Shown here in pieces: positions 1 through 54,781 of a stretch of 54,781 nt of DNA. The notes below the pieces were generated by a model, which saw only the letters and a list, made by a program, of their open reading frames with translations, was not told where the DNA came from and ran no database searches. Within the stretch, counting starts at the first letter, position 1; each line of letters starts with the position of its first letter. Origin of the DNA: Methanobrevibacter millerae (GTDB taxonomy: Archaea > Methanobacteriota > Methanobacteria > Methanobacteriales > Methanobacteriaceae); contig NZ_FMXB01000017.1 in assembly GCF_900103415.1 (NCBI RefSeq), positions 1 to 54,781 on the forward strand, written 5' to 3'. The translations under genes and the position numbers were made by a program.

Positions 1-223
1 AAAAAATAATCAAAAAAAAATATCGTGATTAATCACTTTCCTACGATTATTTTATATAAACCAACACCAAAAATGAAAAGTTAATTTGTATACTGAATGT
101 TGATTCCTACTCAAATAATTAATCAAAATAATTCATATAATCAAAAACGTATTTAAACCGTTTATTACAAACGTATACCAATACTAACACATTATAAAAA
201 AAACACCCCCCCCATTGTGCAAT
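1..223. other. A+T-rich flank without a gene
   Basis: No supported coding region. The stretch is very A+T-rich and ends in a run of eight C (206-213) just before the palindrome that borders the MFS remnant. The C run could be a slippage-prone tract, but nothing shows it is functional. Confidence 0.5.
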
Positions 224-1126
224 TCATCCCCAACCTAGAAGAGGTTGGGGTATTCTTGCAATATTATGATAAACGCCTTTCTCGAATGTCTGGTCACTGG
301 AATGCTCCGGAGCATAAGTATTTACTCCATCGCTGATACCTCCGATAATTCCAAGAATTAAAATTACCCCGATAATTGCCGTACCCATTGACTGACCCAA
401 TGTCTGGCCGGTTGTAACAATACCTGACGCGTTATTCTGGCCTTCTTCAGGAATATTGCTTAATGCAATGTCCACACCTAAAGCCATTACGAAACCGAGA
501 CCTGCTCCGAGTATAAAGAGTCCAGGCATTAATTCAAGCATTGTCGTATCCATTGTAAACTGCTGGCTTAAAATAAGACATCCTACGATTGCTATTATAC
601 ATCCTATGGACATGAGTATCTTGTGATTCAGCTTTGCGGATAATTTTGGAGCCGTCAATGCGAAAAGAAGAAGACCCAAAGTCATCGGAAGCAAAGTCAA
701 ACCTGTGTTGAATGCGGATAACGCCAATACGCTCTGCAGATAAACGGAAACAGCAAACAATGTTCCACCCATAGCAAGATTAACCATTAACCTAAGGATA
801 GTGCCCACACGCAGATTTCTGTCTTTTAATAATTCAACGTCAAGCAAAGGCACATTGCCTTTTCTTTTTCTTTTGATTTCAAACAATGCAAAGGCCGCCA
901 GGACAATCAGGCCAACAACCATTGCAGCTATACTGAAAGTGGTATCGTCAGTCAGCATTAAAATACCTAAAACAAAGAGGACAAGACCTACAAATGAAAT
1001 TATGGAACCGGTAATGTCCAAATCGCTTTTGGATCCCGTCGCTTCGAAATAAGGTATTTTGCCCTGAAGCGCAAGAACGACAAGAACGATTTTGAACCTC
1101 TCCGACCTTTTAGAGGTCGGGGAGGT
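224..1126 (-). pseudogene. MFS drug-transporter remnant (DHA2/14-TM type), both ends missing
   Basis: The frame encodes the second half of a major facilitator superfamily transporter of the 14-helix DHA2 type: several hydrophobic helices, the loop with PLLDVELLKDRNLR typical of the middle of the family, and the LPMTLGLLLFALTAPKL helix. The reading frame is open from about 1126 and matches the family from about 1090 (sixth-helix region, LVVLALQGKIPYF). No N-terminal half is present. A TTG at 1021 is the only nearby start-like codon and lies mid-domain. The C-terminus stops after YHNIARIPQPLLGWG, before the last helix expected in the family. The intact family is roughly 470-500 aa; about 290 codons remain. 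Both breakpoints coincide with palindromes (228-250 and 1094-1128), so loss by insertion and deletion is the simplest reading. Confidence 0.75.
228..250. repeat. Palindrome at the left edge of the MFS remnant
   Basis: CCCCAACCT and AGGTTGGGG are perfect 9-base arms around a 5-base loop. It sits exactly where the transporter frame stops resembling its family. It looks like the subterminal hairpins of IS200/IS605-type or palindrome-associated elements, but no transposase gene is present in the window. Confidence 0.55.
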
Positions 1127-1128
1127 TC
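1094..1128. repeat. Palindrome at the right edge of the MFS remnant
   Basis: GAACCTC-CCGACCT arms face AGGTCGG-GAGGTTC with one mismatch and a short A/T loop, 35 bases in all. The transporter sequence begins immediately beside it. Its sequence differs from the left palindrome, so the two may be ends of different elements or of one asymmetric element. Confidence 0.55.
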
Positions 1129-1308
1129 AATATTAATTCCTATAATGTCATCTATTAAGCAATATCCCTTATTTAAGCGCATAATCTTTTCCTAATTTGA
1201 GAACTATTGAGCATAAAGTCTTATGAGTTTATATACTTCTTTTTTTATAATTATCAGTAATTGATATAATTTATACTTGTGATTATGCGCCATACCGGAG
1301 GAGATTTT

Positions 1309-2673
1309 ATTACTGATCAGACACACATTTATAGAGAAAAAACCGATAGGGCCATTAAAAAGAGGCCGCCTTGGGTTGAATATAACTTGCACATTATTGT
1401 TTTGGGTTTAGTAATCATTTCCATGTTTATAGGCGTCATTGAAATTAATATAACTGACAACATTAAAATCGTTTTATTGCCTTTATTATATGCCCTGATT
1501 ATGGGTTTGGCTCTTTTTTTGGCAAAACCCATTAAATTTGTAGGTCGTGACCAGGCTAAAGTAGCTGAAGGAGTAATGGTTTTATTCATTGGTGTTTTGA
1601 TTGCTAAATTGGCTATTTCAAGCGGCCGGTCATTGGATGATATTTTTAATGTTGGTCCTGCTTTGATTTTGCAACAGTTTGGAGATTTGGGGACTCTTAT
1701 AGCATTACCTGTCGCTTTATTATTGGGTTTTAGAAGAGAAGTTATTGGTATGACCAGTTCTATTTGTCGTGAACCGAATTTAGGAATTATCATTGACAAA
1801 TACGGCTTCAAGTCTCCCGAGGCACGCGGAGTTTTAGCAATTTTTGTTATCGGATCCATTATCGGAACAGCCTTTATCAGTTTATTGTCAAGTATCAGCA
1901 TTTCAGTTTTGCCGATTCATCCATATGCTTTTGCAATGGCATCAGGCATAGGGAGTGCAAGTATGAATGCGGCATCCTTGGCTTCAATATCCCATGCTTT
2001 TCCATCAATGGCCACTGAGTTTGAAGCTTTTGCCGGTTGCAGCAATTTGCTTTCATTCTGTTTCGGTATTTACATGTGCATGTTTGTTTCCATACCTCTT
2101 GCAGAAAAATTGTATGCGTGGTTATCTCCCCACATACTGAAGGGTGATGAAGACTCCATTGATGATGAGTACGATATTCAGGAGGTAAAGGAGGACAAGT
2201 ATTTATCTAAAGAGGAATTAACTTTAGGTAAGATTAAAAGATGGGGCGCATTGCTTCTTGTCTTTTCAATTATTGTAACCGTTGGAAATGTTGTAGGTTA
2301 TCACACCAGGGTAATCGATTCATTTATTGGAATGATAATAATTTCTCTTATTACTATTATCGGAATGTCTCTTGAAAGACTTATTCCATATGACATTCAG
2401 TCAATTATCTACATCAGCCTGATTGGCATAATTATAGCTATTCCCGGCGTTCCAACATCCAGTTTTGTCATGCATTATGTTTCACAAATTAATCTGGCCA
2501 CCATCTGTACTGCATTTTTAGCATATGTTGGAATTGCAATAGGTAATGATTGGGGCGAATTTAAAAAAATCGGATGGAAAGGAATTATCATTACCATGAT
2601 TGTCATTTCCGGAACATATCTCGGTTCTGCAACTATTGCACATCTGACGCTGGCAGTTACAGGCATGATTTAA
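1309..2673 (+). CDS. DUF3100-type multi-pass membrane protein
   Basis: A protein of about 454 aa with some ten hydrophobic segments and the conserved GSASMNAASLASI stretch typical of DUF3100 membrane proteins. The family is thought to be transporter-like; substrate is unknown. A soluble acidic/basic loop (EDSIDDEYDIQEVKEDKYLSK) splits two membrane halves. A GTG (1279) and an ATG (1285) lie in frame, but neither has a ribosome site. The strong GGAGG at 1297-1301 lies downstream of both, exactly 7 bases before an in-frame ATT at 1309. I therefore place the start at ATT. If GTG is right the protein has 464 aa and the GGAGG is coincidental. No partner gene is visible next to it. Confidence 0.7.
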   Translation: MTDQTHIYREKTDRAIKKRPPWVEYNLHIIVLGLVIISMFIGVIEINITDNIKIVLLPLLYALIMGLALFLAKPIKFVGRDQAKVAEGVMVLFIGVLIAKLAISSGRSLDDIFNVGPALILQQFGDLGTLIALPVALLLGFRREVIGMTSSICREPNLGIIIDKYGFKSPEARGVLAIFVIGSIIGTAFISLLSSISISVLPIHPYAFAMASGIGSASMNAASLASISHAFPSMATEFEAFAGCSNLLSFCFGIYMCMFVSIPLAEKLYAWLSPHILKGDEDSIDDEYDIQEVKEDKYLSKEELTLGKIKRWGALLLVFSIIVTVGNVVGYHTRVIDSFIGMIIISLITIIGMSLERLIPYDIQSIIYISLIGIIIAIPGVPTSSFVMHYVSQINLATICTAFLAYVGIAIGNDWGEFKKIGWKGIIITMIVISGTYLGSATIAHLTLAVTGMI

Positions 2674-2771
2674 TTTTTTTAATTAATTCTCATTTAAAAA
2701 TTTCAACTTATTTTAATTTCACTAATTTGAATTGAAAATTATTCGCAAGTCAAAAAAAAAATCCAGATATG

Positions 2772-3659
2772 TTATTTCCTGAATGAACGTGGTGTAGTTG
2801 GCCTTGGAATATCTTTATGGAATTCTATAGCCAAATCCATGATTTCAACAGAGATATCGCCCATTCTTTCGAATGATTTCACCACACGTGATATGTAAAT
2901 ATAATAATTCGACATTTCAATATCATCAAAGGAGGTTTCAATCATCTGATTGGCAATAAGATTCATGGCCTTTTGTTGAGTTTCATGGATTTTCTCTTCG
3001 GTATCCATCAAATCTCCACGCAATTCTATATTTCCATTGATAAAAGCCTCCGTTGAATATGAAATAGATTTCTGCGCATATTTATGCATCTTTTTTAATA
3101 TCCCCAAAAGTTCATCATCAACCGGAGACTTCTCATTAATAACAAATTTGGCAATATGGCCCGAATAATCTCCAATACGTTCATAATTATAAGCCGCCTC
3201 ATTAAACAATAAAATCTTGGAAAGTTTTGAATGGGGATCAACATCAACAACAGTTTCAACAGAGGCTCGAACCTTTTCATACATATTGTTTGTGGTAAAA
3301 TCAGATTTTAAAGCTTCTTCTGCCAATTCCTTATCATTGCCTAAAATAGCATCAAAAGACATTTGAACCTGTTCCTTAACATGTTTACTCATGCTACTCA
3401 GCATGTTTTCAATTAAAAAAAATGCGGAATGCTGTCTGATATTAAAAACAGGGTTTGATGAACCATAGATTTCATCATACTTATTTAAATCAATGACATA
3501 AGCCCTTTTAACAATGTCTTCATCAATTAACGGTTTAAGCAATTGAGTGACATATCTGCGGCTAATATTTAATTTTTCGGCAATTTCGTCCTGAGTAGAG
3601 GGTTTATCAAAAAATATAACATCCAAAATATCTTCTAAAGTCTTATCGCTTCGCGCCAT
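2772..3659 (-). CDS. HTH-PhoU phosphate-type regulator
   Basis: A 295-aa cytoplasmic protein. Residues ~8-60 form a winged-helix domain (STQDEIAEKLNISRRYVTQLL). Two PhoU helical repeats follow, with the metal-binding type signatures YERIGDYSGHIAK near the middle and SFERMGDISVEIMD near the end. The family controls phosphate uptake or related transport in archaea; the HTH suggests direct transcriptional control. The start is ATG at 3659, with GGAGG 7 bases upstream; the TTG just before it is not needed. No pst transport genes are in the window, so its target is not evident. A palindrome at 3813-3830 in the upstream gap could be its own operator. Confidence 0.85.
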   Translation of the reverse strand: MARSDKTLEDILDVIFFDKPSTQDEIAEKLNISRRYVTQLLKPLIDEDIVKRAYVIDLNKYDEIYGSSNPVFNIRQHSAFFLIENMLSSMSKHVKEQVQMSFDAILGNDKELAEEALKSDFTTNNMYEKVRASVETVVDVDPHSKLSKILLFNEAAYNYERIGDYSGHIAKFVINEKSPVDDELLGILKKMHKYAQKSISYSTEAFINGNIELRGDLMDTEEKIHETQQKAMNLIANQMIETSFDDIEMSNYYIYISRVVKSFERMGDISVEIMDLAIEFHKDIPRPTTPRSFRK

Positions 3660-4009
3660 CAAAAATCCTCCCCAATAATTTAATTGAAAAATTCAACTTC
3701 AAAGGAATATTTAGCATTGTACTCCCCATTTAATTGTATGGATTATAATTTTTCATCACAACCTATTGCTTAATAAAAAGAATGATTTAAGAGTATTTAA
3801 ATTTTACTAAAATGTGAATTTTTATTCACAAAAAGTGAACGAAATTAATGAAAAAAATATGTTCAAAATCAACAATTCAGATAATGGGAATAGAAAATCA
3901 TGAAAATATACTTAAATGATGTGAACTTTGAATGTCTATAAAGTAAAAAGCAGATGTCCATGATATTTATCCTCCATTACACAATGTCTCAAAGGAGATT
4001 TTAAATCCA
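3660..4009. other. Intergenic gap upstream of the HTH-PhoU gene
   Basis: About 350 bases with no supported gene. It contains the TGTGAAT/ATTCACA palindrome (3813-3830) and a nearby GTGAAC half-site. On the minus strand, after the TfoX-like stop, another frame stays open as GHCPHNGFKISFETLCNGG, which may be the decayed end of that gene or of another one. Confidence 0.4.
3813..3830. promoter_or_regulatory. Operator-like palindrome TGTGAAT-N4-ATTCACA
   Basis: Perfect 7-base arms around TTTT, followed by a further GTGAAC half-site. It lies about 155 bases upstream of the HTH-PhoU start. A role as binding site of that regulator is inference from position only. Confidence 0.3.
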
Positions 4010-4159
4010 TTATGTGGACAATGCCCCAGGTTTATAATTTGCTTCATCACATTCTTTGCTTCCGATATTAATTAAATCATCCTCAGTGTTGATTCCAACG
4101 TCGTTCAATTGCCTCTCAAGGACTTTGCCTATATTGGGCAGTTTAGACAAATCACCCAT
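4010..4159 (-). pseudogene. Truncated TfoX C-terminal-like helix-hairpin-helix protein
   Basis: The 49-codon frame begins MGDLSKLPNIGKVLERQLNDVGI, then a DLINIGSKE stretch. This is the start of a TfoX C-terminal domain (LPNIGKVLxxxLxxVGI...LxxIGSxEA). A good GGAGG lies 6 bases before the ATG. The normal domain continues for another 40 or so residues after SKEA; here it turns into unrelated residues and ends in GALST. The gene therefore looks cut short, although a small protein may still be made. Too short for most gene finders. Confidence 0.55.
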
Positions 4160-4330
4160 TTAATGCCTCCAAATAGCTGTTTTAGATAAAATCGATTTTT
4201 TCTTCTTTAAATAGATTTGGTCATTTTAGGATTTATACATTGCAGTATTTTTCAAATTTTTCGCTATTGACAAAATATTTAAAACACGAGATTCAAAGGT
4301 ATAATTAATCTAAATTAGGATGTGAATATA

Positions 4331-4750
4331 ATGGTAGACAACATAAAAACAACGGTTGAAGAATTGCGTAAACTTGTTAATGTCAACAATGTGATTGGAA
4401 CACCTATTGAAACCGAAGATAAAATCCTCATTCCAGTAATGAGAATGGGAGTGGGTTTCGGTGCAGGTGAAAGCCTTTTCGGTAAGGACGGAGGAAACGC
4501 TGCAGGAGCAGGTGCCGGTGTTGAACCGATTTCAATGGTCATGATTCCTAAAAAAGGAAATGACGCTGAAGGCGTTCGCGTACTCGACTTAAGCAAAGGA
4601 AATGAAACCAACAAGGCTTTATCCGACATAGGTTTAATCATTACCGACATTGTAAAAAGTTACATGAACACGAACGACGACATCGATGAGGAAGAGTTTA
4701 TTGAACCTGAATTTACAACATACGATGAAGAAAAAGAAAGCAAAGAATAG
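4331..4750 (+). CDS. GerW/YtfJ family protein
   Basis: A 139-aa soluble protein with the family core: ...VIGTPIETEDKILIPVMRMGVGFGAG, then a Gly/Ala-rich loop and the PISMVMIPKKG strand, with an acidic C-tail. In Bacillus the family member YtfJ/GerW is a sporulation/germination protein; its role in non-sporulating archaea is unknown. ATG 4331 is chosen over GTG 4322, which overlaps the probable ribosome site. The next gene is DUF2953, the archaeal counterpart of YtfI, so the bacterial ytfI-ytfJ pairing is conserved here. The three genes 4331-5606 form an operon. Confidence 0.8.
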   Translation: MVDNIKTTVEELRKLVNVNNVIGTPIETEDKILIPVMRMGVGFGAGESLFGKDGGNAAGAGAGVEPISMVMIPKKGNDAEGVRVLDLSKGNETNKALSDIGLIITDIVKSYMNTNDDIDEEEFIEPEFTTYDEEKESKE

Positions 4751-4762
4751 GAATTATATTCT

Positions 4763-5344
4763 ATGTTAAACATCCTATTGATGATTATCCTATTAATCAT
4801 CATTCTTATTTTTATTATCATACTCATTGGAGTCAGAATTACTTTAAAATGGGTAAAAATTGATAGTGAATATGACGGATGTGTACAAATACTTATTTTG
4901 AAAAAACTGAAAGTCTACACTTTCGACCTTAAATCCGATGACGACGAAGAGGAAGACGAGGACGAAGAGGACGAAGATGAAAAGATAGACATTAAAAAGA
5001 TATATAAACTTGCCAAACCTTGTTTTAACGACTTTAAAGTATTCATTAAACAGGTCTTTAATGCAATCAGCATAAACAGGCTTGAAAACGATTTGGTTAT
5101 CGGCTTTTCAAGTTTTGCCAAAACCGGAGAATACATAGGCTACATCTGGGCCGCCTTGGCTGTCGCTAATGAAATCATTCCCAATTCCCGCCTCAGGGCT
5201 CAGCCTTCATTTGCAGGCGAAGTGCTGAATTTCAAGGGAAGCGCAAACATTGACATAAGCATTGTAAAACTGATATGGCCTGTCATCAATCTGCTTTTGA
5301 AAAAGGAAGTAAGAACATTAATTAAGGGTGTTATAAATGGATGA
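4763..5344 (+). CDS. DUF2953 membrane protein (YtfI-like)
   Basis: A 193-aa protein with one long N-terminal hydrophobic helix (residues ~3-26), a beta-rich segment (VQILILKKLKVYTFDL), a very acidic linker of about 18 Asp/Glu residues around residues 53-74, and a helical C-terminal part including the FAKTGEYIGYIWA and VKLIWPVINLLL segments. This matches DUF2953, the family of YtfI that neighbours YtfJ/GerW in Firmicutes. It starts 12 bases after the GerW stop and its own stop overlaps the next gene by 8 bases, which implies coupled translation. Molecular function is unknown. Confidence 0.7.
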   Translation: MLNILLMIILLIIILIFIIILIGVRITLKWVKIDSEYDGCVQILILKKLKVYTFDLKSDDDEEEDEDEEDEDEKIDIKKIYKLAKPCFNDFKVFIKQVFNAISINRLENDLVIGFSSFAKTGEYIGYIWAALAVANEIIPNSRLRAQPSFAGEVLNFKGSANIDISIVKLIWPVINLLLKKEVRTLIKGVING

Positions 5345-5606
5345 ATTGAAGGATTTGTTTTACAGAATCGCTGAAATAGAAAACATTAAAGAAATCCGCA
5401 TTAAGGAGATTGAAATAAATCCGGATAAGGTCATTTACTTCGCCTTTAAGGAAAGCCAGAAAATCATCCGGGGACAGGTGACTTCCGGAAGCATCAAACC
5501 GATTGGCTTCATTTTGAAAATGGGCGGCGAATACTACTACTGTCCGCTCGATAAAAAGGAAATGGATAAGAAAGTCGTTAGAAAATTCTGTGAAGAGTTC
5601 ATTTAG
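5337..5606 (+). CDS. Conserved small protein of the GerW operon (unknown)
   Basis: An 89-aa soluble protein, mixed alpha/beta, beginning MDELKDLFYRIAEIENI. I do not recognise a domain. It starts 8 bases inside the end of the DUF2953 gene, so it is almost certainly co-translated with it. It converges on the TPP-enzyme gene and the two stop regions overlap by 8 bases. Confidence 0.65.
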   Translation: MDELKDLFYRIAEIENIKEIRIKEIEINPDKVIYFAFKESQKIIRGQVTSGSIKPIGFILKMGGEYYYCPLDKKEMDKKVVRKFCEEFI

Positions 5607-7134
5607 GAAGAGGAATGTTTTGCCTATCCACAATGATTTCAACAACTAATGGGCCTTTCAAATCTTTTTTTAATAAGAATTCCAGATCTTCCAATGTCGT
5701 AATTTGAACGGCATCGATTCCGTATGAGGAAGCCAATTTGATGAAATCCGGATTTTTAAGGTCTGTCTGATACGAATCCATTCCATAGATCTGCTCTTCC
5801 CACTGGCGGATGATACCATACTCAGAATTGTTTAAAATGAATACGATAACATCCAGATTGTTTTCCTTAAGCGTTGCAAGCTCCTGCAGGTTCATCTGAA
5901 TGCCGCCGTCGCCGTTAATGGAGATGACCTTTTCGCCCGTCGCTATTGCCGCTCCGATAGCCGCCGGCAGTCCGTAGCCCATAGGAGCCGTTGCGCCCGG
6001 AAAGAGAAAGTGATTCGGGTATTTTGCATGATACAATAATGTTGAGAATGTTGTGTGTGAGCCCGCATCGTTGGCTATTATCTCATTGTCAAACCTGTTC
6101 AATATCCTTTTAATGGCTGCCTGCGGTTTCAGTTCATCATCGACGCCTTCCACTTCAACGGCATTGTCGATTTCAAGCAGTCCGTCAAGCCAGTCCACCT
6201 TATGAAATTCCAAAGATGCGATAACTTCCCCAACGCTTCCCTGAATCTGATATTTGCCTTTAAGTACATCTTTATCTATATTAACGTGAATGAACTTGTC
6301 CTCATCGATTTCGGGAAACGTTCTCTCGCTTGCTATTGAGCCTAAGGCGATTATGCAGTCACATTCATCAATTGCCTTTTTGGCCCTTGGAGTTGCCCTG
6401 ATTCCAACCATGCCTAAATTGATCGGATTGTCTTCAGATATGATTCCCCTTGCATTGTAGGTGGTGGTTACCGGAATCCGGTACATTTCAGCAAGCATCT
6501 TTATGTTTTCGGCTTCAGATATTGCGCCTGCTCCCAAAACGAACAATGGCTTTTGTGAGCTTGAAATCAGTTTTTGAGCGTCCTCAATGCTTGAAACGTC
6601 ATGTTCACACAAGTAGCACAAGTCGAATTCGACGAAATCCTCACTTAATAAAACGTCCCTTGACAGATTAATGTGGATTGGGCCTTTCGGATTGTTTTTA
6701 AGCTTGTACAAAGCGGTCTTAAGGGCGTGAACGGCTTCGCTTCCGTTCAATGGAGAATAGTTCTCATAAGTTACCTTTTCAAATACGTCCCTTAAGGGAA
6801 TTGACTGAAAGAAATTGCCGTCCCTTTTTGCCAAATCGTTGTCTCCGGTTAATATGAGCATCGAAACGCTGTCCTTGAATGCTGCGGCCGTTGCCATGAC
6901 CATATTCAATGCTCCCGGCGATGCGGTTGCCATGCAGACTCCGATACTGTCGGAGGTTCTTGTATATGCATCAGCTGCGTGAGCCGCCGCCTGCTCATGG
7001 CGCGTTAGGATATGAGTGATATTTGAATTTGACAATGCTTCATACATGGGCATTATCTGCTCGCCCGGAATCCCGAAAATGTGGTCAATTCCTTCTTCCT
7101 CAAGAAGCTCCACCATCCGGCGCGCTACGTTCAT
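5599..7134 (-). CDS. Thiamine-diphosphate enzyme, acetolactate synthase large-subunit type
   Basis: A 511-aa protein with the three domains of the IlvB/POX fold. The N-terminal pyrimidine-binding domain has the catalytic Glu47 in RHEQAAAHAADAY. The middle domain is around LFVLGAGAIS. The C-terminal diphosphate-binding domain has GDGGIQMNLQELATL followed by FILNN. Such enzymes carboligate pyruvate to acetolactate or decarboxylate 2-oxo acids. It is shorter than typical IlvB (~560-590 aa), and no IlvN regulatory subunit lies beside it, so a different substrate is possible. It overlaps the upstream dUTPase-like gene by ATGA, so the two are translationally coupled although no shared pathway is obvious. 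Confidence 0.8.
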   Translation of the reverse strand: MNVARRMVELLEEEGIDHIFGIPGEQIMPMYEALSNSNITHILTRHEQAAAHAADAYTRTSDSIGVCMATASPGALNMVMATAAAFKDSVSMLILTGDNDLAKRDGNFFQSIPLRDVFEKVTYENYSPLNGSEAVHALKTALYKLKNNPKGPIHINLSRDVLLSEDFVEFDLCYLCEHDVSSIEDAQKLISSSQKPLFVLGAGAISEAENIKMLAEMYRIPVTTTYNARGIISEDNPINLGMVGIRATPRAKKAIDECDCIIALGSIASERTFPEIDEDKFIHVNIDKDVLKGKYQIQGSVGEVIASLEFHKVDWLDGLLEIDNAVEVEGVDDELKPQAAIKRILNRFDNEIIANDAGSHTTFSTLLYHAKYPNHFLFPGATAPMGYGLPAAIGAAIATGEKVISINGDGGIQMNLQELATLKENNLDVIVFILNNSEYGIIRQWEEQIYGMDSYQTDLKNPDFIKLASSYGIDAVQITTLEDLEFLLKKDLKGPLVVEIIVDRQNIPLPK

Positions 7135-7589
7135 TCCTCTTCCTCCTGATAGGAGCCTGAGTACTCGCCTGAGCCTTCCACCTTGAAAACGACCGCCTGA
7201 GCTATCCTGTCGCCTGACTTGATTTTATACTCGAAGTCTCCGTGATTGTAAATCATGAACATCAGCGTTCCGTAAAATCCAGGATCTCCCACTGCCGTCT
7301 GGACTGAAACAAATGACCGAAGAAGAGTTGAGCGCGGAAGATAAAGCATAGTGTATCCTTTAGGGATTTTCACTTTTCTTTTGATGCTTGCCAGATATGC
7401 AGTATGGGGCTTTAATGTATATATGGGACCTGGAAGCTCCTTTAAATCGGGCAAGTTCTTTTCGTTGTCAATAAGAGAGCCTTCAGATGTCTGCTGATAA
7501 ATCTTATCCAATTCCAAATCGATGCCTGAAGGCTGTACTAAATCTGCGAAATCCGGGAAAATTTTAACAAGTTCGTTTTGGCCAAGCAT
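7131..7589 (-). CDS. dut: dUTPase / dCTP deaminase family protein
   Basis: A 152-aa protein with family motifs: PSGIDLELDKI (residues ~20-30), the PRSTLLRSF segment, AVGDPGFYGTL carrying the conserved Asp, and GDRIAQAVVFKVEGSGEYSGSYQ near the end. Members hydrolyse dUTP to dUMP, keeping uracil out of DNA, or deaminate dCTP. The lone small subunit-like length suits a trimer. Start at ATG 7589 is backed by GGAGA 8 bases upstream. First gene of a two-gene operon with the TPP enzyme. Confidence 0.8.
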   Translation of the reverse strand: MLGQNELVKIFPDFADLVQPSGIDLELDKIYQQTSEGSLIDNEKNLPDLKELPGPIYTLKPHTAYLASIKRKVKIPKGYTMLYLPRSTLLRSFVSVQTAVGDPGFYGTLMFMIYNHGDFEYKIKSGDRIAQAVVFKVEGSGEYSGSYQEEEE

Positions 7590-7654
7590 TTTAAATATCT
7601 CCTTAGGTTAATTTTTATACCTTGTTTTAAATATATTTAATTGGAGGAATTAAA

Positions 7655-7843
7655 ATGCCTGTTATAACAATTGCTGGAAACGATGGAATTAGTGTAGAGA
7701 AAAGAAGAGAAATGGTTAAAAAGGTATCCGAAGTCGTTGCCGATGCCTACGACTTGCCTGTTGATGCGATTACAGTCCTGGTGCAGGCCTATCCAAAGGA
7801 AAGCATCGGAGTGGCCGGAGAACTTTTAAGTGACCGAAAATAA
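7655..7843 (+). CDS. 4-oxalocrotonate tautomerase family protein
   Basis: A 62-aa protein whose Met is followed by Pro (MPVITIAG), the catalytic base of the tautomerase superfamily after Met removal. Length and the VEKRREMVKKVSEVVADAY helix fit the 4-OT family exactly. Physiological substrate in methanogens is unknown. GGAGG lies 7 bases before ATG. Divergent from the dUTPase-like gene and followed by a shared terminator. Confidence 0.85.
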   Translation: MPVITIAGNDGISVEKRREMVKKVSEVVADAYDLPVDAITVLVQAYPKESIGVAGELLSDRK

Positions 7844-7850
7844 AAAAAAT

Positions 7851-7876
7851 GAAAGGAAACCATTAACTTTCCTTTC
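7851..7876. terminator. Bidirectional terminator-like hairpin
   Basis: GAAAGGAAA and TTTCCTTTC are perfect 9-base arms with an 8-base loop, preceded by A8 and lying between two convergent genes. It would serve both. Confidence 0.55.
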
Positions 7877-7883
7877 TTATAAC

Positions 7884-8546
7884 TTATCTCTTGAATTTTT
7901 TAAAGGAAGCTGTAAAAACACCAAATACTGAAAGCAGTATCAAAGCTAGCGGATTGCCCGCAGGCACCATTTTAGCTGAAGCGATTGACTTGGATACATC
8001 TTTATCGTCATCATCACTATCCTCAACGTCGATTTCCTCTTCCTCATAGGTTTCGTTATTGAGATTTAGAGAATCGGTCGTGAGATATGCTTTATTAATC
8101 ATTTCCCCGACGGCAACTGCTTTTGTTGTAATGTGCAAAAAGACTTCTCCATCGCTTACGGCCAAATCACCAATTAGCCAAATGCCCGTATCAGGATTAA
8201 AAGTTCCTTTTGTTGTAGTGTGTGAAACGTACTCCAAACCGTCCGGCAACTGATCATATACTTTCACATTTTTGGCGGTGTCGTTGCCTAAATTAATAAC
8301 GCTGACTTCCCAGACAACTTCTTCGCCTATTTCAATGTTCTCCTTGTCTGCATCATTGTCCAATACCAGATAGGCTGATGAATTGGAATCGCTCTCTGCA
8401 ACCACGAAACTTTCAGACAATATCTCATCAGGCTCCTGACTCAACGCCAATTCATCGCCGCCATCATCAATTTCCATTGCACTGACAGACGTCAAAGAGA
8501 AAAAGGCCGTTAAAATTATAAATAATACTAAAATCGTATTTTTAAT
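7884..8546 (-). CDS. Secreted DUF11-domain surface protein with ATT start
   Basis: A 220-aa surface protein: signal peptide (KNTILVLFIILTAFFSLTSVSA), an acidic segment, one DUF11/conserved-repeat Ig-like domain (residues ~60-150; GEEVVWEVSVINLGN, VKVYDQLPDGLEYV), an acidic linker, then PAGNP, a hydrophobic helix and a KKFKR tail, a layout like a C-terminal sorting or anchor signal. No ATG, GTG or TTG precedes the signal peptide: a TAA lies in frame just before the ribosome site. GGAGG (8558-8554) is 7 bases before ATT 8546, which starts exactly at the signal peptide. A TTG at 8495 would delete the signal peptide's hydrophobic core. Confidence 0.8.
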   Translation of the reverse strand: MKNTILVLFIILTAFFSLTSVSAMEIDDGGDELALSQEPDEILSESFVVAESDSNSSAYLVLDNDADKENIEIGEEVVWEVSVINLGNDTAKNVKVYDQLPDGLEYVSHTTTKGTFNPDTGIWLIGDLAVSDGEVFLHITTKAVAVGEMINKAYLTTDSLNLNNETYEEEEIDVEDSDDDDKDVSKSIASAKMVPAGNPLALILLSVFGVFTASFKKFKR

Positions 8547-8644
8547 TTTAAAACCTCCTTATTCAATAATATGGCATTAATGATTTAAATACCAATGTGT
8601 AAAAGAAAGTTATATTAGAAATCACCGACATAATAACTAGCAAG

Positions 8645-9505
8645 ATGTCATCTGAAAAATCATTTATTGCAAAAATGGCTGAAATCATTTTAAAATTCAC
8701 CAAACCCGATTATATGGATTCAAAACAAAAGGTAGATGATTTTATAAATGATAGGCTTGACTCACCCCAAAAACCAGTTAAAAGCATTTTCAAAAGCATT
8801 GATTTTAATGGAACGCAGGTTTTCACTTTCGGCGATGAAAACTCCGAAAACGCAATACTGTATGTGCATGGGGGAGCATACATCAATGAAGTTAACTATC
8901 AGCATTTGTTATATTGCCGCAAGCTATCCGGAAAACTGGACTCTTATGTGGTAGTGCCCGTTTACCCGCTCGCCCCTTTGCATAAAGTGGAGGAAACATA
9001 TGAAGTGATTGGTGAACTGTATAAAAGTTTAATGTCAAGGCAAAATCTTATAGTTATGGGAGACTCAGCAGGAGGAGGCTTTGTCCATTCATTCTGCCAG
9101 CACCTTAAAAGCATTAATTTAGCCCAGCCTCAAAAGATAATAACCTTTTCGCCATGGGTTGACATTTCAATGGGAAATCCACCATATGACAGCGCAAACG
9201 ATCCGATTTTAGGCGAAATCGGGCTTCGGGAAATCGGAAAGTCCTGGGCAGGAGAAATGGACGTAAAAGACTACAGGGTAAGTCCATTATTTGGTGATAA
9301 TGAAGGTCTGGCCGACTGTCTTATTTTTGCTGGTGAAAAGGAGATATTTTATAGGGACATCAAAAAATACGTTGAAAAGCTTGAATCCGACGGTGTTAAC
9401 GTGAAATTTATAACAGGTCAGGGCTTGTTTCACATTTATCCGTTATTCCCCATACCCGAGGCAAAAAAAGCGTTTAAAGAATTAGAAAAAGAGATAATGC
9501 AATGA
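8645..9505 (+). CDS. Alpha/beta hydrolase (HSL / steryl-acetyl hydrolase type)
   Basis: A 286-aa hydrolase with the oxyanion-hole HGG motif at 75-77, the nucleophile elbow GDSAGG with Ser141, and a C-terminal GLFHIYP carrying the catalytic His. The acidic residue lies in the GEKEIFYRD stretch. It resembles acyl-ester hydrolases of the hormone-sensitive lipase group. No signal peptide. There is no good ribosome site before ATG 8645. A TATA-like TTATATTA at about 8610-8617 would place the transcript start near 8640, so the mRNA may be nearly leaderless. Its stop directly abuts the stop of the convergent acyltransferase. Confidence 0.75.
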   Translation: MSSEKSFIAKMAEIILKFTKPDYMDSKQKVDDFINDRLDSPQKPVKSIFKSIDFNGTQVFTFGDENSENAILYVHGGAYINEVNYQHLLYCRKLSGKLDSYVVVPVYPLAPLHKVEETYEVIGELYKSLMSRQNLIVMGDSAGGGFVHSFCQHLKSINLAQPQKIITFSPWVDISMGNPPYDSANDPILGEIGLREIGKSWAGEMDVKDYRVSPLFGDNEGLADCLIFAGEKEIFYRDIKKYVEKLESDGVNVKFITGQGLFHIYPLFPIPEAKKAFKELEKEIMQ

Positions 9506-10549
9506 TTATCTCATATAAAGTATAAACTTACCGAATTTTGGGATTCTATAGATAATCACAACTGCAATATAGCTTAAGATTATTAATAAAATCCAAAGGA
9601 CTATGGCTTTTACAGGCTCTGAATAAGGCAGCTGAACAACCAGCGGAAGCAGAGGCAGTCTGAACAGGTTGTGCACTAAAAACACTGCAAATGAATATTT
9701 GGACAGGAATGAAACCAGTGGAAATGCCCTTACCTCACCCATTCTTGAACACAATTCAAACAGCGCAAATGAACCTGTGAGAATGAACGGGAACTCATAC
9801 CATAAGGCGAAATCGTATCCCCTTACAAATGCATAATACTGGAAGAGAACGCATATTGCAAATGATACTATTGTGATTAATACCCAAATCCAACTGGAAA
9901 TGTTTTTAAATTTATCTTTTTTAACCAGATATCCCAGAATTATGTAGATACCATAGATTCCGCCACTGAATCCGAGACAATACTGGATATTGACGTTTTG
10001 AATTCCGTGCATGTCAAGAAGCAATGAAATGAACGGAAGGAGAAAGGCCAAAAGCGTGAATACCACCGTTGCCTGCCAGATGGTTTCCCTGTCAAAGTGC
10101 TTGAGGGCGCTTGCAACAAAGGGCATTGACAGATACATTCCGATAATCATCGGCATATACCACATGTGGCTGAAAAAGAGGTTTCCGGCTTCGGCAACGT
10201 TAACCTGAGCAGAATTGGCCCCGACGAGCATCAGGCTGACTGCATAGATGATTGCCCAAATGACCGTGACTATGATTAATCCATTGCAGTTTTTGGTCCA
10301 GAACTTGCGAACCCGCTCGTCATCATAGGCCCTGTCCAGCAGCAGATAGCCCGTAATCATTAAAAAGAACGGAACCCCGATACGGCCAATAAATAGTGAT
10401 GCGAAATTGAATATCCTTGAATATATCGTGTAATTCATAATCGCATCTGAAGATATGATAAAAATCCCGTCCGTTGCGTGAATGTATAAAACGGTCATGA
10501 TTGCAATTGCCCGTACGAGATCAATCCATTCAATCCTATTTTTACTCAT
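9506..10549 (-). CDS. Acyltransferase 3 family membrane protein
   Basis: About 347 aa with roughly ten membrane helices. The N-terminal RIEWIDLVRAIAIMTVLYIHA is the acyltransferase-3 signature with the conserved His; IGVPFFLMITGYLLL follows. Such enzymes O-acylate sugars or cell-surface polymers. Start is placed at ATG 10549 where the family begins. An in-frame ATG at 10531+30 (MEKK...) and another at 10693 leave the frame open for 48 more codons of non-membrane, more G+C-rich sequence. A TATA-like box near 10718 would start the RNA close to 10693, so either the protein has an N-terminal extension or the mRNA has a ~145-base leader. Confidence 0.8.
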   Translation of the reverse strand: MSKNRIEWIDLVRAIAIMTVLYIHATDGIFIISSDAIMNYTIYSRIFNFASLFIGRIGVPFFLMITGYLLLDRAYDDERVRKFWTKNCNGLIIVTVIWAIIYAVSLMLVGANSAQVNVAEAGNLFFSHMWYMPMIIGMYLSMPFVASALKHFDRETIWQATVVFTLLAFLLPFISLLLDMHGIQNVNIQYCLGFSGGIYGIYIILGYLVKKDKFKNISSWIWVLITIVSFAICVLFQYYAFVRGYDFALWYEFPFILTGSFALFELCSRMGEVRAFPLVSFLSKYSFAVFLVHNLFRLPLLPLVVQLPYSEPVKAIVLWILLIILSYIAVVIIYRIPKFGKFILYMR

Positions 10550-10908
10550 TGAAATTTTTTTCTCCATATCAATTATTAATAAGTACCAACGTTCGTAGGC
10601 AAAAATGGAATCAAGGCTTGCGTCGCTTTCGTTTTTCGGCTTTTCCCTTTGAAAGGTGCAAACAGCAACAGGGAATGAACCCCCATATTCCATCAAATTA
10701 CCTAAAATAGTTTATGTTTTTATATTTATCTCTTTTATGTATATAAATTGTTGATGAAAAAATGTTAAAAAACATTATTAATTTATACATTGAATGATTA
10801 TTCTATTGTGAATGAAATATTCTAATAAGTGAGTAAAATTGCTTTGAAAAATATATTTATGATAAAAACATAAATGATATACAATTAACCAAAAAGGAGT
10901 ATGTAAAA
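10550..10908. other. Leader of the acyltransferase gene and A+T-rich gap
   Basis: Positions 10550-10693 are open in frame with the acyltransferase and are richer in G+C than the surroundings. The rest is A+T-rich with no gene seen; TATA-like sequences lie near 10718. I tried to match the leader to known riboswitch cores and found none convincing. Confidence 0.35.
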
Positions 10909-11096
10909 ATGAAAGAAAACGATATTCAGACGGCTGAATACACTGCTTTTAAAAGGACTATTGATCCCGAAATAATCAGATTAGCTCGTGAAAGAGAAAA
11001 CAGACATTATTGTCTGGAAAAGATAGAATCCACGCATTATATGAGATGATGGGCATGGAAATAGACTATGATGAGATATTTCCCGAGCTGAATTAA
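10909..11096 (+). pseudogene. Frameshifted small gene (unknown family)
   Basis: ATG 10909 has GGAGT 8-9 bases upstream and opens MKENDIQTAEYTAFKRTIDPEIIRLARERE, then reaches a stop at 11049. The +1 frame takes over around 11020 with DRIHALYEMMGMEIDYDEIFPELN and a stop at 11096. The second part reads like a natural C-terminus, so one indel near 11015-11030 probably broke a gene of about 60-65 codons. Function unknown. It lies convergent to the Rpn-type nuclease gene. Confidence 0.5.
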
Positions 11097-11167
11097 TCTT
11101 TGATTAAAATTTAAAAAAAGGAGTTAATATCCTCAACGGAATAACCCTTTTTAGCAATAGTATAACA

Positions 11168-12088
11168 CTATTTAAACAAGATTAATGAGTTTAATACACT
11201 CTCTTTCGTATTTGAATCAATATCCTCATTTGTCAGGATATCTTTCACTGATTGAATTAGAGCGCGCATATTATGAAGTTCCTCATCCTTACTATGAAGT
11301 TCCTTATCCTTATTATGAAGTTCCTTATCCTTATTATGAAGTTCCTCATCTTTATTTTTAATTATATCATCTTTTTCTTTAGTTTGCTGTTCTAAAAATA
11401 TTTCTAATGATGATCTTTTTTCTTTCATTTTCAATACCTTCCTCAATTCCTGTTTTTTCTTTTCATCGGCAATGTTTCGATCAATCATGATGTCTACAAT
11501 GAAACAAATCTCACGTTTAACATCAAAATCAATGGTTTGGTCTTTTTCAATCAGGTAACAAACATCTTCGGTGACTTCTTCGGCAATATTGTCTTGAGCC
11601 AGTGTTGGAATCATTGCAAGACCACTTGTTTGATAGCTACTCAAGACTTTGTTAGAGTTAATTTTATCTTTAATAGTATTTAAAAGTTGAAGAAGTTCGT
11701 CTTCAGGTTTGTAAAGATAACCCGGCCTCAACATTAACGTCTCCGTTAACCCGATTTCTTTCATGCAGTCTTCTGGATCGACTTTGCTGATAACATAAGA
11801 ATTTACTAATGCAGAATTATAAATGAGCAAAAATTTTGCATATTCAGCTATGGCTTTTAACTTTTCTTCATCAACCAATGTTGTTTGATTTTCTATGTTA
11901 TTGATTATATTATCGCTTCTATAGTAGACAACATCCATTCTCAAATTTTTTTTACCCGGAGTGATGACTTCAGTTCCCATATTGTAGCAATATTCACCTT
12001 CCAGATCAAAAAACTCATGAATATGTTTTCCAAGTACAAGAAATGCGTATTTCATAGCCACATCCATATGTGCATAATAATCATTCAT
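11168..12088 (-). CDS. Rpn-type PD-(D/E)XK nuclease family protein
   Basis: A 306-aa protein of the recombination-promoting nuclease/transposase-like group. The nuclease core includes MDVVYY (Asp) and NIENQT (Glu-x-Gln), the usual PD-(D/E)XK acid pair. A helical region and the DVKREICFIVDIMIDRNIADEKKK segment follow. Near the C-terminus are about four tandem heptads of the form HNKDKEL, coded by 21-base direct repeats (about 11268-11350), which form a charged coiled coil and may vary in number. Start ATG 12088 follows AAGGA. Such genes spread as mobile or multi-copy families and are accessory. Confidence 0.65.
   Translation of the reverse strand: MNDYYAHMDVAMKYAFLVLGKHIHEFFDLEGEYCYNMGTEVITPGKKNLRMDVVYYRSDNIINNIENQTTLVDEEKLKAIAEYAKFLLIYNSALVNSYVISKVDPEDCMKEIGLTETLMLRPGYLYKPEDELLQLLNTIKDKINSNKVLSSYQTSGLAMIPTLAQDNIAEEVTEDVCYLIEKDQTIDFDVKREICFIVDIMIDRNIADEKKKQELRKVLKMKEKRSSLEIFLEQQTKEKDDIIKNKDEELHNKDKELHNKDKELHSKDEELHNMRALIQSVKDILTNEDIDSNTKESVLNSLILFK
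11268..11350. repeat. 21-bp tandem repeat inside the Rpn-type gene
   Basis: About four near-identical 21-base units reading ATGAAGTTCCTTATCCTTAT(T) on the plus strand. The length is a multiple of three, so copy-number change would keep the frame and alter the coiled-coil length. Confidence 0.7.
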
Positions 12089-12438
12089 TGTTTTCAAATC
12101 CTTATTTTGTTTATTAATATTTTATTTAGAGCAATATAAATATTTTTTCTTTGATTTAAAGGCAATATTATAATGAACGAGTGAATTCACAAGAAGAGAG
12201 TAATATTCAAAAAGCGAGTAATCTTTATCAGATAAAAGAAGTTGTGGCATCCTTGCATTTATAAGATAAAATCAAATGAAAATTAGAAAAATTAAAAAAA
12301 AGAATCCGGATTGATCACGCCCCATCTCCCATGGCTGCGCACCAACCCATTAATTCAGCATTTCAAAATGCCTATAATCAATGATTTAGATTTAACGCAA
12401 TGCAAATCCAAATAGAGAAAAAGGGAAAGATTATTTCC
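12089..12438. other. Gap between Rpn-type gene and adhesin
   Basis: A+T-rich promoter region of the Rpn-type gene, then a slightly more G+C-rich patch (12300-12360) without a convincing frame. It ends with the terminator of the adhesin gene. No other feature seen. Confidence 0.4.
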
Positions 12439-12440
12439 CT
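12414..12440 (-). terminator. Terminator of the 1021-aa adhesin gene
   Basis: On the minus strand AGGGAAA and TTTCCCT form a perfect 7-base stem over a 5-base loop starting at the stop codon, followed by TTTTTCTCT. Confidence 0.6.
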
Positions 12441-15400
12441 AATCGTTTGTGCAGTAATAGGTGATTCCGGTAACAAAACTAGGAACTGTATCTATTATTC
12501 CGAAGATTACGAGAATCGGAGTCCATTTTATAGCTCCTACCCCTCCAGTCCAAAGAGAAGCAACTATTCCGTCACCAAGTCCGCCACCGAACATTCCTCC
12601 TAATGCACCGGCTACACCGGTTGCGATACTTAATGTCAATACGCATTTCAACCTGTCGAAATTTACGTCATAAGTGTTTGCAATAATGATTCCGGCACCA
12701 CCAGCACCTATAGCAGCACCTACAGCAAAACCAACAGCCATACCGATCAGAGGATTTGCTGTAACCACACTGACAACAGTCGCAACGATAGTGCCTATTA
12801 CAACAGTAAATGTTGCGACTACAGTGGCTGTTTCTAATGACATACTCTCAGCAAAGTATACTGCTGAATTTTGACCATTTTCAGTGATTGATACACCATT
12901 AACAATTACCATACCGTTATCACCGACACAGACATCATTACCTTCACCGTATGCCTCATTTTCTGAAAAGATACAGTCCTGCAAGACCAGCAATCCTTGA
13001 TTGAATATTGCTCCACCGTTTTTTGCGTAGTTGTTTTTGAAAGTACAGTTGATACATGTGACCATTCCTGTGTTGAGTATTGCTCCACCCCAATCTCTTT
13101 CAAACCAGTAATCCATTTGATTGTATTGGAAGTTTACACGATTAAAGACACATTGACCACCCATATTTTCGACAGCAGTATTGTAACCTGCAACGGTCAA
13201 ATCAGTTGCGGAAAATACATCTCCTTCACCTAAAATAACCCATTTATATTCATCGTCCTCATCAAATGTGCCTGAAATATAAGCTCCGTTACCGTTCATG
13301 TTAAGCACATTGAATAAACTTGTGCTCATGTCCCATGGAGTGGTACATTTATATACTGGCAGGTATGGGGAGAATATTAAATTCATTCCTAAAGTAATAG
13401 GATTTAATTCAGCCACATTTTTGGCGTTTGCGCAATCCAAATCCAAACCTTCACTAATAACCCATATTTTTTCAGGCAGATAAAACTCCTGAAGAGCTTT
13501 TAAATAATCCTCTGTGCTGGAAACATATAGTGTTTCGATTACTGTGAATCTGGTTTCATAGTCATTATTCGTCAATTTCGTGAAAACATTATTGAAATTG
13601 TTGTTTTTAATGTTTTTAAAGTAGTAACTTTGTGAATAGTCAATATTGTATTGAGCATACTTAACACTGTGTATGGTAAATACAAAGTCCCCACTTTCAT
13701 CATAATATGTGCTGTAATAGTAAGATCCGTCATCCAAATAATTTACTCCGCCACCGATAATGGAATTATAAATCAATGAAGTGATTTCATACCTTTCACC
13801 GCCTACAAATATGTAATATTCTTTGCCTATAATACTGTCCGTATTGATGTGAGTGCCTATAATGCCTTCATCGAAAACAGCTGAATCCGGATTATCGAAA
13901 TAGACATTTGCCAAAGTCAGATTTTTACGCTTGTAATCAATGAATATTGCATTACCGAAGCTGCTGGAAGAGGAATTCAATATCAGTGTGTTGTTGATTG
14001 CATTGGATGTGCCTTCTATGAAAATTGCACCGCCTGAAATGTCAGCAGTATTATTTATGAAAAGACAGTCTTCAATAACACCTTCATTTCCAGTCCATGT
14101 TACAGCTCCACCGTTTTCTGCACGATTGTTAACGAAAATGCAGTCTTTAACAACACCGTTTGTTCCGGACCAGAGTATCGCACCACCGTTTTGCGCATAA
14201 TTTCCAATGAAAGTACAGTTTGTAAGAATACCATTATTTCCATCCCATTCGACATAACTGCTACCGAATTTTTCGCCTGTAATATTGAAGTCAAAAATAA
14301 GGTTGTTTACATTCACATTGTTTCCGTTAACCCAAATCAGAGAGAGTCTGAAAATATCATTACCATAAATTCTATGTCCGTTACCGTTGATTGTTACATT
14401 GTTTGCAGAAATTGGATAAAAACAATTGCCCGGTTCAAAATAATAGTCTTTTGTTAAATTTAAAACATCACCATCTTTTAAATCAAAAATGATATCGCGC
14501 AATTCATCATATGTTCCGTCAGAAATTACTGCTTCGCTTTCAGTTATTTCCGGATAAACTTGTTCGTCACCATTCATTACCAAACATGATCCTTCAATAT
14601 GGAAATCATCAACAGATTGGCCGAAGAGGTTAAGGAATCTGCAGTTGTTTACATTTAATATTAATGTTTTGTCGCCTTCATCAAAGTTATTTATAAATAT
14701 TGAGTCTGCATAGTCTGAATTTGAATTGAACATTACGGAATTGCTGATAGTGTTGTCATATCCTCCAATGAAAATGGCGCCGCCTCGTGTTGCGAAATTT
14801 TCATTGAATAGGCAGTTGTCAATAAGACCATTGTTTCCAACCCAGTAGATTGCTCCACCATCTTCACCCCTATTGTTATTGAACTTGCAGTTTTCTAGGA
14901 CTCCATTGTCTCCATACCATTCGACAGGACTTACCACTCTGGTGTAGTCCTCTCCATAGATGTTCCAGCAGGAAGTACTGTATTCATCATTGCGTGCCCT
15001 TGAATTTAGAATATTCAAGTTCACTATTGTTACGTTGTTTCCGGTTACTTTGAATATTGCAAAGTATCCGTTATCTCCGTATGCATCAATATAGTGTCCG
15101 TTACCGTTGATTACCACATTGTCTGCGTTGATGTTTATAATACGGTTTTTGGCAAGGTCATCATCTACGTCTTCAATTACATAGTCCCTTTGGATGTCAT
15201 AGACATCGCCAGGTTGAAGGTTTTCAAGGTCATGTGCCAGGTCGTTGTAGTTTGGAATTTCAATTGCGTTAGTTAGAGTTTCATTATCAATTTCGACAGT
15301 TTCATCTCCACAGGCTGCAAGGTATGATCCGGCCAATGGAGTACATCCCATTTCTTCTGCATCTATTGTTATTTCGCATTCATCGACACATGCAAGGCCA

Positions 15401-15504
15401 ACACCGGCAGTCTGGTTGACTTCGCTTGCAGATACGCAGGATGCGCCAATAACAATGCATAAAAATAGCATCAATAAAATCATTGGTTTTCTTAAATTAG
15501 GCAT
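12439..15504 (-). CDS. Adhesin-like secreted beta-helix protein with hydrophobic C-terminus
   Basis: A 1021-aa surface protein. A signal peptide (MILLMLFLCIVIGASCVSA) is followed by a Cys-containing segment and two or three blocks of right-handed beta-helix coils (motifs such as GDNGVLENCKF, GGAIYWVGNNGLIDNCLF, GGAIFIGG), the polymorphic-outer-membrane/pectate-lyase style common in methanobacterial adhesin-like proteins. A non-repetitive middle part follows (~480-730) and then a further coil block. The last ~150 residues contain several Gly/Ala-rich hydrophobic segments (e.g. AVGFAVGAAIGAGGAGIII), probably membrane-spanning, unlike the Ig-like ends of its neighbours. GGAG lies 8 bases before ATG 15504. 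The promoter is probably the TATA at 15773-15780, giving a leader of about 245 bases. Confidence 0.8.
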   Translation of the reverse strand: MPNLRKPMILLMLFLCIVIGASCVSASEVNQTAGVGLACVDECEITIDAEEMGCTPLAGSYLAACGDETVEIDNETLTNAIEIPNYNDLAHDLENLQPGDVYDIQRDYVIEDVDDDLAKNRIININADNVVINGNGHYIDAYGDNGYFAIFKVTGNNVTIVNLNILNSRARNDEYSTSCWNIYGEDYTRVVSPVEWYGDNGVLENCKFNNNRGEDGGAIYWVGNNGLIDNCLFNENFATRGGAIFIGGYDNTISNSVMFNSNSDYADSIFINNFDEGDKTLILNVNNCRFLNLFGQSVDDFHIEGSCLVMNGDEQVYPEITESEAVISDGTYDELRDIIFDLKDGDVLNLTKDYYFEPGNCFYPISANNVTINGNGHRIYGNDIFRLSLIWVNGNNVNVNNLIFDFNITGEKFGSSYVEWDGNNGILTNCTFIGNYAQNGGAILWSGTNGVVKDCIFVNNRAENGGAVTWTGNEGVIEDCLFINNTADISGGAIFIEGTSNAINNTLILNSSSSSFGNAIFIDYKRKNLTLANVYFDNPDSAVFDEGIIGTHINTDSIIGKEYYIFVGGERYEITSLIYNSIIGGGVNYLDDGSYYYSTYYDESGDFVFTIHSVKYAQYNIDYSQSYYFKNIKNNNFNNVFTKLTNNDYETRFTVIETLYVSSTEDYLKALQEFYLPEKIWVISEGLDLDCANAKNVAELNPITLGMNLIFSPYLPVYKCTTPWDMSTSLFNVLNMNGNGAYISGTFDEDDEYKWVILGEGDVFSATDLTVAGYNTAVENMGGQCVFNRVNFQYNQMDYWFERDWGGAILNTGMVTCINCTFKNNYAKNGGAIFNQGLLVLQDCIFSENEAYGEGNDVCVGDNGMVIVNGVSITENGQNSAVYFAESMSLETATVVATFTVVIGTIVATVVSVVTANPLIGMAVGFAVGAAIGAGGAGIIIANTYDVNFDRLKCVLTLSIATGVAGALGGMFGGGLGDGIVASLWTGGVGAIKWTPILVIFGIIDTVPSFVTGITYYCTND

Positions 15505-15772
15505 CTTGTATTCTCCATAATATTAAAGGCAATTTCATCACGGGACATAAATCGGGAGCTTATCCTATGATGGGCCAGGTAAGCATTAAAGCTTTCTTGA
15601 AAAAGTAGTTTAAATTGTAACTGGGGCAAACATGTCGGCCGCATGTATGATGATATGCCTGCGAAAAGACATGTGCACACAATCAGTAAAAATAACGGAA
15701 TGAATCTGAAATTATATGTAACTTCAAAACATCCAACAATAACTACTCTAGAATATAGTTTATACTGGAGCA

Positions 15773-15864
15773 TATATAAAGATTTTCGCAAGTAACCGCT
15801 TGCATGCATTCAGTTTTTGAAAATAAGCCATATATGAATGCTAATGATGTAAGTAAGCACTTGC
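15773..15864 (-). promoter_or_regulatory. Promoter and two operator-like dyads of the 1021-aa adhesin gene
   Basis: On the minus strand TTTATATA (15780-15773) is a good archaeal TATA box. Just upstream lies GCAAG-N6-CTTGC (15788-15803). A second copy, GTAAG-N6-CTTGC, is at 15849-15864, 61 bases further. The 21-base segments containing them (15790-15810 and 15851-15871) match at 18 positions. The placement upstream of the TATA/BRE suggests an activator site; the protein is not known. Confidence 0.4.
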
Positions 15865-16085
15865 ATACATTATTTTTAAGCCAATGCATGAACATTTAAA
15901 ACTTAAGGAGAGCTCCGTTAAGGCTTTGCTAAAACTAAAAAATTATTGTTTGATAAGATTACGCCATTATATTATTTAAAAATACTATTTGAATGAAGGA
16001 ATTTTCACACATAACGTCAGAAACATTATCCGATAATTTAACATCGCATTACAGGAAAAAAAACAATATCTGCACTACGTCTTAA

Positions 16086-16118
16086 AAAAAAAAGAAAAAA
16101 GAGATTAAATAATCTCTT
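16086..16118 (-). terminator. Terminator of the giant adhesin gene
   Basis: On the minus strand AAGAGATTA and TAATCTCTT pair over a 2-base loop, right after the stop codon, and are followed by long T runs. Confidence 0.65.
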
Positions 16119-19100
16119 TTAAGCTATGATGGTTACTTTATTACTTATGGTAGCATCGCCATATTTTGAAGTAATAATGTATTCACCAGCTTGTAAATTA
16201 ATGTTTAATTTTGCAATACCGCTGCTGTCAGTTGTACGATTATAGAACACACCATTAATGTTGAATTCTATTATCTGGTTTCCGTACGGATTGCCTGAAC
16301 CGTCAACCAATTTTGCTTCAAATGGATTAACATCACCATATTTTTTAGTTAAATCTTCAGCAGTCAATGTCGGTAAAACCGTAACATTGTTGGACACCAT
16401 GCTTCCCTCATATTCGGCAGTTATGATGTAATCTCCAGGGTTTAAGTTAAGGTTTAATTTAACTTGACCGGATTCATTGGTTTGTCTTTCATAGAATACA
16501 CCGTTAATGTTGAATTTGACGATTTTTCCTTTGCCGACAGGGTTTCCATCATCACCAAGGATAGTGGCGGTGTATTGGGTTGCGTTTCTGAAGTATTTGA
16601 CTATGTCATGGTTATCAACGATTCTTGGAATAACAATAATGGTATTTGATGCCTGTTCTGTAGTATTCGGGTTTATGGCGGTAATGATGTATTCGCCCTG
16701 TTCCAGATTAATGTTCAATCTGGCTAAACCTTTATCTCCAGAGATTGTACGATTATAGAATACTCCATTAATGTTGAATGTAACATTGGTTCCCTCTTTG
16801 AGGTAGTTGCCTTCACTGTCCAAAAATGTTGCATAGTATTGGGTTGCGTTTCTGTAGACTTTGGTAATGTCCGTTCCGTTAACTGTAGGCAATATTGTGA
16901 CTGTTGAATTAACTGTAGTATCGTCCACTTTAACGGTTGCAGTATAATTGCCGCTTGACAGACCCAATCCGATTGATGCAGTACCGTTTTCATCCGTTTG
17001 TCTTGTGTATGTTGCTCCGTTGATTGTAATTTCAACGGTTGCATTGTTAAGTGCCTTGCCGGATTTTGTTACGTTAACGACAAATCTTTCAGGTCCATGA
17101 TAGTATTTCGTTACGTCAGGCGCTTCAACAGTTAATCCTTCAAGAACGGTTATTAAGGCCGTGGTGTAGTTGCCTCGATAAGAAGAATCTCCAGAATAGG
17201 CAATTAGTGCTTCATATTCGCCGGATTCCAAAGGTGGGAAAATAATAGTTGCTTTTCCATTTTTAACTAAAGCCAGGTAAATTTCATCATTAATGTATGC
17301 GGATACTGTTCCTGCAGCATCTTCCGGCAATTCCACTTCGATTTCACCGTATTGGCCGACATCCAGTACAATATCATCGGCGCTAATATTGGCTTCTTTA
17401 GGAGGAATATAATTTACTATGGCATATTTATATGTGCAGTTTGACAACAGTCCGCTTGTTGTTGCATTAATCAAATAGCTGCCATAATCCCATAAATAAA
17501 AGGAATCATAAAGATCCCAATCATCGTTATAGAATGTTTTATACACTAAATCATTTATAAAGAATATTCCATAATCACTTACGATGTAATTGTAGCTATC
17601 ATCCAGACATTCAGCTATCAAATAAATTAATGAGGATGTCGTATTTACAGTTTCGTTATATCCGATTCTCATAAGCGTTGGGGAGATGATTTCACCATCA
17701 TTGTATATTACATTTAATAAATCATTGCCTTCAAGATATAATACGCCTTTACTGTAGACGAAGTAATCTCCATCCTCATATGAATACTCTTCCGTATTGT
17801 TGGATAATCTTACAAATGCGGATTCGCCAAGAATGATGTGATTTAATCCGTCAAATGTTGAATTGATTACGCTGGAGTTAATTTCTCCCGCATAATAGAT
17901 GTCTGCTCCCAATCCTGTGCTTTCAAAATATGAATTCTGTATCGTTACGTTGTCCCCGTTGATGAGATAGATTGCATTACCCTGTTGAGCATCATTATCA
18001 CTGAACAATACGTCATCAATCAAAAAGTCTTTCGCATTTTTAATGAAAATGGCTCCGCCAAATGTGCTTGCAATATTATCTAAAAATCCACAGCTTCTAA
18101 TGGTAAAATCTGAAGCATTATTCTCAATATATATTGCTCCTCCACCGTATTTTTTATTATCTGTGGTAATCTCATTGTTTTTGAATATGGAGTTTTCTAT
18201 TACGGTTTTTTCAACGGTTTTTTCGAAAAAGATTGCTCCTCCGGTACGTGCAGTGTATCCGCTGAAGAGACAATTGTCAATGTTTAAATCTGTTACATTG
18301 TTGATGAAGTATAATGCTCCTCCGCCAACAATCCTTTGGACAGGTTCGCCCTGCATTGTAAAGTTACAATTGCTGATATTGAGGTTTTCAGTGTTTTTAT
18401 ATACTGCCAAGGCTCCGCCATATCCTCCGGCGTTATCTCTGAATTCGCATTCGGAAATTGTATTGTTGATGGCATTGGCCATGAAGTAAATATTGCCTCC
18501 GTGGGTTGTATCGGAGTTTAAAGTGAAGACTGAATTATGGAATATGTTGTTTGTTGCGTCGCCTTCCACTGAGATTGCTCCTCCGCCGTATAATGGGTTA
18601 TTGGTAAATGCTGAGTTATTGTTGAATGTGTCATTTTCAAATGTCCACTGATCCATATCTCCTTCTACGAATATTGCTCCGCCGGCACGTGCACTGTTGT
18701 TTTCAAACAATGAATGTGCGACATAAGCGGATGTGAGGTTTCCCAATACATATAGCGCTCCTCCGCCGATAATGTCACTGTCAGTTCCTTTGCTGTTTGT
18801 GAAATTGGATTCATATATGAGAAGCTCTTCAGTATTACCAAGGAAAATTGCACCGGCATACGGCGCATAGTTTGCGTCAAATGTTGATTTGAAAAATGCT
18901 AAACGATCATTGTTTGATTTGAGCATGATTGCTCCTCCGGCGGTTGATGCTGTATTGTATCCGAAGGTACTTTCAGTTACAAACAGGTATTCGGCATTTC
19001 CTTCAACATCAATTGCTCCTCCACCGTAATTTGATTGGTTAGTAGTAGCCTTGTTGTACATGAAGTAACTGCTGTTTATTAATGCATAGTTCAGGTCACC

Positions 19101-21203
19101 TTCCACATAGATTGCTCCTCCAGCACGTGCGGTGAGTGAGGTAAACTCACAATCATTTATGAACAATCTATTTGCATCGTTTATGAAGTATAGTGCTCCT
19201 CCACCGATAATTTCCATTGGAGCTTCCATTAAATCTTCATCAGTTGTAAATATACAACGTATCAGGCTCAGATCTTCACTCATGTTACTTACTGCAATTG
19301 ATCCTCCGTACGGTGCATAGTTATTAATGAAAATGCATGAATCAAAGGTATTGTTTTTATCATTGCCCATGAATTTAACGGCTCCACCATGTGTTGTAGC
19401 AGTGTTTGATGCGAATTTTTCCAATATAAAGGCATTGTTTGTTGCATCACCCTGCACTGCAATCGCTCCTCCACCGTAGTAGGTGTTATTGGTAAACGCA
19501 GTGTTATTCTCGAAATAAGTATTGTTAATGATGCTTTGGTCCATATTGCCTTCCACATAAATTGCACCGCCGGTACGTGCACTGTTGTTTATAAATTTGG
19601 AGTTTATTATCCTTGCTTTTGTGAGGTTTCCTATTACGTATAATGCTCCACCCCCAACAATATCTCTATTGGTTCCTTTGTTGTCATTGAACTCTGAGCG
19701 GGATATAATCAGTGATTCTGTGTTTCCAAGAGAAATACCCCCGGCAATTGGTGCATAGTTATCATTGAATTTTGATGAGGCTATTGCGATGTTTGAATTG
19801 TTTCCCCTGAATTTGATTGCACCTCCGTGGGTTAATGCGGTGTTGTTTGTAAATTCACTGCCCATTATTATTGTGTAGTTTGCATTTCCCTCTATAGCAA
19901 TTGCTCCTCCGCCGTAATATGTGTTGTTGGTAGTGGCTTTATTGTTTTTAAATTTAGTGCCGTTTATTAGGCCGGTGTTCAAGTTTCCTTCTATGTAAAC
20001 TGCTCCGCCAGTACGTGCGGTGAGTGAATCGAACTCACATCCGCTTATAAGCAATTGATTTACATCGTTTATGAAGTATATTGCCCCTCCACCGATGATT
20101 TCATCGGAAGTCTCTCCAGTCATTGTGAAAGTGGAGTCAATTAGGTAAAGTCTTTCGCTGTTGTTGCTTGCGGCTATTGATCCGCCGTATGGTGCGAAGT
20201 TGTCAGCAAAGGTACAGTTGACAAATACATTGCCTATATCGTTGTTCATGAATTTGACAGCACCACCATGCGTAGCGGCAGAATTCATGATAAATGATGT
20301 TGCATTAAATATGTTGTTTGATGCATTGCCTTCTACTGCAATTGCACCTCCGCCATATTTTGTTTTATTATTAAGTGCAGTATTATTTATGAATTTATTG
20401 TTAAAGAACATTGAATTGGATAATTCCTTTTCTACAAATATTGCTCCACCAGTAAGCACGGTAAAGTTATTGAATTCACAATTCTCCATATCAACGAACG
20501 TTGCATTTCCTATGAAGTATATTGCTCCACCACCATTTATGTTGCCTTCACGAGGTTTAGTTACTTTAAAGTCGCATCCGTCAAAGGCAATGAGATTCGC
20601 ATTCTTATCAAACGTTATGCTCCCGCCAAATCCTGAAGGGGCATAGTTATTTTCAAATGTGTCATTTTCAAATAAAGCCATGGATACGTCATCATTGAAG
20701 TTGATTGCTCCGCCTGCATATCCATTATCGGATAATGAATTGTTTGTAAATACTGAATTTGTAATGCTGACATTGGTAATTGCTTTTTCAAATAGAATCG
20801 CTCCTCCCTGTTGGGATTTTGCATTTGCAAATACGATATTGTTCAATACGATATTATTTGTAGCATTAATGAAAAATATTCTGGCCTGATTTGCTGCGTT
20901 GATAGTAAAACCATTTCCTTCAATAGTTAAACTTTTATTAATTATTATTCCTCCTGCATTGAAGGTATCATCATAAGTATAATTATTTGATAACTCTATT
21001 GTTGAACCTTCACTAGCATTATTGATTTTTTCCTGTAATTCAATAAAAGTGCCCGAATCGACACTATCCACTAGTACATCATTATTTGATACAGTTAGTA
21101 CGTCTGTATCGGCATCTGTTTTATTTATATCGCCGGCAGAAACAGCAGCCATCGATATAATAAATAGAATTAAACAGATAACAATAAAATATTTTTTTTG
21201 CAT
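16119..21203 (-). CDS. Giant adhesin-like protein with 145-aa super-repeats and Ig-like tail
   Basis: About 1694 aa. Signal peptide at residues 1-23 (MQKKYFIVICLILFIISMAA...). Residues ~40-1110 are beta-helix coils. Within them, six consecutive units of ~147 aa each start at a GGGA(I/L)Y motif and recur every 438-450 bases (complement positions near 20521, 20080, 19642, 19192, 18753 and 18312). Units 2-3 and 4-5 alternate two subtypes, so the real period is ~290 aa. Residues ~1110-1290 are non-repetitive. An Ig-like unit and four further ~82-aa Ig-like repeats (each with FNINGVFYxR or a variant and a GEYIIT strand) end the protein; in this family they are thought to hold the protein to the pseudomurein wall. 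ATG 21203 is preferred over an upstream TTG. Probably a surface adhesin. Confidence 0.85.
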   Translation of the reverse strand: MQKKYFIVICLILFIISMAAVSAGDINKTDADTDVLTVSNNDVLVDSVDSGTFIELQEKINNASEGSTIELSNNYTYDDTFNAGGIIINKSLTIEGNGFTINAANQARIFFINATNNIVLNNIVFANAKSQQGGAILFEKAITNVSITNSVFTNNSLSDNGYAGGAINFNDDVSMALFENDTFENNYAPSGFGGSITFDKNANLIAFDGCDFKVTKPREGNINGGGAIYFIGNATFVDMENCEFNNFTVLTGGAIFVEKELSNSMFFNNKFINNTALNNKTKYGGGAIAVEGNASNNIFNATSFIMNSAATHGGAVKFMNNDIGNVFVNCTFADNFAPYGGSIAASNNSERLYLIDSTFTMTGETSDEIIGGGAIYFINDVNQLLISGCEFDSLTARTGGAVYIEGNLNTGLINGTKFKNNKATTNNTYYGGGAIAIEGNANYTIIMGSEFTNNTALTHGGAIKFRGNNSNIAIASSKFNDNYAPIAGGISLGNTESLIISRSEFNDNKGTNRDIVGGGALYVIGNLTKARIINSKFINNSARTGGAIYVEGNMDQSIINNTYFENNTAFTNNTYYGGGAIAVQGDATNNAFILEKFASNTATTHGGAVKFMGNDKNNTFDSCIFINNYAPYGGSIAVSNMSEDLSLIRCIFTTDEDLMEAPMEIIGGGALYFINDANRLFINDCEFTSLTARAGGAIYVEGDLNYALINSSYFMYNKATTNQSNYGGGAIDVEGNAEYLFVTESTFGYNTASTAGGAIMLKSNNDRLAFFKSTFDANYAPYAGAIFLGNTEELLIYESNFTNSKGTDSDIIGGGALYVLGNLTSAYVAHSLFENNSARAGGAIFVEGDMDQWTFENDTFNNNSAFTNNPLYGGGAISVEGDATNNIFHNSVFTLNSDTTHGGNIYFMANAINNTISECEFRDNAGGYGGALAVYKNTENLNISNCNFTMQGEPVQRIVGGGALYFINNVTDLNIDNCLFSGYTARTGGAIFFEKTVEKTVIENSIFKNNEITTDNKKYGGGAIYIENNASDFTIRSCGFLDNIASTFGGAIFIKNAKDFLIDDVLFSDNDAQQGNAIYLINGDNVTIQNSYFESTGLGADIYYAGEINSSVINSTFDGLNHIILGESAFVRLSNNTEEYSYEDGDYFVYSKGVLYLEGNDLLNVIYNDGEIISPTLMRIGYNETVNTTSSLIYLIAECLDDSYNYIVSDYGIFFINDLVYKTFYNDDWDLYDSFYLWDYGSYLINATTSGLLSNCTYKYAIVNYIPPKEANISADDIVLDVGQYGEIEVELPEDAAGTVSAYINDEIYLALVKNGKATIIFPPLESGEYEALIAYSGDSSYRGNYTTALITVLEGLTVEAPDVTKYYHGPERFVVNVTKSGKALNNATVEITINGATYTRQTDENGTASIGLGLSSGNYTATVKVDDTTVNSTVTILPTVNGTDITKVYRNATQYYATFLDSEGNYLKEGTNVTFNINGVFYNRTISGDKGLARLNINLEQGEYIITAINPNTTEQASNTIIVIPRIVDNHDIVKYFRNATQYTATILGDDGNPVGKGKIVKFNINGVFYERQTNESGQVKLNLNLNPGDYIITAEYEGSMVSNNVTVLPTLTAEDLTKKYGDVNPFEAKLVDGSGNPYGNQIIEFNINGVFYNRTTDSSGIAKLNINLQAGEYIITSKYGDATISNKVTIIA
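16230..17110 (-). repeat. Four tandem Ig-like repeat units (giant adhesin C-terminus)
   Basis: Four ~245-bp units coding ~82-aa domains. The same unit type closes the three C1A-peptidase proteins (about 23900-24637, 32340-33098 and 35800-36543), so the locus is a family of related tails with material for recombination. Confidence 0.7.
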
Positions 21204-21463
21204 AATCTTAACGTCCTCTTTCAAAATATTATACGGCAAATTACCATATACAAGTAATATTATGTTCTTTGAATTTTATACCTTTTACTATAATTGGAGA
21301 GCATTTCTATCAAATTGAATTAAATTGAAAAAAATAACAATATAAATCAAACAAAATTTTTTCCAAAAAATAAGAATTAGCTAAAAAAATTTTGCGAAAA
21401 TCTTAAGTTTTTAAATATCTAATGAAATAAAGCATATATTAACTGAAATTTTAGGAGAAAATT

Positions 21464-24400
21464 ATGAAAAAGATTATGATTTTTTTAGTTATGCTTCTTT
21501 TATTCATATCAATCGGTGCCGTTTCGGCTGATGGAAACTTCACCGCACTCAATAATGAAATCAATTCAAGCACGGACAGCATAGAAATAACTCAGGATTA
21601 CATATTTGACAATTCGACGGATAAAGATATTGGCAGTGGAATTCCAATTAATAAGGATAATTTTACAATTAACGGTAACGGCCACACCATAGACGCCTCA
21701 AATCAGGCCAGATTCTTCCACAATAACGGAACCCTTACCATAAACAATCTTATTTTGATTAATGCCGACAGGCCAGGAAAGGGTGGAGGGGCAATATTCA
21801 ATGATGGTTTGGTTATTTTAAACAACGTAACATTCATAAACTGCAATGCTAGATATGGAGGAGCATTATTCGGCTACGGAGCATTCATAATAACCTATTC
21901 AAGATTTATCAATAATTCGGCCGAATGGGGAGGGGATATCTACTCCACGAACGAGATGACTGTTGCCGGTTCAACGTTTTCCGGCTCCAAAGCAACTTAT
22001 GCCGGATCGATATACTCCAACAAGAATAACCTGGTAATTATCAATTCGACTTTTAAGGATTCATATGCGGATAAAACCGGTGGAGCAATAGGAATTTCTG
22101 AATTTGAGAGCATAAAAATCAACAATTGTACATTTATAAACTCCAAATCCATTAAAAATGGAGGTGCAGTCTATATTGATGCTGCCTGTGGAAAACTTTC
22201 CAATAACAAAACCCAATATGCGAAACTGACGGATACGAGATTCGTTGACTGCAGCAGCGAATTCGGCGGCGCTTATCTGCAGCTGGGCGGTACGCTGGAT
22301 ATTGAAGGCTGTGAATTCATCAACAACAGCGCTTCATCAAGCGGCGGTGCATTCTACACTTCACATGCCAACATCAGCATGAAAAGCACCAGATTCATTG
22401 ACAATTCCGCTTCAGGAAATGGCGGCGCAATCTTCATTGACCTGACAAATTCCACACTGGACAATCTGACGTTAACTGGAAACAAAGTTGAAAACGCAAG
22501 CTTATTTAATCCCGGCACGATTTACGCCTATGATTCAAGCATCTACCTTAAAAATTCATTTTTCAACAACACAAAATACAGCTTGGCTTCATTTTTCACC
22601 TCCGAATATCTCGACGAGAACAATACTGTAAATGACGATGAATTCCTGTGGAATTATGAAATTTATCTATCTGGATATGAGGATGAAGGATTGGAAATCA
22701 CCCAAATCAACAATACAATAGACGTAAGCGTTCTTCCATCCAGATTTGATTTGCGCGACTGGGGCTGGGTAAGTTCCGTTAAAAATCAGGGAAACAAGGG
22801 TTTCTGCTGGGTTTTTGCAACAGTTGGTGCTTTGGAATCTGCACTTTTAAAGGCGACCGGTGTGGAATATGACTTTTCGGAAAACAATATCGGAGACAAC
22901 GGAATAATCTACAGCCATTATGGAAACGTTGAAAACTCAGAAGGCGGAATTCAAACTACCGCACTGGGACTTGTTTTAAGCTGGTTCAGCCTCATACCTA
23001 AAGAATATGATATTTATGATGAAATGGGCAAGATATCCAACGTTATAGACTCCGTAAACAAAATCCATATTCAGGATGCGATTTTAATCCCTATTGAAAA
23101 AAGCGATGATTACATCGTCACCAATAAAACAAACGCCCTTCTTAAACAGGCATTAATGAAATATGGTGCCGTTACAGCATCAATAGCCGGTGACGGCGAA
23201 TATTTCGACGATACAACCTCTTCAATATATAACAATAAGGTTAATGAAGCCAATCATCTGGTCTGTCTTGTCGGCTGGGATGACAGCTATTCAAAAGACA
23301 ACTTCAAAACAACCCCTCCGGGCGACGGCGCATGGATAATAAAAAACAGCTGGGGTACGGATTGGGGAAATGAAGGATATGCATACGTATCATATTATGA
23401 CACTTCAATCATGGGACCCGATAATGAAGGATTTGGGGAAATCCCATACATGTTTGCATTCGTGATTGAAAACACTGAAAATTACCGGTACAATTATCAG
23501 ACCGATATGATTGGACTCAGGCAATTCGACACAAACTTTACATATTATTCCAACGAATTCACTGCTACCGCCAACAACCTTTTGGGCGCTGTCGGCACTT
23601 ACTTCAATGACACGGGAGTGGATTACGAGTTTAATGTATATGTAAATGATGAGCTGAAGCTTACGCAGAACGGCACAAGCGAATTTGCAGGATTCAGAAC
23701 AATCAAATTGAATGAATGCATTCCGGTTAAGGAAAACGATACCTTCAGGGTAGTATTCAAAAACAGTATAGTTCCTTATCAGGCAAAATCAAGACAGCAT
23801 TATTTGGCAAACAGAAGCCTTGTAAGCTCTGACGGCGAAAGCTGGATTGATTATGCAACACTTAACATGACAGTCTGTTTAAAAGTCTATGCATTTGATT
23901 TGGCTGTTTATACACAAGATCTGGTAAAAATTTATAAGAACGCTTCCAAGTTTGAGGCCCATGTCGGTGATGCGGGCGTTAACGTGACCTTTGAGCTTAA
24001 CGGCATTAATTATACGCGCATGAGTGATGAAAACGGTACCGCTTCAATAGCCATTAACTTAAATCCCGGAGAATATTCAATTAAAACGATTTACGGCAAT
24101 TATTCAGTTGAAAACACCATTACGGTATTGCCTACGTTAATTGCCAGTGATTTGGTTAAATATTTCAGGAACACCTCACAGTTCTACATTACGTTAATTG
24201 ACGGTGAAGGAAACCCTGTTTCTAACGTTAACATTACCATGAACATTAACGGCGTGTTCTATAATCGCGCAACCAATGAAAACGGTACTGCAAGGTTGAA
24301 CATTAATTTGAACCCCGGCGAGTACATATTAACGGCTTTAGATCCTTTAACCGGTCTTCAGATGTCCTATAACATCACGGTTTTATCCACACTGGAAGCT

Positions 24401-24640
24401 GACGATTTGGAAATGAGGCATAAGGACGGTTCAACGTTTAATGTTAGTGTTTTAGATGGCGAAGGCAAGGCGCTGGCCGGCGTTAACGTAACCTTCAACA
24501 TTAATGGAGTCTTTTATAACAGAACAACCGATTCCGAAGGTATAGCCAGATTAAACATTAATTTAATGGCCGGAGAATACATCATTACCTCAGAGTATGA
24601 TGATTTAAGAATTTCAAACACAATTTCGATTAAGGATTAA
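21464..24640 (+). CDS. Secreted beta-helix / C1A papain-type peptidase / Ig-repeat protein 1
   Basis: A 1058-aa protein. Signal peptide ~1-22 (MKKIMIFLVMLLLFISIGAVSA); beta-helix coils ~60-400; C1A cysteine peptidase ~422-650; lectin-like segment ~690-815; three Ig-like repeats ~820-1058. The catalytic set is complete: Gln442 (oxyanion), Cys448 in GFCWVFA, His598 in ANHLVCLVGWDD, Asn628 in KNSWG. The layout is that of the adhesin-like proteins with cysteine protease domain known from Methanobrevibacter. Substrate is unknown; other cells' surface proteins, its own wall peptides or other adhesins are possible. ATG 21464 follows GGAGA. It is divergent from the giant adhesin and is the first of three paralogues, with a strong palindromic terminator. 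Confidence 0.85.
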   Translation: MKKIMIFLVMLLLFISIGAVSADGNFTALNNEINSSTDSIEITQDYIFDNSTDKDIGSGIPINKDNFTINGNGHTIDASNQARFFHNNGTLTINNLILINADRPGKGGGAIFNDGLVILNNVTFINCNARYGGALFGYGAFIITYSRFINNSAEWGGDIYSTNEMTVAGSTFSGSKATYAGSIYSNKNNLVIINSTFKDSYADKTGGAIGISEFESIKINNCTFINSKSIKNGGAVYIDAACGKLSNNKTQYAKLTDTRFVDCSSEFGGAYLQLGGTLDIEGCEFINNSASSSGGAFYTSHANISMKSTRFIDNSASGNGGAIFIDLTNSTLDNLTLTGNKVENASLFNPGTIYAYDSSIYLKNSFFNNTKYSLASFFTSEYLDENNTVNDDEFLWNYEIYLSGYEDEGLEITQINNTIDVSVLPSRFDLRDWGWVSSVKNQGNKGFCWVFATVGALESALLKATGVEYDFSENNIGDNGIIYSHYGNVENSEGGIQTTALGLVLSWFSLIPKEYDIYDEMGKISNVIDSVNKIHIQDAILIPIEKSDDYIVTNKTNALLKQALMKYGAVTASIAGDGEYFDDTTSSIYNNKVNEANHLVCLVGWDDSYSKDNFKTTPPGDGAWIIKNSWGTDWGNEGYAYVSYYDTSIMGPDNEGFGEIPYMFAFVIENTENYRYNYQTDMIGLRQFDTNFTYYSNEFTATANNLLGAVGTYFNDTGVDYEFNVYVNDELKLTQNGTSEFAGFRTIKLNECIPVKENDTFRVVFKNSIVPYQAKSRQHYLANRSLVSSDGESWIDYATLNMTVCLKVYAFDLAVYTQDLVKIYKNASKFEAHVGDAGVNVTFELNGINYTRMSDENGTASIAINLNPGEYSIKTIYGNYSVENTITVLPTLIASDLVKYFRNTSQFYITLIDGEGNPVSNVNITMNINGVFYNRATNENGTARLNINLNPGEYILTALDPLTGLQMSYNITVLSTLEADDLEMRHKDGSTFNVSVLDGEGKALAGVNVTFNINGVFYNRTTDSEGIARLNINLMAGEYIITSEYDDLRISNTISIKD

Positions 24641-24664
24641 TATTAATCCTTACATTCTTTTTTT
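24632..24664 (+). terminator. Terminator of peptidase-adhesin 1
   Basis: AAGGATTAAT and ATTAATCCTT form a perfect 20-base palindrome overlapping the stop codon, followed shortly by T7. Confidence 0.65.
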
Positions 24665-24852
24665 GACAATATTCATTAATTTCACTACTTTTTACTCCCA
24701 CATTCAAATATTGCTCTAAGAGAGTAATTTTTAAAAATTACTTGTTTATTATAATATTTACTTCAAAGTAGAATACATATATTTTTATATATTGTTTAAC
24801 ATATTTTTAATCTCAAACAAGCCATTTCACCAAATTTCAGGAGGTGGTTAAA

Positions 24853-24960
24853 ATGTATTATTTTTTAATGTTTTTTGCATTTGATCCATATCCTTTTTAC
24901 AAATGGAGGTGTCGTCAATGGATGCGGATTTTAACATGTCGTTGGATGTTAATGAACTGA
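24853..24960 (+). CDS. Small ORF (35 aa) with strong ribosome site, possible leader peptide
   Basis: AGGAGGTG at 24839-24846 precedes ATG 24853 at the normal distance. The peptide (MYYFLMFFAFDPYPFYKW...) is aromatic and basic with no recognisable domain. It overlaps the next small ORF out of frame by 43 bases and contains that ORF's ribosome site, so it may act as a leader controlling it. A TATA-like stretch lies near 24775-24795. Confidence 0.4.
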   Translation: MYYFLMFFAFDPYPFYKWRCRQWMRILTCRWMLMN

Positions 24961-25073
24961 TATGGGCGTTAATTTTTATTTTTTTGGTCCAAAAATCCGA
25001 TTTCCTTGTTGTTTTAGGGAATCTCATTCTGATGATTTTGTTCAGGTTCATATTCCGTGATGATACCGGATAA
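24918..25073 (+). CDS. Small membrane protein (51 aa), unknown
   Basis: GGAGG at 24905-24909 lies 8 bases before ATG 24918. The 51-aa product has two hydrophobic stretches (residues ~14-24, LIWALIFIFLV, and ~29-46, ending LILMILFRFIF) and charged ends (MDADFN..., RDDTG). It resembles no family I know; such small hydrophobic peptides can be regulators of membrane complexes or toxin-like. Too short for the usual length cut-offs. Confidence 0.5.
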   Translation: MDADFNMSLDVNELIWALIFIFLVQKSDFLVVLGNLILMILFRFIFRDDTG

Positions 25074-25082
25074 TATGTGAGC

Positions 25083-25158
25083 GAGAAGCTATTAAGGTAT
25101 GGTTTAAGGAAATTCGTAGATTTCCCGTGGTTTGTTTTACCGCCTGAAACGGCTTCTC
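25083..25158 (+). ncRNA. Nested stem structure after the small membrane protein gene
   Basis: Three complementary pairs nest: GAGAAGC (25083-25089) with GCTTCTC (25152-25158), GGTA (25096-25099) with TACC (25138-25141), and GGAAAT (25108-25113) with ATTTCC (25120-25125) around TCGTAG. It could be a 3' UTR element or an independent structured RNA. The sequence is more G+C-rich than its flanks. Confidence 0.35.
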
Positions 25159-25217
25159 CTTACCTATTATTTCCTAAAAATAACTGTTTAAATGTTGAAT
25201 ACATCATGATTAGTTAA

Positions 25218-25389
25218 TTATAAATACCATGGCATTATTATATATTAAGTGATGAAGTTAATTTTTTAACTTCTAATCCATTTTGTAAATAAATGCTGAT
25301 GTCATCTACGAATATTGTGTTTTCGACACAATATTGACATTAGCCACTTAAACTAATTTTAAAACCAATATTACCTACTTTTAAATAAA
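25218..25389 (+). repeat. Tandem unit 1 of 3: TATA box plus hairpin RNA
   Basis: The unit starts with TTATAAATACC (25218-25228), then ~30 bases later the hairpin GAAGTTAA-TTTT-TTAACTTC (25254-25273). A long stem-loop follows (25295-25344) with outer arms GCTGATGTC/GACATTAGC and inner arms AATATTGTGT/ACACAATATT around TTTCG, then ACTAATTTT. It lacks the small middle hairpin of units 2 and 3. A transcript of ~107 bases (25254-25360) is inferred. No ORF. Confidence 0.6.
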
Positions 25390-25558
25390 TTATAAATACC
25401 ATAACCCCCATTATATAATAATTGAAGTTAATTTTTTAACTTCCACACTTTTGGTGGAAAAATGCTGATGTCATCTACGAATATTGTGTTTTCGACACAA
25501 TATTGACATTAGCCACTTAAACTAATTTTAAAACCAATATTACCTACTTTTAAATAAA
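25390..25558 (+). repeat. Tandem unit 2 of 3: TATA box plus hairpin RNA
   Basis: Same order as unit 1: TTATAAATACC (25390-25400), GAAGTTAA hairpin from 25424, an additional small hairpin CCAC...GTGG, and the long stem-loop 25464-25513. The long stem is identical to unit 1, including the ATCTACG bulge. Inferred RNA 25424-25529. Confidence 0.6.
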
Positions 25559-25712
25559 TTATAAATACCATAACCCCATCATATAATAATTGAAGTTAAT
25601 TTTTTAACTTCCACACTTTTGGTGGAAAAATGCTGATGTCATCTCCGAATATTGTGTTTTCGACACAATATTGACATTAGCCACTTTAAACTGATTTTTA
25701 AATCCACATTAA
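25559..25712 (+). repeat. Tandem unit 3 of 3: TATA box plus hairpin RNA
   Basis: TTATAAATACC (25559-25569), GAAGTTAA hairpin from 25592, CCAC...GTGG hairpin, and long stem-loop 25632-25681. The only change in the long hairpin is A to C in the bulge (ATCTCCG), outside the paired arms. Inferred RNA 25592-25699. It lies just downstream of the convergent permease gene's stop. Confidence 0.6.
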
Positions 25713-25754
25713 CTATTTAAGAAAAATAAAAATTTAAAAGGAATGGATTGGATT

Positions 25755-28022
25755 CTATTCGCCGGATTTTAATGATTCAACCATGTCCAATTTCCGGATT
25801 TTGCTTGAAAACATCAGGTTTACAATTATGGACAATGAAAATGTAATTGCCGCAGCCAACAACACATTTGTAATAGATAATGGACTGGTTATGTAAACCC
25901 TATCACTTAAAGACCACATAATGCCGAGAATATAGGATCCCAAAGGCACTCCCAATATGAATCCGATAAGCGTAAATGCCAGGTTCTGCGTTAACAGCAA
26001 TCTTCTTAAATCGCCGGTTTTGAATCCGAGCACTTTAAGCGTTGCAATTTCCCTTTCGATTTCCGTGAATGACAAAAGCCCCAGATTATACAAGACGATG
26101 ACTGCCAGAACGCATGCAAAAAATGACATCACATAAATCAGCAGCCATACGGTTTCGGTTATTTTATTCCAGCTTTCTTCAATATCATCAAGGGTATTGG
26201 TTGTTTTGATACCGTCATAGCTTTTGTTCACATGTTCTGCGGTTATGATGCTTGTTGGAGTGTAATTCAAACCTAAATCTTCCAGCTTATCCGGATGCAT
26301 AATCAAACCCTGCGATAGCGGATCGGCATATAAATTGTCAATTTTTGCTTCGGCCCATTCGTTGGTTCCTATTATATGAAATTTAATACTGTCTCCAATG
26401 CCCACACCCAGCATGTCAGCCATCTTTTTTGAAATCAAAAGCTCATCATTGCCTATTTCCATTTCGTTTCTGTCATCGTCAGTCACAGAAATCAGGTCCG
26501 TTTCGTTTAAAACCAGAATCGACCCCATTATTTTATGCTGCTGCGATTCGATTTCAACCTTTCCGTTCATTATCTCATCACCATTGACCTCGCCGGCAAT
26601 CTCATCAATCCGAGACACTGAAGCATTTTCATCAATTACCATATTTGTGTCATAATGGTTGATTTCACCATACTCCCAGTTTTTTGAACTATCCAATCCA
26701 TCATATAATCCAAATGAACCGATTAAAAGTGCACTGCATCCCATAACACCTATGATGGTCATTATTCCCCTCAGCTTGTTTCTTTTGGCATCCCTATAAT
26801 TCCAGCGGACATTGAACGACACGTTTTTCCAGAACTTTGATCTTTCAATGAATCCTGAAGTTGACACTTTAGGAGGTTTGGGCTTGATGGTGATAGAAGG
26901 CTTTTCATTTGCAATGCCTGAAATGGCATAATATGAAACTGCAAGTGAGAATATGACCGTCAGAATCATTAGAACTATGAAATTAATATCCCAGAATGAG
27001 CTCCATACAGGCAATGTGTATGAATTAATCATTGAAGGGAAGAATATCGGAGGCACTATTATCGGCCCCAGGATAAGGCCCAATAATGATCCCGCCAAAA
27101 CCAGCCAGAATCCATATGACACATAATGAAGGATTATTGTCTTGTTTTTAAATCCGCTAGCCTTCAATATACCTATCTGAGTTCTTTGATGCGTAATTAC
27201 TCTTGTCATTGTCGTTAAAAGGATTAACAAACTAACTACAATGAATACAACCGGCAATATATCCGCCATCATTTTGTGCTGATTGATTTCCCCAGCAATT
27301 TCATAAACGCTCGGATGCTGAGACTGTTCAATAAATGTGGCGTAATAACCGTTCAGACGATAATCCAACAGTTTTGAATAGGTGCTCGGCGAACCGTCAA
27401 ATTTGACGTTCAAAACATTGTATGGAACAGTATCTTCCGGAAACGCCTTATATGACATGTAGGCAAATCCCACTTTGCTGAAATCCGGAATCACTGCATA
27501 CGCCGATGCATGATAAACATATTCCGGCGAATATCCCAATCCCCTGATTTCCTTTTCAATCCGATATCCGTTGCTTTCAAAGCTGATATTGTCCCCGACT
27601 TCCAATCCTTTGGCATCGGCAAATCTTTTGTCAAGCCACACCCCATTGCTGTCATTAATGTCCAAGGGTTCGCCTTCCACAAGATAGAATTTGGACAATG
27701 TATTGTTTTCAACAAAGTGCAGCGTAATTTCGGGCTCATTTTCAAAGTCCGCCACCGAATCTACAACCAGCTGCCTTTCCATGTCTGTTGTTGCGCCTAA
27801 AAGCCATACCTGCTTTAAAAACAGGTCGTTCAGATATGGCGAATAAATCCAGCCGTCGGCCAGGTTGGTTTCTTCATAATAATCTGCAACGTTGTTTTCA
27901 AGGCCGACGATTTCACTGCCGATTCCGGTAAAAACAAAAATTCCTATAAATGCCATTAAAAAGATGGATATGAATTGGGCTTTGTTTTTCCATATGTCCC
28001 TTAACATCTTTTTTCCAAGCAT
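25755..28022 (-). CDS. ABC transporter permease, two FtsX domains
   Basis: A 755-aa membrane protein of the MacB/FtsX/LolC type: first helix ~17-37, large extracellular domain, FtsX block ~255-385 (VVFIVVSLLILLTTMTRVI...IGILKASGFKN), a second N-terminal helix ~430 with another extracellular domain, and a second FtsX block ~630-755 (REIATLKVLGFKTGDLRRLLL). Such permeases normally pair with an ABC ATPase to move lipids or peptides or to drive extracellular work. No ATPase gene lies on either side, so it is an orphan here. ATG 28022 follows GGTGA. It is surrounded by peptidase-adhesins and may serve surface export or remodelling, which is inference. Confidence 0.85.
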   Translation of the reverse strand: MLGKKMLRDIWKNKAQFISIFLMAFIGIFVFTGIGSEIVGLENNVADYYEETNLADGWIYSPYLNDLFLKQVWLLGATTDMERQLVVDSVADFENEPEITLHFVENNTLSKFYLVEGEPLDINDSNGVWLDKRFADAKGLEVGDNISFESNGYRIEKEIRGLGYSPEYVYHASAYAVIPDFSKVGFAYMSYKAFPEDTVPYNVLNVKFDGSPSTYSKLLDYRLNGYYATFIEQSQHPSVYEIAGEINQHKMMADILPVVFIVVSLLILLTTMTRVITHQRTQIGILKASGFKNKTIILHYVSYGFWLVLAGSLLGLILGPIIVPPIFFPSMINSYTLPVWSSFWDINFIVLMILTVIFSLAVSYYAISGIANEKPSITIKPKPPKVSTSGFIERSKFWKNVSFNVRWNYRDAKRNKLRGIMTIIGVMGCSALLIGSFGLYDGLDSSKNWEYGEINHYDTNMVIDENASVSRIDEIAGEVNGDEIMNGKVEIESQQHKIMGSILVLNETDLISVTDDDRNEMEIGNDELLISKKMADMLGVGIGDSIKFHIIGTNEWAEAKIDNLYADPLSQGLIMHPDKLEDLGLNYTPTSIITAEHVNKSYDGIKTTNTLDDIEESWNKITETVWLLIYVMSFFACVLAVIVLYNLGLLSFTEIEREIATLKVLGFKTGDLRRLLLTQNLAFTLIGFILGVPLGSYILGIMWSLSDRVYITSPLSITNVLLAAAITFSLSIIVNLMFSSKIRKLDMVESLKSGE

Positions 28023-28295
28023 TTATTTCACCATTATAATTTTTTTGAATTTATTTTCTTTAATATTAACATTTGTTATTTATCATATTAGTAAATTAAG
28101 CCAACATAATTTTTCAAAGGATTTTCACCGCAGATGATTTTAGACAAAGTCCTCTTATAGCGCTGTGTTAAACGTCCAATGAAAGATTAATTAATTTTAA
28201 TCATTTACTTTTTTGAATGATTTTTTAAATTTCCCCGATTTTTTTAAAAAAATTTATAAATAGACCACTATAAAAAAGAATATGGGGGTAATACT

Positions 28296-31200
28296 ATTAG
28301 AAAATATATGATTATGTTAATAGCGCTAATCTTCAGTTTAGCCCTGATATTGCCGGCATCGGCAGCAGACATTAATGACGATGTCATTAGTGCGAACGAA
28401 ATAACTGCAGATGAGGTAATCTCAGAAGGCGAAGCGGTTGATGTGGAATTGACTGCTAAGGATACCGTCGGGATTTACGGCAATTCAGACACTACACTGA
28501 AAGTTTATGCTCATGACAGTAACGGAAAAAACGTTACTGATGGAACTGTAATTTTTATGGACGTATTTGGTAAAGACTATACTGCAAACGTTGTGAACGG
28601 AACTGCCAAAAGCAACGTCTTTGTTGGCGAAACAGGTGAGTTCAACATAACCTGCCAGTATATTGGGACTGCCCGATACAATAATGCGAGCACTATCCTT
28701 TTGCTGAGCGTTCCGGTTGCAAATACGACCTGCAACAATATCGTTGCAACAAGATATGACGATACCGTGTATTTCACGGGAAACATGAAGTCAGACTACA
28801 CCCAATATCCGGATTACGACGATTATGAAGAGGTAACAGAAGGATTTTTAACCGTTTATGTTGACGGCGAAAAACTCGGAACCTGTGACGTTGACATTAA
28901 CGGAAACTACGTGTACATGTGGAAAACGACAAGAGACCTTATAGGGAAGACAATTAACTTTACTGCTGAGTTTACAAACAGCAAGAATCATTTCAATCCT
29001 TCAAGATTCTCCAAGCTCTTCAGCTTTGAGGCTTCCAAGGACACTAAAATAATTACAAACGTTGCTCAATTAGAGGACGGCAGCAAAATGATCAGCGGAA
29101 TCGTTTTGGACGAGGACGGAAATAACGTAATTGGCGGAACAATCACCGTTAATGACAATCACACAATCATTGTAGATACAAACGGAACGTTCAGGTTCTA
29201 CGCAGTCAATGAAACTCCGAAAGCGGCCACCTATGAAATCGGCTACTTTGACTGGGGATCAAAAGCGGATATCCGCCAAAACGTTCCATTAATGAACGCC
29301 CTTGACCACACCGAACTGACTGACAAGCTCATTGACTTATGCAATAACGGCACTCCATACATCAAATTCGGAAACGGAAATGGAAAAACAGTTGTAGTTA
29401 ATGTTGGAACCCACGGAGGAGAACTTCCTTCACAGGTTGCCGGATTTAAACTCATTAACCTTCTTGCCGACTACGGAGGCGAAATTAACGGAACGATATA
29501 TGTCATTCCGACCATTTTCCCTGAAGCAACGGCCAACAATACTAGAATATACAACGGAATTAACTTAAATACCGTTGCTGACGTTAACGGAACACTTTCA
29601 AACAACATCGTTAAATTTGCAATATCCGTAGGTGCAGCAGGACTTGGAGATTTCCACAACACAAGACACAGTGACAGCGACGTGGGAATTACCTGCGCAA
29701 TGTGTTCACATTATCCAACCGAAGAAAGCTATTATATCGCCAAATTCATTGCGGATGAAACCGGATACTACCTTTACGAGTACGCAAGGGCAGGAGACCC
29801 TTATGCAGGAGCGATAGAGGACTATGCCAACATTCTGGGAACTCCTTCAGTAACCTGCGAATCACTCTCAAACCACAGGGCCGTCGAATACGGAACTCCT
29901 GAAATGTCCTACAGTGAAATGCGCGCATTCCTGAGATACTTCGGATTCGACCTTGACGAAATGCCAAAAATACAGCTGGATTATTCACAAAACATAATAT
30001 TGACATTTGAAAGCCCATACAACTACAATATGAGCTTAAAAAGCATTGCACCGGAAGGAACATTTTCAGCACTTCAGGAATTAATCTACAATGCCGAAGA
30101 ATCAGTGATTGTTCTGGAAAATGACTATACATACAACAATGAAACCGACAATGTCCAAATAACCGGAATCATGATAACGAAAGACAACCTTACCATTGAC
30201 GGTAACGGCCACACAATTGACGGCTTAAATCAGGCCAGGATTTTTTCCAATATCGCAAATAACGTTACAATATCCAACCTCAACATCATTAACGGTTATA
30301 GGGATATAAAGAACGGTGGAGCCATATTATCATTATTTTCAATGACTTTAAACAACATAACCTTTGAAAACAACAACGCCCCTCAAGGAGGAGCAGTATT
30401 TGCATATGGAGGCTTAACGGTAATCAATTCAACCTTCACAAACAGCAGCGCACAATGGGGAGGGGCCATCTACTCCAAATTCTCAGCAGAGATTTACAAT
30501 TCAGTCTTTGCCGAGTGTGAAGCAAAATACGGCGGAGCAATATATGCCGAAAATGAACTGACTGTTGAAAATTCAGCTTTTAGAGATTTGCATGCCAACC
30601 AGACCGCCGGAGCGATAGGATTCAAGTACCTTTCATCTATCGAAATCACCAACACCACATTCCTCAATGCCACTGCAGCAAAAGAGGGCGGTGCAATATA
30701 CATTGATGGAAACTTGGACGAAGACGAAACCGGCACTGTAAACATAGTCGATTCAAGATTCTACAATTCCTCCGCCGAGTATGGAGGCGCACTGGTTCAG
30801 CTGACCGGTGAATTGGATGTTGAGGGCTGTGAATTTGCAGGAAACACCGCATTATTTGATGGCGGAGCGATTTATGTCTCATTTACGCAAACACTCATCA
30901 ACGATACATTATTTGATGAAAATAAAATTGCCGATGAGGGTTACAGCCACGGAGGAGCAATTTACATTGACAATTCAAACACAAACATCCTGAACAGCTC
31001 ATTTACAGCCAACGCCATTAATGCAGTCTATGGGTATGACAGCGTATTGTACATTGCAAATTCAAGCTTTTCAGATAACGGCGAAGCGATTCATGCCGTT
31101 TTCAGCGACTGCACCTTAATCAAAGTCGATACCGGAAACGATACATTATTCCTTAACGGCACAGAATATGGCCGTGTCATTAAGGAAGTCGGCAAAAGCA

Positions 31201-33101
31201 TCATACTCATAAACAACGCCATTAATGTAGCGGCTCTTCCTTCAAGATACGATTCACGTGACTGGGGATGGGTAAGCTCAGTTAAAGATCAGGGAAATAT
31301 GGGTTCCTGCTGGACATTCGGTACCTGCGGAGCGCTGGAATCAGCACTATTGAAGGCAACCGGAATAGAATATGACTTTTCAGAAAACAACATGCAGGAC
31401 AGCATGCTTCAATATTCAAAATACGGCATATTAGATGCTTTAGAAGGCGGATCAAGGGAAATGGGATACGAGTATGCTCTCAGCTGGTTCGGAGTCCTTC
31501 CAACGGAATATGACAGCTATGACGAACTGGGAAAACTCTCCCCATTGATTATAAGCGAAGATAAAATACACGTATTCGACGTAATCTTTGCAAAATCCCG
31601 CGCAAATTCAACAGACAACGATGCCCTTAAAAGAGCGATATTGAAATGCGGATCAGTTACAACAGGATTCACATGGAATGCCAGCTGCTACAATGACAAA
31701 ACTTTCGCACACTATCAGACCCTAAAGAACAATACAAACCATGCGATAAGCATTGTCGGCTGGGATGACAATTATCCTGCTTCAAACTTTGCAACGACCG
31801 CTCCAGGCAACGGCGCGTTCATTGTTAAAAACAGCTGGGGAGAAGACTGGGGAGAAAAAGGATTCTTCTACCTTTCATACTATGACACCAGCCTTTTAAA
31901 CACTACATACGCCGTAGGATTCATAATTGAAAACACCGAGAAATACACTGCAAACTATCAGACCGACATTGGCGGAGACGTCATAAACTTGGAGAATAAT
32001 TCATCAGTCTCTTATAAAAACAGCTATGAAGCCGTTGATGCGGAACTGATAAGCGCTGTTGGAACATATTTCAATGAAAATGAAAACTATGCCCTTGAAA
32101 TCTATGTAAATGATGAACTTGTTCATTCACAAAACGGAACTGCACCATTTAACGGATACCATACCGTAAAATTAACCGAAGAGATTCCGGTAAAGGCCGG
32201 AGACGTCTTCACTGCAGTTATCAACAAGACTTCAGTCAGGCTATTCATCGATTCAAGGCAGTACTACCTTGAAAACATGACTTTCCTTAATCTCGGCAAC
32301 GGATGGAAAGACCTTGCTTTGGAAAACGAAACGATTTCCCTGAAAGTCTATACAAAGGATTTGGCCATTTACACCCAAGACCTGGTTAAACTCTACAGAA
32401 ACGCCTCCAGGTTTGCGGCTTATGTCGGTGCTGCCGGCGTTAACGTGACCTTTGAGCTGAACGGCGTTAATTATACTCGCGTAAGCGATGAAAACGGTAC
32501 GGCTTCAATAGCCATTAACTTGAATCCTGGCGAATATTCAATCAAAACGATTTACGGCAATTATTCAGTTGAAAACTCAATTACCGTATTGCCAACGTTG
32601 ATTGCCGACAATCTGGTTAAATACTTCAGGAACGCTTCACAGTTCTACATTACGCTGATTGACGGTGAAGGCAAACCTGTAGCAGGCAAGAACATTACCA
32701 TGAACATCAACGGTGTGTTCTATAACAGAGTGACCAATGAAAACGGTACTGCAAGGCTGAACATTAACTTGAACCCTGGCGAGTACATTTTAACTGCTTT
32801 GGATCCTTTAACCGGCCTTCAGATGTCCTATAACATCACGGTTTTATCCACCTTGGAAGCTGATGATTTGGACATGAAGTACAAGGACGGTTCAACCTTC
32901 AACGTTAGTGTTGTAGACGGTGAAGGCAAGGCATTATCCGGCGTTAACGTAACCTTCAACATCAACGGAGTCTTTTATAACAGGACAACCGATTCCGAAG
33001 GTATTGCCAGATTAAACATCAACCTGATGGCAGGCGAGTACATCATCACTTCCGAGTATGACGACTTGAGAATTTCAAACACCATTACAATAAGGGATTA
33101 A
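28296..33101 (+). CDS. Secreted fusion: M14-type zinc peptidase / beta-helix / C1A peptidase / Ig repeats, ATT start
   Basis: About 1601 aa. Signal peptide (RKYMIMLIALIFSLALILPASA), Ig-like segments ~50-340, an M14/AstE-type zinc peptidase or amidase domain ~345-575 (zinc ligands His373 and Glu376 in THGGE, His454 in GDFHNTRH; probable catalytic Glu522 in VTCES), beta-helix ~585-950, C1A peptidase ~975-1200 (Cys1005 in GSCWTF, His1149 in TNHAISIVGWDD, Asn1179 in KNSWG), lectin-like segment, three Ig-like repeats. Two different peptidase types in one secreted chain are unusual. GGGGG (28284-28288) lies 7 bases before ATT 28296, which gives the signal peptide its basic N-end; ATG 28308 has no ribosome site and would remove those residues. 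Second of three C1A paralogues. Confidence 0.8.
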   Translation: MRKYMIMLIALIFSLALILPASAADINDDVISANEITADEVISEGEAVDVELTAKDTVGIYGNSDTTLKVYAHDSNGKNVTDGTVIFMDVFGKDYTANVVNGTAKSNVFVGETGEFNITCQYIGTARYNNASTILLLSVPVANTTCNNIVATRYDDTVYFTGNMKSDYTQYPDYDDYEEVTEGFLTVYVDGEKLGTCDVDINGNYVYMWKTTRDLIGKTINFTAEFTNSKNHFNPSRFSKLFSFEASKDTKIITNVAQLEDGSKMISGIVLDEDGNNVIGGTITVNDNHTIIVDTNGTFRFYAVNETPKAATYEIGYFDWGSKADIRQNVPLMNALDHTELTDKLIDLCNNGTPYIKFGNGNGKTVVVNVGTHGGELPSQVAGFKLINLLADYGGEINGTIYVIPTIFPEATANNTRIYNGINLNTVADVNGTLSNNIVKFAISVGAAGLGDFHNTRHSDSDVGITCAMCSHYPTEESYYIAKFIADETGYYLYEYARAGDPYAGAIEDYANILGTPSVTCESLSNHRAVEYGTPEMSYSEMRAFLRYFGFDLDEMPKIQLDYSQNIILTFESPYNYNMSLKSIAPEGTFSALQELIYNAEESVIVLENDYTYNNETDNVQITGIMITKDNLTIDGNGHTIDGLNQARIFSNIANNVTISNLNIINGYRDIKNGGAILSLFSMTLNNITFENNNAPQGGAVFAYGGLTVINSTFTNSSAQWGGAIYSKFSAEIYNSVFAECEAKYGGAIYAENELTVENSAFRDLHANQTAGAIGFKYLSSIEITNTTFLNATAAKEGGAIYIDGNLDEDETGTVNIVDSRFYNSSAEYGGALVQLTGELDVEGCEFAGNTALFDGGAIYVSFTQTLINDTLFDENKIADEGYSHGGAIYIDNSNTNILNSSFTANAINAVYGYDSVLYIANSSFSDNGEAIHAVFSDCTLIKVDTGNDTLFLNGTEYGRVIKEVGKSIILINNAINVAALPSRYDSRDWGWVSSVKDQGNMGSCWTFGTCGALESALLKATGIEYDFSENNMQDSMLQYSKYGILDALEGGSREMGYEYALSWFGVLPTEYDSYDELGKLSPLIISEDKIHVFDVIFAKSRANSTDNDALKRAILKCGSVTTGFTWNASCYNDKTFAHYQTLKNNTNHAISIVGWDDNYPASNFATTAPGNGAFIVKNSWGEDWGEKGFFYLSYYDTSLLNTTYAVGFIIENTEKYTANYQTDIGGDVINLENNSSVSYKNSYEAVDAELISAVGTYFNENENYALEIYVNDELVHSQNGTAPFNGYHTVKLTEEIPVKAGDVFTAVINKTSVRLFIDSRQYYLENMTFLNLGNGWKDLALENETISLKVYTKDLAIYTQDLVKLYRNASRFAAYVGAAGVNVTFELNGVNYTRVSDENGTASIAINLNPGEYSIKTIYGNYSVENSITVLPTLIADNLVKYFRNASQFYITLIDGEGKPVAGKNITMNINGVFYNRVTNENGTARLNINLNPGEYILTALDPLTGLQMSYNITVLSTLEADDLDMKYKDGSTFNVSVVDGEGKALSGVNVTFNINGVFYNRTTDSEGIARLNINLMAGEYIITSEYDDLRISNTITIRD

Positions 33102-33129
33102 TTAATTTTAATCCTTTCTTTCTTTTTTT
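33092..33129 (+). terminator. Terminator of the double-peptidase gene
   Basis: AAGGGATTA pairs with TAATCCTTT across the stop region, then a T-rich tail. It is the same element as after the other two paralogues. Confidence 0.6.
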
Positions 33130-33216
33130 AATAAAACTTGACACACCATTAACCGCTGAAATCCAATATAAATACTTAAATACTGATTTTTTACATAAAT
33201 TTATATTGTGATAATT

Positions 33217-36200
33217 ATGAAGGTCTTAAAGATTATAATCGTCATGCTTGTTTTAATCATACCGGTGGGGGCTGTCTGTGCAGCAGACGACATTTCCGAT
33301 GAGACCCTAAGCGATGATGGTCAGGAAGATATGTATATGGTGGATGAAGCTTCATTCACAGATTTGACTGATGAAATAAATAATACGGGCACGACTTTGG
33401 ATTTAACCAAGGACTATGCCTTCAACAATGCAACTGACAACAAAAATGGAATTGTTATCGGCAAGGATAATTTTGTACTTAACGGTAACGGTTTTACAAT
33501 AGATGGGAAGAACCAATCAAGAATATTCAACATTACTGCAAACAACGTTACATTAAGCAATTTGATTTTAACCGGAGGTAATGCCGAAAAAGGCGGAGCA
33601 ATATACACTAGTGGATCATTAACATTGAACAACGTTACTTTCATTAAAAACTTCGCAACCACAGAAGGAGGGGCTATAGAACTTTTATCTGATAATGTTT
33701 TAAACATTAACAATTCAAAATTCATTGATAATTATGGAGGTGGCGGCTCATCAATATATATTGAAAACGGTAAATTAAACCTCTACAACACAGAATTCAC
33801 TTCAGATGTACATGCCAAACGTGCTCAAATTATTATAAAAGAAGCAGAAGGTTATGTTGACAATGTCACATTTGCAAATATCGTTTCAAACTACACTCCT
33901 GCAATATATATGGAAAAATCAAAAGCCCTTACAATACTCAATTCCAAATTTATTAATTTGGCCGCAAGCATCTCTTCAGGTGCAATAGGCCATAAAAGTG
34001 GTGGTGTGCTATACATCAGGAATTGTGAATTCATCAACATCACTTCTGCTAAAAATGCAGGAGCAATTCTTGTAGATATTCCCGGAATGGATAACACACG
34101 TCCGGGCAATGTGACCATACTCGATACGGTATTCAGGAACACTTCTTCTGGATTTGGTGGTGCTTATATCCAATTCGGCGGAAATCTCACCATAAACAAT
34201 ACTGAATTCACAAACTGTCATGCTACATACAATGGTGGGGCAGTTTACATTTCATATGTTGATTCTGCTGAAATCAATGACTGTAATTTCACTTCAAATG
34301 GTGTTGACATTATTGAAGGATATCCTACTTACGGTGGCGCAATGGTCATTGACATGTCTACAATAAGTATAAATGACTCTAGATTCATCAACAACACTGC
34401 AAGTGCTGGAAATGCAATTTATGCTTATGATGGATCATATAACATTAGAAATACACTGTTTGAAAATAATACAAACCCAATCTACACATTTTTCGATAAA
34501 CAATCCATTATAGACAAAACAAATATTTTCATCAATGATAATAATGTCTCAACTAACAATACATTCTATGCAACAATCCAAGATGGAGAAGGCCTGCAGT
34601 TAACATTAATCAACAATGTAATCAATGTTACTGCTCTTCCAGCAAGATATGATTCACGTGACTGGGGATGGGTTTCACCAGTCAGAAATCAAGGTTGGAC
34701 GGGTGCCTGCTGGACATTCGCAATGTCAGGAGTACTGGAATCAGCGTTATTGAAAGCAACCGGCCTTGCAGCTGATTTTTCAGAAAACAACATGCAGAAT
34801 ACCATGACAAAATATTCAATTTACGGCGATACTCAAACATTGGAAGGGGGAGGCAACATTGATTCCACAGCTTATCTCTTGAGCTGGCTTGGAGCATTTG
34901 TACAGGATGCCGATACCTATGATGATTTAGGAAAGCTTTCACCGGTGATTAAAACCCAAAATGATATCCATATTCAGGACCTTATGTTCATACCTAACAA
35001 CGAAATACCGAACGGCACACAGCTCAAATGGGCAATCCTGAAATACGGTTCCATAGATGTAAATTACAATGGACAGTCCACATATGATGATGTGACTCCT
35101 TATTACAGGCCTGACACTCATTCACAGTATGTGAATGTAACTATTCCTCCGAACCATGCTGTTTCAGTTGTTGGATGGGATGACAACTATCCAAAAGAGA
35201 ATTTCGGAATTATTCCATCTGGCGACGGTGCATGGATTGTTAAGAACAGCTGGGGACCTGGTTTTGGAGAAAACGGATTCCTGTATGTTTCATATTATGA
35301 CCAGACTTTGTTGCAATATGCTCCAGGCGGAATATTTAGATATGCAACTGCAATAATAATTGAAAATACAGTTCCATATAATAAGAACTATCAGTATGAT
35401 TTAATGTGGGACGAAGGCTTCGATACAGGCAATTCAACTGCAAGTTATATGAATGTATTTGAAGCTGTAGATGATGATTTGATTGCGGCAGTTGGAACAT
35501 ACTTCAACCAAAGTGGCATCAACTATACAGTCGAAATTTTTGTTAATGATGTGTTAAAACTAACTCAGGAAGGAGTATCTCCATATCTTGGTTACCACAC
35601 CATCAAATTAAACGATTACATACCAGTCAAAAAAGGAGATGTCTTCAAAGCAGTGATTACCTCAAACGGTGTTCCATTCATTGATCTTTCTGATACCAGA
35701 GTTCATTATACTCGAAACATTTCATTTGTCAGTATTGACGGACAGCCTTGGCAAGATGCTTATGACTTAGGTTATATTGCATGTCTAAAAGTCTACACTG
35801 TTGCTTTACCGTTCTACACTGAAGATTTGGTTAAAATCTATAAAAACGATTCCAAATTTGAGGCAAATATTGGCGTTGCTAATCAAACCGTTACATTTGA
35901 AATTAATGGTGGAACATATAACAGAATCAGTGATGAAAACGGAACTGCCAGAATAGCCATTAACTTGAATCCTGGCAATTACACGATAAAAACCACGTTC
36001 AACGGAACGACAGTTGAAAACTCAATTACCGTATTGCCAACGTTAATTGCCGACAATCTGGTTAAATACTTCAGGAACGCTTCACAGTTCTACATTACAT
36101 TGATTGATGGTGAAGGCAACCCAGTAGCCGGAAAGAACATTACCATGAACATCAATGGAGTGTTCTATAACCGCGTAACCAATGAAAACGGAACTGCAAG

Positions 36201-36546
36201 GCTGAACATTAACTTGAACCCTGGCGAGTACATATTAACGGCTTTGGATCCATTGACCGGCCTTCAGATGTCCTATAACATCACGGTTTTATCCACCTTG
36301 GAAGCTGATGATTTGGACATGAAGTACAAGGACGGTTCAACCTTCAACGTTAGTGTTGTGGACGGTGAAGGCCAGGCATTATCCGGCGTTAACGTAACCT
36401 TCAACATCAACGGAGTCTTTTATAACAGAACAACCGATTCCGAAGGTATTGCAAGGCTCAACATTAATTTAATGGCCGGAGAATACATCATCACTTCCGA
36501 GTATGATGAGCTAAGAATTTCAAACACCATTACAATAAGGGATTAA
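33217..36546 (+). CDS. Secreted beta-helix / C1A peptidase / Ig-repeat protein 3
   Basis: About 1109 aa. Signal peptide (MKVLKIIIVMLVLIIPVGAVCA), beta-helix ~50-440, C1A peptidase ~470-700 with Cys498 in GACWTFA, His647 in PNHAVSVVGWDD and Asn677 in KNSWG, lectin-like segment ~740-860, three Ig-like repeats to the end. ATG 33217 is chosen over GTG 33208 because it begins the signal peptide exactly. There is no clear ribosome site, and TATA-like sequence lies ~40 bases upstream, so the leader is short. The last ~520 bases are nearly identical to the end of the 28296 gene, with about 100 unbroken identical bases near 36258-36360, pointing to recent duplication or gene conversion. Confidence 0.85.
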   Translation: MKVLKIIIVMLVLIIPVGAVCAADDISDETLSDDGQEDMYMVDEASFTDLTDEINNTGTTLDLTKDYAFNNATDNKNGIVIGKDNFVLNGNGFTIDGKNQSRIFNITANNVTLSNLILTGGNAEKGGAIYTSGSLTLNNVTFIKNFATTEGGAIELLSDNVLNINNSKFIDNYGGGGSSIYIENGKLNLYNTEFTSDVHAKRAQIIIKEAEGYVDNVTFANIVSNYTPAIYMEKSKALTILNSKFINLAASISSGAIGHKSGGVLYIRNCEFINITSAKNAGAILVDIPGMDNTRPGNVTILDTVFRNTSSGFGGAYIQFGGNLTINNTEFTNCHATYNGGAVYISYVDSAEINDCNFTSNGVDIIEGYPTYGGAMVIDMSTISINDSRFINNTASAGNAIYAYDGSYNIRNTLFENNTNPIYTFFDKQSIIDKTNIFINDNNVSTNNTFYATIQDGEGLQLTLINNVINVTALPARYDSRDWGWVSPVRNQGWTGACWTFAMSGVLESALLKATGLAADFSENNMQNTMTKYSIYGDTQTLEGGGNIDSTAYLLSWLGAFVQDADTYDDLGKLSPVIKTQNDIHIQDLMFIPNNEIPNGTQLKWAILKYGSIDVNYNGQSTYDDVTPYYRPDTHSQYVNVTIPPNHAVSVVGWDDNYPKENFGIIPSGDGAWIVKNSWGPGFGENGFLYVSYYDQTLLQYAPGGIFRYATAIIIENTVPYNKNYQYDLMWDEGFDTGNSTASYMNVFEAVDDDLIAAVGTYFNQSGINYTVEIFVNDVLKLTQEGVSPYLGYHTIKLNDYIPVKKGDVFKAVITSNGVPFIDLSDTRVHYTRNISFVSIDGQPWQDAYDLGYIACLKVYTVALPFYTEDLVKIYKNDSKFEANIGVANQTVTFEINGGTYNRISDENGTARIAINLNPGNYTIKTTFNGTTVENSITVLPTLIADNLVKYFRNASQFYITLIDGEGNPVAGKNITMNINGVFYNRVTNENGTARLNINLNPGEYILTALDPLTGLQMSYNITVLSTLEADDLDMKYKDGSTFNVSVVDGEGQALSGVNVTFNINGVFYNRTTDSEGIARLNINLMAGEYIITSEYDELRISNTITIRD

Positions 36547-36577
36547 TTAATTTTAATCCTTTTCTTTACTTTTTTTA
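36537..36577 (+). terminator. Terminator of peptidase-adhesin 3
   Basis: AAGGGATTA/TAATCCTTT stem across the stop codon followed by T-rich sequence, as after its paralogue at 33092. Confidence 0.6.
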
Positions 36578-37045
36578 AATGGATTATCCTAACCTGCATG
36601 CGCTCGATTTCCATGAGGTCACTTATCTTAAATTCATGTCTCGTTAAAACGAATGTTTTTTTAATCATTCAATCTGGCGGAGAGGAATTTGCATTAATGC
36701 CAGTGCCTTTGAAAATCCGCCTGTTTTAAAGGCCAGCATATATATCCAGGAGTTCGCAAATCAGGTTTTGAACCGGGAATGGCCGACATTAATTTGAAAT
36801 AAGCCTATTCGAAACAAACTTATGGTCAAATTAATTGATTCTCAGGCGAGGCGAAATAAGTTTAAGCATCTGCGATTTATGAATGATTAAACGTTAATGT
36901 TTGTTGTGATTATGCATTTTCCTTAAGAGAATAATTAATATTAATTAATGTCATTTCAAAACCGAGTAAATTAATGTGGTGCATGTAGATACATTGCTTT
37001 AATTTCATCCAGTTAATGATAAAAAAAGATTAAAGCCCGAATAAA
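36578..37045. other. Gap between adhesins and accessory region
   Basis: About 470 bases without a supported gene. A frame around 36675-36795 stays open (…INASAFENPPVLKAS…) but has no start with a ribosome site and no family I know; it may be a decayed gene. No repeats or RNA genes seen. Confidence 0.4.
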
Positions 37046-37642
37046 TCAGGCTGTTGCGTTTGAAGTTAATTTATTGGTGCTCATTGTGGAATTGAACTCC
37101 TTAATGAAGACATTATCCTTGATTAGCTGTACACTGACGTGATTGACATCAAGATAGTTCTGGGTTTGATAGAAGCTGATTGTTGATGAGAAATCATACT
37201 TTTCATTATCCTTGAAAGATGACAGTTTCTCTACCGTGGAGGTCAGTTCCCTGCCCTGTGAATCGCAGTATATCGTCTTGAGCATATAGCCGTCACAGTC
37301 CTTGGGAATGTTTGTTATGAATCCTTTTACAAAGTAATTGTAATAGATTTTACCTGATGATGTGAAATCGGTGACCGTTACTTCATCGAATGTTATCTGA
37401 ATGTTTTCCTCCGGCTGTGAATCATCTCCTGAGCCGAAAATGAAAAATCCTGCTGCAATAATAACAATTAATGCAATAACTATCAGTGCGATTGAACCCA
37501 ATTTTAAACCATTGCCATTAGTGCTTTTAGGATTTACTTCATCTTTGATAATCGGAACGTCTGTTAAGTCATGTGCACATTCTATGCAAAATTTGGCGTT
37601 ATCCGGCGAGTTAACGCCACAGTTCGGACAGGTCTTACTCAT
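37046..37642 (-). CDS. Zinc-ribbon membrane-anchored protein
   Basis: A 198-aa protein. The N-terminal zinc ribbon has CPNCG near residues 5-9 and CIEC near 20-23. A linker and one transmembrane helix (~48-70, SIALIVIALIVIIAAGFFIFG) precede an external domain of ~120 aa rich in beta strands (ITFDEVTVTDFTSSGKIYYN). This is a common archaeal layout with unknown role. GGAGG lies 5 bases before ATG. It follows the GVG-domain gene by 18 bases, so the two are probably one transcript. Confidence 0.7.
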   Translation of the reverse strand: MSKTCPNCGVNSPDNAKFCIECAHDLTDVPIIKDEVNPKSTNGNGLKLGSIALIVIALIVIIAAGFFIFGSGDDSQPEENIQITFDEVTVTDFTSSGKIYYNYFVKGFITNIPKDCDGYMLKTIYCDSQGRELTSTVEKLSSFKDNEKYDFSSTISFYQTQNYLDVNHVSVQLIKDNVFIKEFNSTMSTNKLTSNATA

Positions 37643-37660
37643 ATTTACCTCCTCACTTAA

Positions 37661-38263
37661 TCAAGACTTGAGAAACTCTTCAAGTTCCTCCCGCTTTCTT
37701 CTCCTTTCTTCTTCGTCCTTAATGGTCTGTTGTCTACGCTTTTTCTTTTCTTCAAAATCTTGCGCCCATTCACGATCGATTTTACTGATTAATTCTGGAT
37801 CATCCATCCGATAGGTTGAAGAAATCAGATTTTTAAGATAACTTTCCAGGGGACGGTGTGAAGTTGCAATCTCATCATAAGTTACCTGACAGGTCATTTT
37901 AATGGCCTTCGGACCGACACCGTCGATAATGAACGTGTAATCAATGTCTTCGATATTGACCTTAATTTTTTCTTCATATATTCTGTATGCTCTGTTATTT
38001 GCCTCGCTTGCAAGTGTTGATGCAAGTTTTGCCCTGTAATCAATCAGATAATGCAGGTCCTTTTCCATACGGTTTGAATTCCTTGCAATTTTTTCATAAT
38101 TGCAGAATGCCGTTACGTCAAGTGCGTTGTGGCCGACTCCGTGAATGTTAAAATCGTATGTTGCGTTTGAGTCACCCTGCAGTGAAAATCGTTTTCCGTG
38201 AATCTTTTCCTTGTCTTGGAAAATAAAACTTCTTAAGCGAAAACCTTCATACTCCATGTTCAT
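37661..38263 (-). CDS. Protein with two 'GVG' domains (unknown), copy 1
   Basis: A 200-aa soluble protein with an internal duplication: YDFNIHGVG...ALDVTAFCNYEKIA (residues 36-60) followed by a helix, and YTFIIDGVG...AIKMTCQVTYDEIA (109-133) followed by a helix. The C-terminal ~50 residues are a highly charged coiled coil (EEKKKRRQQTIKDEEERRRKREELEEF). The same duplicated domain occurs in the 43107-43949 gene. I know no name for it. A TATA-like TTTATACA lies about 25 bases before ATG 38263, so the mRNA may be leaderless. Confidence 0.65.
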   Translation of the reverse strand: MNMEYEGFRLRSFIFQDKEKIHGKRFSLQGDSNATYDFNIHGVGHNALDVTAFCNYEKIARNSNRMEKDLHYLIDYRAKLASTLASEANNRAYRIYEEKIKVNIEDIDYTFIIDGVGPKAIKMTCQVTYDEIATSHRPLESYLKNLISSTYRMDDPELISKIDREWAQDFEEKKKRRQQTIKDEEERRRKREELEEFLKS

Positions 38264-38424
38264 ATATTGTGTTTAAAATGTATAAATAACTTCTGATTTG
38301 TATTCATGGAGATTAATCCTTAAGGGAATCAGGAATTTAAGGATTAATTAATCATATTAATTGAATTAGCATGATTTAAATAGCTGTTAGGTTAATTATT
38401 GAAAAATAAGTGGTTTAATTAGAT

Positions 38425-38483
38425 AATGGCGGAAAAAAAAGATTTTTCGTTGGATAGCGATGAAAAATCTCAATGCCGCCATT
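38425..38483 (-). terminator. Nested 59-base palindrome, terminator-like
   Basis: Outer arms AATGGCGG/CCGCCATT (8 bases, perfect) enclose inner arms AGATTTTTC/GAAAAATCT (9 bases, perfect) around a 13-base loop. On the minus strand the inner stem is followed by seven T and lies 17 bases after the stop of the next gene, so it fits a terminator. The outer arms are not needed for that and could be the ends of a small mobile repeat. Confidence 0.5.
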
Positions 38484-38499
38484 TATTATATTGTACCTA

Positions 38500-39135
38500 C
38501 TACTTAAAAAAGCTATTCATTTTTTTTTCCGGCAGCATGATGACTTCACTTGCCTCAATCTCAGAAGTTTCCTCAGAGGTTGTTTCGACTGTTTCCTCTT
38601 TAACTGGTTGAATATCCTCATAAAGCTTATTTCCACATTCCATGCAGAATCTTGCATTATCTTCAACTTTTACACCGCAATTCGGACAAAATGAAATCTT
38701 ATTTTTCTTAATTTCAACCTTGTCTCCGCAGTTGGGACAGAACTTGTGTGACTCAGCCAGTTCATATCCGCAGTTCGGGCAGGTGCCTATCCTTTCAGCT
38801 GAACTTGAAGCTTGAGAATTTCTCTGAGGATTTCCCTTCAGTTCCCTTGACTTCTGCAGAATCCAGTATTCCATCTTATTGTTGAATTCGTTCTGGTCCC
38901 TGTAGCTGGTGTAGATGATATATAATGCGTATATTCCCAATGTAAAAAACGAAATGATCCACGTGATAATCATCTTTCCCACATCTCCGTTGAGGGCGTA
39001 GAAAAGTCCTGCAACGAATATGCTTGTCCACCAGTATTTCTTTTCGCTTGTAAGTCTAATGTAGTTAAGCTCATCCATATCCTGAGCGCGTTCAATTTGT
39101 CCTTCCAGCATCATTAATTCCTGTTCAAAAGCCAT
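38500..39135 (-). CDS. Membrane protein with two zinc ribbons
   Basis: A 211-aa protein. An N-terminal helix (~1-30) is followed by two membrane helices (~35-55 and ~58-78, WIISFFTLGIYALYIIYTSY), a basic linker, then a double zinc ribbon: CPNCGYEL...FCPNCG (~118-136) and CPNCGVKV...FCMECG (~148-168). The tail is acidic, Ser/Thr-rich. The role is unknown; similar proteins are common and poorly studied in these archaea. The ribosome site is weak (GGGATATT before ATG). Confidence 0.65.
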   Translation of the reverse strand: MAFEQELMMLEGQIERAQDMDELNYIRLTSEKKYWWTSIFVAGLFYALNGDVGKMIITWIISFFTLGIYALYIIYTSYRDQNEFNNKMEYWILQKSRELKGNPQRNSQASSSAERIGTCPNCGYELAESHKFCPNCGDKVEIKKNKISFCPNCGVKVEDNARFCMECGNKLYEDIQPVKEETVETTSEETSEIEASEVIMLPEKKMNSFFK

Positions 39136-39249
39136 AATATCCCAATTGTCAATTGTTTGCTCCCAAAAAGTAGAATATATGGAGCAGATATAGTATATTA
39201 TGTTTTAATGATATTTATTAGTTGTGTTTAATATGTTGTAATGGTGCTG

Positions 39250-42162
39250 TTAGTCTTTGGTGAAGTAGTCATAGAGCTCATCCTTAACCGGATTGTCTAT
39301 TTTGAATGTGAAATTAACAATAGGCTTGTCCTTGCCGCCGATATTTCTGTAAAGCTGCTTATAGGTAAGGGGAGTTAATTTTCCGATATAGTAAAACTCG
39401 ATTCCCTCATCATTGTTTTTCTGTATGAACAGTTCAACATCCAGGTCGTTATAATTAATTAACGCTTCCAGTTCGGCAGATGAGGTTTTTCTGTTGTCCC
39501 TACTCATCCATGAGAAGCATTCCTTGCTGATGAACTGATCATCATAATTTATCGTTTCTGAAATGTCTTCGGCCTTATTGTAGGTTACAAAGATAGGGCA
39601 CGTATTGTACTTTATTTTATATCCGCCGATATTCTGGCCATTCATGAAGTGTTTCCAGTTCAAAAGCCTCAATACGTCTTCACGGGAGTATTTTTCATAC
39701 AGCTTGAACGGCTTTTCGTCCCTGTAATAGTTTTCATATTTGAATAATGCGTAATTAACCGCATCCTCAAAGTGCCTTAAATAAGTCGGATTGGCAAGGC
39801 AGTTCCAGAAGTAATCCGAAATCGTAAAATCGTCATTAAAGAATATGTTTTCATAAGGGATGGCATCGCCCACAAAGCCCTGAACGGTATTTGCCTGATA
39901 GCCATCGCCGTTTTCTTTTCTGTAGAAATTCAGGCTCAAAAAGTTAATGGCTCCGTTAATTGAGTCATTTTGATTATCAAGGCCGTAAATTTCATTTAAA
40001 CATTTTTCAATCATTTCCATGTTGAAATACTTATTGTATCTCAGGCAGTTGAGTATTATCATTTCATGAGGCCTTATTCCTTTCAGGAGCTTTTTGGAAA
40101 TCAGCTTTAATGAAGCTATTTGAGCACTGTCAAGCTCTCCTGTGTAGTCATCGTCAACATAACTTAAAAATGAATGGTATGAATCGAATTTCTTGTGTGA
40201 GAGAATGAGTTCGGGATTGAACTCTGCGTTAACGGCAAAATCATAAAGCGAAGGGATTTTACCCAGTTTGAATTTAAGGTTGTTGTATTTCTCCTTGAAA
40301 AGTGCGATTTTGGAAAAGGATGTGTTGTTGATTGATTCGAAGATTCTCCTTTTTGAAATCTCATCGAAGTTGATTGAAGATGCGCCGGGAATGATTTTGT
40401 TTCCCTCCATCAAATAGCGCCTCAGATTGTCCTTGTCGTATGACCTGTCTCCTGAAAGTGCCAATGGAATCATGAAGTTGTTTTTGTAGTTTCCGATGAA
40501 ATCTAGGATAACGACGAATTCCTTGCTTTTGAATTTCCTAAGGCCTCTTCCCAGCTGCTGTATGAAGATGATTGGGGATTGTGTCGGCCTTGCAAGGATA
40601 ACCTGGTTGATTTCGGGAATGTCTACACCCTCATTAAAGATGTCTACAGTGAATATGTATTCCAGATTGCGGGGATTGGCGTCGTTGGTTAGTCTGTCAA
40701 TCGTCTCTTCACGGTAGGCCTGTGAGTCCTCGCCCGTTAATACCTCGGACGGATGGCCTCTCCTGTTGAATTCGGTGGCTAACATTTTGGCTTCTTTTTT
40801 TCTTGAACAGAACACTAAAGCCTTTATTCTTTCACCGGAATATCCATAGAACTCTGACTTTTCAAGAAGGTAATCAACTCTTTTATCGGATGCCAAACAA
40901 TTGAAATCAGTGAAATTGTCATCTATGACTTCGTTATCAAAAGTGACATCTTTTATTCCGAAATAATGGAACGGACATAATAAATCCTCTTCCAACGCCT
41001 CCTGAAGCCTGATTTCATGGGCGATATTGTGATTAAAAAGTTCGTAAATGTCAAAGCCGTCTGTACGCTCAGGCGAAGCGGTCATTCCAAGGTAGAACTT
41101 AGGAGTGAAATAGCTGAAAATCTTCTGATAGGACAATGCACCGGCCTTGTGAACCTCGTCGATTACGATATAGTCGAATTCGTCACTTTTAAATCTCGTG
41201 TAGACGTCACCCTTGGATAATGTCTGGATGGTTGCAAAAATGTAGTCGCTTTTAAAATCCTTATTATTACCGGTTAACATTCCAAATGATTTGTTTTTTA
41301 TAACGTTTTTATAGGCATTAATTGATTGCTTTGCGATTTGTTCCCTGTGAACGATGAATAAAAACCTTTTGGGATTGAAATCCCTTACCGCAAAGGCTGA
41401 AGCGTAGGTCTTACCCGTTCCCGTTGCGGAAACGAGAATTGCTCTTTTCTCACCCTGCTTTATCAAGTTTCTTACGTTTTTAAGGAATTCCTCCTGCATG
41501 GAATTGGGAGCCAAATCGACAATGTTACTTTTCCTTAATTCCTCTGTCGTTTGCCTTAATTCCTTGAAATTCTTATTGTCGTTGTAGAGCTTTTCATAAG
41601 TCGGAAGAATTTCATCCAAATCATGTGATTTGCTCCATAATTCGTTGAATTCATTTAACAGGTTGATTATGATTTCGCCGTCGCCGTTTGTGCTAAACTC
41701 GACATTCCATTCCTTGTTTTTGGTAAGAGCTGAAGCAGTCAGGTTGGAGCTTCCCACAATTGCCAAATATGAATCGTCTCTTTTGAAGATATATCCTTTG
41801 GTGTGAAATCCTTCATTTTCGGTTGTAAACATTCTGATTTCGATGTTTTTGAATTTATTTAATTTTTTTAATGCTTTGGGCTCGGTAAAGCTCAGATAAT
41901 CCGTGGTTAATATCTTTCCCTTAACGTTTTTCTTTTCAAGAATTTTCAGCTCTTCCAGCAAAGGCGTGATTCCGCTTAAGTTAATGAAAGCGGTTGATAT
42001 AATGAACTCATCACAGGTTCTGAGACGATCTATGATTTCGTTTCTGACTTTAGAATCTTTAGAATTGAAAAGCAGCTTCGGCTTAAAGTCCGGACTGGAT
42101 TTGTATGATTCGTCAATGAATGCCGTCCTGGCTCCGTTTAAGATGTCTTCTTCGATGTTCAT
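39250..42162 (-). CDS. PLD-nuclease / DEVH helicase of the DUF3427 type
   Basis: A 970-aa protein. The N-terminal phospholipase-D-type domain (~50-170) has FHTKGYIF (HxK) and GSSNLT. A superfamily-2 helicase core follows (~215-560): SATGTGKT Walker A, IDEVHK box, GMTASPERT, and QQLGRGLR near its end. The long C-terminal part fits DUF3427. Such PLD-helicase proteins cut or remodel DNA and are often in defence islands. Its ATG overlaps the Nudix stop by ATGA, and that gene overlaps the 105-aa gene, so the three are a coupled unit. Confidence 0.8.
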   Translation of the reverse strand: MNIEEDILNGARTAFIDESYKSSPDFKPKLLFNSKDSKVRNEIIDRLRTCDEFIISTAFINLSGITPLLEELKILEKKNVKGKILTTDYLSFTEPKALKKLNKFKNIEIRMFTTENEGFHTKGYIFKRDDSYLAIVGSSNLTASALTKNKEWNVEFSTNGDGEIIINLLNEFNELWSKSHDLDEILPTYEKLYNDNKNFKELRQTTEELRKSNIVDLAPNSMQEEFLKNVRNLIKQGEKRAILVSATGTGKTYASAFAVRDFNPKRFLFIVHREQIAKQSINAYKNVIKNKSFGMLTGNNKDFKSDYIFATIQTLSKGDVYTRFKSDEFDYIVIDEVHKAGALSYQKIFSYFTPKFYLGMTASPERTDGFDIYELFNHNIAHEIRLQEALEEDLLCPFHYFGIKDVTFDNEVIDDNFTDFNCLASDKRVDYLLEKSEFYGYSGERIKALVFCSRKKEAKMLATEFNRRGHPSEVLTGEDSQAYREETIDRLTNDANPRNLEYIFTVDIFNEGVDIPEINQVILARPTQSPIIFIQQLGRGLRKFKSKEFVVILDFIGNYKNNFMIPLALSGDRSYDKDNLRRYLMEGNKIIPGASSINFDEISKRRIFESINNTSFSKIALFKEKYNNLKFKLGKIPSLYDFAVNAEFNPELILSHKKFDSYHSFLSYVDDDYTGELDSAQIASLKLISKKLLKGIRPHEMIILNCLRYNKYFNMEMIEKCLNEIYGLDNQNDSINGAINFLSLNFYRKENGDGYQANTVQGFVGDAIPYENIFFNDDFTISDYFWNCLANPTYLRHFEDAVNYALFKYENYYRDEKPFKLYEKYSREDVLRLLNWKHFMNGQNIGGYKIKYNTCPIFVTYNKAEDISETINYDDQFISKECFSWMSRDNRKTSSAELEALINYNDLDVELFIQKNNDEGIEFYYIGKLTPLTYKQLYRNIGGKDKPIVNFTFKIDNPVKDELYDYFTKD

Positions 42163-42731
42163 TTTATGTTTTCGATTTTTATGGTGTTTAAAATTTCAAT
42201 GCTTCTGATTTCAGCGTAAATGAGTTCCCTTTCGAACTTGTCATCCGTTTCGTCATACAATTTGTATAGCGCTTCCAGATCGTATCCGACCTTCATCATC
42301 TTCTCATCAATGCCTTTCATCTTTTCCATGATTTCCTCGTTTGAAAGCATTGTTTCTTTCAGGTAATTGACAGCTGCGATATCGGCAGGAATCCAGTTAA
42401 CGTCGTCCAATTCGGCTTTTGAAAGCCATCTGGCATCATTGTGCTCAAGAAGCTTTGGGGTTCCGCTTTTGATAATGCAGTCATAGCAGCTCATCTTGAG
42501 GTAGAATGTAGGGTACTGATATTCCAAATCCAAAGCGAAATTAGTGATTTCTATTTCAACGTTGAGCTCTTCTCTGATTTCTCTGATTAATGCTTCCTCT
42601 TTGGTTTCGTTTTCCTCAATCTTTCCGCCAGGAAACTCCCACTGGTTGATGAATTCCCCATAGCCCCTTTTGGTGGCTAGAATCTTGTCGCCCTTGTGAA
42701 TAATAGCTGCAACAACGTTTAAAGTCTTCAA
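42159..42731 (-). CDS. Nudix hydrolase (MutT-like NTP pyrophosphohydrolase)
   Basis: A 190-aa protein: Nudix domain at residues 1-~130 with the box GGKIEENETKEEALIREIREEL, plus an extra C-terminal helical part (~135-190). These enzymes remove damaged or unusual nucleoside triphosphates. The start is TTG 42731, which overlaps the upstream stop (TTGA) and has GGGG 7 bases before it; a longer reading would add 20 residues lacking family character. Nudix genes are often found beside DUF3427 helicases, so a joint role is likely. Confidence 0.8.
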   Translation of the reverse strand: MKTLNVVAAIIHKGDKILATKRGYGEFINQWEFPGGKIEENETKEEALIREIREELNVEIEITNFALDLEYQYPTFYLKMSCYDCIIKSGTPKLLEHNDARWLSKAELDDVNWIPADIAAVNYLKETMLSNEEIMEKMKGIDEKMMKVGYDLEALYKLYDETDDKFERELIYAEIRSIEILNTIKIENIK

Positions 42732-43045
42732 TTTAATTCCCCGATTTGAATGAATCTGCGAAATCTTCCATCGATTTCGACTGATTTGCATTTGGTCTTG
42801 TTGAATAGTTCGGATATTTCATTTAAGAATTTCTTATCTTCTTCTTTTATATTTGAAGTGTTAATTTGGTTTAAATCCTCTTTTGAAAGCCTTATGCAAA
42901 ATTCGTCATGCAAAAAATCCTCATCAGTGTCAAAAAGCATCAGTTCATTAATAAAAGGATAGAATAAGTTAACGTTACAGTTGCTTTTATGGATTGTAAG
43001 CTGATTTTCATCGTTGATTGTTGAAATGGAAATGTTGCATAACAT
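42728..43045 (-). CDS. Small protein coupled to Nudix and helicase (unknown)
   Basis: A 105-aa soluble protein starting MLCNISISTINDENQL, with an acidic middle and a C-terminal EIDGRFRRFIQIGEL strand. I recognise no domain. GAGG precedes the ATG and the stop overlaps the TTG start of the Nudix gene. It is the first gene of the trio, or the continuation of the large operon that ends 61 bases upstream. Confidence 0.6.
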   Translation of the reverse strand: MLCNISISTINDENQLTIHKSNCNVNLFYPFINELMLFDTDEDFLHDEFCIRLSKEDLNQINTSNIKEEDKKFLNEISELFNKTKCKSVEIDGRFRRFIQIGELN

Positions 43046-43106
43046 TAATTAAAACCTCTAATTAAATATTATGCGGCCCACGTTATAAATTTGGTGATAA
43101 ACAATA

Positions 43107-43949
43107 TTACCAATTCTTAGAATATTGTTTATCTGCAACTTCAGAAACTAATCCCAAATCAATTAATGTAGGCAAGTTTTTATTAACAAGAGGCTCTAAA
43201 CTTTTACCTTCCACACGATAAGCTTTAAGACGATCTACTTCCAGTAAATCATCAAACGTAAATACATCACTATCCAAATCATCTATGGAATCAAATAATA
43301 ATTTTGACCATCCTCTGAGATTGGAAGCGATTTCTTTAGCTTCATCAGGATCCAATTTGGTAATGCCAGATAAATCTACTCCAGCGGAAGATTCTTCCTC
43401 TTCTTCAGTTATGAAATAAGTATTGTCTCTCAACCTATCAAATACATCATATTCAACATCATTACCAATGATTAATTCTTTTAAAATAAATTCTAAGCTA
43501 AAATTATCCTTTTCGGAATTTTTAGCAATATCCTGATAATTAATAAACAGGATTACTTTAATGGATTTGCCGCCAACACCACCAATTCTAAATGAATATT
43601 GGTTATTTCCAATTTGAACCATAATTGGGTAAGTTTTAATTCCATTTTTATTGGACATGGCTCTTAATTTTAATTCATTAGGATTTTCTATCATTACTTT
43701 TTTATTTCCGGACGGATCAACAATTATCTGTTGAATAGCCGCCTCAAAACCATTTGAATTACCGTCCTTAATTCCTTTAATGATTTCATTATAGAAAAAG
43801 TATTTACTTATTAAAATAGCTTGTTTCCCAACACCAGTTATCTGAAAATCATAACTTATATCACCCATAGGAATATGGAAATAAGAGTTTTTTAATTTTG
43901 ACCTGTTTTCTAATGATCTTTGCCTTAATTCTTCAACTGAAAGCCCCAT
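43107..43949 (-). CDS. Protein with two 'GVG' domains (unknown), copy 2; last gene of the H-ABC-ABC operon
   Basis: A 280-aa protein. Two copies of the same domain as in the 37661-38263 gene: YDFQITGVG...AILISKYFFYNEII (residues 33-57) and YSFRIGGVG...SIKVILFINYQDIA (118-142), each followed by a helix. The C-terminal ~90 residues form a different, probably helical domain (FTFDDLLEVDRLKAYRVEG...LPTLIDLGLVSEV) that could be a winged helix. Start ATG 43949 has GGTGAG upstream; the longer MWVSI start does not. It lies 27 bases after the C2 gene, so it belongs to that operon and may be its target-recognition or effector subunit, which is inference. Confidence 0.65.
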   Translation of the reverse strand: MGLSVEELRQRSLENRSKLKNSYFHIPMGDISYDFQITGVGKQAILISKYFFYNEIIKGIKDGNSNGFEAAIQQIIVDPSGNKKVMIENPNELKLRAMSNKNGIKTYPIMVQIGNNQYSFRIGGVGGKSIKVILFINYQDIAKNSEKDNFSLEFILKELIIGNDVEYDVFDRLRDNTYFITEEEEESSAGVDLSGITKLDPDEAKEIASNLRGWSKLLFDSIDDLDSDVFTFDDLLEVDRLKAYRVEGKSLEPLVNKNLPTLIDLGLVSEVADKQYSKNW

Positions 43950-43976
43950 AATACTCACCCACAATAACTACTTAAA

Positions 43977-44414
43977 TTAACCGATTTCATGTGAATCAAA
44001 TTCATTAATCAACTTTTCCTCCAAAACTTCTGTAAAATCAGTATCTTTATCGAAATATACTTTATTCAAAACTTTAATTCCTTCATTCGCATATTTTTCG
44101 GCAATATCAAGCATTTTATCAATATCCCCCAATACATTAACATCCTCTTCTTCATACAATGCAAATGCTTTTATCATATTCCATGAATCATCATCAACAC
44201 TCTCTATACGTATAAAACCCTCATTAGCATCGGAAGAAATATTTTTTAATGAGCCTTTACCTTTTTCTTTAAATCCTAAAACCATAGCCATGACAAATAA
44301 CTCACTATTAGATGCTTTGCTTAAAATACCGTTAGCAGTTTTAATAGATTGATAAATTTCACGATCTTTTTTTCTTATAAAAATCCTATTTTTTGTTTTT
44401 TCATCATCTGTCAT
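43977..44414 (-). CDS. Component C2 of the duplicated ATPase module (unknown)
   Basis: A 145-aa protein. The basic start RIFIRKKDREIYQSI, then NSELFVMAMVLGFKEKG, and later VLGDIDKMLDIAEKYANEGIKVLN. Both later blocks align with C1 (46606-47070), so the two are paralogues. Size and position behind a DndD-like ATPase recall DndE, but I see no clear DndE motif. It overlaps the B2 stop by 11 bases and is co-translated with it. Confidence 0.65.
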   Translation of the reverse strand: MTDDEKTKNRIFIRKKDREIYQSIKTANGILSKASNSELFVMAMVLGFKEKGKGSLKNISSDANEGFIRIESVDDDSWNMIKAFALYEEEDVNVLGDIDKMLDIAEKYANEGIKVLNKVYFDKDTDFTEVLEEKLINEFDSHEIG

Positions 44415-46377
44415 TTAAAACAACCTCGGAATGTGTGCCTTCTTTTGATTCATTAACTTTAATATAATACTCTTTACCGACTTTAGGAGCAATACCATGT
44501 TTGAAATTTTCATTGTACTCCTCATCAGTAACTAAAAGAGTAACTTGTCGACCTTCCATATATTCAGGCAATGTTTTAGAAATATTATTTTTCATTTCAC
44601 TGCCCAATCTTCCCATAGGAGTATCGATTATAAATGGTAAATAGAAGCCAGAAATATTATTTAATGCAGAAACGAAAGATAATGCCAATACTAACTTTTC
44701 ACCTGCAGATAAAATACCTGGGGAGGAAATTTCACCAACAACATCTTTTACTTTAACATCATAATTTCTACTAACCAAAACTTCTTCAAAATTATCTTTC
44801 CACATCAATTTTTTAAATTGGCTTGTAGTTAAATCCTCAACTTGAGAACGAATATTTTCAGAAAGATTGCCTTTTAACTTCTCAATTTGTTTAATGGCTC
44901 GAGTACAAAAAGCATTTTTATTATTCAACAATAAAACTTTTTTATCCCTAATTTTTATATCTCTTTCCATGCGTTCAAGACGTTCTAACTTGCTTATAGC
45001 ATCCTTATAATCAATATCTGCCTTAGTTCTTTCAGAAATTTTAGTAGATTTTAGTTCTTCTTTTTCAAGAATTTCTTCATTTAATTTTTTTATTTTAGAT
45101 TTGTCAATTCCTTCAAAGTTATATTGATTAAATTTAAGATCTTCCCTAACCTCCATTAAATCTTCTTCATAAATAGAAATATCCTCATTAATTGAATTTA
45201 AATTTCTTTTAAAATCTTCTAATTCAATTAACAGCGTATTGAATTCTCTTGAAGAGTCTTTAACCTTATCAAATACATTGTTTAAATTGGAAACCGATTC
45301 CATAAGATGTTCTAAATGATGATATGCATCGTCATTCTCTGAAAGATCACAACCACAAATACATTGTTTTTTATTTAAAATATGTTCTAAAAACTCAGGA
45401 CTATATAATGAATTAAATAGTTCCTCATTATCTGAATCACATATTTCAGAACCATATTTCAATGCAGGAAACCCTAAAACAAATGAAACATTCTTAACTA
45501 AAAACTTTTCTTTTTTCTCTTTTGTTTTATCAATATTCTTAATTAATCTTTGTTCATCCTTTTGTAATCTGGTTCTTTCACGTTCTAACATGGATACATC
45601 TTTATTATCTGCTTGACGTAACTCCTTTTTGAGTTCTATTAATTCTGTATTTAACGTTTCAATTTCACTATCTATTTTGTTTCTCTTTTTTAGAGAAACT
45701 CTCATTTTAGATTCGAGATTATTTCTATCAGTCAGGAATTTACCTGTGTTTTTATCCAACTTATTTAAATCACGAACATATTCCTTTCGTCTCATTTCCA
45801 AATTACTTAATGCAGAATCCAACAAATGTAATTGTGACAACTGATAAACGGAATCTTTAATGGAATTTTTAGATGTTACATCAAAATAATCTTCAAGTTT
45901 TTCACCATCGAAAAAGAAATATCCTTCAATATCAATCGGCAAATTATTGTTCACAAATAATTCTGGACGGGTTAAATTCTCATCCTGCATTTCTTGATAT
46001 ATTTGAAAGTTAGATCCATGAGGATCCTGGAAAATTTCTCCTTTTGAATCGCAACGGAAGTTTAATGAACGAGTACAGATGATTCTGAAGTCGTATTCAT
46101 CAACTAATGTAACTTCAACTTTTACATCAAAATTTTCATTAGGTTTTGTTTGATTTTTAGTTATTAAATTATAAATTGGACCTTTACCGGTTGTTTGGGA
46201 TTTGTGGAGTTCTTTACCATAAAAACACCAAGTTATTGAATTCAAAAGATTCGTTTTACCTGCACCATTTGTACCTTGAATAATTGTGAAATTTTTATCT
46301 TCATCCACACTGAATTCTATTTCAACAGGCCCCTTATATTGCCTATAATTTTCAATTTTTATTGATTCAATCCTCAT
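44404..46377 (-). CDS. Component B2: DndD/SMC-like ABC ATPase with Cys hook
   Basis: A 657-aa ATPase of the RecF/SbcC/DndD type. P-loop GTNGAGKT at 35-42; two long coiled-coil stretches (~185-310 and ~370-490) around a hook with CICGC; ABC signature LSAGEKLVLALSF; Walker B FIIDTPMGRLGSEM, close to the DTPLGRLDS form of DndD. Such proteins use ATP to act on DNA ends or loops. It is paralogous to B1 but closer to the consensus in the P-loop. Start ATG 46377 is one base after the A2 stop. A heterodimer with B1 is likely, by inference. Confidence 0.8.
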   Translation of the reverse strand: MRIESIKIENYRQYKGPVEIEFSVDEDKNFTIIQGTNGAGKTNLLNSITWCFYGKELHKSQTTGKGPIYNLITKNQTKPNENFDVKVEVTLVDEYDFRIICTRSLNFRCDSKGEIFQDPHGSNFQIYQEMQDENLTRPELFVNNNLPIDIEGYFFFDGEKLEDYFDVTSKNSIKDSVYQLSQLHLLDSALSNLEMRRKEYVRDLNKLDKNTGKFLTDRNNLESKMRVSLKKRNKIDSEIETLNTELIELKKELRQADNKDVSMLERERTRLQKDEQRLIKNIDKTKEKKEKFLVKNVSFVLGFPALKYGSEICDSDNEELFNSLYSPEFLEHILNKKQCICGCDLSENDDAYHHLEHLMESVSNLNNVFDKVKDSSREFNTLLIELEDFKRNLNSINEDISIYEEDLMEVREDLKFNQYNFEGIDKSKIKKLNEEILEKEELKSTKISERTKADIDYKDAISKLERLERMERDIKIRDKKVLLLNNKNAFCTRAIKQIEKLKGNLSENIRSQVEDLTTSQFKKLMWKDNFEEVLVSRNYDVKVKDVVGEISSPGILSAGEKLVLALSFVSALNNISGFYLPFIIDTPMGRLGSEMKNNISKTLPEYMEGRQVTLLVTDEEYNENFKHGIAPKVGKEYYIKVNESKEGTHSEVVLNDR

Positions 46378-46378
46378 T

Positions 46379-46564
46379 TTAATCCTCTTCTGAAAAAACT
46401 GAAATGTGCTTATTATATTCCTCTGAAATAGTTTTCTTGGTTTTACCAGGTTTATTATAAAGCTCTAATTCATAATTAAGAATCTCTTTTAAAAAGGATT
46501 TCATATCATCATCACACTTTAAATTAGAAATCCCTTCTTTAATATCCTTATTTAAATGATCCAT
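46379..46564 (-). CDS. Component A2 of the duplicated module (61 aa, unknown)
   Basis: A 61-aa helical protein (MDHLNKDIKEGISNL...DDDMKSFLKEILNYELELYN...). The segment DDDMKSFLKEILNYEL aligns with DDNLKQFFINAIIYEL of A1 (49037-49216), so both are copies of one family. GAGGT precedes ATG 46564. It stands directly before the B2 ATPase. Confidence 0.65.
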   Translation of the reverse strand: MDHLNKDIKEGISNLKCDDDMKSFLKEILNYELELYNKPGKTKKTISEEYNKHISVFSEED

Positions 46565-46605
46565 GATAATACCTCACAATATAAAAATAAATTGAAATAA
46601 AAGAA

Positions 46606-47070
46606 TCATAAGTCCAATTCTTTCAATTTATTAATAATTCTATCGTCTTTATTTAAATCCAATATTTTGATTCTTAATGTTTCAATGAATTCATCAGCGC
46701 CACTAAGATATTCTGAGTTTAAATAGTCTAACCCCCCATTAGCATATTCTTCTGCAACTTTATAAATATCAGAAGGGGTTTCACCTAAAATATCAATACC
46801 TTTATCAGTTTTGGTTATTGCCAATGCATTAATTAAAGAAGGTAAATCTTCACCAAAATTCTCTTTATTAGCGAAATTATCTTTAATTACAAGAGGTGTT
46901 CGGATATTGTTTTCATAACCAAAAGCTAATGCTAAAGTAAAGATATCCCTAGTGTATTTTTTCTTTTTACTGCTTAATGGTCCAGGACGTTCTAATAATC
47001 CATTATATGTTTTATTTGTTCCATCTTCACGACTCAATCTAGATGCAACAGTTTTTTCTTTACTGCTCAT
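46606..47070 (-). CDS. Component C1 of the duplicated ATPase module (unknown)
   Basis: A 154-aa protein: basic N-terminal part (LSSKKKKYTRDIF), TLALAFGYENNIRTPL, and a C-terminal ILGETPSDIYKVAEEYANGGLDYLN block that aligns with C2. Start ATG 47070 has GGAG at 10 bases; it overlaps the B1 stop by 11 bases. Function unknown; presumed partner of ATPase B1. Confidence 0.65.
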   Translation of the reverse strand: MSSKEKTVASRLSREDGTNKTYNGLLERPGPLSSKKKKYTRDIFTLALAFGYENNIRTPLVIKDNFANKENFGEDLPSLINALAITKTDKGIDILGETPSDIYKVAEEYANGGLDYLNSEYLSGADEFIETLRIKILDLNKDDRIINKLKELDL

Positions 47071-49036
47071 GTTTAACAATCTCCGTTTTATTTTCAGCTG
47101 GTTTTAATTCATATTCTTCAGAAACATTTTCTAACATGCTTGCTCTTACATCATTCGTATATTGGCTGTCAGTAAACAAGAAAATAATTTGTTTGTCTTT
47201 AGTGTACTCATGTAAATCAGAAATAAAGTCAATACGTTTACTTTTATCTAATTTTTCTAAAGGAGCATCAATGATTAATGGTATTTCGAATCCACTAAGA
47301 CTATGCAATGCCATCATAAAAGATAATGCCAGTAGATTTTCTTCACCGTCAGACAAATCTCCAGGACGTATTTTTTGTCCAGAACTTTTAGTTACCCGTA
47401 TCCTATAATCATCTTCGATATTTACATCAGTATACTTATCATATTTCCAATCAATTCCAATAAATTGATCACGGATTTTAGATGTGACTTTATCTCGAAT
47501 ATGTTTTTGTACATCATAATTTAATGTAGATACAACATCTACAGCAGACTCACAAAATTCTATTTTTTGATTAATTTCCCTTAATTTCTCATTTGCTTCT
47601 TCAATATCATCTCGTTTCTTTTTAAGTTGAACAATTTCATTTTTTAACCTTTCAATATCCTTACCGATTATTGTATTTCTATCCCTTAATCTCTTCTTAA
47701 CTTTAACATTATTATCCCTATGCTTTTCATATTCGTTAATATCCGCAATATCAATTGAAATCAATTCCTCAGAAATTTCAGAAATCTCATTTTCTACAGC
47801 AATCAAATGAGCATTGTTTTCTTCAAGTGTTCTTCGCATATTGTCGATTTCATGAATATTCTCTAATTTTTTCAATGTGCTTTTTATATCATAATAATCT
47901 TTGTAAAATTCATCTGTTTGAACTTTAGTAGTCTTTCTTAATCTTTTATGTAATTCTTCAACACATTCAGGATGATCTTCTAATTTTACACCACAAATAC
48001 AATATCCATCATCCAAAATATCATTTAACAATGTTCTTTCAATTAAAGGAGGAGCTGTTTTTGTTTCACGGGATTTGTCAGCAATTTCTATAGCCCCAAT
48101 TAATTCATCAAATAAAACAGCAATAGGATAAATTTCCAATATTAAATTCTCATATTTTACAGTATTTGTTTTAATTGAAGTAGATAATGATATTTTCTCC
48201 TTTTCCAAAACACTTCTACGATTAGTTAATTCTTTAACATGCTTCGAATCGGCTTTTTTTAATTTTTCGTCCAATTCTAATATTAATCTTTGAGCCTCAT
48301 CAATTTTTATATGATTTGCTTTCCTTTCATCTTCCAGGTCTTTCCTTTCAGATATTTTTTTATTGATTAATTTATTATAATTTACTGGACCTTCAGGACG
48401 TAATTTATCATATTGTTTATTAAGATTATTTAATGTTTTTTCCAAATGATCAGCCATGCTATTTACTAAACCAACTTGAGATATCTGTTCAATGGAATTT
48501 TTCAAATTTAAATCAGAATCGCTTTCAAAATAATTGGATAATGTCGCACCATTGAAAAAGAAATAATGAAACATGTTTTTCGGAATCTTATTATTAATAG
48601 CATTTTGAGCAATATCCTGATCCATAGGTTCCTTACCGGTTTCATCTACAATCAAATGGCTTGTTAATTCTGCTGACCATTGATCATCCTCCCATTGTTG
48701 ATATTTAACTTCCCTATCAACCACGAAATATTTTTTATGATTATCTGCATCAAAATAATAAAATCTAATTTTAACTTCAACATTTATTTCATCATACCCT
48801 TCAGCTTCCGCAATTTCTGCTGCCTTAAGATTATAAATAGGTTCAGATTTGTCACGAACATCATGAAGCTCTTTACCATATAATGCCCAGGTTAATGCAT
48901 TAACCAAAGAAGTTTTTCCACTACCATTATCTGCTAAAATAATTGTTAAATTTTCTTTTTCATTAAATCCGAAATCAATTCTTTGAGTTCCATAATAAGG
49001 GCGAAAATTAGTTATTTCAATATAATCCAGAAACAT
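47060..49036 (-). CDS. Component B1: DndD/SMC-like ABC ATPase with Cys hook
   Basis: A 658-aa paralogue of B2 with the same order: P-loop ADNGSGKT at 35-42 (Ala where Gly is usual), coiled coils, hook CICGVKLEDHPEC, signature LSDGEENLLALSF, and Walker B LIIDAPLEKLDKSKR. Length matches DndD (~660 aa), but no DndC-type sulfur-transfer gene is present, so DNA phosphorothioation is not supported. ATG 49036 abuts the A1 stop. The P-loop and Walker B differences from B2 suggest the two ATPases have split roles. Confidence 0.8.
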   Translation of the reverse strand: MFLDYIEITNFRPYYGTQRIDFGFNEKENLTIILADNGSGKTSLVNALTWALYGKELHDVRDKSEPIYNLKAAEIAEAEGYDEINVEVKIRFYYFDADNHKKYFVVDREVKYQQWEDDQWSAELTSHLIVDETGKEPMDQDIAQNAINNKIPKNMFHYFFFNGATLSNYFESDSDLNLKNSIEQISQVGLVNSMADHLEKTLNNLNKQYDKLRPEGPVNYNKLINKKISERKDLEDERKANHIKIDEAQRLILELDEKLKKADSKHVKELTNRRSVLEKEKISLSTSIKTNTVKYENLILEIYPIAVLFDELIGAIEIADKSRETKTAPPLIERTLLNDILDDGYCICGVKLEDHPECVEELHKRLRKTTKVQTDEFYKDYYDIKSTLKKLENIHEIDNMRRTLEENNAHLIAVENEISEISEELISIDIADINEYEKHRDNNVKVKKRLRDRNTIIGKDIERLKNEIVQLKKKRDDIEEANEKLREINQKIEFCESAVDVVSTLNYDVQKHIRDKVTSKIRDQFIGIDWKYDKYTDVNIEDDYRIRVTKSSGQKIRPGDLSDGEENLLALSFMMALHSLSGFEIPLIIDAPLEKLDKSKRIDFISDLHEYTKDKQIIFLFTDSQYTNDVRASMLENVSEEYELKPAENKTEIVKHEQ

Positions 49037-49216
49037 TTATTCATCCCCTCCAGATTTAATGGCTGATTCAATCATCGTAGTATATGCTGCGGTGAATTGT
49101 GTTTTATTCTGATTTCTTAACTCATATATAATTGCATTAATAAAAAATTGCTTCAGATTATCATCCAAATCAGCATTATTTATATAATCAATTATTTCAA
49201 GATTCATTTTTGTCAT
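49037..49216 (-). CDS. Component A1 of the duplicated module (59 aa, unknown)
   Basis: A 59-aa helical protein (MTKMNLEIIDYINNADLDDN...) whose ATG overlaps the helicase stop by ATGA and whose stop abuts the B1 start. It is missed by a 60-codon cut-off. It aligns with A2 over the DDxxKxFFxxxIxYEL segment. The small size and fixed place before each ATPase suggest an adaptor or antitoxin-like partner. Confidence 0.65.
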   Translation of the reverse strand: MTKMNLEIIDYINNADLDDNLKQFFINAIIYELRNQNKTQFTAAYTTMIESAIKSGGDE

Positions 49217-51231
49217 TTACATTCCTCCCATTTTTCAATGAATTTCCTACTGCATTCTGAAAAATTATCTGCTAAATCAGCATATTCATCATAACGACGT
49301 TGTTCGTTACGAAATATACTTTCTACAGAGCTAGATTGATCTTTCATGCATGGAAATACAATTAAATCATAAATATTAGCAATTTTTTTACCCGGACTAT
49401 TTCTCAATATCCTACCTCTTCTTTGAATATGTTGTCTTGAATTCAAAGTACTGGCCATTAATAATGCAGTTTGAGTAGAAGGAACATCAACTCCCTCATC
49501 CAAACATTTGATAGCTACCAACGCGTGATAATGACCCCTTGCAAATAATTCCAAAATTCTATCCCTTTCAGATTTCCCCCTAACTTTTTTTGTAGATTCC
49601 TCACCAGTGAATTTTTTATTTGGAATATCCAAGTCCTCTAAAATCTTTTGAACTTTAGGCAATTGTTCACCAGTGCAGTAAATAATCAAATCTTTCATAT
49701 CAGAATTTTTTGATAAAAACTCTTTTAAATAAACCATTTTAGCTTTAGCGTTATTGACCACATTCCTCCTTTTAATTAAAAATGTTTTTAACTTATTTTC
49801 ATCGTTAACGGATTTATTCTTTTTATTTATCAACCTAACGATTTCATAAGTATAATATTCATACTCACGCAATTCCTCGTTGTCCAAATCAATAAATTCA
49901 GGATAATAATTATAATGAGTTAAAAAACCATTATCAATAGCTTTTTCCAAATCATATTCATAAACAACATTATTAAATGTTTCATAAACAAAGTCATTTC
50001 GTTCAAAATCGTCTTCAATCTCCGGAGTAGCACTTAATCCTAACTTATAAGTGTAGGGAACATCAAATCCTTTTCTAAATTCAGAAGACCCAATTCCATG
50101 AACTTCATCAACAATTACTAATGACTCTTCACCATATAAAGACATGTTTTTAATGAATTTCTGATTGCTGAATGTGTTAAATGTGGTAAATATGACCACA
50201 TTCTTCTTTAAACCAGATTTTAAATCTCCAATCAAACCCAATAATTGAGACTTCCATTTTGGATTATCTCCCGATGCTACAAGAGTTTCTCCTTTAAAAT
50301 TAAATTTTTTAAGATTTTCTTCCCATTGACTAATCAAATGCTTTTGAGGACAAACAATAACCGTCAATAATTTGGATTTTTTCCTTTTTAAATAATCAAA
50401 GCATGATAAAGCAGTTATAGTTTTACCTGTACCCGTAGCCATACTTAAAATACCATGATAGTTATTATTTACCCAACTTTCTAATGCCTCATTCTGATAT
50501 TCCCTTAAAGTAGGTTTTGAACTTAATTTTAAGCTTAAAACATCGTTTTTAGATTTTGGAGCAAATTCGATTAATTTACGTTTACTGGCTTCAGGCACAT
50601 CAAAAATTTCTAAAGAAGGATTTAAACCATCCCAAAAATCTTCAAAATCCCGAATATCATCTTCCATATATTCAGAATTTCTCCAACTCTTAAAAATTTT
50701 TAATGATTCAATATTATTCCTCCAACCAGATGCAGTTTCATTTACTGAACCATTGAACAATATTGAGTCGTCTTCATCATCATACATTATGCCAATTTTA
50801 GAATGAAGCATTCCTGGTTCATAAAACCCATCATCTTTAACATTGACTCCAATTTTAATATCCAAATAACCATTAGCAATCATCCAACCCAAGATTTTTA
50901 CATGATTCTTAACTATTTCATCCTGAATTGAATTATAATCCCTTAAAAATTCTTCATGTATCAAATCTTTTAATTCATCAGCATTATTGATTGATTCCAA
51001 ATCGTCAGCATCAAGCTTAGCTCCACAAATAAGACGCATTTTTCCATCGTTTTTTACGAATTTGTCAATGCCTTCGGCAGCAACTGCCAAACTTGTAGAA
51101 TTAAAAAAACCAGAAATCCTATCGTATTTTACAGACTCCGATAATACGATATTATAAAAATCCTCAACAATATCATCATTAGCTGAATTATAACTAGGCT
51201 TCAAATCCGAATCAATATTTTTAAATGACAT
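49213..51231 (-). CDS. Component H: PLD-nuclease / DEVH helicase, first gene of the ABC-ABC operon
   Basis: A 672-aa protein. N-terminal PLD-type domain (~1-200) with MLHSKIGIMYDD (HxK) and FNGSVNETASGW (GSxN). SF2 helicase core (~240-640): MATGTGKT, IVDEVHG, LGLSATPE, and the final QRRGRILR arginine-finger motif. It resembles the helicase at 39250-42162 in design but lacks the DUF3427 tail and is ~300 aa shorter. Typical of restriction-like or anti-phage systems. It opens an operon of eight genes with overlaps or gaps below 45 bases. The promoter must lie in the GATC-rich gap upstream. Confidence 0.8.
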   Translation of the reverse strand: MSFKNIDSDLKPSYNSANDDIVEDFYNIVLSESVKYDRISGFFNSTSLAVAAEGIDKFVKNDGKMRLICGAKLDADDLESINNADELKDLIHEEFLRDYNSIQDEIVKNHVKILGWMIANGYLDIKIGVNVKDDGFYEPGMLHSKIGIMYDDEDDSILFNGSVNETASGWRNNIESLKIFKSWRNSEYMEDDIRDFEDFWDGLNPSLEIFDVPEASKRKLIEFAPKSKNDVLSLKLSSKPTLREYQNEALESWVNNNYHGILSMATGTGKTITALSCFDYLKRKKSKLLTVIVCPQKHLISQWEENLKKFNFKGETLVASGDNPKWKSQLLGLIGDLKSGLKKNVVIFTTFNTFSNQKFIKNMSLYGEESLVIVDEVHGIGSSEFRKGFDVPYTYKLGLSATPEIEDDFERNDFVYETFNNVVYEYDLEKAIDNGFLTHYNYYPEFIDLDNEELREYEYYTYEIVRLINKKNKSVNDENKLKTFLIKRRNVVNNAKAKMVYLKEFLSKNSDMKDLIIYCTGEQLPKVQKILEDLDIPNKKFTGEESTKKVRGKSERDRILELFARGHYHALVAIKCLDEGVDVPSTQTALLMASTLNSRQHIQRRGRILRNSPGKKIANIYDLIVFPCMKDQSSSVESIFRNEQRRYDEYADLADNFSECSRKFIEKWEECK

Positions 51232-51811
51232 TACCTTTTACCCACATACCAAAAATTACAATAATTGATTTAAACACAAGATATTACTAATCATATATTT
51301 TTAATTGACAGAATATAAAGATTACTAAATCTTTCTCAATTTGATTATTGATGAATAAGATGCAATTATATTTAAAACATGGCAATAAAAACAAATAAAA
51401 TAAAAATTTAAACTCACACAATACTTTTTAAAATAGAATTTGAGAAAGATCAGATCCTTAATTGATCTATAAAAAATTAATTATAACGATCATTAAAATT
51501 ATGAAAATTATAGATCGATCGATCATATTTAAAAAATTGATCGTCCAAAAAACCAATAATAAACAATGTACACAAAGTTATTTCGAAAACAAGTATAAGA
51601 ATAAACATAAAAATGTTAAAAAATAAGTGTTTGAAATACAATATCAAAATAAAAATAAAAAATGTTTAATTATGATTAAAAATAATTAAAAATTATTCAA
51701 AGTTAAAAATTGATCAAAAAATCCCTTGTATTTAAAAATATTAAAAAATATATTAAAATGTTTAAAAATATATATTAACATAAACAATATTACTTTTTGA
51801 ATGGTGATGCT
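51232..51811. other. Divergent promoter region with GATC cluster
   Basis: 580 bases, extremely A+T-rich, no gene. It drives the H-ABC-ABC operon leftward and the radical-SAM gene rightward. It holds the GATC cluster at 51448-51542 and a lone GATC at 51712. Confidence 0.55.
51448..51542. promoter_or_regulatory. Eight GATC sites in 95 bases with an inverted repeat
   Basis: GATC occurs at 51448, 51453, 51464, 51488, 51513, 51517, 51521 and 51539, three of them as GATCGATCGATC. GATCTATAA (51464-51472) and TTATAGATC (51508-51516) form an inverted repeat. In DNA this poor in G and C less than one GATC would be expected here. It may be an operator array or a methylation-sensed switch. Confidence 0.5.
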
Positions 51812-53104
51812 ATGCAATTTAAAGATTGGGTGAATGACGATATAAAAAAGGTTCTATTGGTAGAACCGAATTTTCCAATACCTAATAAAAGCAGAAATCA
51901 TTCAAATTTTCTTCCAATTGGATTATTAAAGATAGCAGCCTATTTTAAGGACAAACCAGTTGATGTGAAACTTATTCGTTTTGAAGAAAAAAATAAAGAT
52001 TTTGGACAAACAACTTTTGATTTTGCTCCTGAAGACGAATATAAACCAGACATTATTTTTGTAACATCAATTTTTACCTATTGGTCAGAATATGTTAAAA
52101 ATGCAGTATTCTATTATAAAAATAAATTTAAAGATGTCCCCATAATAGTTGGCGGAGTATACGCATCATTAATGCCCGATCATTGCCTAAAATACACAAA
52201 ATGCGATGATGTTATACAAGGACCCATTGACGAAGTAGAAAGATTAATTCCAGATTATAGTCTGGTGGATGTCGATTATCAAATAATACACACCAGCAGA
52301 GGCTGCATTAGACAATGCGGATTTTGTGGAACCTATATTATTGAACCCGAATGGAAATGTAAAAAAAGCATAAAAGACGAAATCATAAAGAAAAGATTAA
52401 TTTTTTATGACAATAATCTCCTTGCAAATCCCCATATAGAAGACATTTTAAAGGAATTAATAGAATTAAAGAAAGATAAAAAGATTAATTACCTTGAATC
52501 CCAATCAGGTTTCGACGGAAGAATATTAAGGAAAAAACCACATCTTGCAAAATTGTTAAAAGATGCGGGCTTTAAAAATCCAAAAATTGCATGGGATTAT
52601 GGAATAAAACAAGCTAAAAGCATTAAACAACAAATAGACTTATTAATTTCAGCAGGATTTACTGCAAAAGAAATATCCGTATTCATGATATATAATTACG
52701 AGTTAACTTATGAAGAAATGGAAGAAAAACGAGTAAAATGTGCTGAATGGGGAGTTCAAATAACTGATTGTAGATACCGACCCCTAAATCAAACATTTGA
52801 CTATTATAGTTCATATAAAACTAAAGGTCAGACGGAAAAAGATTATCATATCCACACTGAAGCGGGATGGACAGATTCGAAAGTTAGGAAATTTAGAAGA
52901 AATATCCGCAGACACAATATCTGCATGAGACATGAAGTAGATTACCATTCCACCATTCTTGAACGTAAAAAAGTGCCTCAAGATAAAGCTAAAGAATATC
53001 GTGAAATGAACTATGATGAAGCCAAAAAATATCTGCCCGATGCATGGAGCCCCTATGAATTCCATGATGCATCCCAACAAGATTATTTCAAAATGAAGAA
53101 TTAA
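51812..53104 (+). CDS. Radical SAM protein with N-terminal B12-binding-like domain
   Basis: A 430-aa protein. Residues ~15-150 form a Rossmann-like B12-binding-type domain (VLLVEPNFPIP...LPIGLLKIAAYF; IIVGGVYASLMPDH), but the cobalamin DxHxxG motif is not seen. The radical-SAM cluster motif is Cys165-x3-Cys169-x2-Cys172 (GCIRQCGFC). The rest is a TIM-barrel-like region and a basic tail. Substrate unknown. ATG 51812 has GGTGAT upstream; the TTG at 51797 is not needed. It is divergent from the helicase operon and may modify nucleic acid or a peptide for that system, which is speculation. Confidence 0.75.
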   Translation: MQFKDWVNDDIKKVLLVEPNFPIPNKSRNHSNFLPIGLLKIAAYFKDKPVDVKLIRFEEKNKDFGQTTFDFAPEDEYKPDIIFVTSIFTYWSEYVKNAVFYYKNKFKDVPIIVGGVYASLMPDHCLKYTKCDDVIQGPIDEVERLIPDYSLVDVDYQIIHTSRGCIRQCGFCGTYIIEPEWKCKKSIKDEIIKKRLIFYDNNLLANPHIEDILKELIELKKDKKINYLESQSGFDGRILRKKPHLAKLLKDAGFKNPKIAWDYGIKQAKSIKQQIDLLISAGFTAKEISVFMIYNYELTYEEMEEKRVKCAEWGVQITDCRYRPLNQTFDYYSSYKTKGQTEKDYHIHTEAGWTDSKVRKFRRNIRRHNICMRHEVDYHSTILERKKVPQDKAKEYREMNYDEAKKYLPDAWSPYEFHDASQQDYFKMKN

Positions 53105-53790
53105 TTCTTAATTTCCTTTTTTAATTTATGAATTAAAAGTTCCTTTTCAGATAAAATTTCTTCATAATCCTTAATTAACTCATTCAATTCATCAATTTTC
53201 TTTTCAGATTCGTTTAATTGTTCTATTAACTCAGAATTATCAACAGTGATTGGATTTTCATCTTCTTTATTTAGCAATATATCGATATTTGCACGCATAT
53301 TTGGATTGAAATCACTTAACTCTTTTAAATGATTTCTTAATTCCTCATTGCCTTTGGTTAAGCTTAATCTCAACAAAACATTTAATTTGATTTTTGCTTT
53401 AATGCCATCGAAAATAACATCACATTCTTTTTCATAAGGCAATTTAGGAATAATATCTTCAGTTTCGCTACGAGTCAATACCAAAAATCCATGTTTATAA
53501 GCAGACCCGATTTTAAAAGATACTGTAGAGTGAGGCTCATCAATTCTTGTAGGAATTGATTTATGGATCGCATTTTTAGTTTTTTTGTCATCGAGAGTTT
53601 TCTGTGATGTTTTATTATCATTAGAAGATAATGCCACATATGTTGGCCAACCCAAGAACTCTAATAAATCATGTTCCTTAATTGCATCATCCAAATTTGA
53701 ATATTCACCAAAAAAATATTCTTCACCATCAATAGTTTTATGAATCAAATATTTCCCGTTTTTATTTGAAATGAATTTATCACCAATCAT
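53101..53790 (-). CDS. AP2-like N-terminal domain plus coiled-coil protein (unknown)
   Basis: A 229-aa protein. The first ~55 residues (KYLIHKTIDGEEYFFGEYSNLDDAIKEHD...LGWP) resemble the AP2/integrase-arm-like DNA-binding units common in these archaea. A middle globular domain follows (~85-165), then a long C-terminal coiled coil (~175-229, LNESEKKIDELNELIKDYEEIL...). A DNA-binding accessory protein is likely. Its stop overlaps that of the radical-SAM gene inside a 14-base palindrome (53096-53109). Confidence 0.55.
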   Translation of the reverse strand: MIGDKFISNKNGKYLIHKTIDGEEYFFGEYSNLDDAIKEHDLLEFLGWPTYVALSSNDNKTSQKTLDDKKTKNAIHKSIPTRIDEPHSTVSFKIGSAYKHGFLVLTRSETEDIIPKLPYEKECDVIFDGIKAKIKLNVLLRLSLTKGNEELRNHLKELSDFNPNMRANIDILLNKEDENPITVDNSELIEQLNESEKKIDELNELIKDYEEILSEKELLIHKLKKEIKN

Positions 53791-53975
53791 AAAATCAACT
53801 TAAACGATAGACAATTAATTAAATAATTGATTATTAATCAAAATAAGACAAACATCAGTAATTCAACGAATATCTTATATTTAATTAAGATTAAATCTAA
53901 ATATAGATATACTTTAAAAAATATTTAAATTTATAGTTTTACTCAAAAAACAAACTAAAATTAAAGGTGAAAAAC

Positions 53976-54569
53976 ATGAACATAGCTATACTGGGTGCAA
54001 CGGGAAAATTCGGACTGGCATTAACGGCCAGACTGCTTGCGGTTACAGACCACAAGTTAACGCTTCTCTCAAGAAGTGCAGCAGACAGATTCGAGGACAA
54101 TTACAGAATCACGGCCAGAAAAATTGACGCCACCAATGCAAGGGAAATCAAAAAGGCATTAAAAGACTGCGATTTGGTCTATTGCGCAATTTCAGGCGAT
54201 TACATGCCAGTCATTGCAGACAATATCATTAATGCGAATCCCAAAAGATTAATATTCATGGCGACGGTTGGAATCTACAACGAGCTTGAAAATGCGGAGC
54301 ATCTGAATGTGGACAATGAGCCTCTTCAAATCCCGAACCAGTACGCCGCCGACCTGATTGAAGCAAGCGGCGTGGACTACACCATCCTGAGGCTGGGCCT
54401 TCTTGAATTCGGGGATGAGGATGACTTCACCATAACCGAAAAGGGCGAGAAAGTTCAAACGCAGCGCACCACCATCGAATCGGTTGAAAAGGTTGCCCTC
54501 GAGATAATAGCTGATCCGGAACTCTATTCGAGAAAAAGCATCAGCATTACCCGAAAGAGCGGGAGTTAA
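53976..54569 (+). CDS. NAD(P)-binding Rossmann protein (NmrA / SDR-like)
   Basis: A 197-aa protein beginning MNIAILGATGKFGLALTARLL, the NAD(P)-binding GxTGxxG-type motif (here GATGKFG), followed by alternating strands and helices including FMATVGIY and YTILRLGLLEFG. Resembles atypical SDRs that act as nucleotide-dependent reductases or redox sensors; catalytic Tyr-x3-Lys is not evident. ATG 53976 has GGTGA 5 bases upstream. Base composition returns to that of the chromosomal genes. Confidence 0.75.
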   Translation: MNIAILGATGKFGLALTARLLAVTDHKLTLLSRSAADRFEDNYRITARKIDATNAREIKKALKDCDLVYCAISGDYMPVIADNIINANPKRLIFMATVGIYNELENAEHLNVDNEPLQIPNQYAADLIEASGVDYTILRLGLLEFGDEDDFTITEKGEKVQTQRTTIESVEKVALEIIADPELYSRKSISITRKSGS

Positions 54570-54588
54570 TGATTTCTAAAAACCGCCT

Positions 54589-54759
54589 TTAAAAGCGTTG
54601 ATTCTCAGACTCTTCCCGACGTTTACGATAGATTTCCAGCAAATGTTCCTTAAGAGCATCCCCTTCCAAAGGCTTAATATCATCATAATCCCATGGCTGA
54701 GGAGCTTCTAGAACTCTTACAGGTTCTCTAGGCTTAATAGGTTTTCCTAAATCAAACAT
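54589..54759 (-). CDS. Small hypothetical protein (56 aa)
   Basis: A basic-acidic protein, MFDLGKPIKPREPVRVLEAP..., with a predicted C-terminal helix (ALKEHLLEIYRKRREE). ATG 54759 has GGTGAT just upstream, so the longer MYGDI start is not used. No known domain. Converges on the Rossmann-protein gene. Confidence 0.5.
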   Translation of the reverse strand: MFDLGKPIKPREPVRVLEAPQPWDYDDIKPLEGDALKEHLLEIYRKRREESENQRF

Positions 54760-54781
54760 AATATCACCATACAAAATAACA

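Follow-up and report, generated by a model that had tools for sequence, protein, structure and literature searches.

Tandem small RNAs of Methanobrevibacter millerae as probable antisense partners of a type I toxin-antitoxin-like module

Three tandem repeat units in a contig of Methanobrevibacter millerae (GCF_900103415.1, contig NZ_FMXB01000017.1, positions 1-54,781, forward strand; this whole stretch of 54,781 nucleotides is called the window) probably represent three antisense small RNAs (sRNAs) of a type I toxin-antitoxin-like module with leader coupling in the style of hok/mok/sok, a type I toxin-antitoxin system of plasmid R1 and the E. coli chromosome. The anatomy of the units, their RNA family, the cassette with its coding-like peptide, the covariation and the cognate antisense coevolution at ribosome binding sites (RBSs) were computed here. 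Separate transcripts, a translational block and coupling between two overlapping reading frames, ORF1 and ORF2, are predicted from the sequences.

The units lie on the plus strand at 25218-25389 (u1), 25390-25558 (u2) and 25559 to about 25720 (u3). A preliminary description had read this region as three tandem units of ~170 bp, each with a TATA-like box and hairpins, and this was confirmed by sequence and folding; the repeat starts given there were also found, TTATAAATACC being located at 25218, 25390 and 25559. Each unit begins with a TATA-like box recognised from the sequence (25218-25228, 25390-25400 and 25559-25569), and across 25 cassettes a TATA box is conserved ~30 nt before the predicted 5' end of the sRNA. 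This is followed by an 8-bp hairpin, H1 (25254-25273, 25424-25443 and 25592-25611), supported by folding in all units and, for u1, by pairs that persist with changes in homologues; the 21-nt hairpin sequence TGAAGTTAATTTTTTAACTTC at 25253, 25423 and 25591 is identical in all three. Next come a linker of ~20 nt (25274-25294, antisense to the SD2 region described below, in u1; 25444-25463 and 25612-25631, identical to each other and antisense to the SD1 region, in u2 and u3) and a 50-nt stem-loop with a 7-nt bulge on its 5' side (25295-25344, 25464-25513 and 25632-25681), indicated by folding and family covariation. As the preliminary description had stated, the stem is the same in all three and the only difference is an unpaired base, A>C in u3, inside the bulge. 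The fold z-scores were -7.5, -5.8 and -6.1, and none of 200 shuffles folded equally well. The identity of three copies, taken alone, could reflect a recent duplication, and constraint on the unit is read from the covariation of divergent homologues (58 members) instead of from the match among the three copies.

The earlier statement that there is no ORF held inside the units and failed directly upstream of them, where two overlapping mini-ORFs with strong Shine-Dalgarno (SD) sites were found on the plus strand. The candidate TATA box of this mini-gene, TTTTATATATTG at 24783-24794, was assigned by sequence and by analogy with the TATA box conserved in 25 aligned cassettes. SD1 (GGAGGTG, 24840-24846), the pairing partner of ACTTCC in the hairpin arm of u2/u3, leads a leader ORF1 of 35 aa (MYYFLMFFAFDPYPFYKWRCRQWMRILTCRWMLMN, 24853-24960); other cassettes likewise have an ORF1 that is led by an SD and overlaps ORF2. 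SD2 (GGAGGTG, 24905-24911) leads ORF2 (24918-25073), which encodes a hydrophobic peptide of 51 aa (MDADFNMSLDVNELIWALIFIFLVQKSDFLVVLGNLILMILFRFIFRDDTG), the proposed toxin. The only clear homologue of this peptide that was detected (39% identical, E=2.6e-4) is encoded in genome G052, where the closest relative of the sRNA (L056/L025) follows it directly, and the window is a member of a divergent subfamily with a longer peptide. The mRNA has a structured 3' domain (25075-25175; MFE -29.5 kcal/mol, z -3.3). By position it is the counterpart of the 3' domain of other cassettes, in which the closing stem shows covariation. Elsewhere in the window, at 39250-51231, two ResIII/PLD-domain helicases (one with DUF3427) and two AAA_23/SMC-like ATPases form a cluster reminiscent of a defence island.

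A blastn search with the unit gave no further copy in its own genome, 40 relatives, plasmids or phages, an exact-pattern search with mismatches across the genus returned only the three known copies, and Rfam at gathering and loose thresholds gave no family match, with chance snoRNA-like matches only. A covariance model built from the three copies, the search of related genomes that the preliminary description had proposed, revealed diverged relatives that share this anatomy, among them two more copies in the same genome. After two rounds of refinement the model had 176 matches (E<=0.01), spread over 46 of the 67 Methanobrevibacter genomes, with up to 11 per genome; these E-values are rough (short calibration) and most of the genomes are draft or metagenome assemblies. 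Model R3 extended the family to two further genera of the Methanobacteriaceae, with matches in eight genomes of the one and a single genome of the other, and the genus-restricted family indicated by model R2 was dropped on the result of this better model. A consensus pattern matched 45 contigs among ~85,000 species, 40 of them Methanobrevibacter. This RNA family is thus absent from Rfam and is found in Methanobrevibacter and two other genera of its family. In an alignment of 58 members fitted to the model, 97% of pair cells were standard and 14 of 20 pairs were changed on both sides; the number of such pairs was 6.0 in shuffles and never above 7 in slid controls. The same shape appeared when the first homologues were folded without constraints. 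Assignments as H/ACA or C/D guide RNA, attC, ribozyme, OMEGA RNA and type III repeats were dropped for mismatched anatomy. The earlier proposal of independently transcribed, multi-copy structured sRNAs gains support from the conserved putative promoter, the hairpins, the covariation and the family of ~176 copies.

Upstream of many of the sRNA copies, at a constant spacing, lies a conserved mini-gene, a cassette of ~450 nt. The cassette mRNA carries two overlapping mini-ORFs, and the second encodes a hydrophobic peptide, 25-33 aa long compared to 51 aa in the window. The alignment of 25 loci revealed, from the 5' end, a TATA box, a 5'UTR with CTTCAACAAGCTTTAAATA, the element AAAGGCCTC and SD1 with the leader ORF1; then SD2 (GGAGGTGAA) inside ORF1, ORF2 (25-31 aa), the anti-SD element TTTTCACCTC and the closed 3' domain; and finally a second TATA box followed by the sRNA with H1 (AGAG..ACCTC), linker, stem-loop and T-run. 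TATA-like boxes, candidates for separate promoters of the two transcripts, are conserved upstream of both mRNA and sRNA in the 25 cassettes. The 5' element of the mRNA pairs with the 3' domain, and both this pairing and the closing stem of the 3' domain showed compensating variation between cassettes (permutation p=5e-5 for each). In the predicted fold of the L090 mRNA, SD2 is hidden in a helix with the anti-SD element. ORF2 looks protein-coding across the family: its pN/pS was 0.54 in frame, lower than in the two alternative frames (0.84 and 1.74), conservation was highest at the second codon position, and the peptides share a consensus like MELIIFIIGTYxFNI.... A further cassette with a different peptide, MDFRASFEVKINVSLKALVFICFWIIKILMQN, was observed in the genome of the window (L258, G000:C6:46100-47000), and its sRNA linker is antisense to TCACCAACTTAAAGGGAGG (-21.3 kcal/mol). 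Two loci (L094 and L107; G002:C12 and G048:C156) carry two tandem sRNAs after one cassette; the linker of the second sRNA has no match to the local SD2 and may address another mRNA.

The pairing of sRNA and mRNA was analysed with isolated linkers, because the signal from full-length sRNA x mRNA duplexes was too diffuse to read; the query was the linker with the H1 arm, and the target sequences differ between cassettes. For 23 cassettes picked by their peptide alone, the best duplex site was SD2 with ~12 upstream bases in 21. The mean duplex energy was -22.1 kcal/mol with the own mRNA and -13.8 kcal/mol with the mRNAs of other cassettes, these energies ignoring accessibility and competing structure. 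In a set of 34 cassettes, the longest pair run within the 16 bases before SD2, anti-SD letters excluded, averaged 10.9 for cognate combinations and 5.6 for other cassettes, and the observed sum of these runs was not reached in any of 100,000 permutations; because some cassettes are close relatives, the counts are less than fully independent. The set of 34 was partly assembled after the pairing had been seen, and the tests on the 23 cassettes and on 39 held-out copies are therefore cleaner. Among these 39 copies, found later by the model, the best site lay at SD2 in 25, compared to 27% for non-cognate combinations, a control that includes many close relatives; the 14 that do not score at SD2 include several without a detectable cassette. 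Of five loci tested in another genus, four pair over ~14-17 bp at the position equivalent to SD2, and the hydrophobic peptide encoded after this site is a different one; loci of a second genus, g15 (L275, L276, L277 and L279), share the architecture but encode hydrophobic peptides of their own, e.g. MSIQKKFWIGVVFYLLYLLVIYSMLMLVFLRLV. In longer linkers the 3' portion showed a cognate-specific match to the bases before SD1 (permutation p=5e-5), as in L237 (linker ATCTATTAGTTT, pre-SD1 AAACTAATGGAT) and L140 (linker TTGATTAGAATT, pre-SD1 AATTCTAATCAA); since long linkers match this site as well as SD2, one RNA can address both RBSs. Antisense pairing of the linker with the SD sites of its own cassette is strongly supported by this coevolution.

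In the mechanism that we propose, the upstream mRNA would carry the leader ORF1 overlapping ORF2, and ORF2 would supply the short hydrophobic membrane peptide, the putative toxin. Since SD2 lies inside ORF1, leader translation probably makes SD2 accessible, in the way that mok acts on hok. Each sRNA, with its own presumed promoter, two hairpins and an unpaired linker, would pair through the linker with the SD site of its own mRNA, and because the pairing covers the SD, a block of ribosome binding and translation is predicted. In other members of the family a single long linker often matches both SDs, and in the window u1 would act on SD2 and u2/u3 on SD1. We lean towards the wider interpretation of a large archaeal type I toxin-antitoxin-like family, in which the downstream sRNA is bivalent for leader and toxin RBSs and the window splits the SD2 and SD1 roles among u1 and u2/u3.

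Formal membership of the type I class requires toxicity. The identification of the peptide as a toxin, and its insertion into and action on the membrane, are predictions from its sequence. Type I toxins are small hydrophobic peptides, mostly shorter than 60 aa, for which a transmembrane helix is predicted (PMC8309996), and the size and hydropathy of the family peptides and of the 51-aa window peptide agree with this description; all 21 of 21 peptides were strongly hydrophobic (17-residue hydropathy 1.4-2.6). The antitoxin of such systems is an RNA antisense to the toxin mRNA, which corresponds to the cognate linker-SD pairing and coevolution seen here. Such an RNA keeps the toxin from being translated or speeds the decay of its mRNA, and the overlap of pairing and SD predicts the former for this module. 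Orphan RNAs also bear on this question. In the genome of the window, two tandem family RNAs lie downstream of an adhesin-like gene (L053 6385-6734, G000:C4), where no SD-led peptide ORF was found; at the orthologous G009 locus (L054) a 30-aa peptide ORF is intact. Further orphan sRNAs were observed at L090:2821-2898 (-), L117:1164-1240 (+) and L116:752-831 (+), and their linkers match peptide-SD targets of other species' cassettes over 12-13 nt; these RNAs are possibly antitoxins retained without toxin. The pattern at the C4 locus, together with orphan linkers matching peptide genes of other species, fits an addiction module. The strongest competing explanation, to which we give a minor but real share of belief, keeps the same antisense module and takes the peptide as a harmless small membrane protein whose level the RNAs tune. 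The antisense evidence is silent on toxicity, and the peptides have no homology to known toxins (no match in Pfam, NCBIfam or PADLOC). However, copies that are tandem, multi-copy and species-variable, with distinct cognate pairs and with orphan RNAs that have outlived their peptide gene, are usual for addiction modules, and the size and hydropathy fit membrane-acting type I toxins (PMC8309996).

The pairing in the window itself rests on few tests with short sequences, and most weight comes from the family. The u2/u3 linker found its best site in the whole mRNA at SD1 with TTTCACCAAA (24825-24834, plus strand, just upstream of SD1; -20.0 kcal/mol), with p=0.0006 against shuffles of the variable linker. 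The best mRNA site of the u1 linker was TTTACAAATGG (24896-24906, plus strand), upstream of and reaching SD2, at -11 kcal/mol and p=0.03 there; this pairing is short with one bulge and is unexceptional over the whole mRNA (p=0.4). Thus u2/u3 match SD1 and u1 matches SD2 weakly. The weak u1 pairing and the single ORF2 homologue are what a decaying copy might also present, with u2/u3 still pairing with SD1 and with u1 and the peptide as drifting relics. This is improbable, as ORF1, ORF2, both SDs, the three presumed promoters and all hairpins are intact, and u1 and its homologue fit their own different SD2 and not each other's: the L056 linker pairs with its own SD2 at p=0.009, and when the u1 and L056 linkers were swapped both pairings fell to chance (p~0.35).

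The preliminary description had instead suggested free-standing sRNAs controlling the neighbouring surface genes, and adhesin-like genes do flank the units. This is now very unlikely, since neighbours vary by locus, family members adjoining unrelated genes that we take from their ORF sequences to be mch, cysteine synthase, hisS and shikimate dehydrogenase, and the linker is antisense, family-wide, to the mini-gene RBSs of its own cassette. A passenger repeat of MITE or REP type, with hairpins lacking RNA function, of which the MITE had been named earlier, would suit copies that are scattered and tandem, but compensatory base pairs, cognate coevolution with the own mRNA, the conserved promoter and T-run, and zero matches of the consensus pattern in viral contigs leave it next to no credence.

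The antisense module favoured here shares with hok/mok/sok an overlapping leader ORF with a short hydrophobic peptide, long-range pairing of the mRNA 5' and 3' parts with a hidden SD, and a small antisense RNA that blocks the translation start, the block and the leader coupling being proposed for the archaeal module. It differs in its archaeal host and in an RNA that is encoded downstream on the same strand with its own presumed promoter, is not a complement of the mRNA, and has as its antisense part a short linker between two hairpins. It was not placed in the hok/sok family proper, as the peptide matched nothing in Pfam, NCBIfam or PADLOC and the RNA nothing in Rfam. In tisB/istR, shoB/ohsC and zorO/orzO a separately encoded sRNA has limited complementarity near the toxin RBS, and this arrangement is shared by the archaeal module. 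Tandem repeats are shared with the LDR cassettes of E. coli ldr/rdl (PMC4147584). The RNAs of these four E. coli systems are divergent or antisense to the toxin gene, whereas the archaeal RNA lies on the same strand, has a conserved bulged stem-loop and often has a separate antisense segment for each of two SDs. ToxIN (type III) likewise has RNA repeats in tandem next to a small gene, but its repeats are short, lie ahead of the gene for an RNase toxin and bind the protein (PMC4147584), in contrast to ~170-bp repeats with presumed promoters of their own that pair with mRNA. According to its abstract, sRNA162 of Methanosarcina mazei is an archaeal sRNA with two distinct target-binding domains that targets a regulator mRNA and other genes, unlike the peptide cassette here, and that abstract describes no toxin role and no repeat family (PMC3510493). 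According to a 2025 paper, type I systems had been found in Proteobacteria, Firmicutes and Tenericutes only, until the cyanobacterial candidate that it presents (PMC12390103); our literature search of open-licence papers found no archaeal one.

Rumen and gut methanogens thus carry up to 11 copies of this RNA per genome, many with a distinct antisense address. The many natural cognate and non-cognate pairs are a resource for testing RNA specificity, and the module offers a system for studying RNA control of archaeal translation starts. It may also be a growth-control device in major methane producers.
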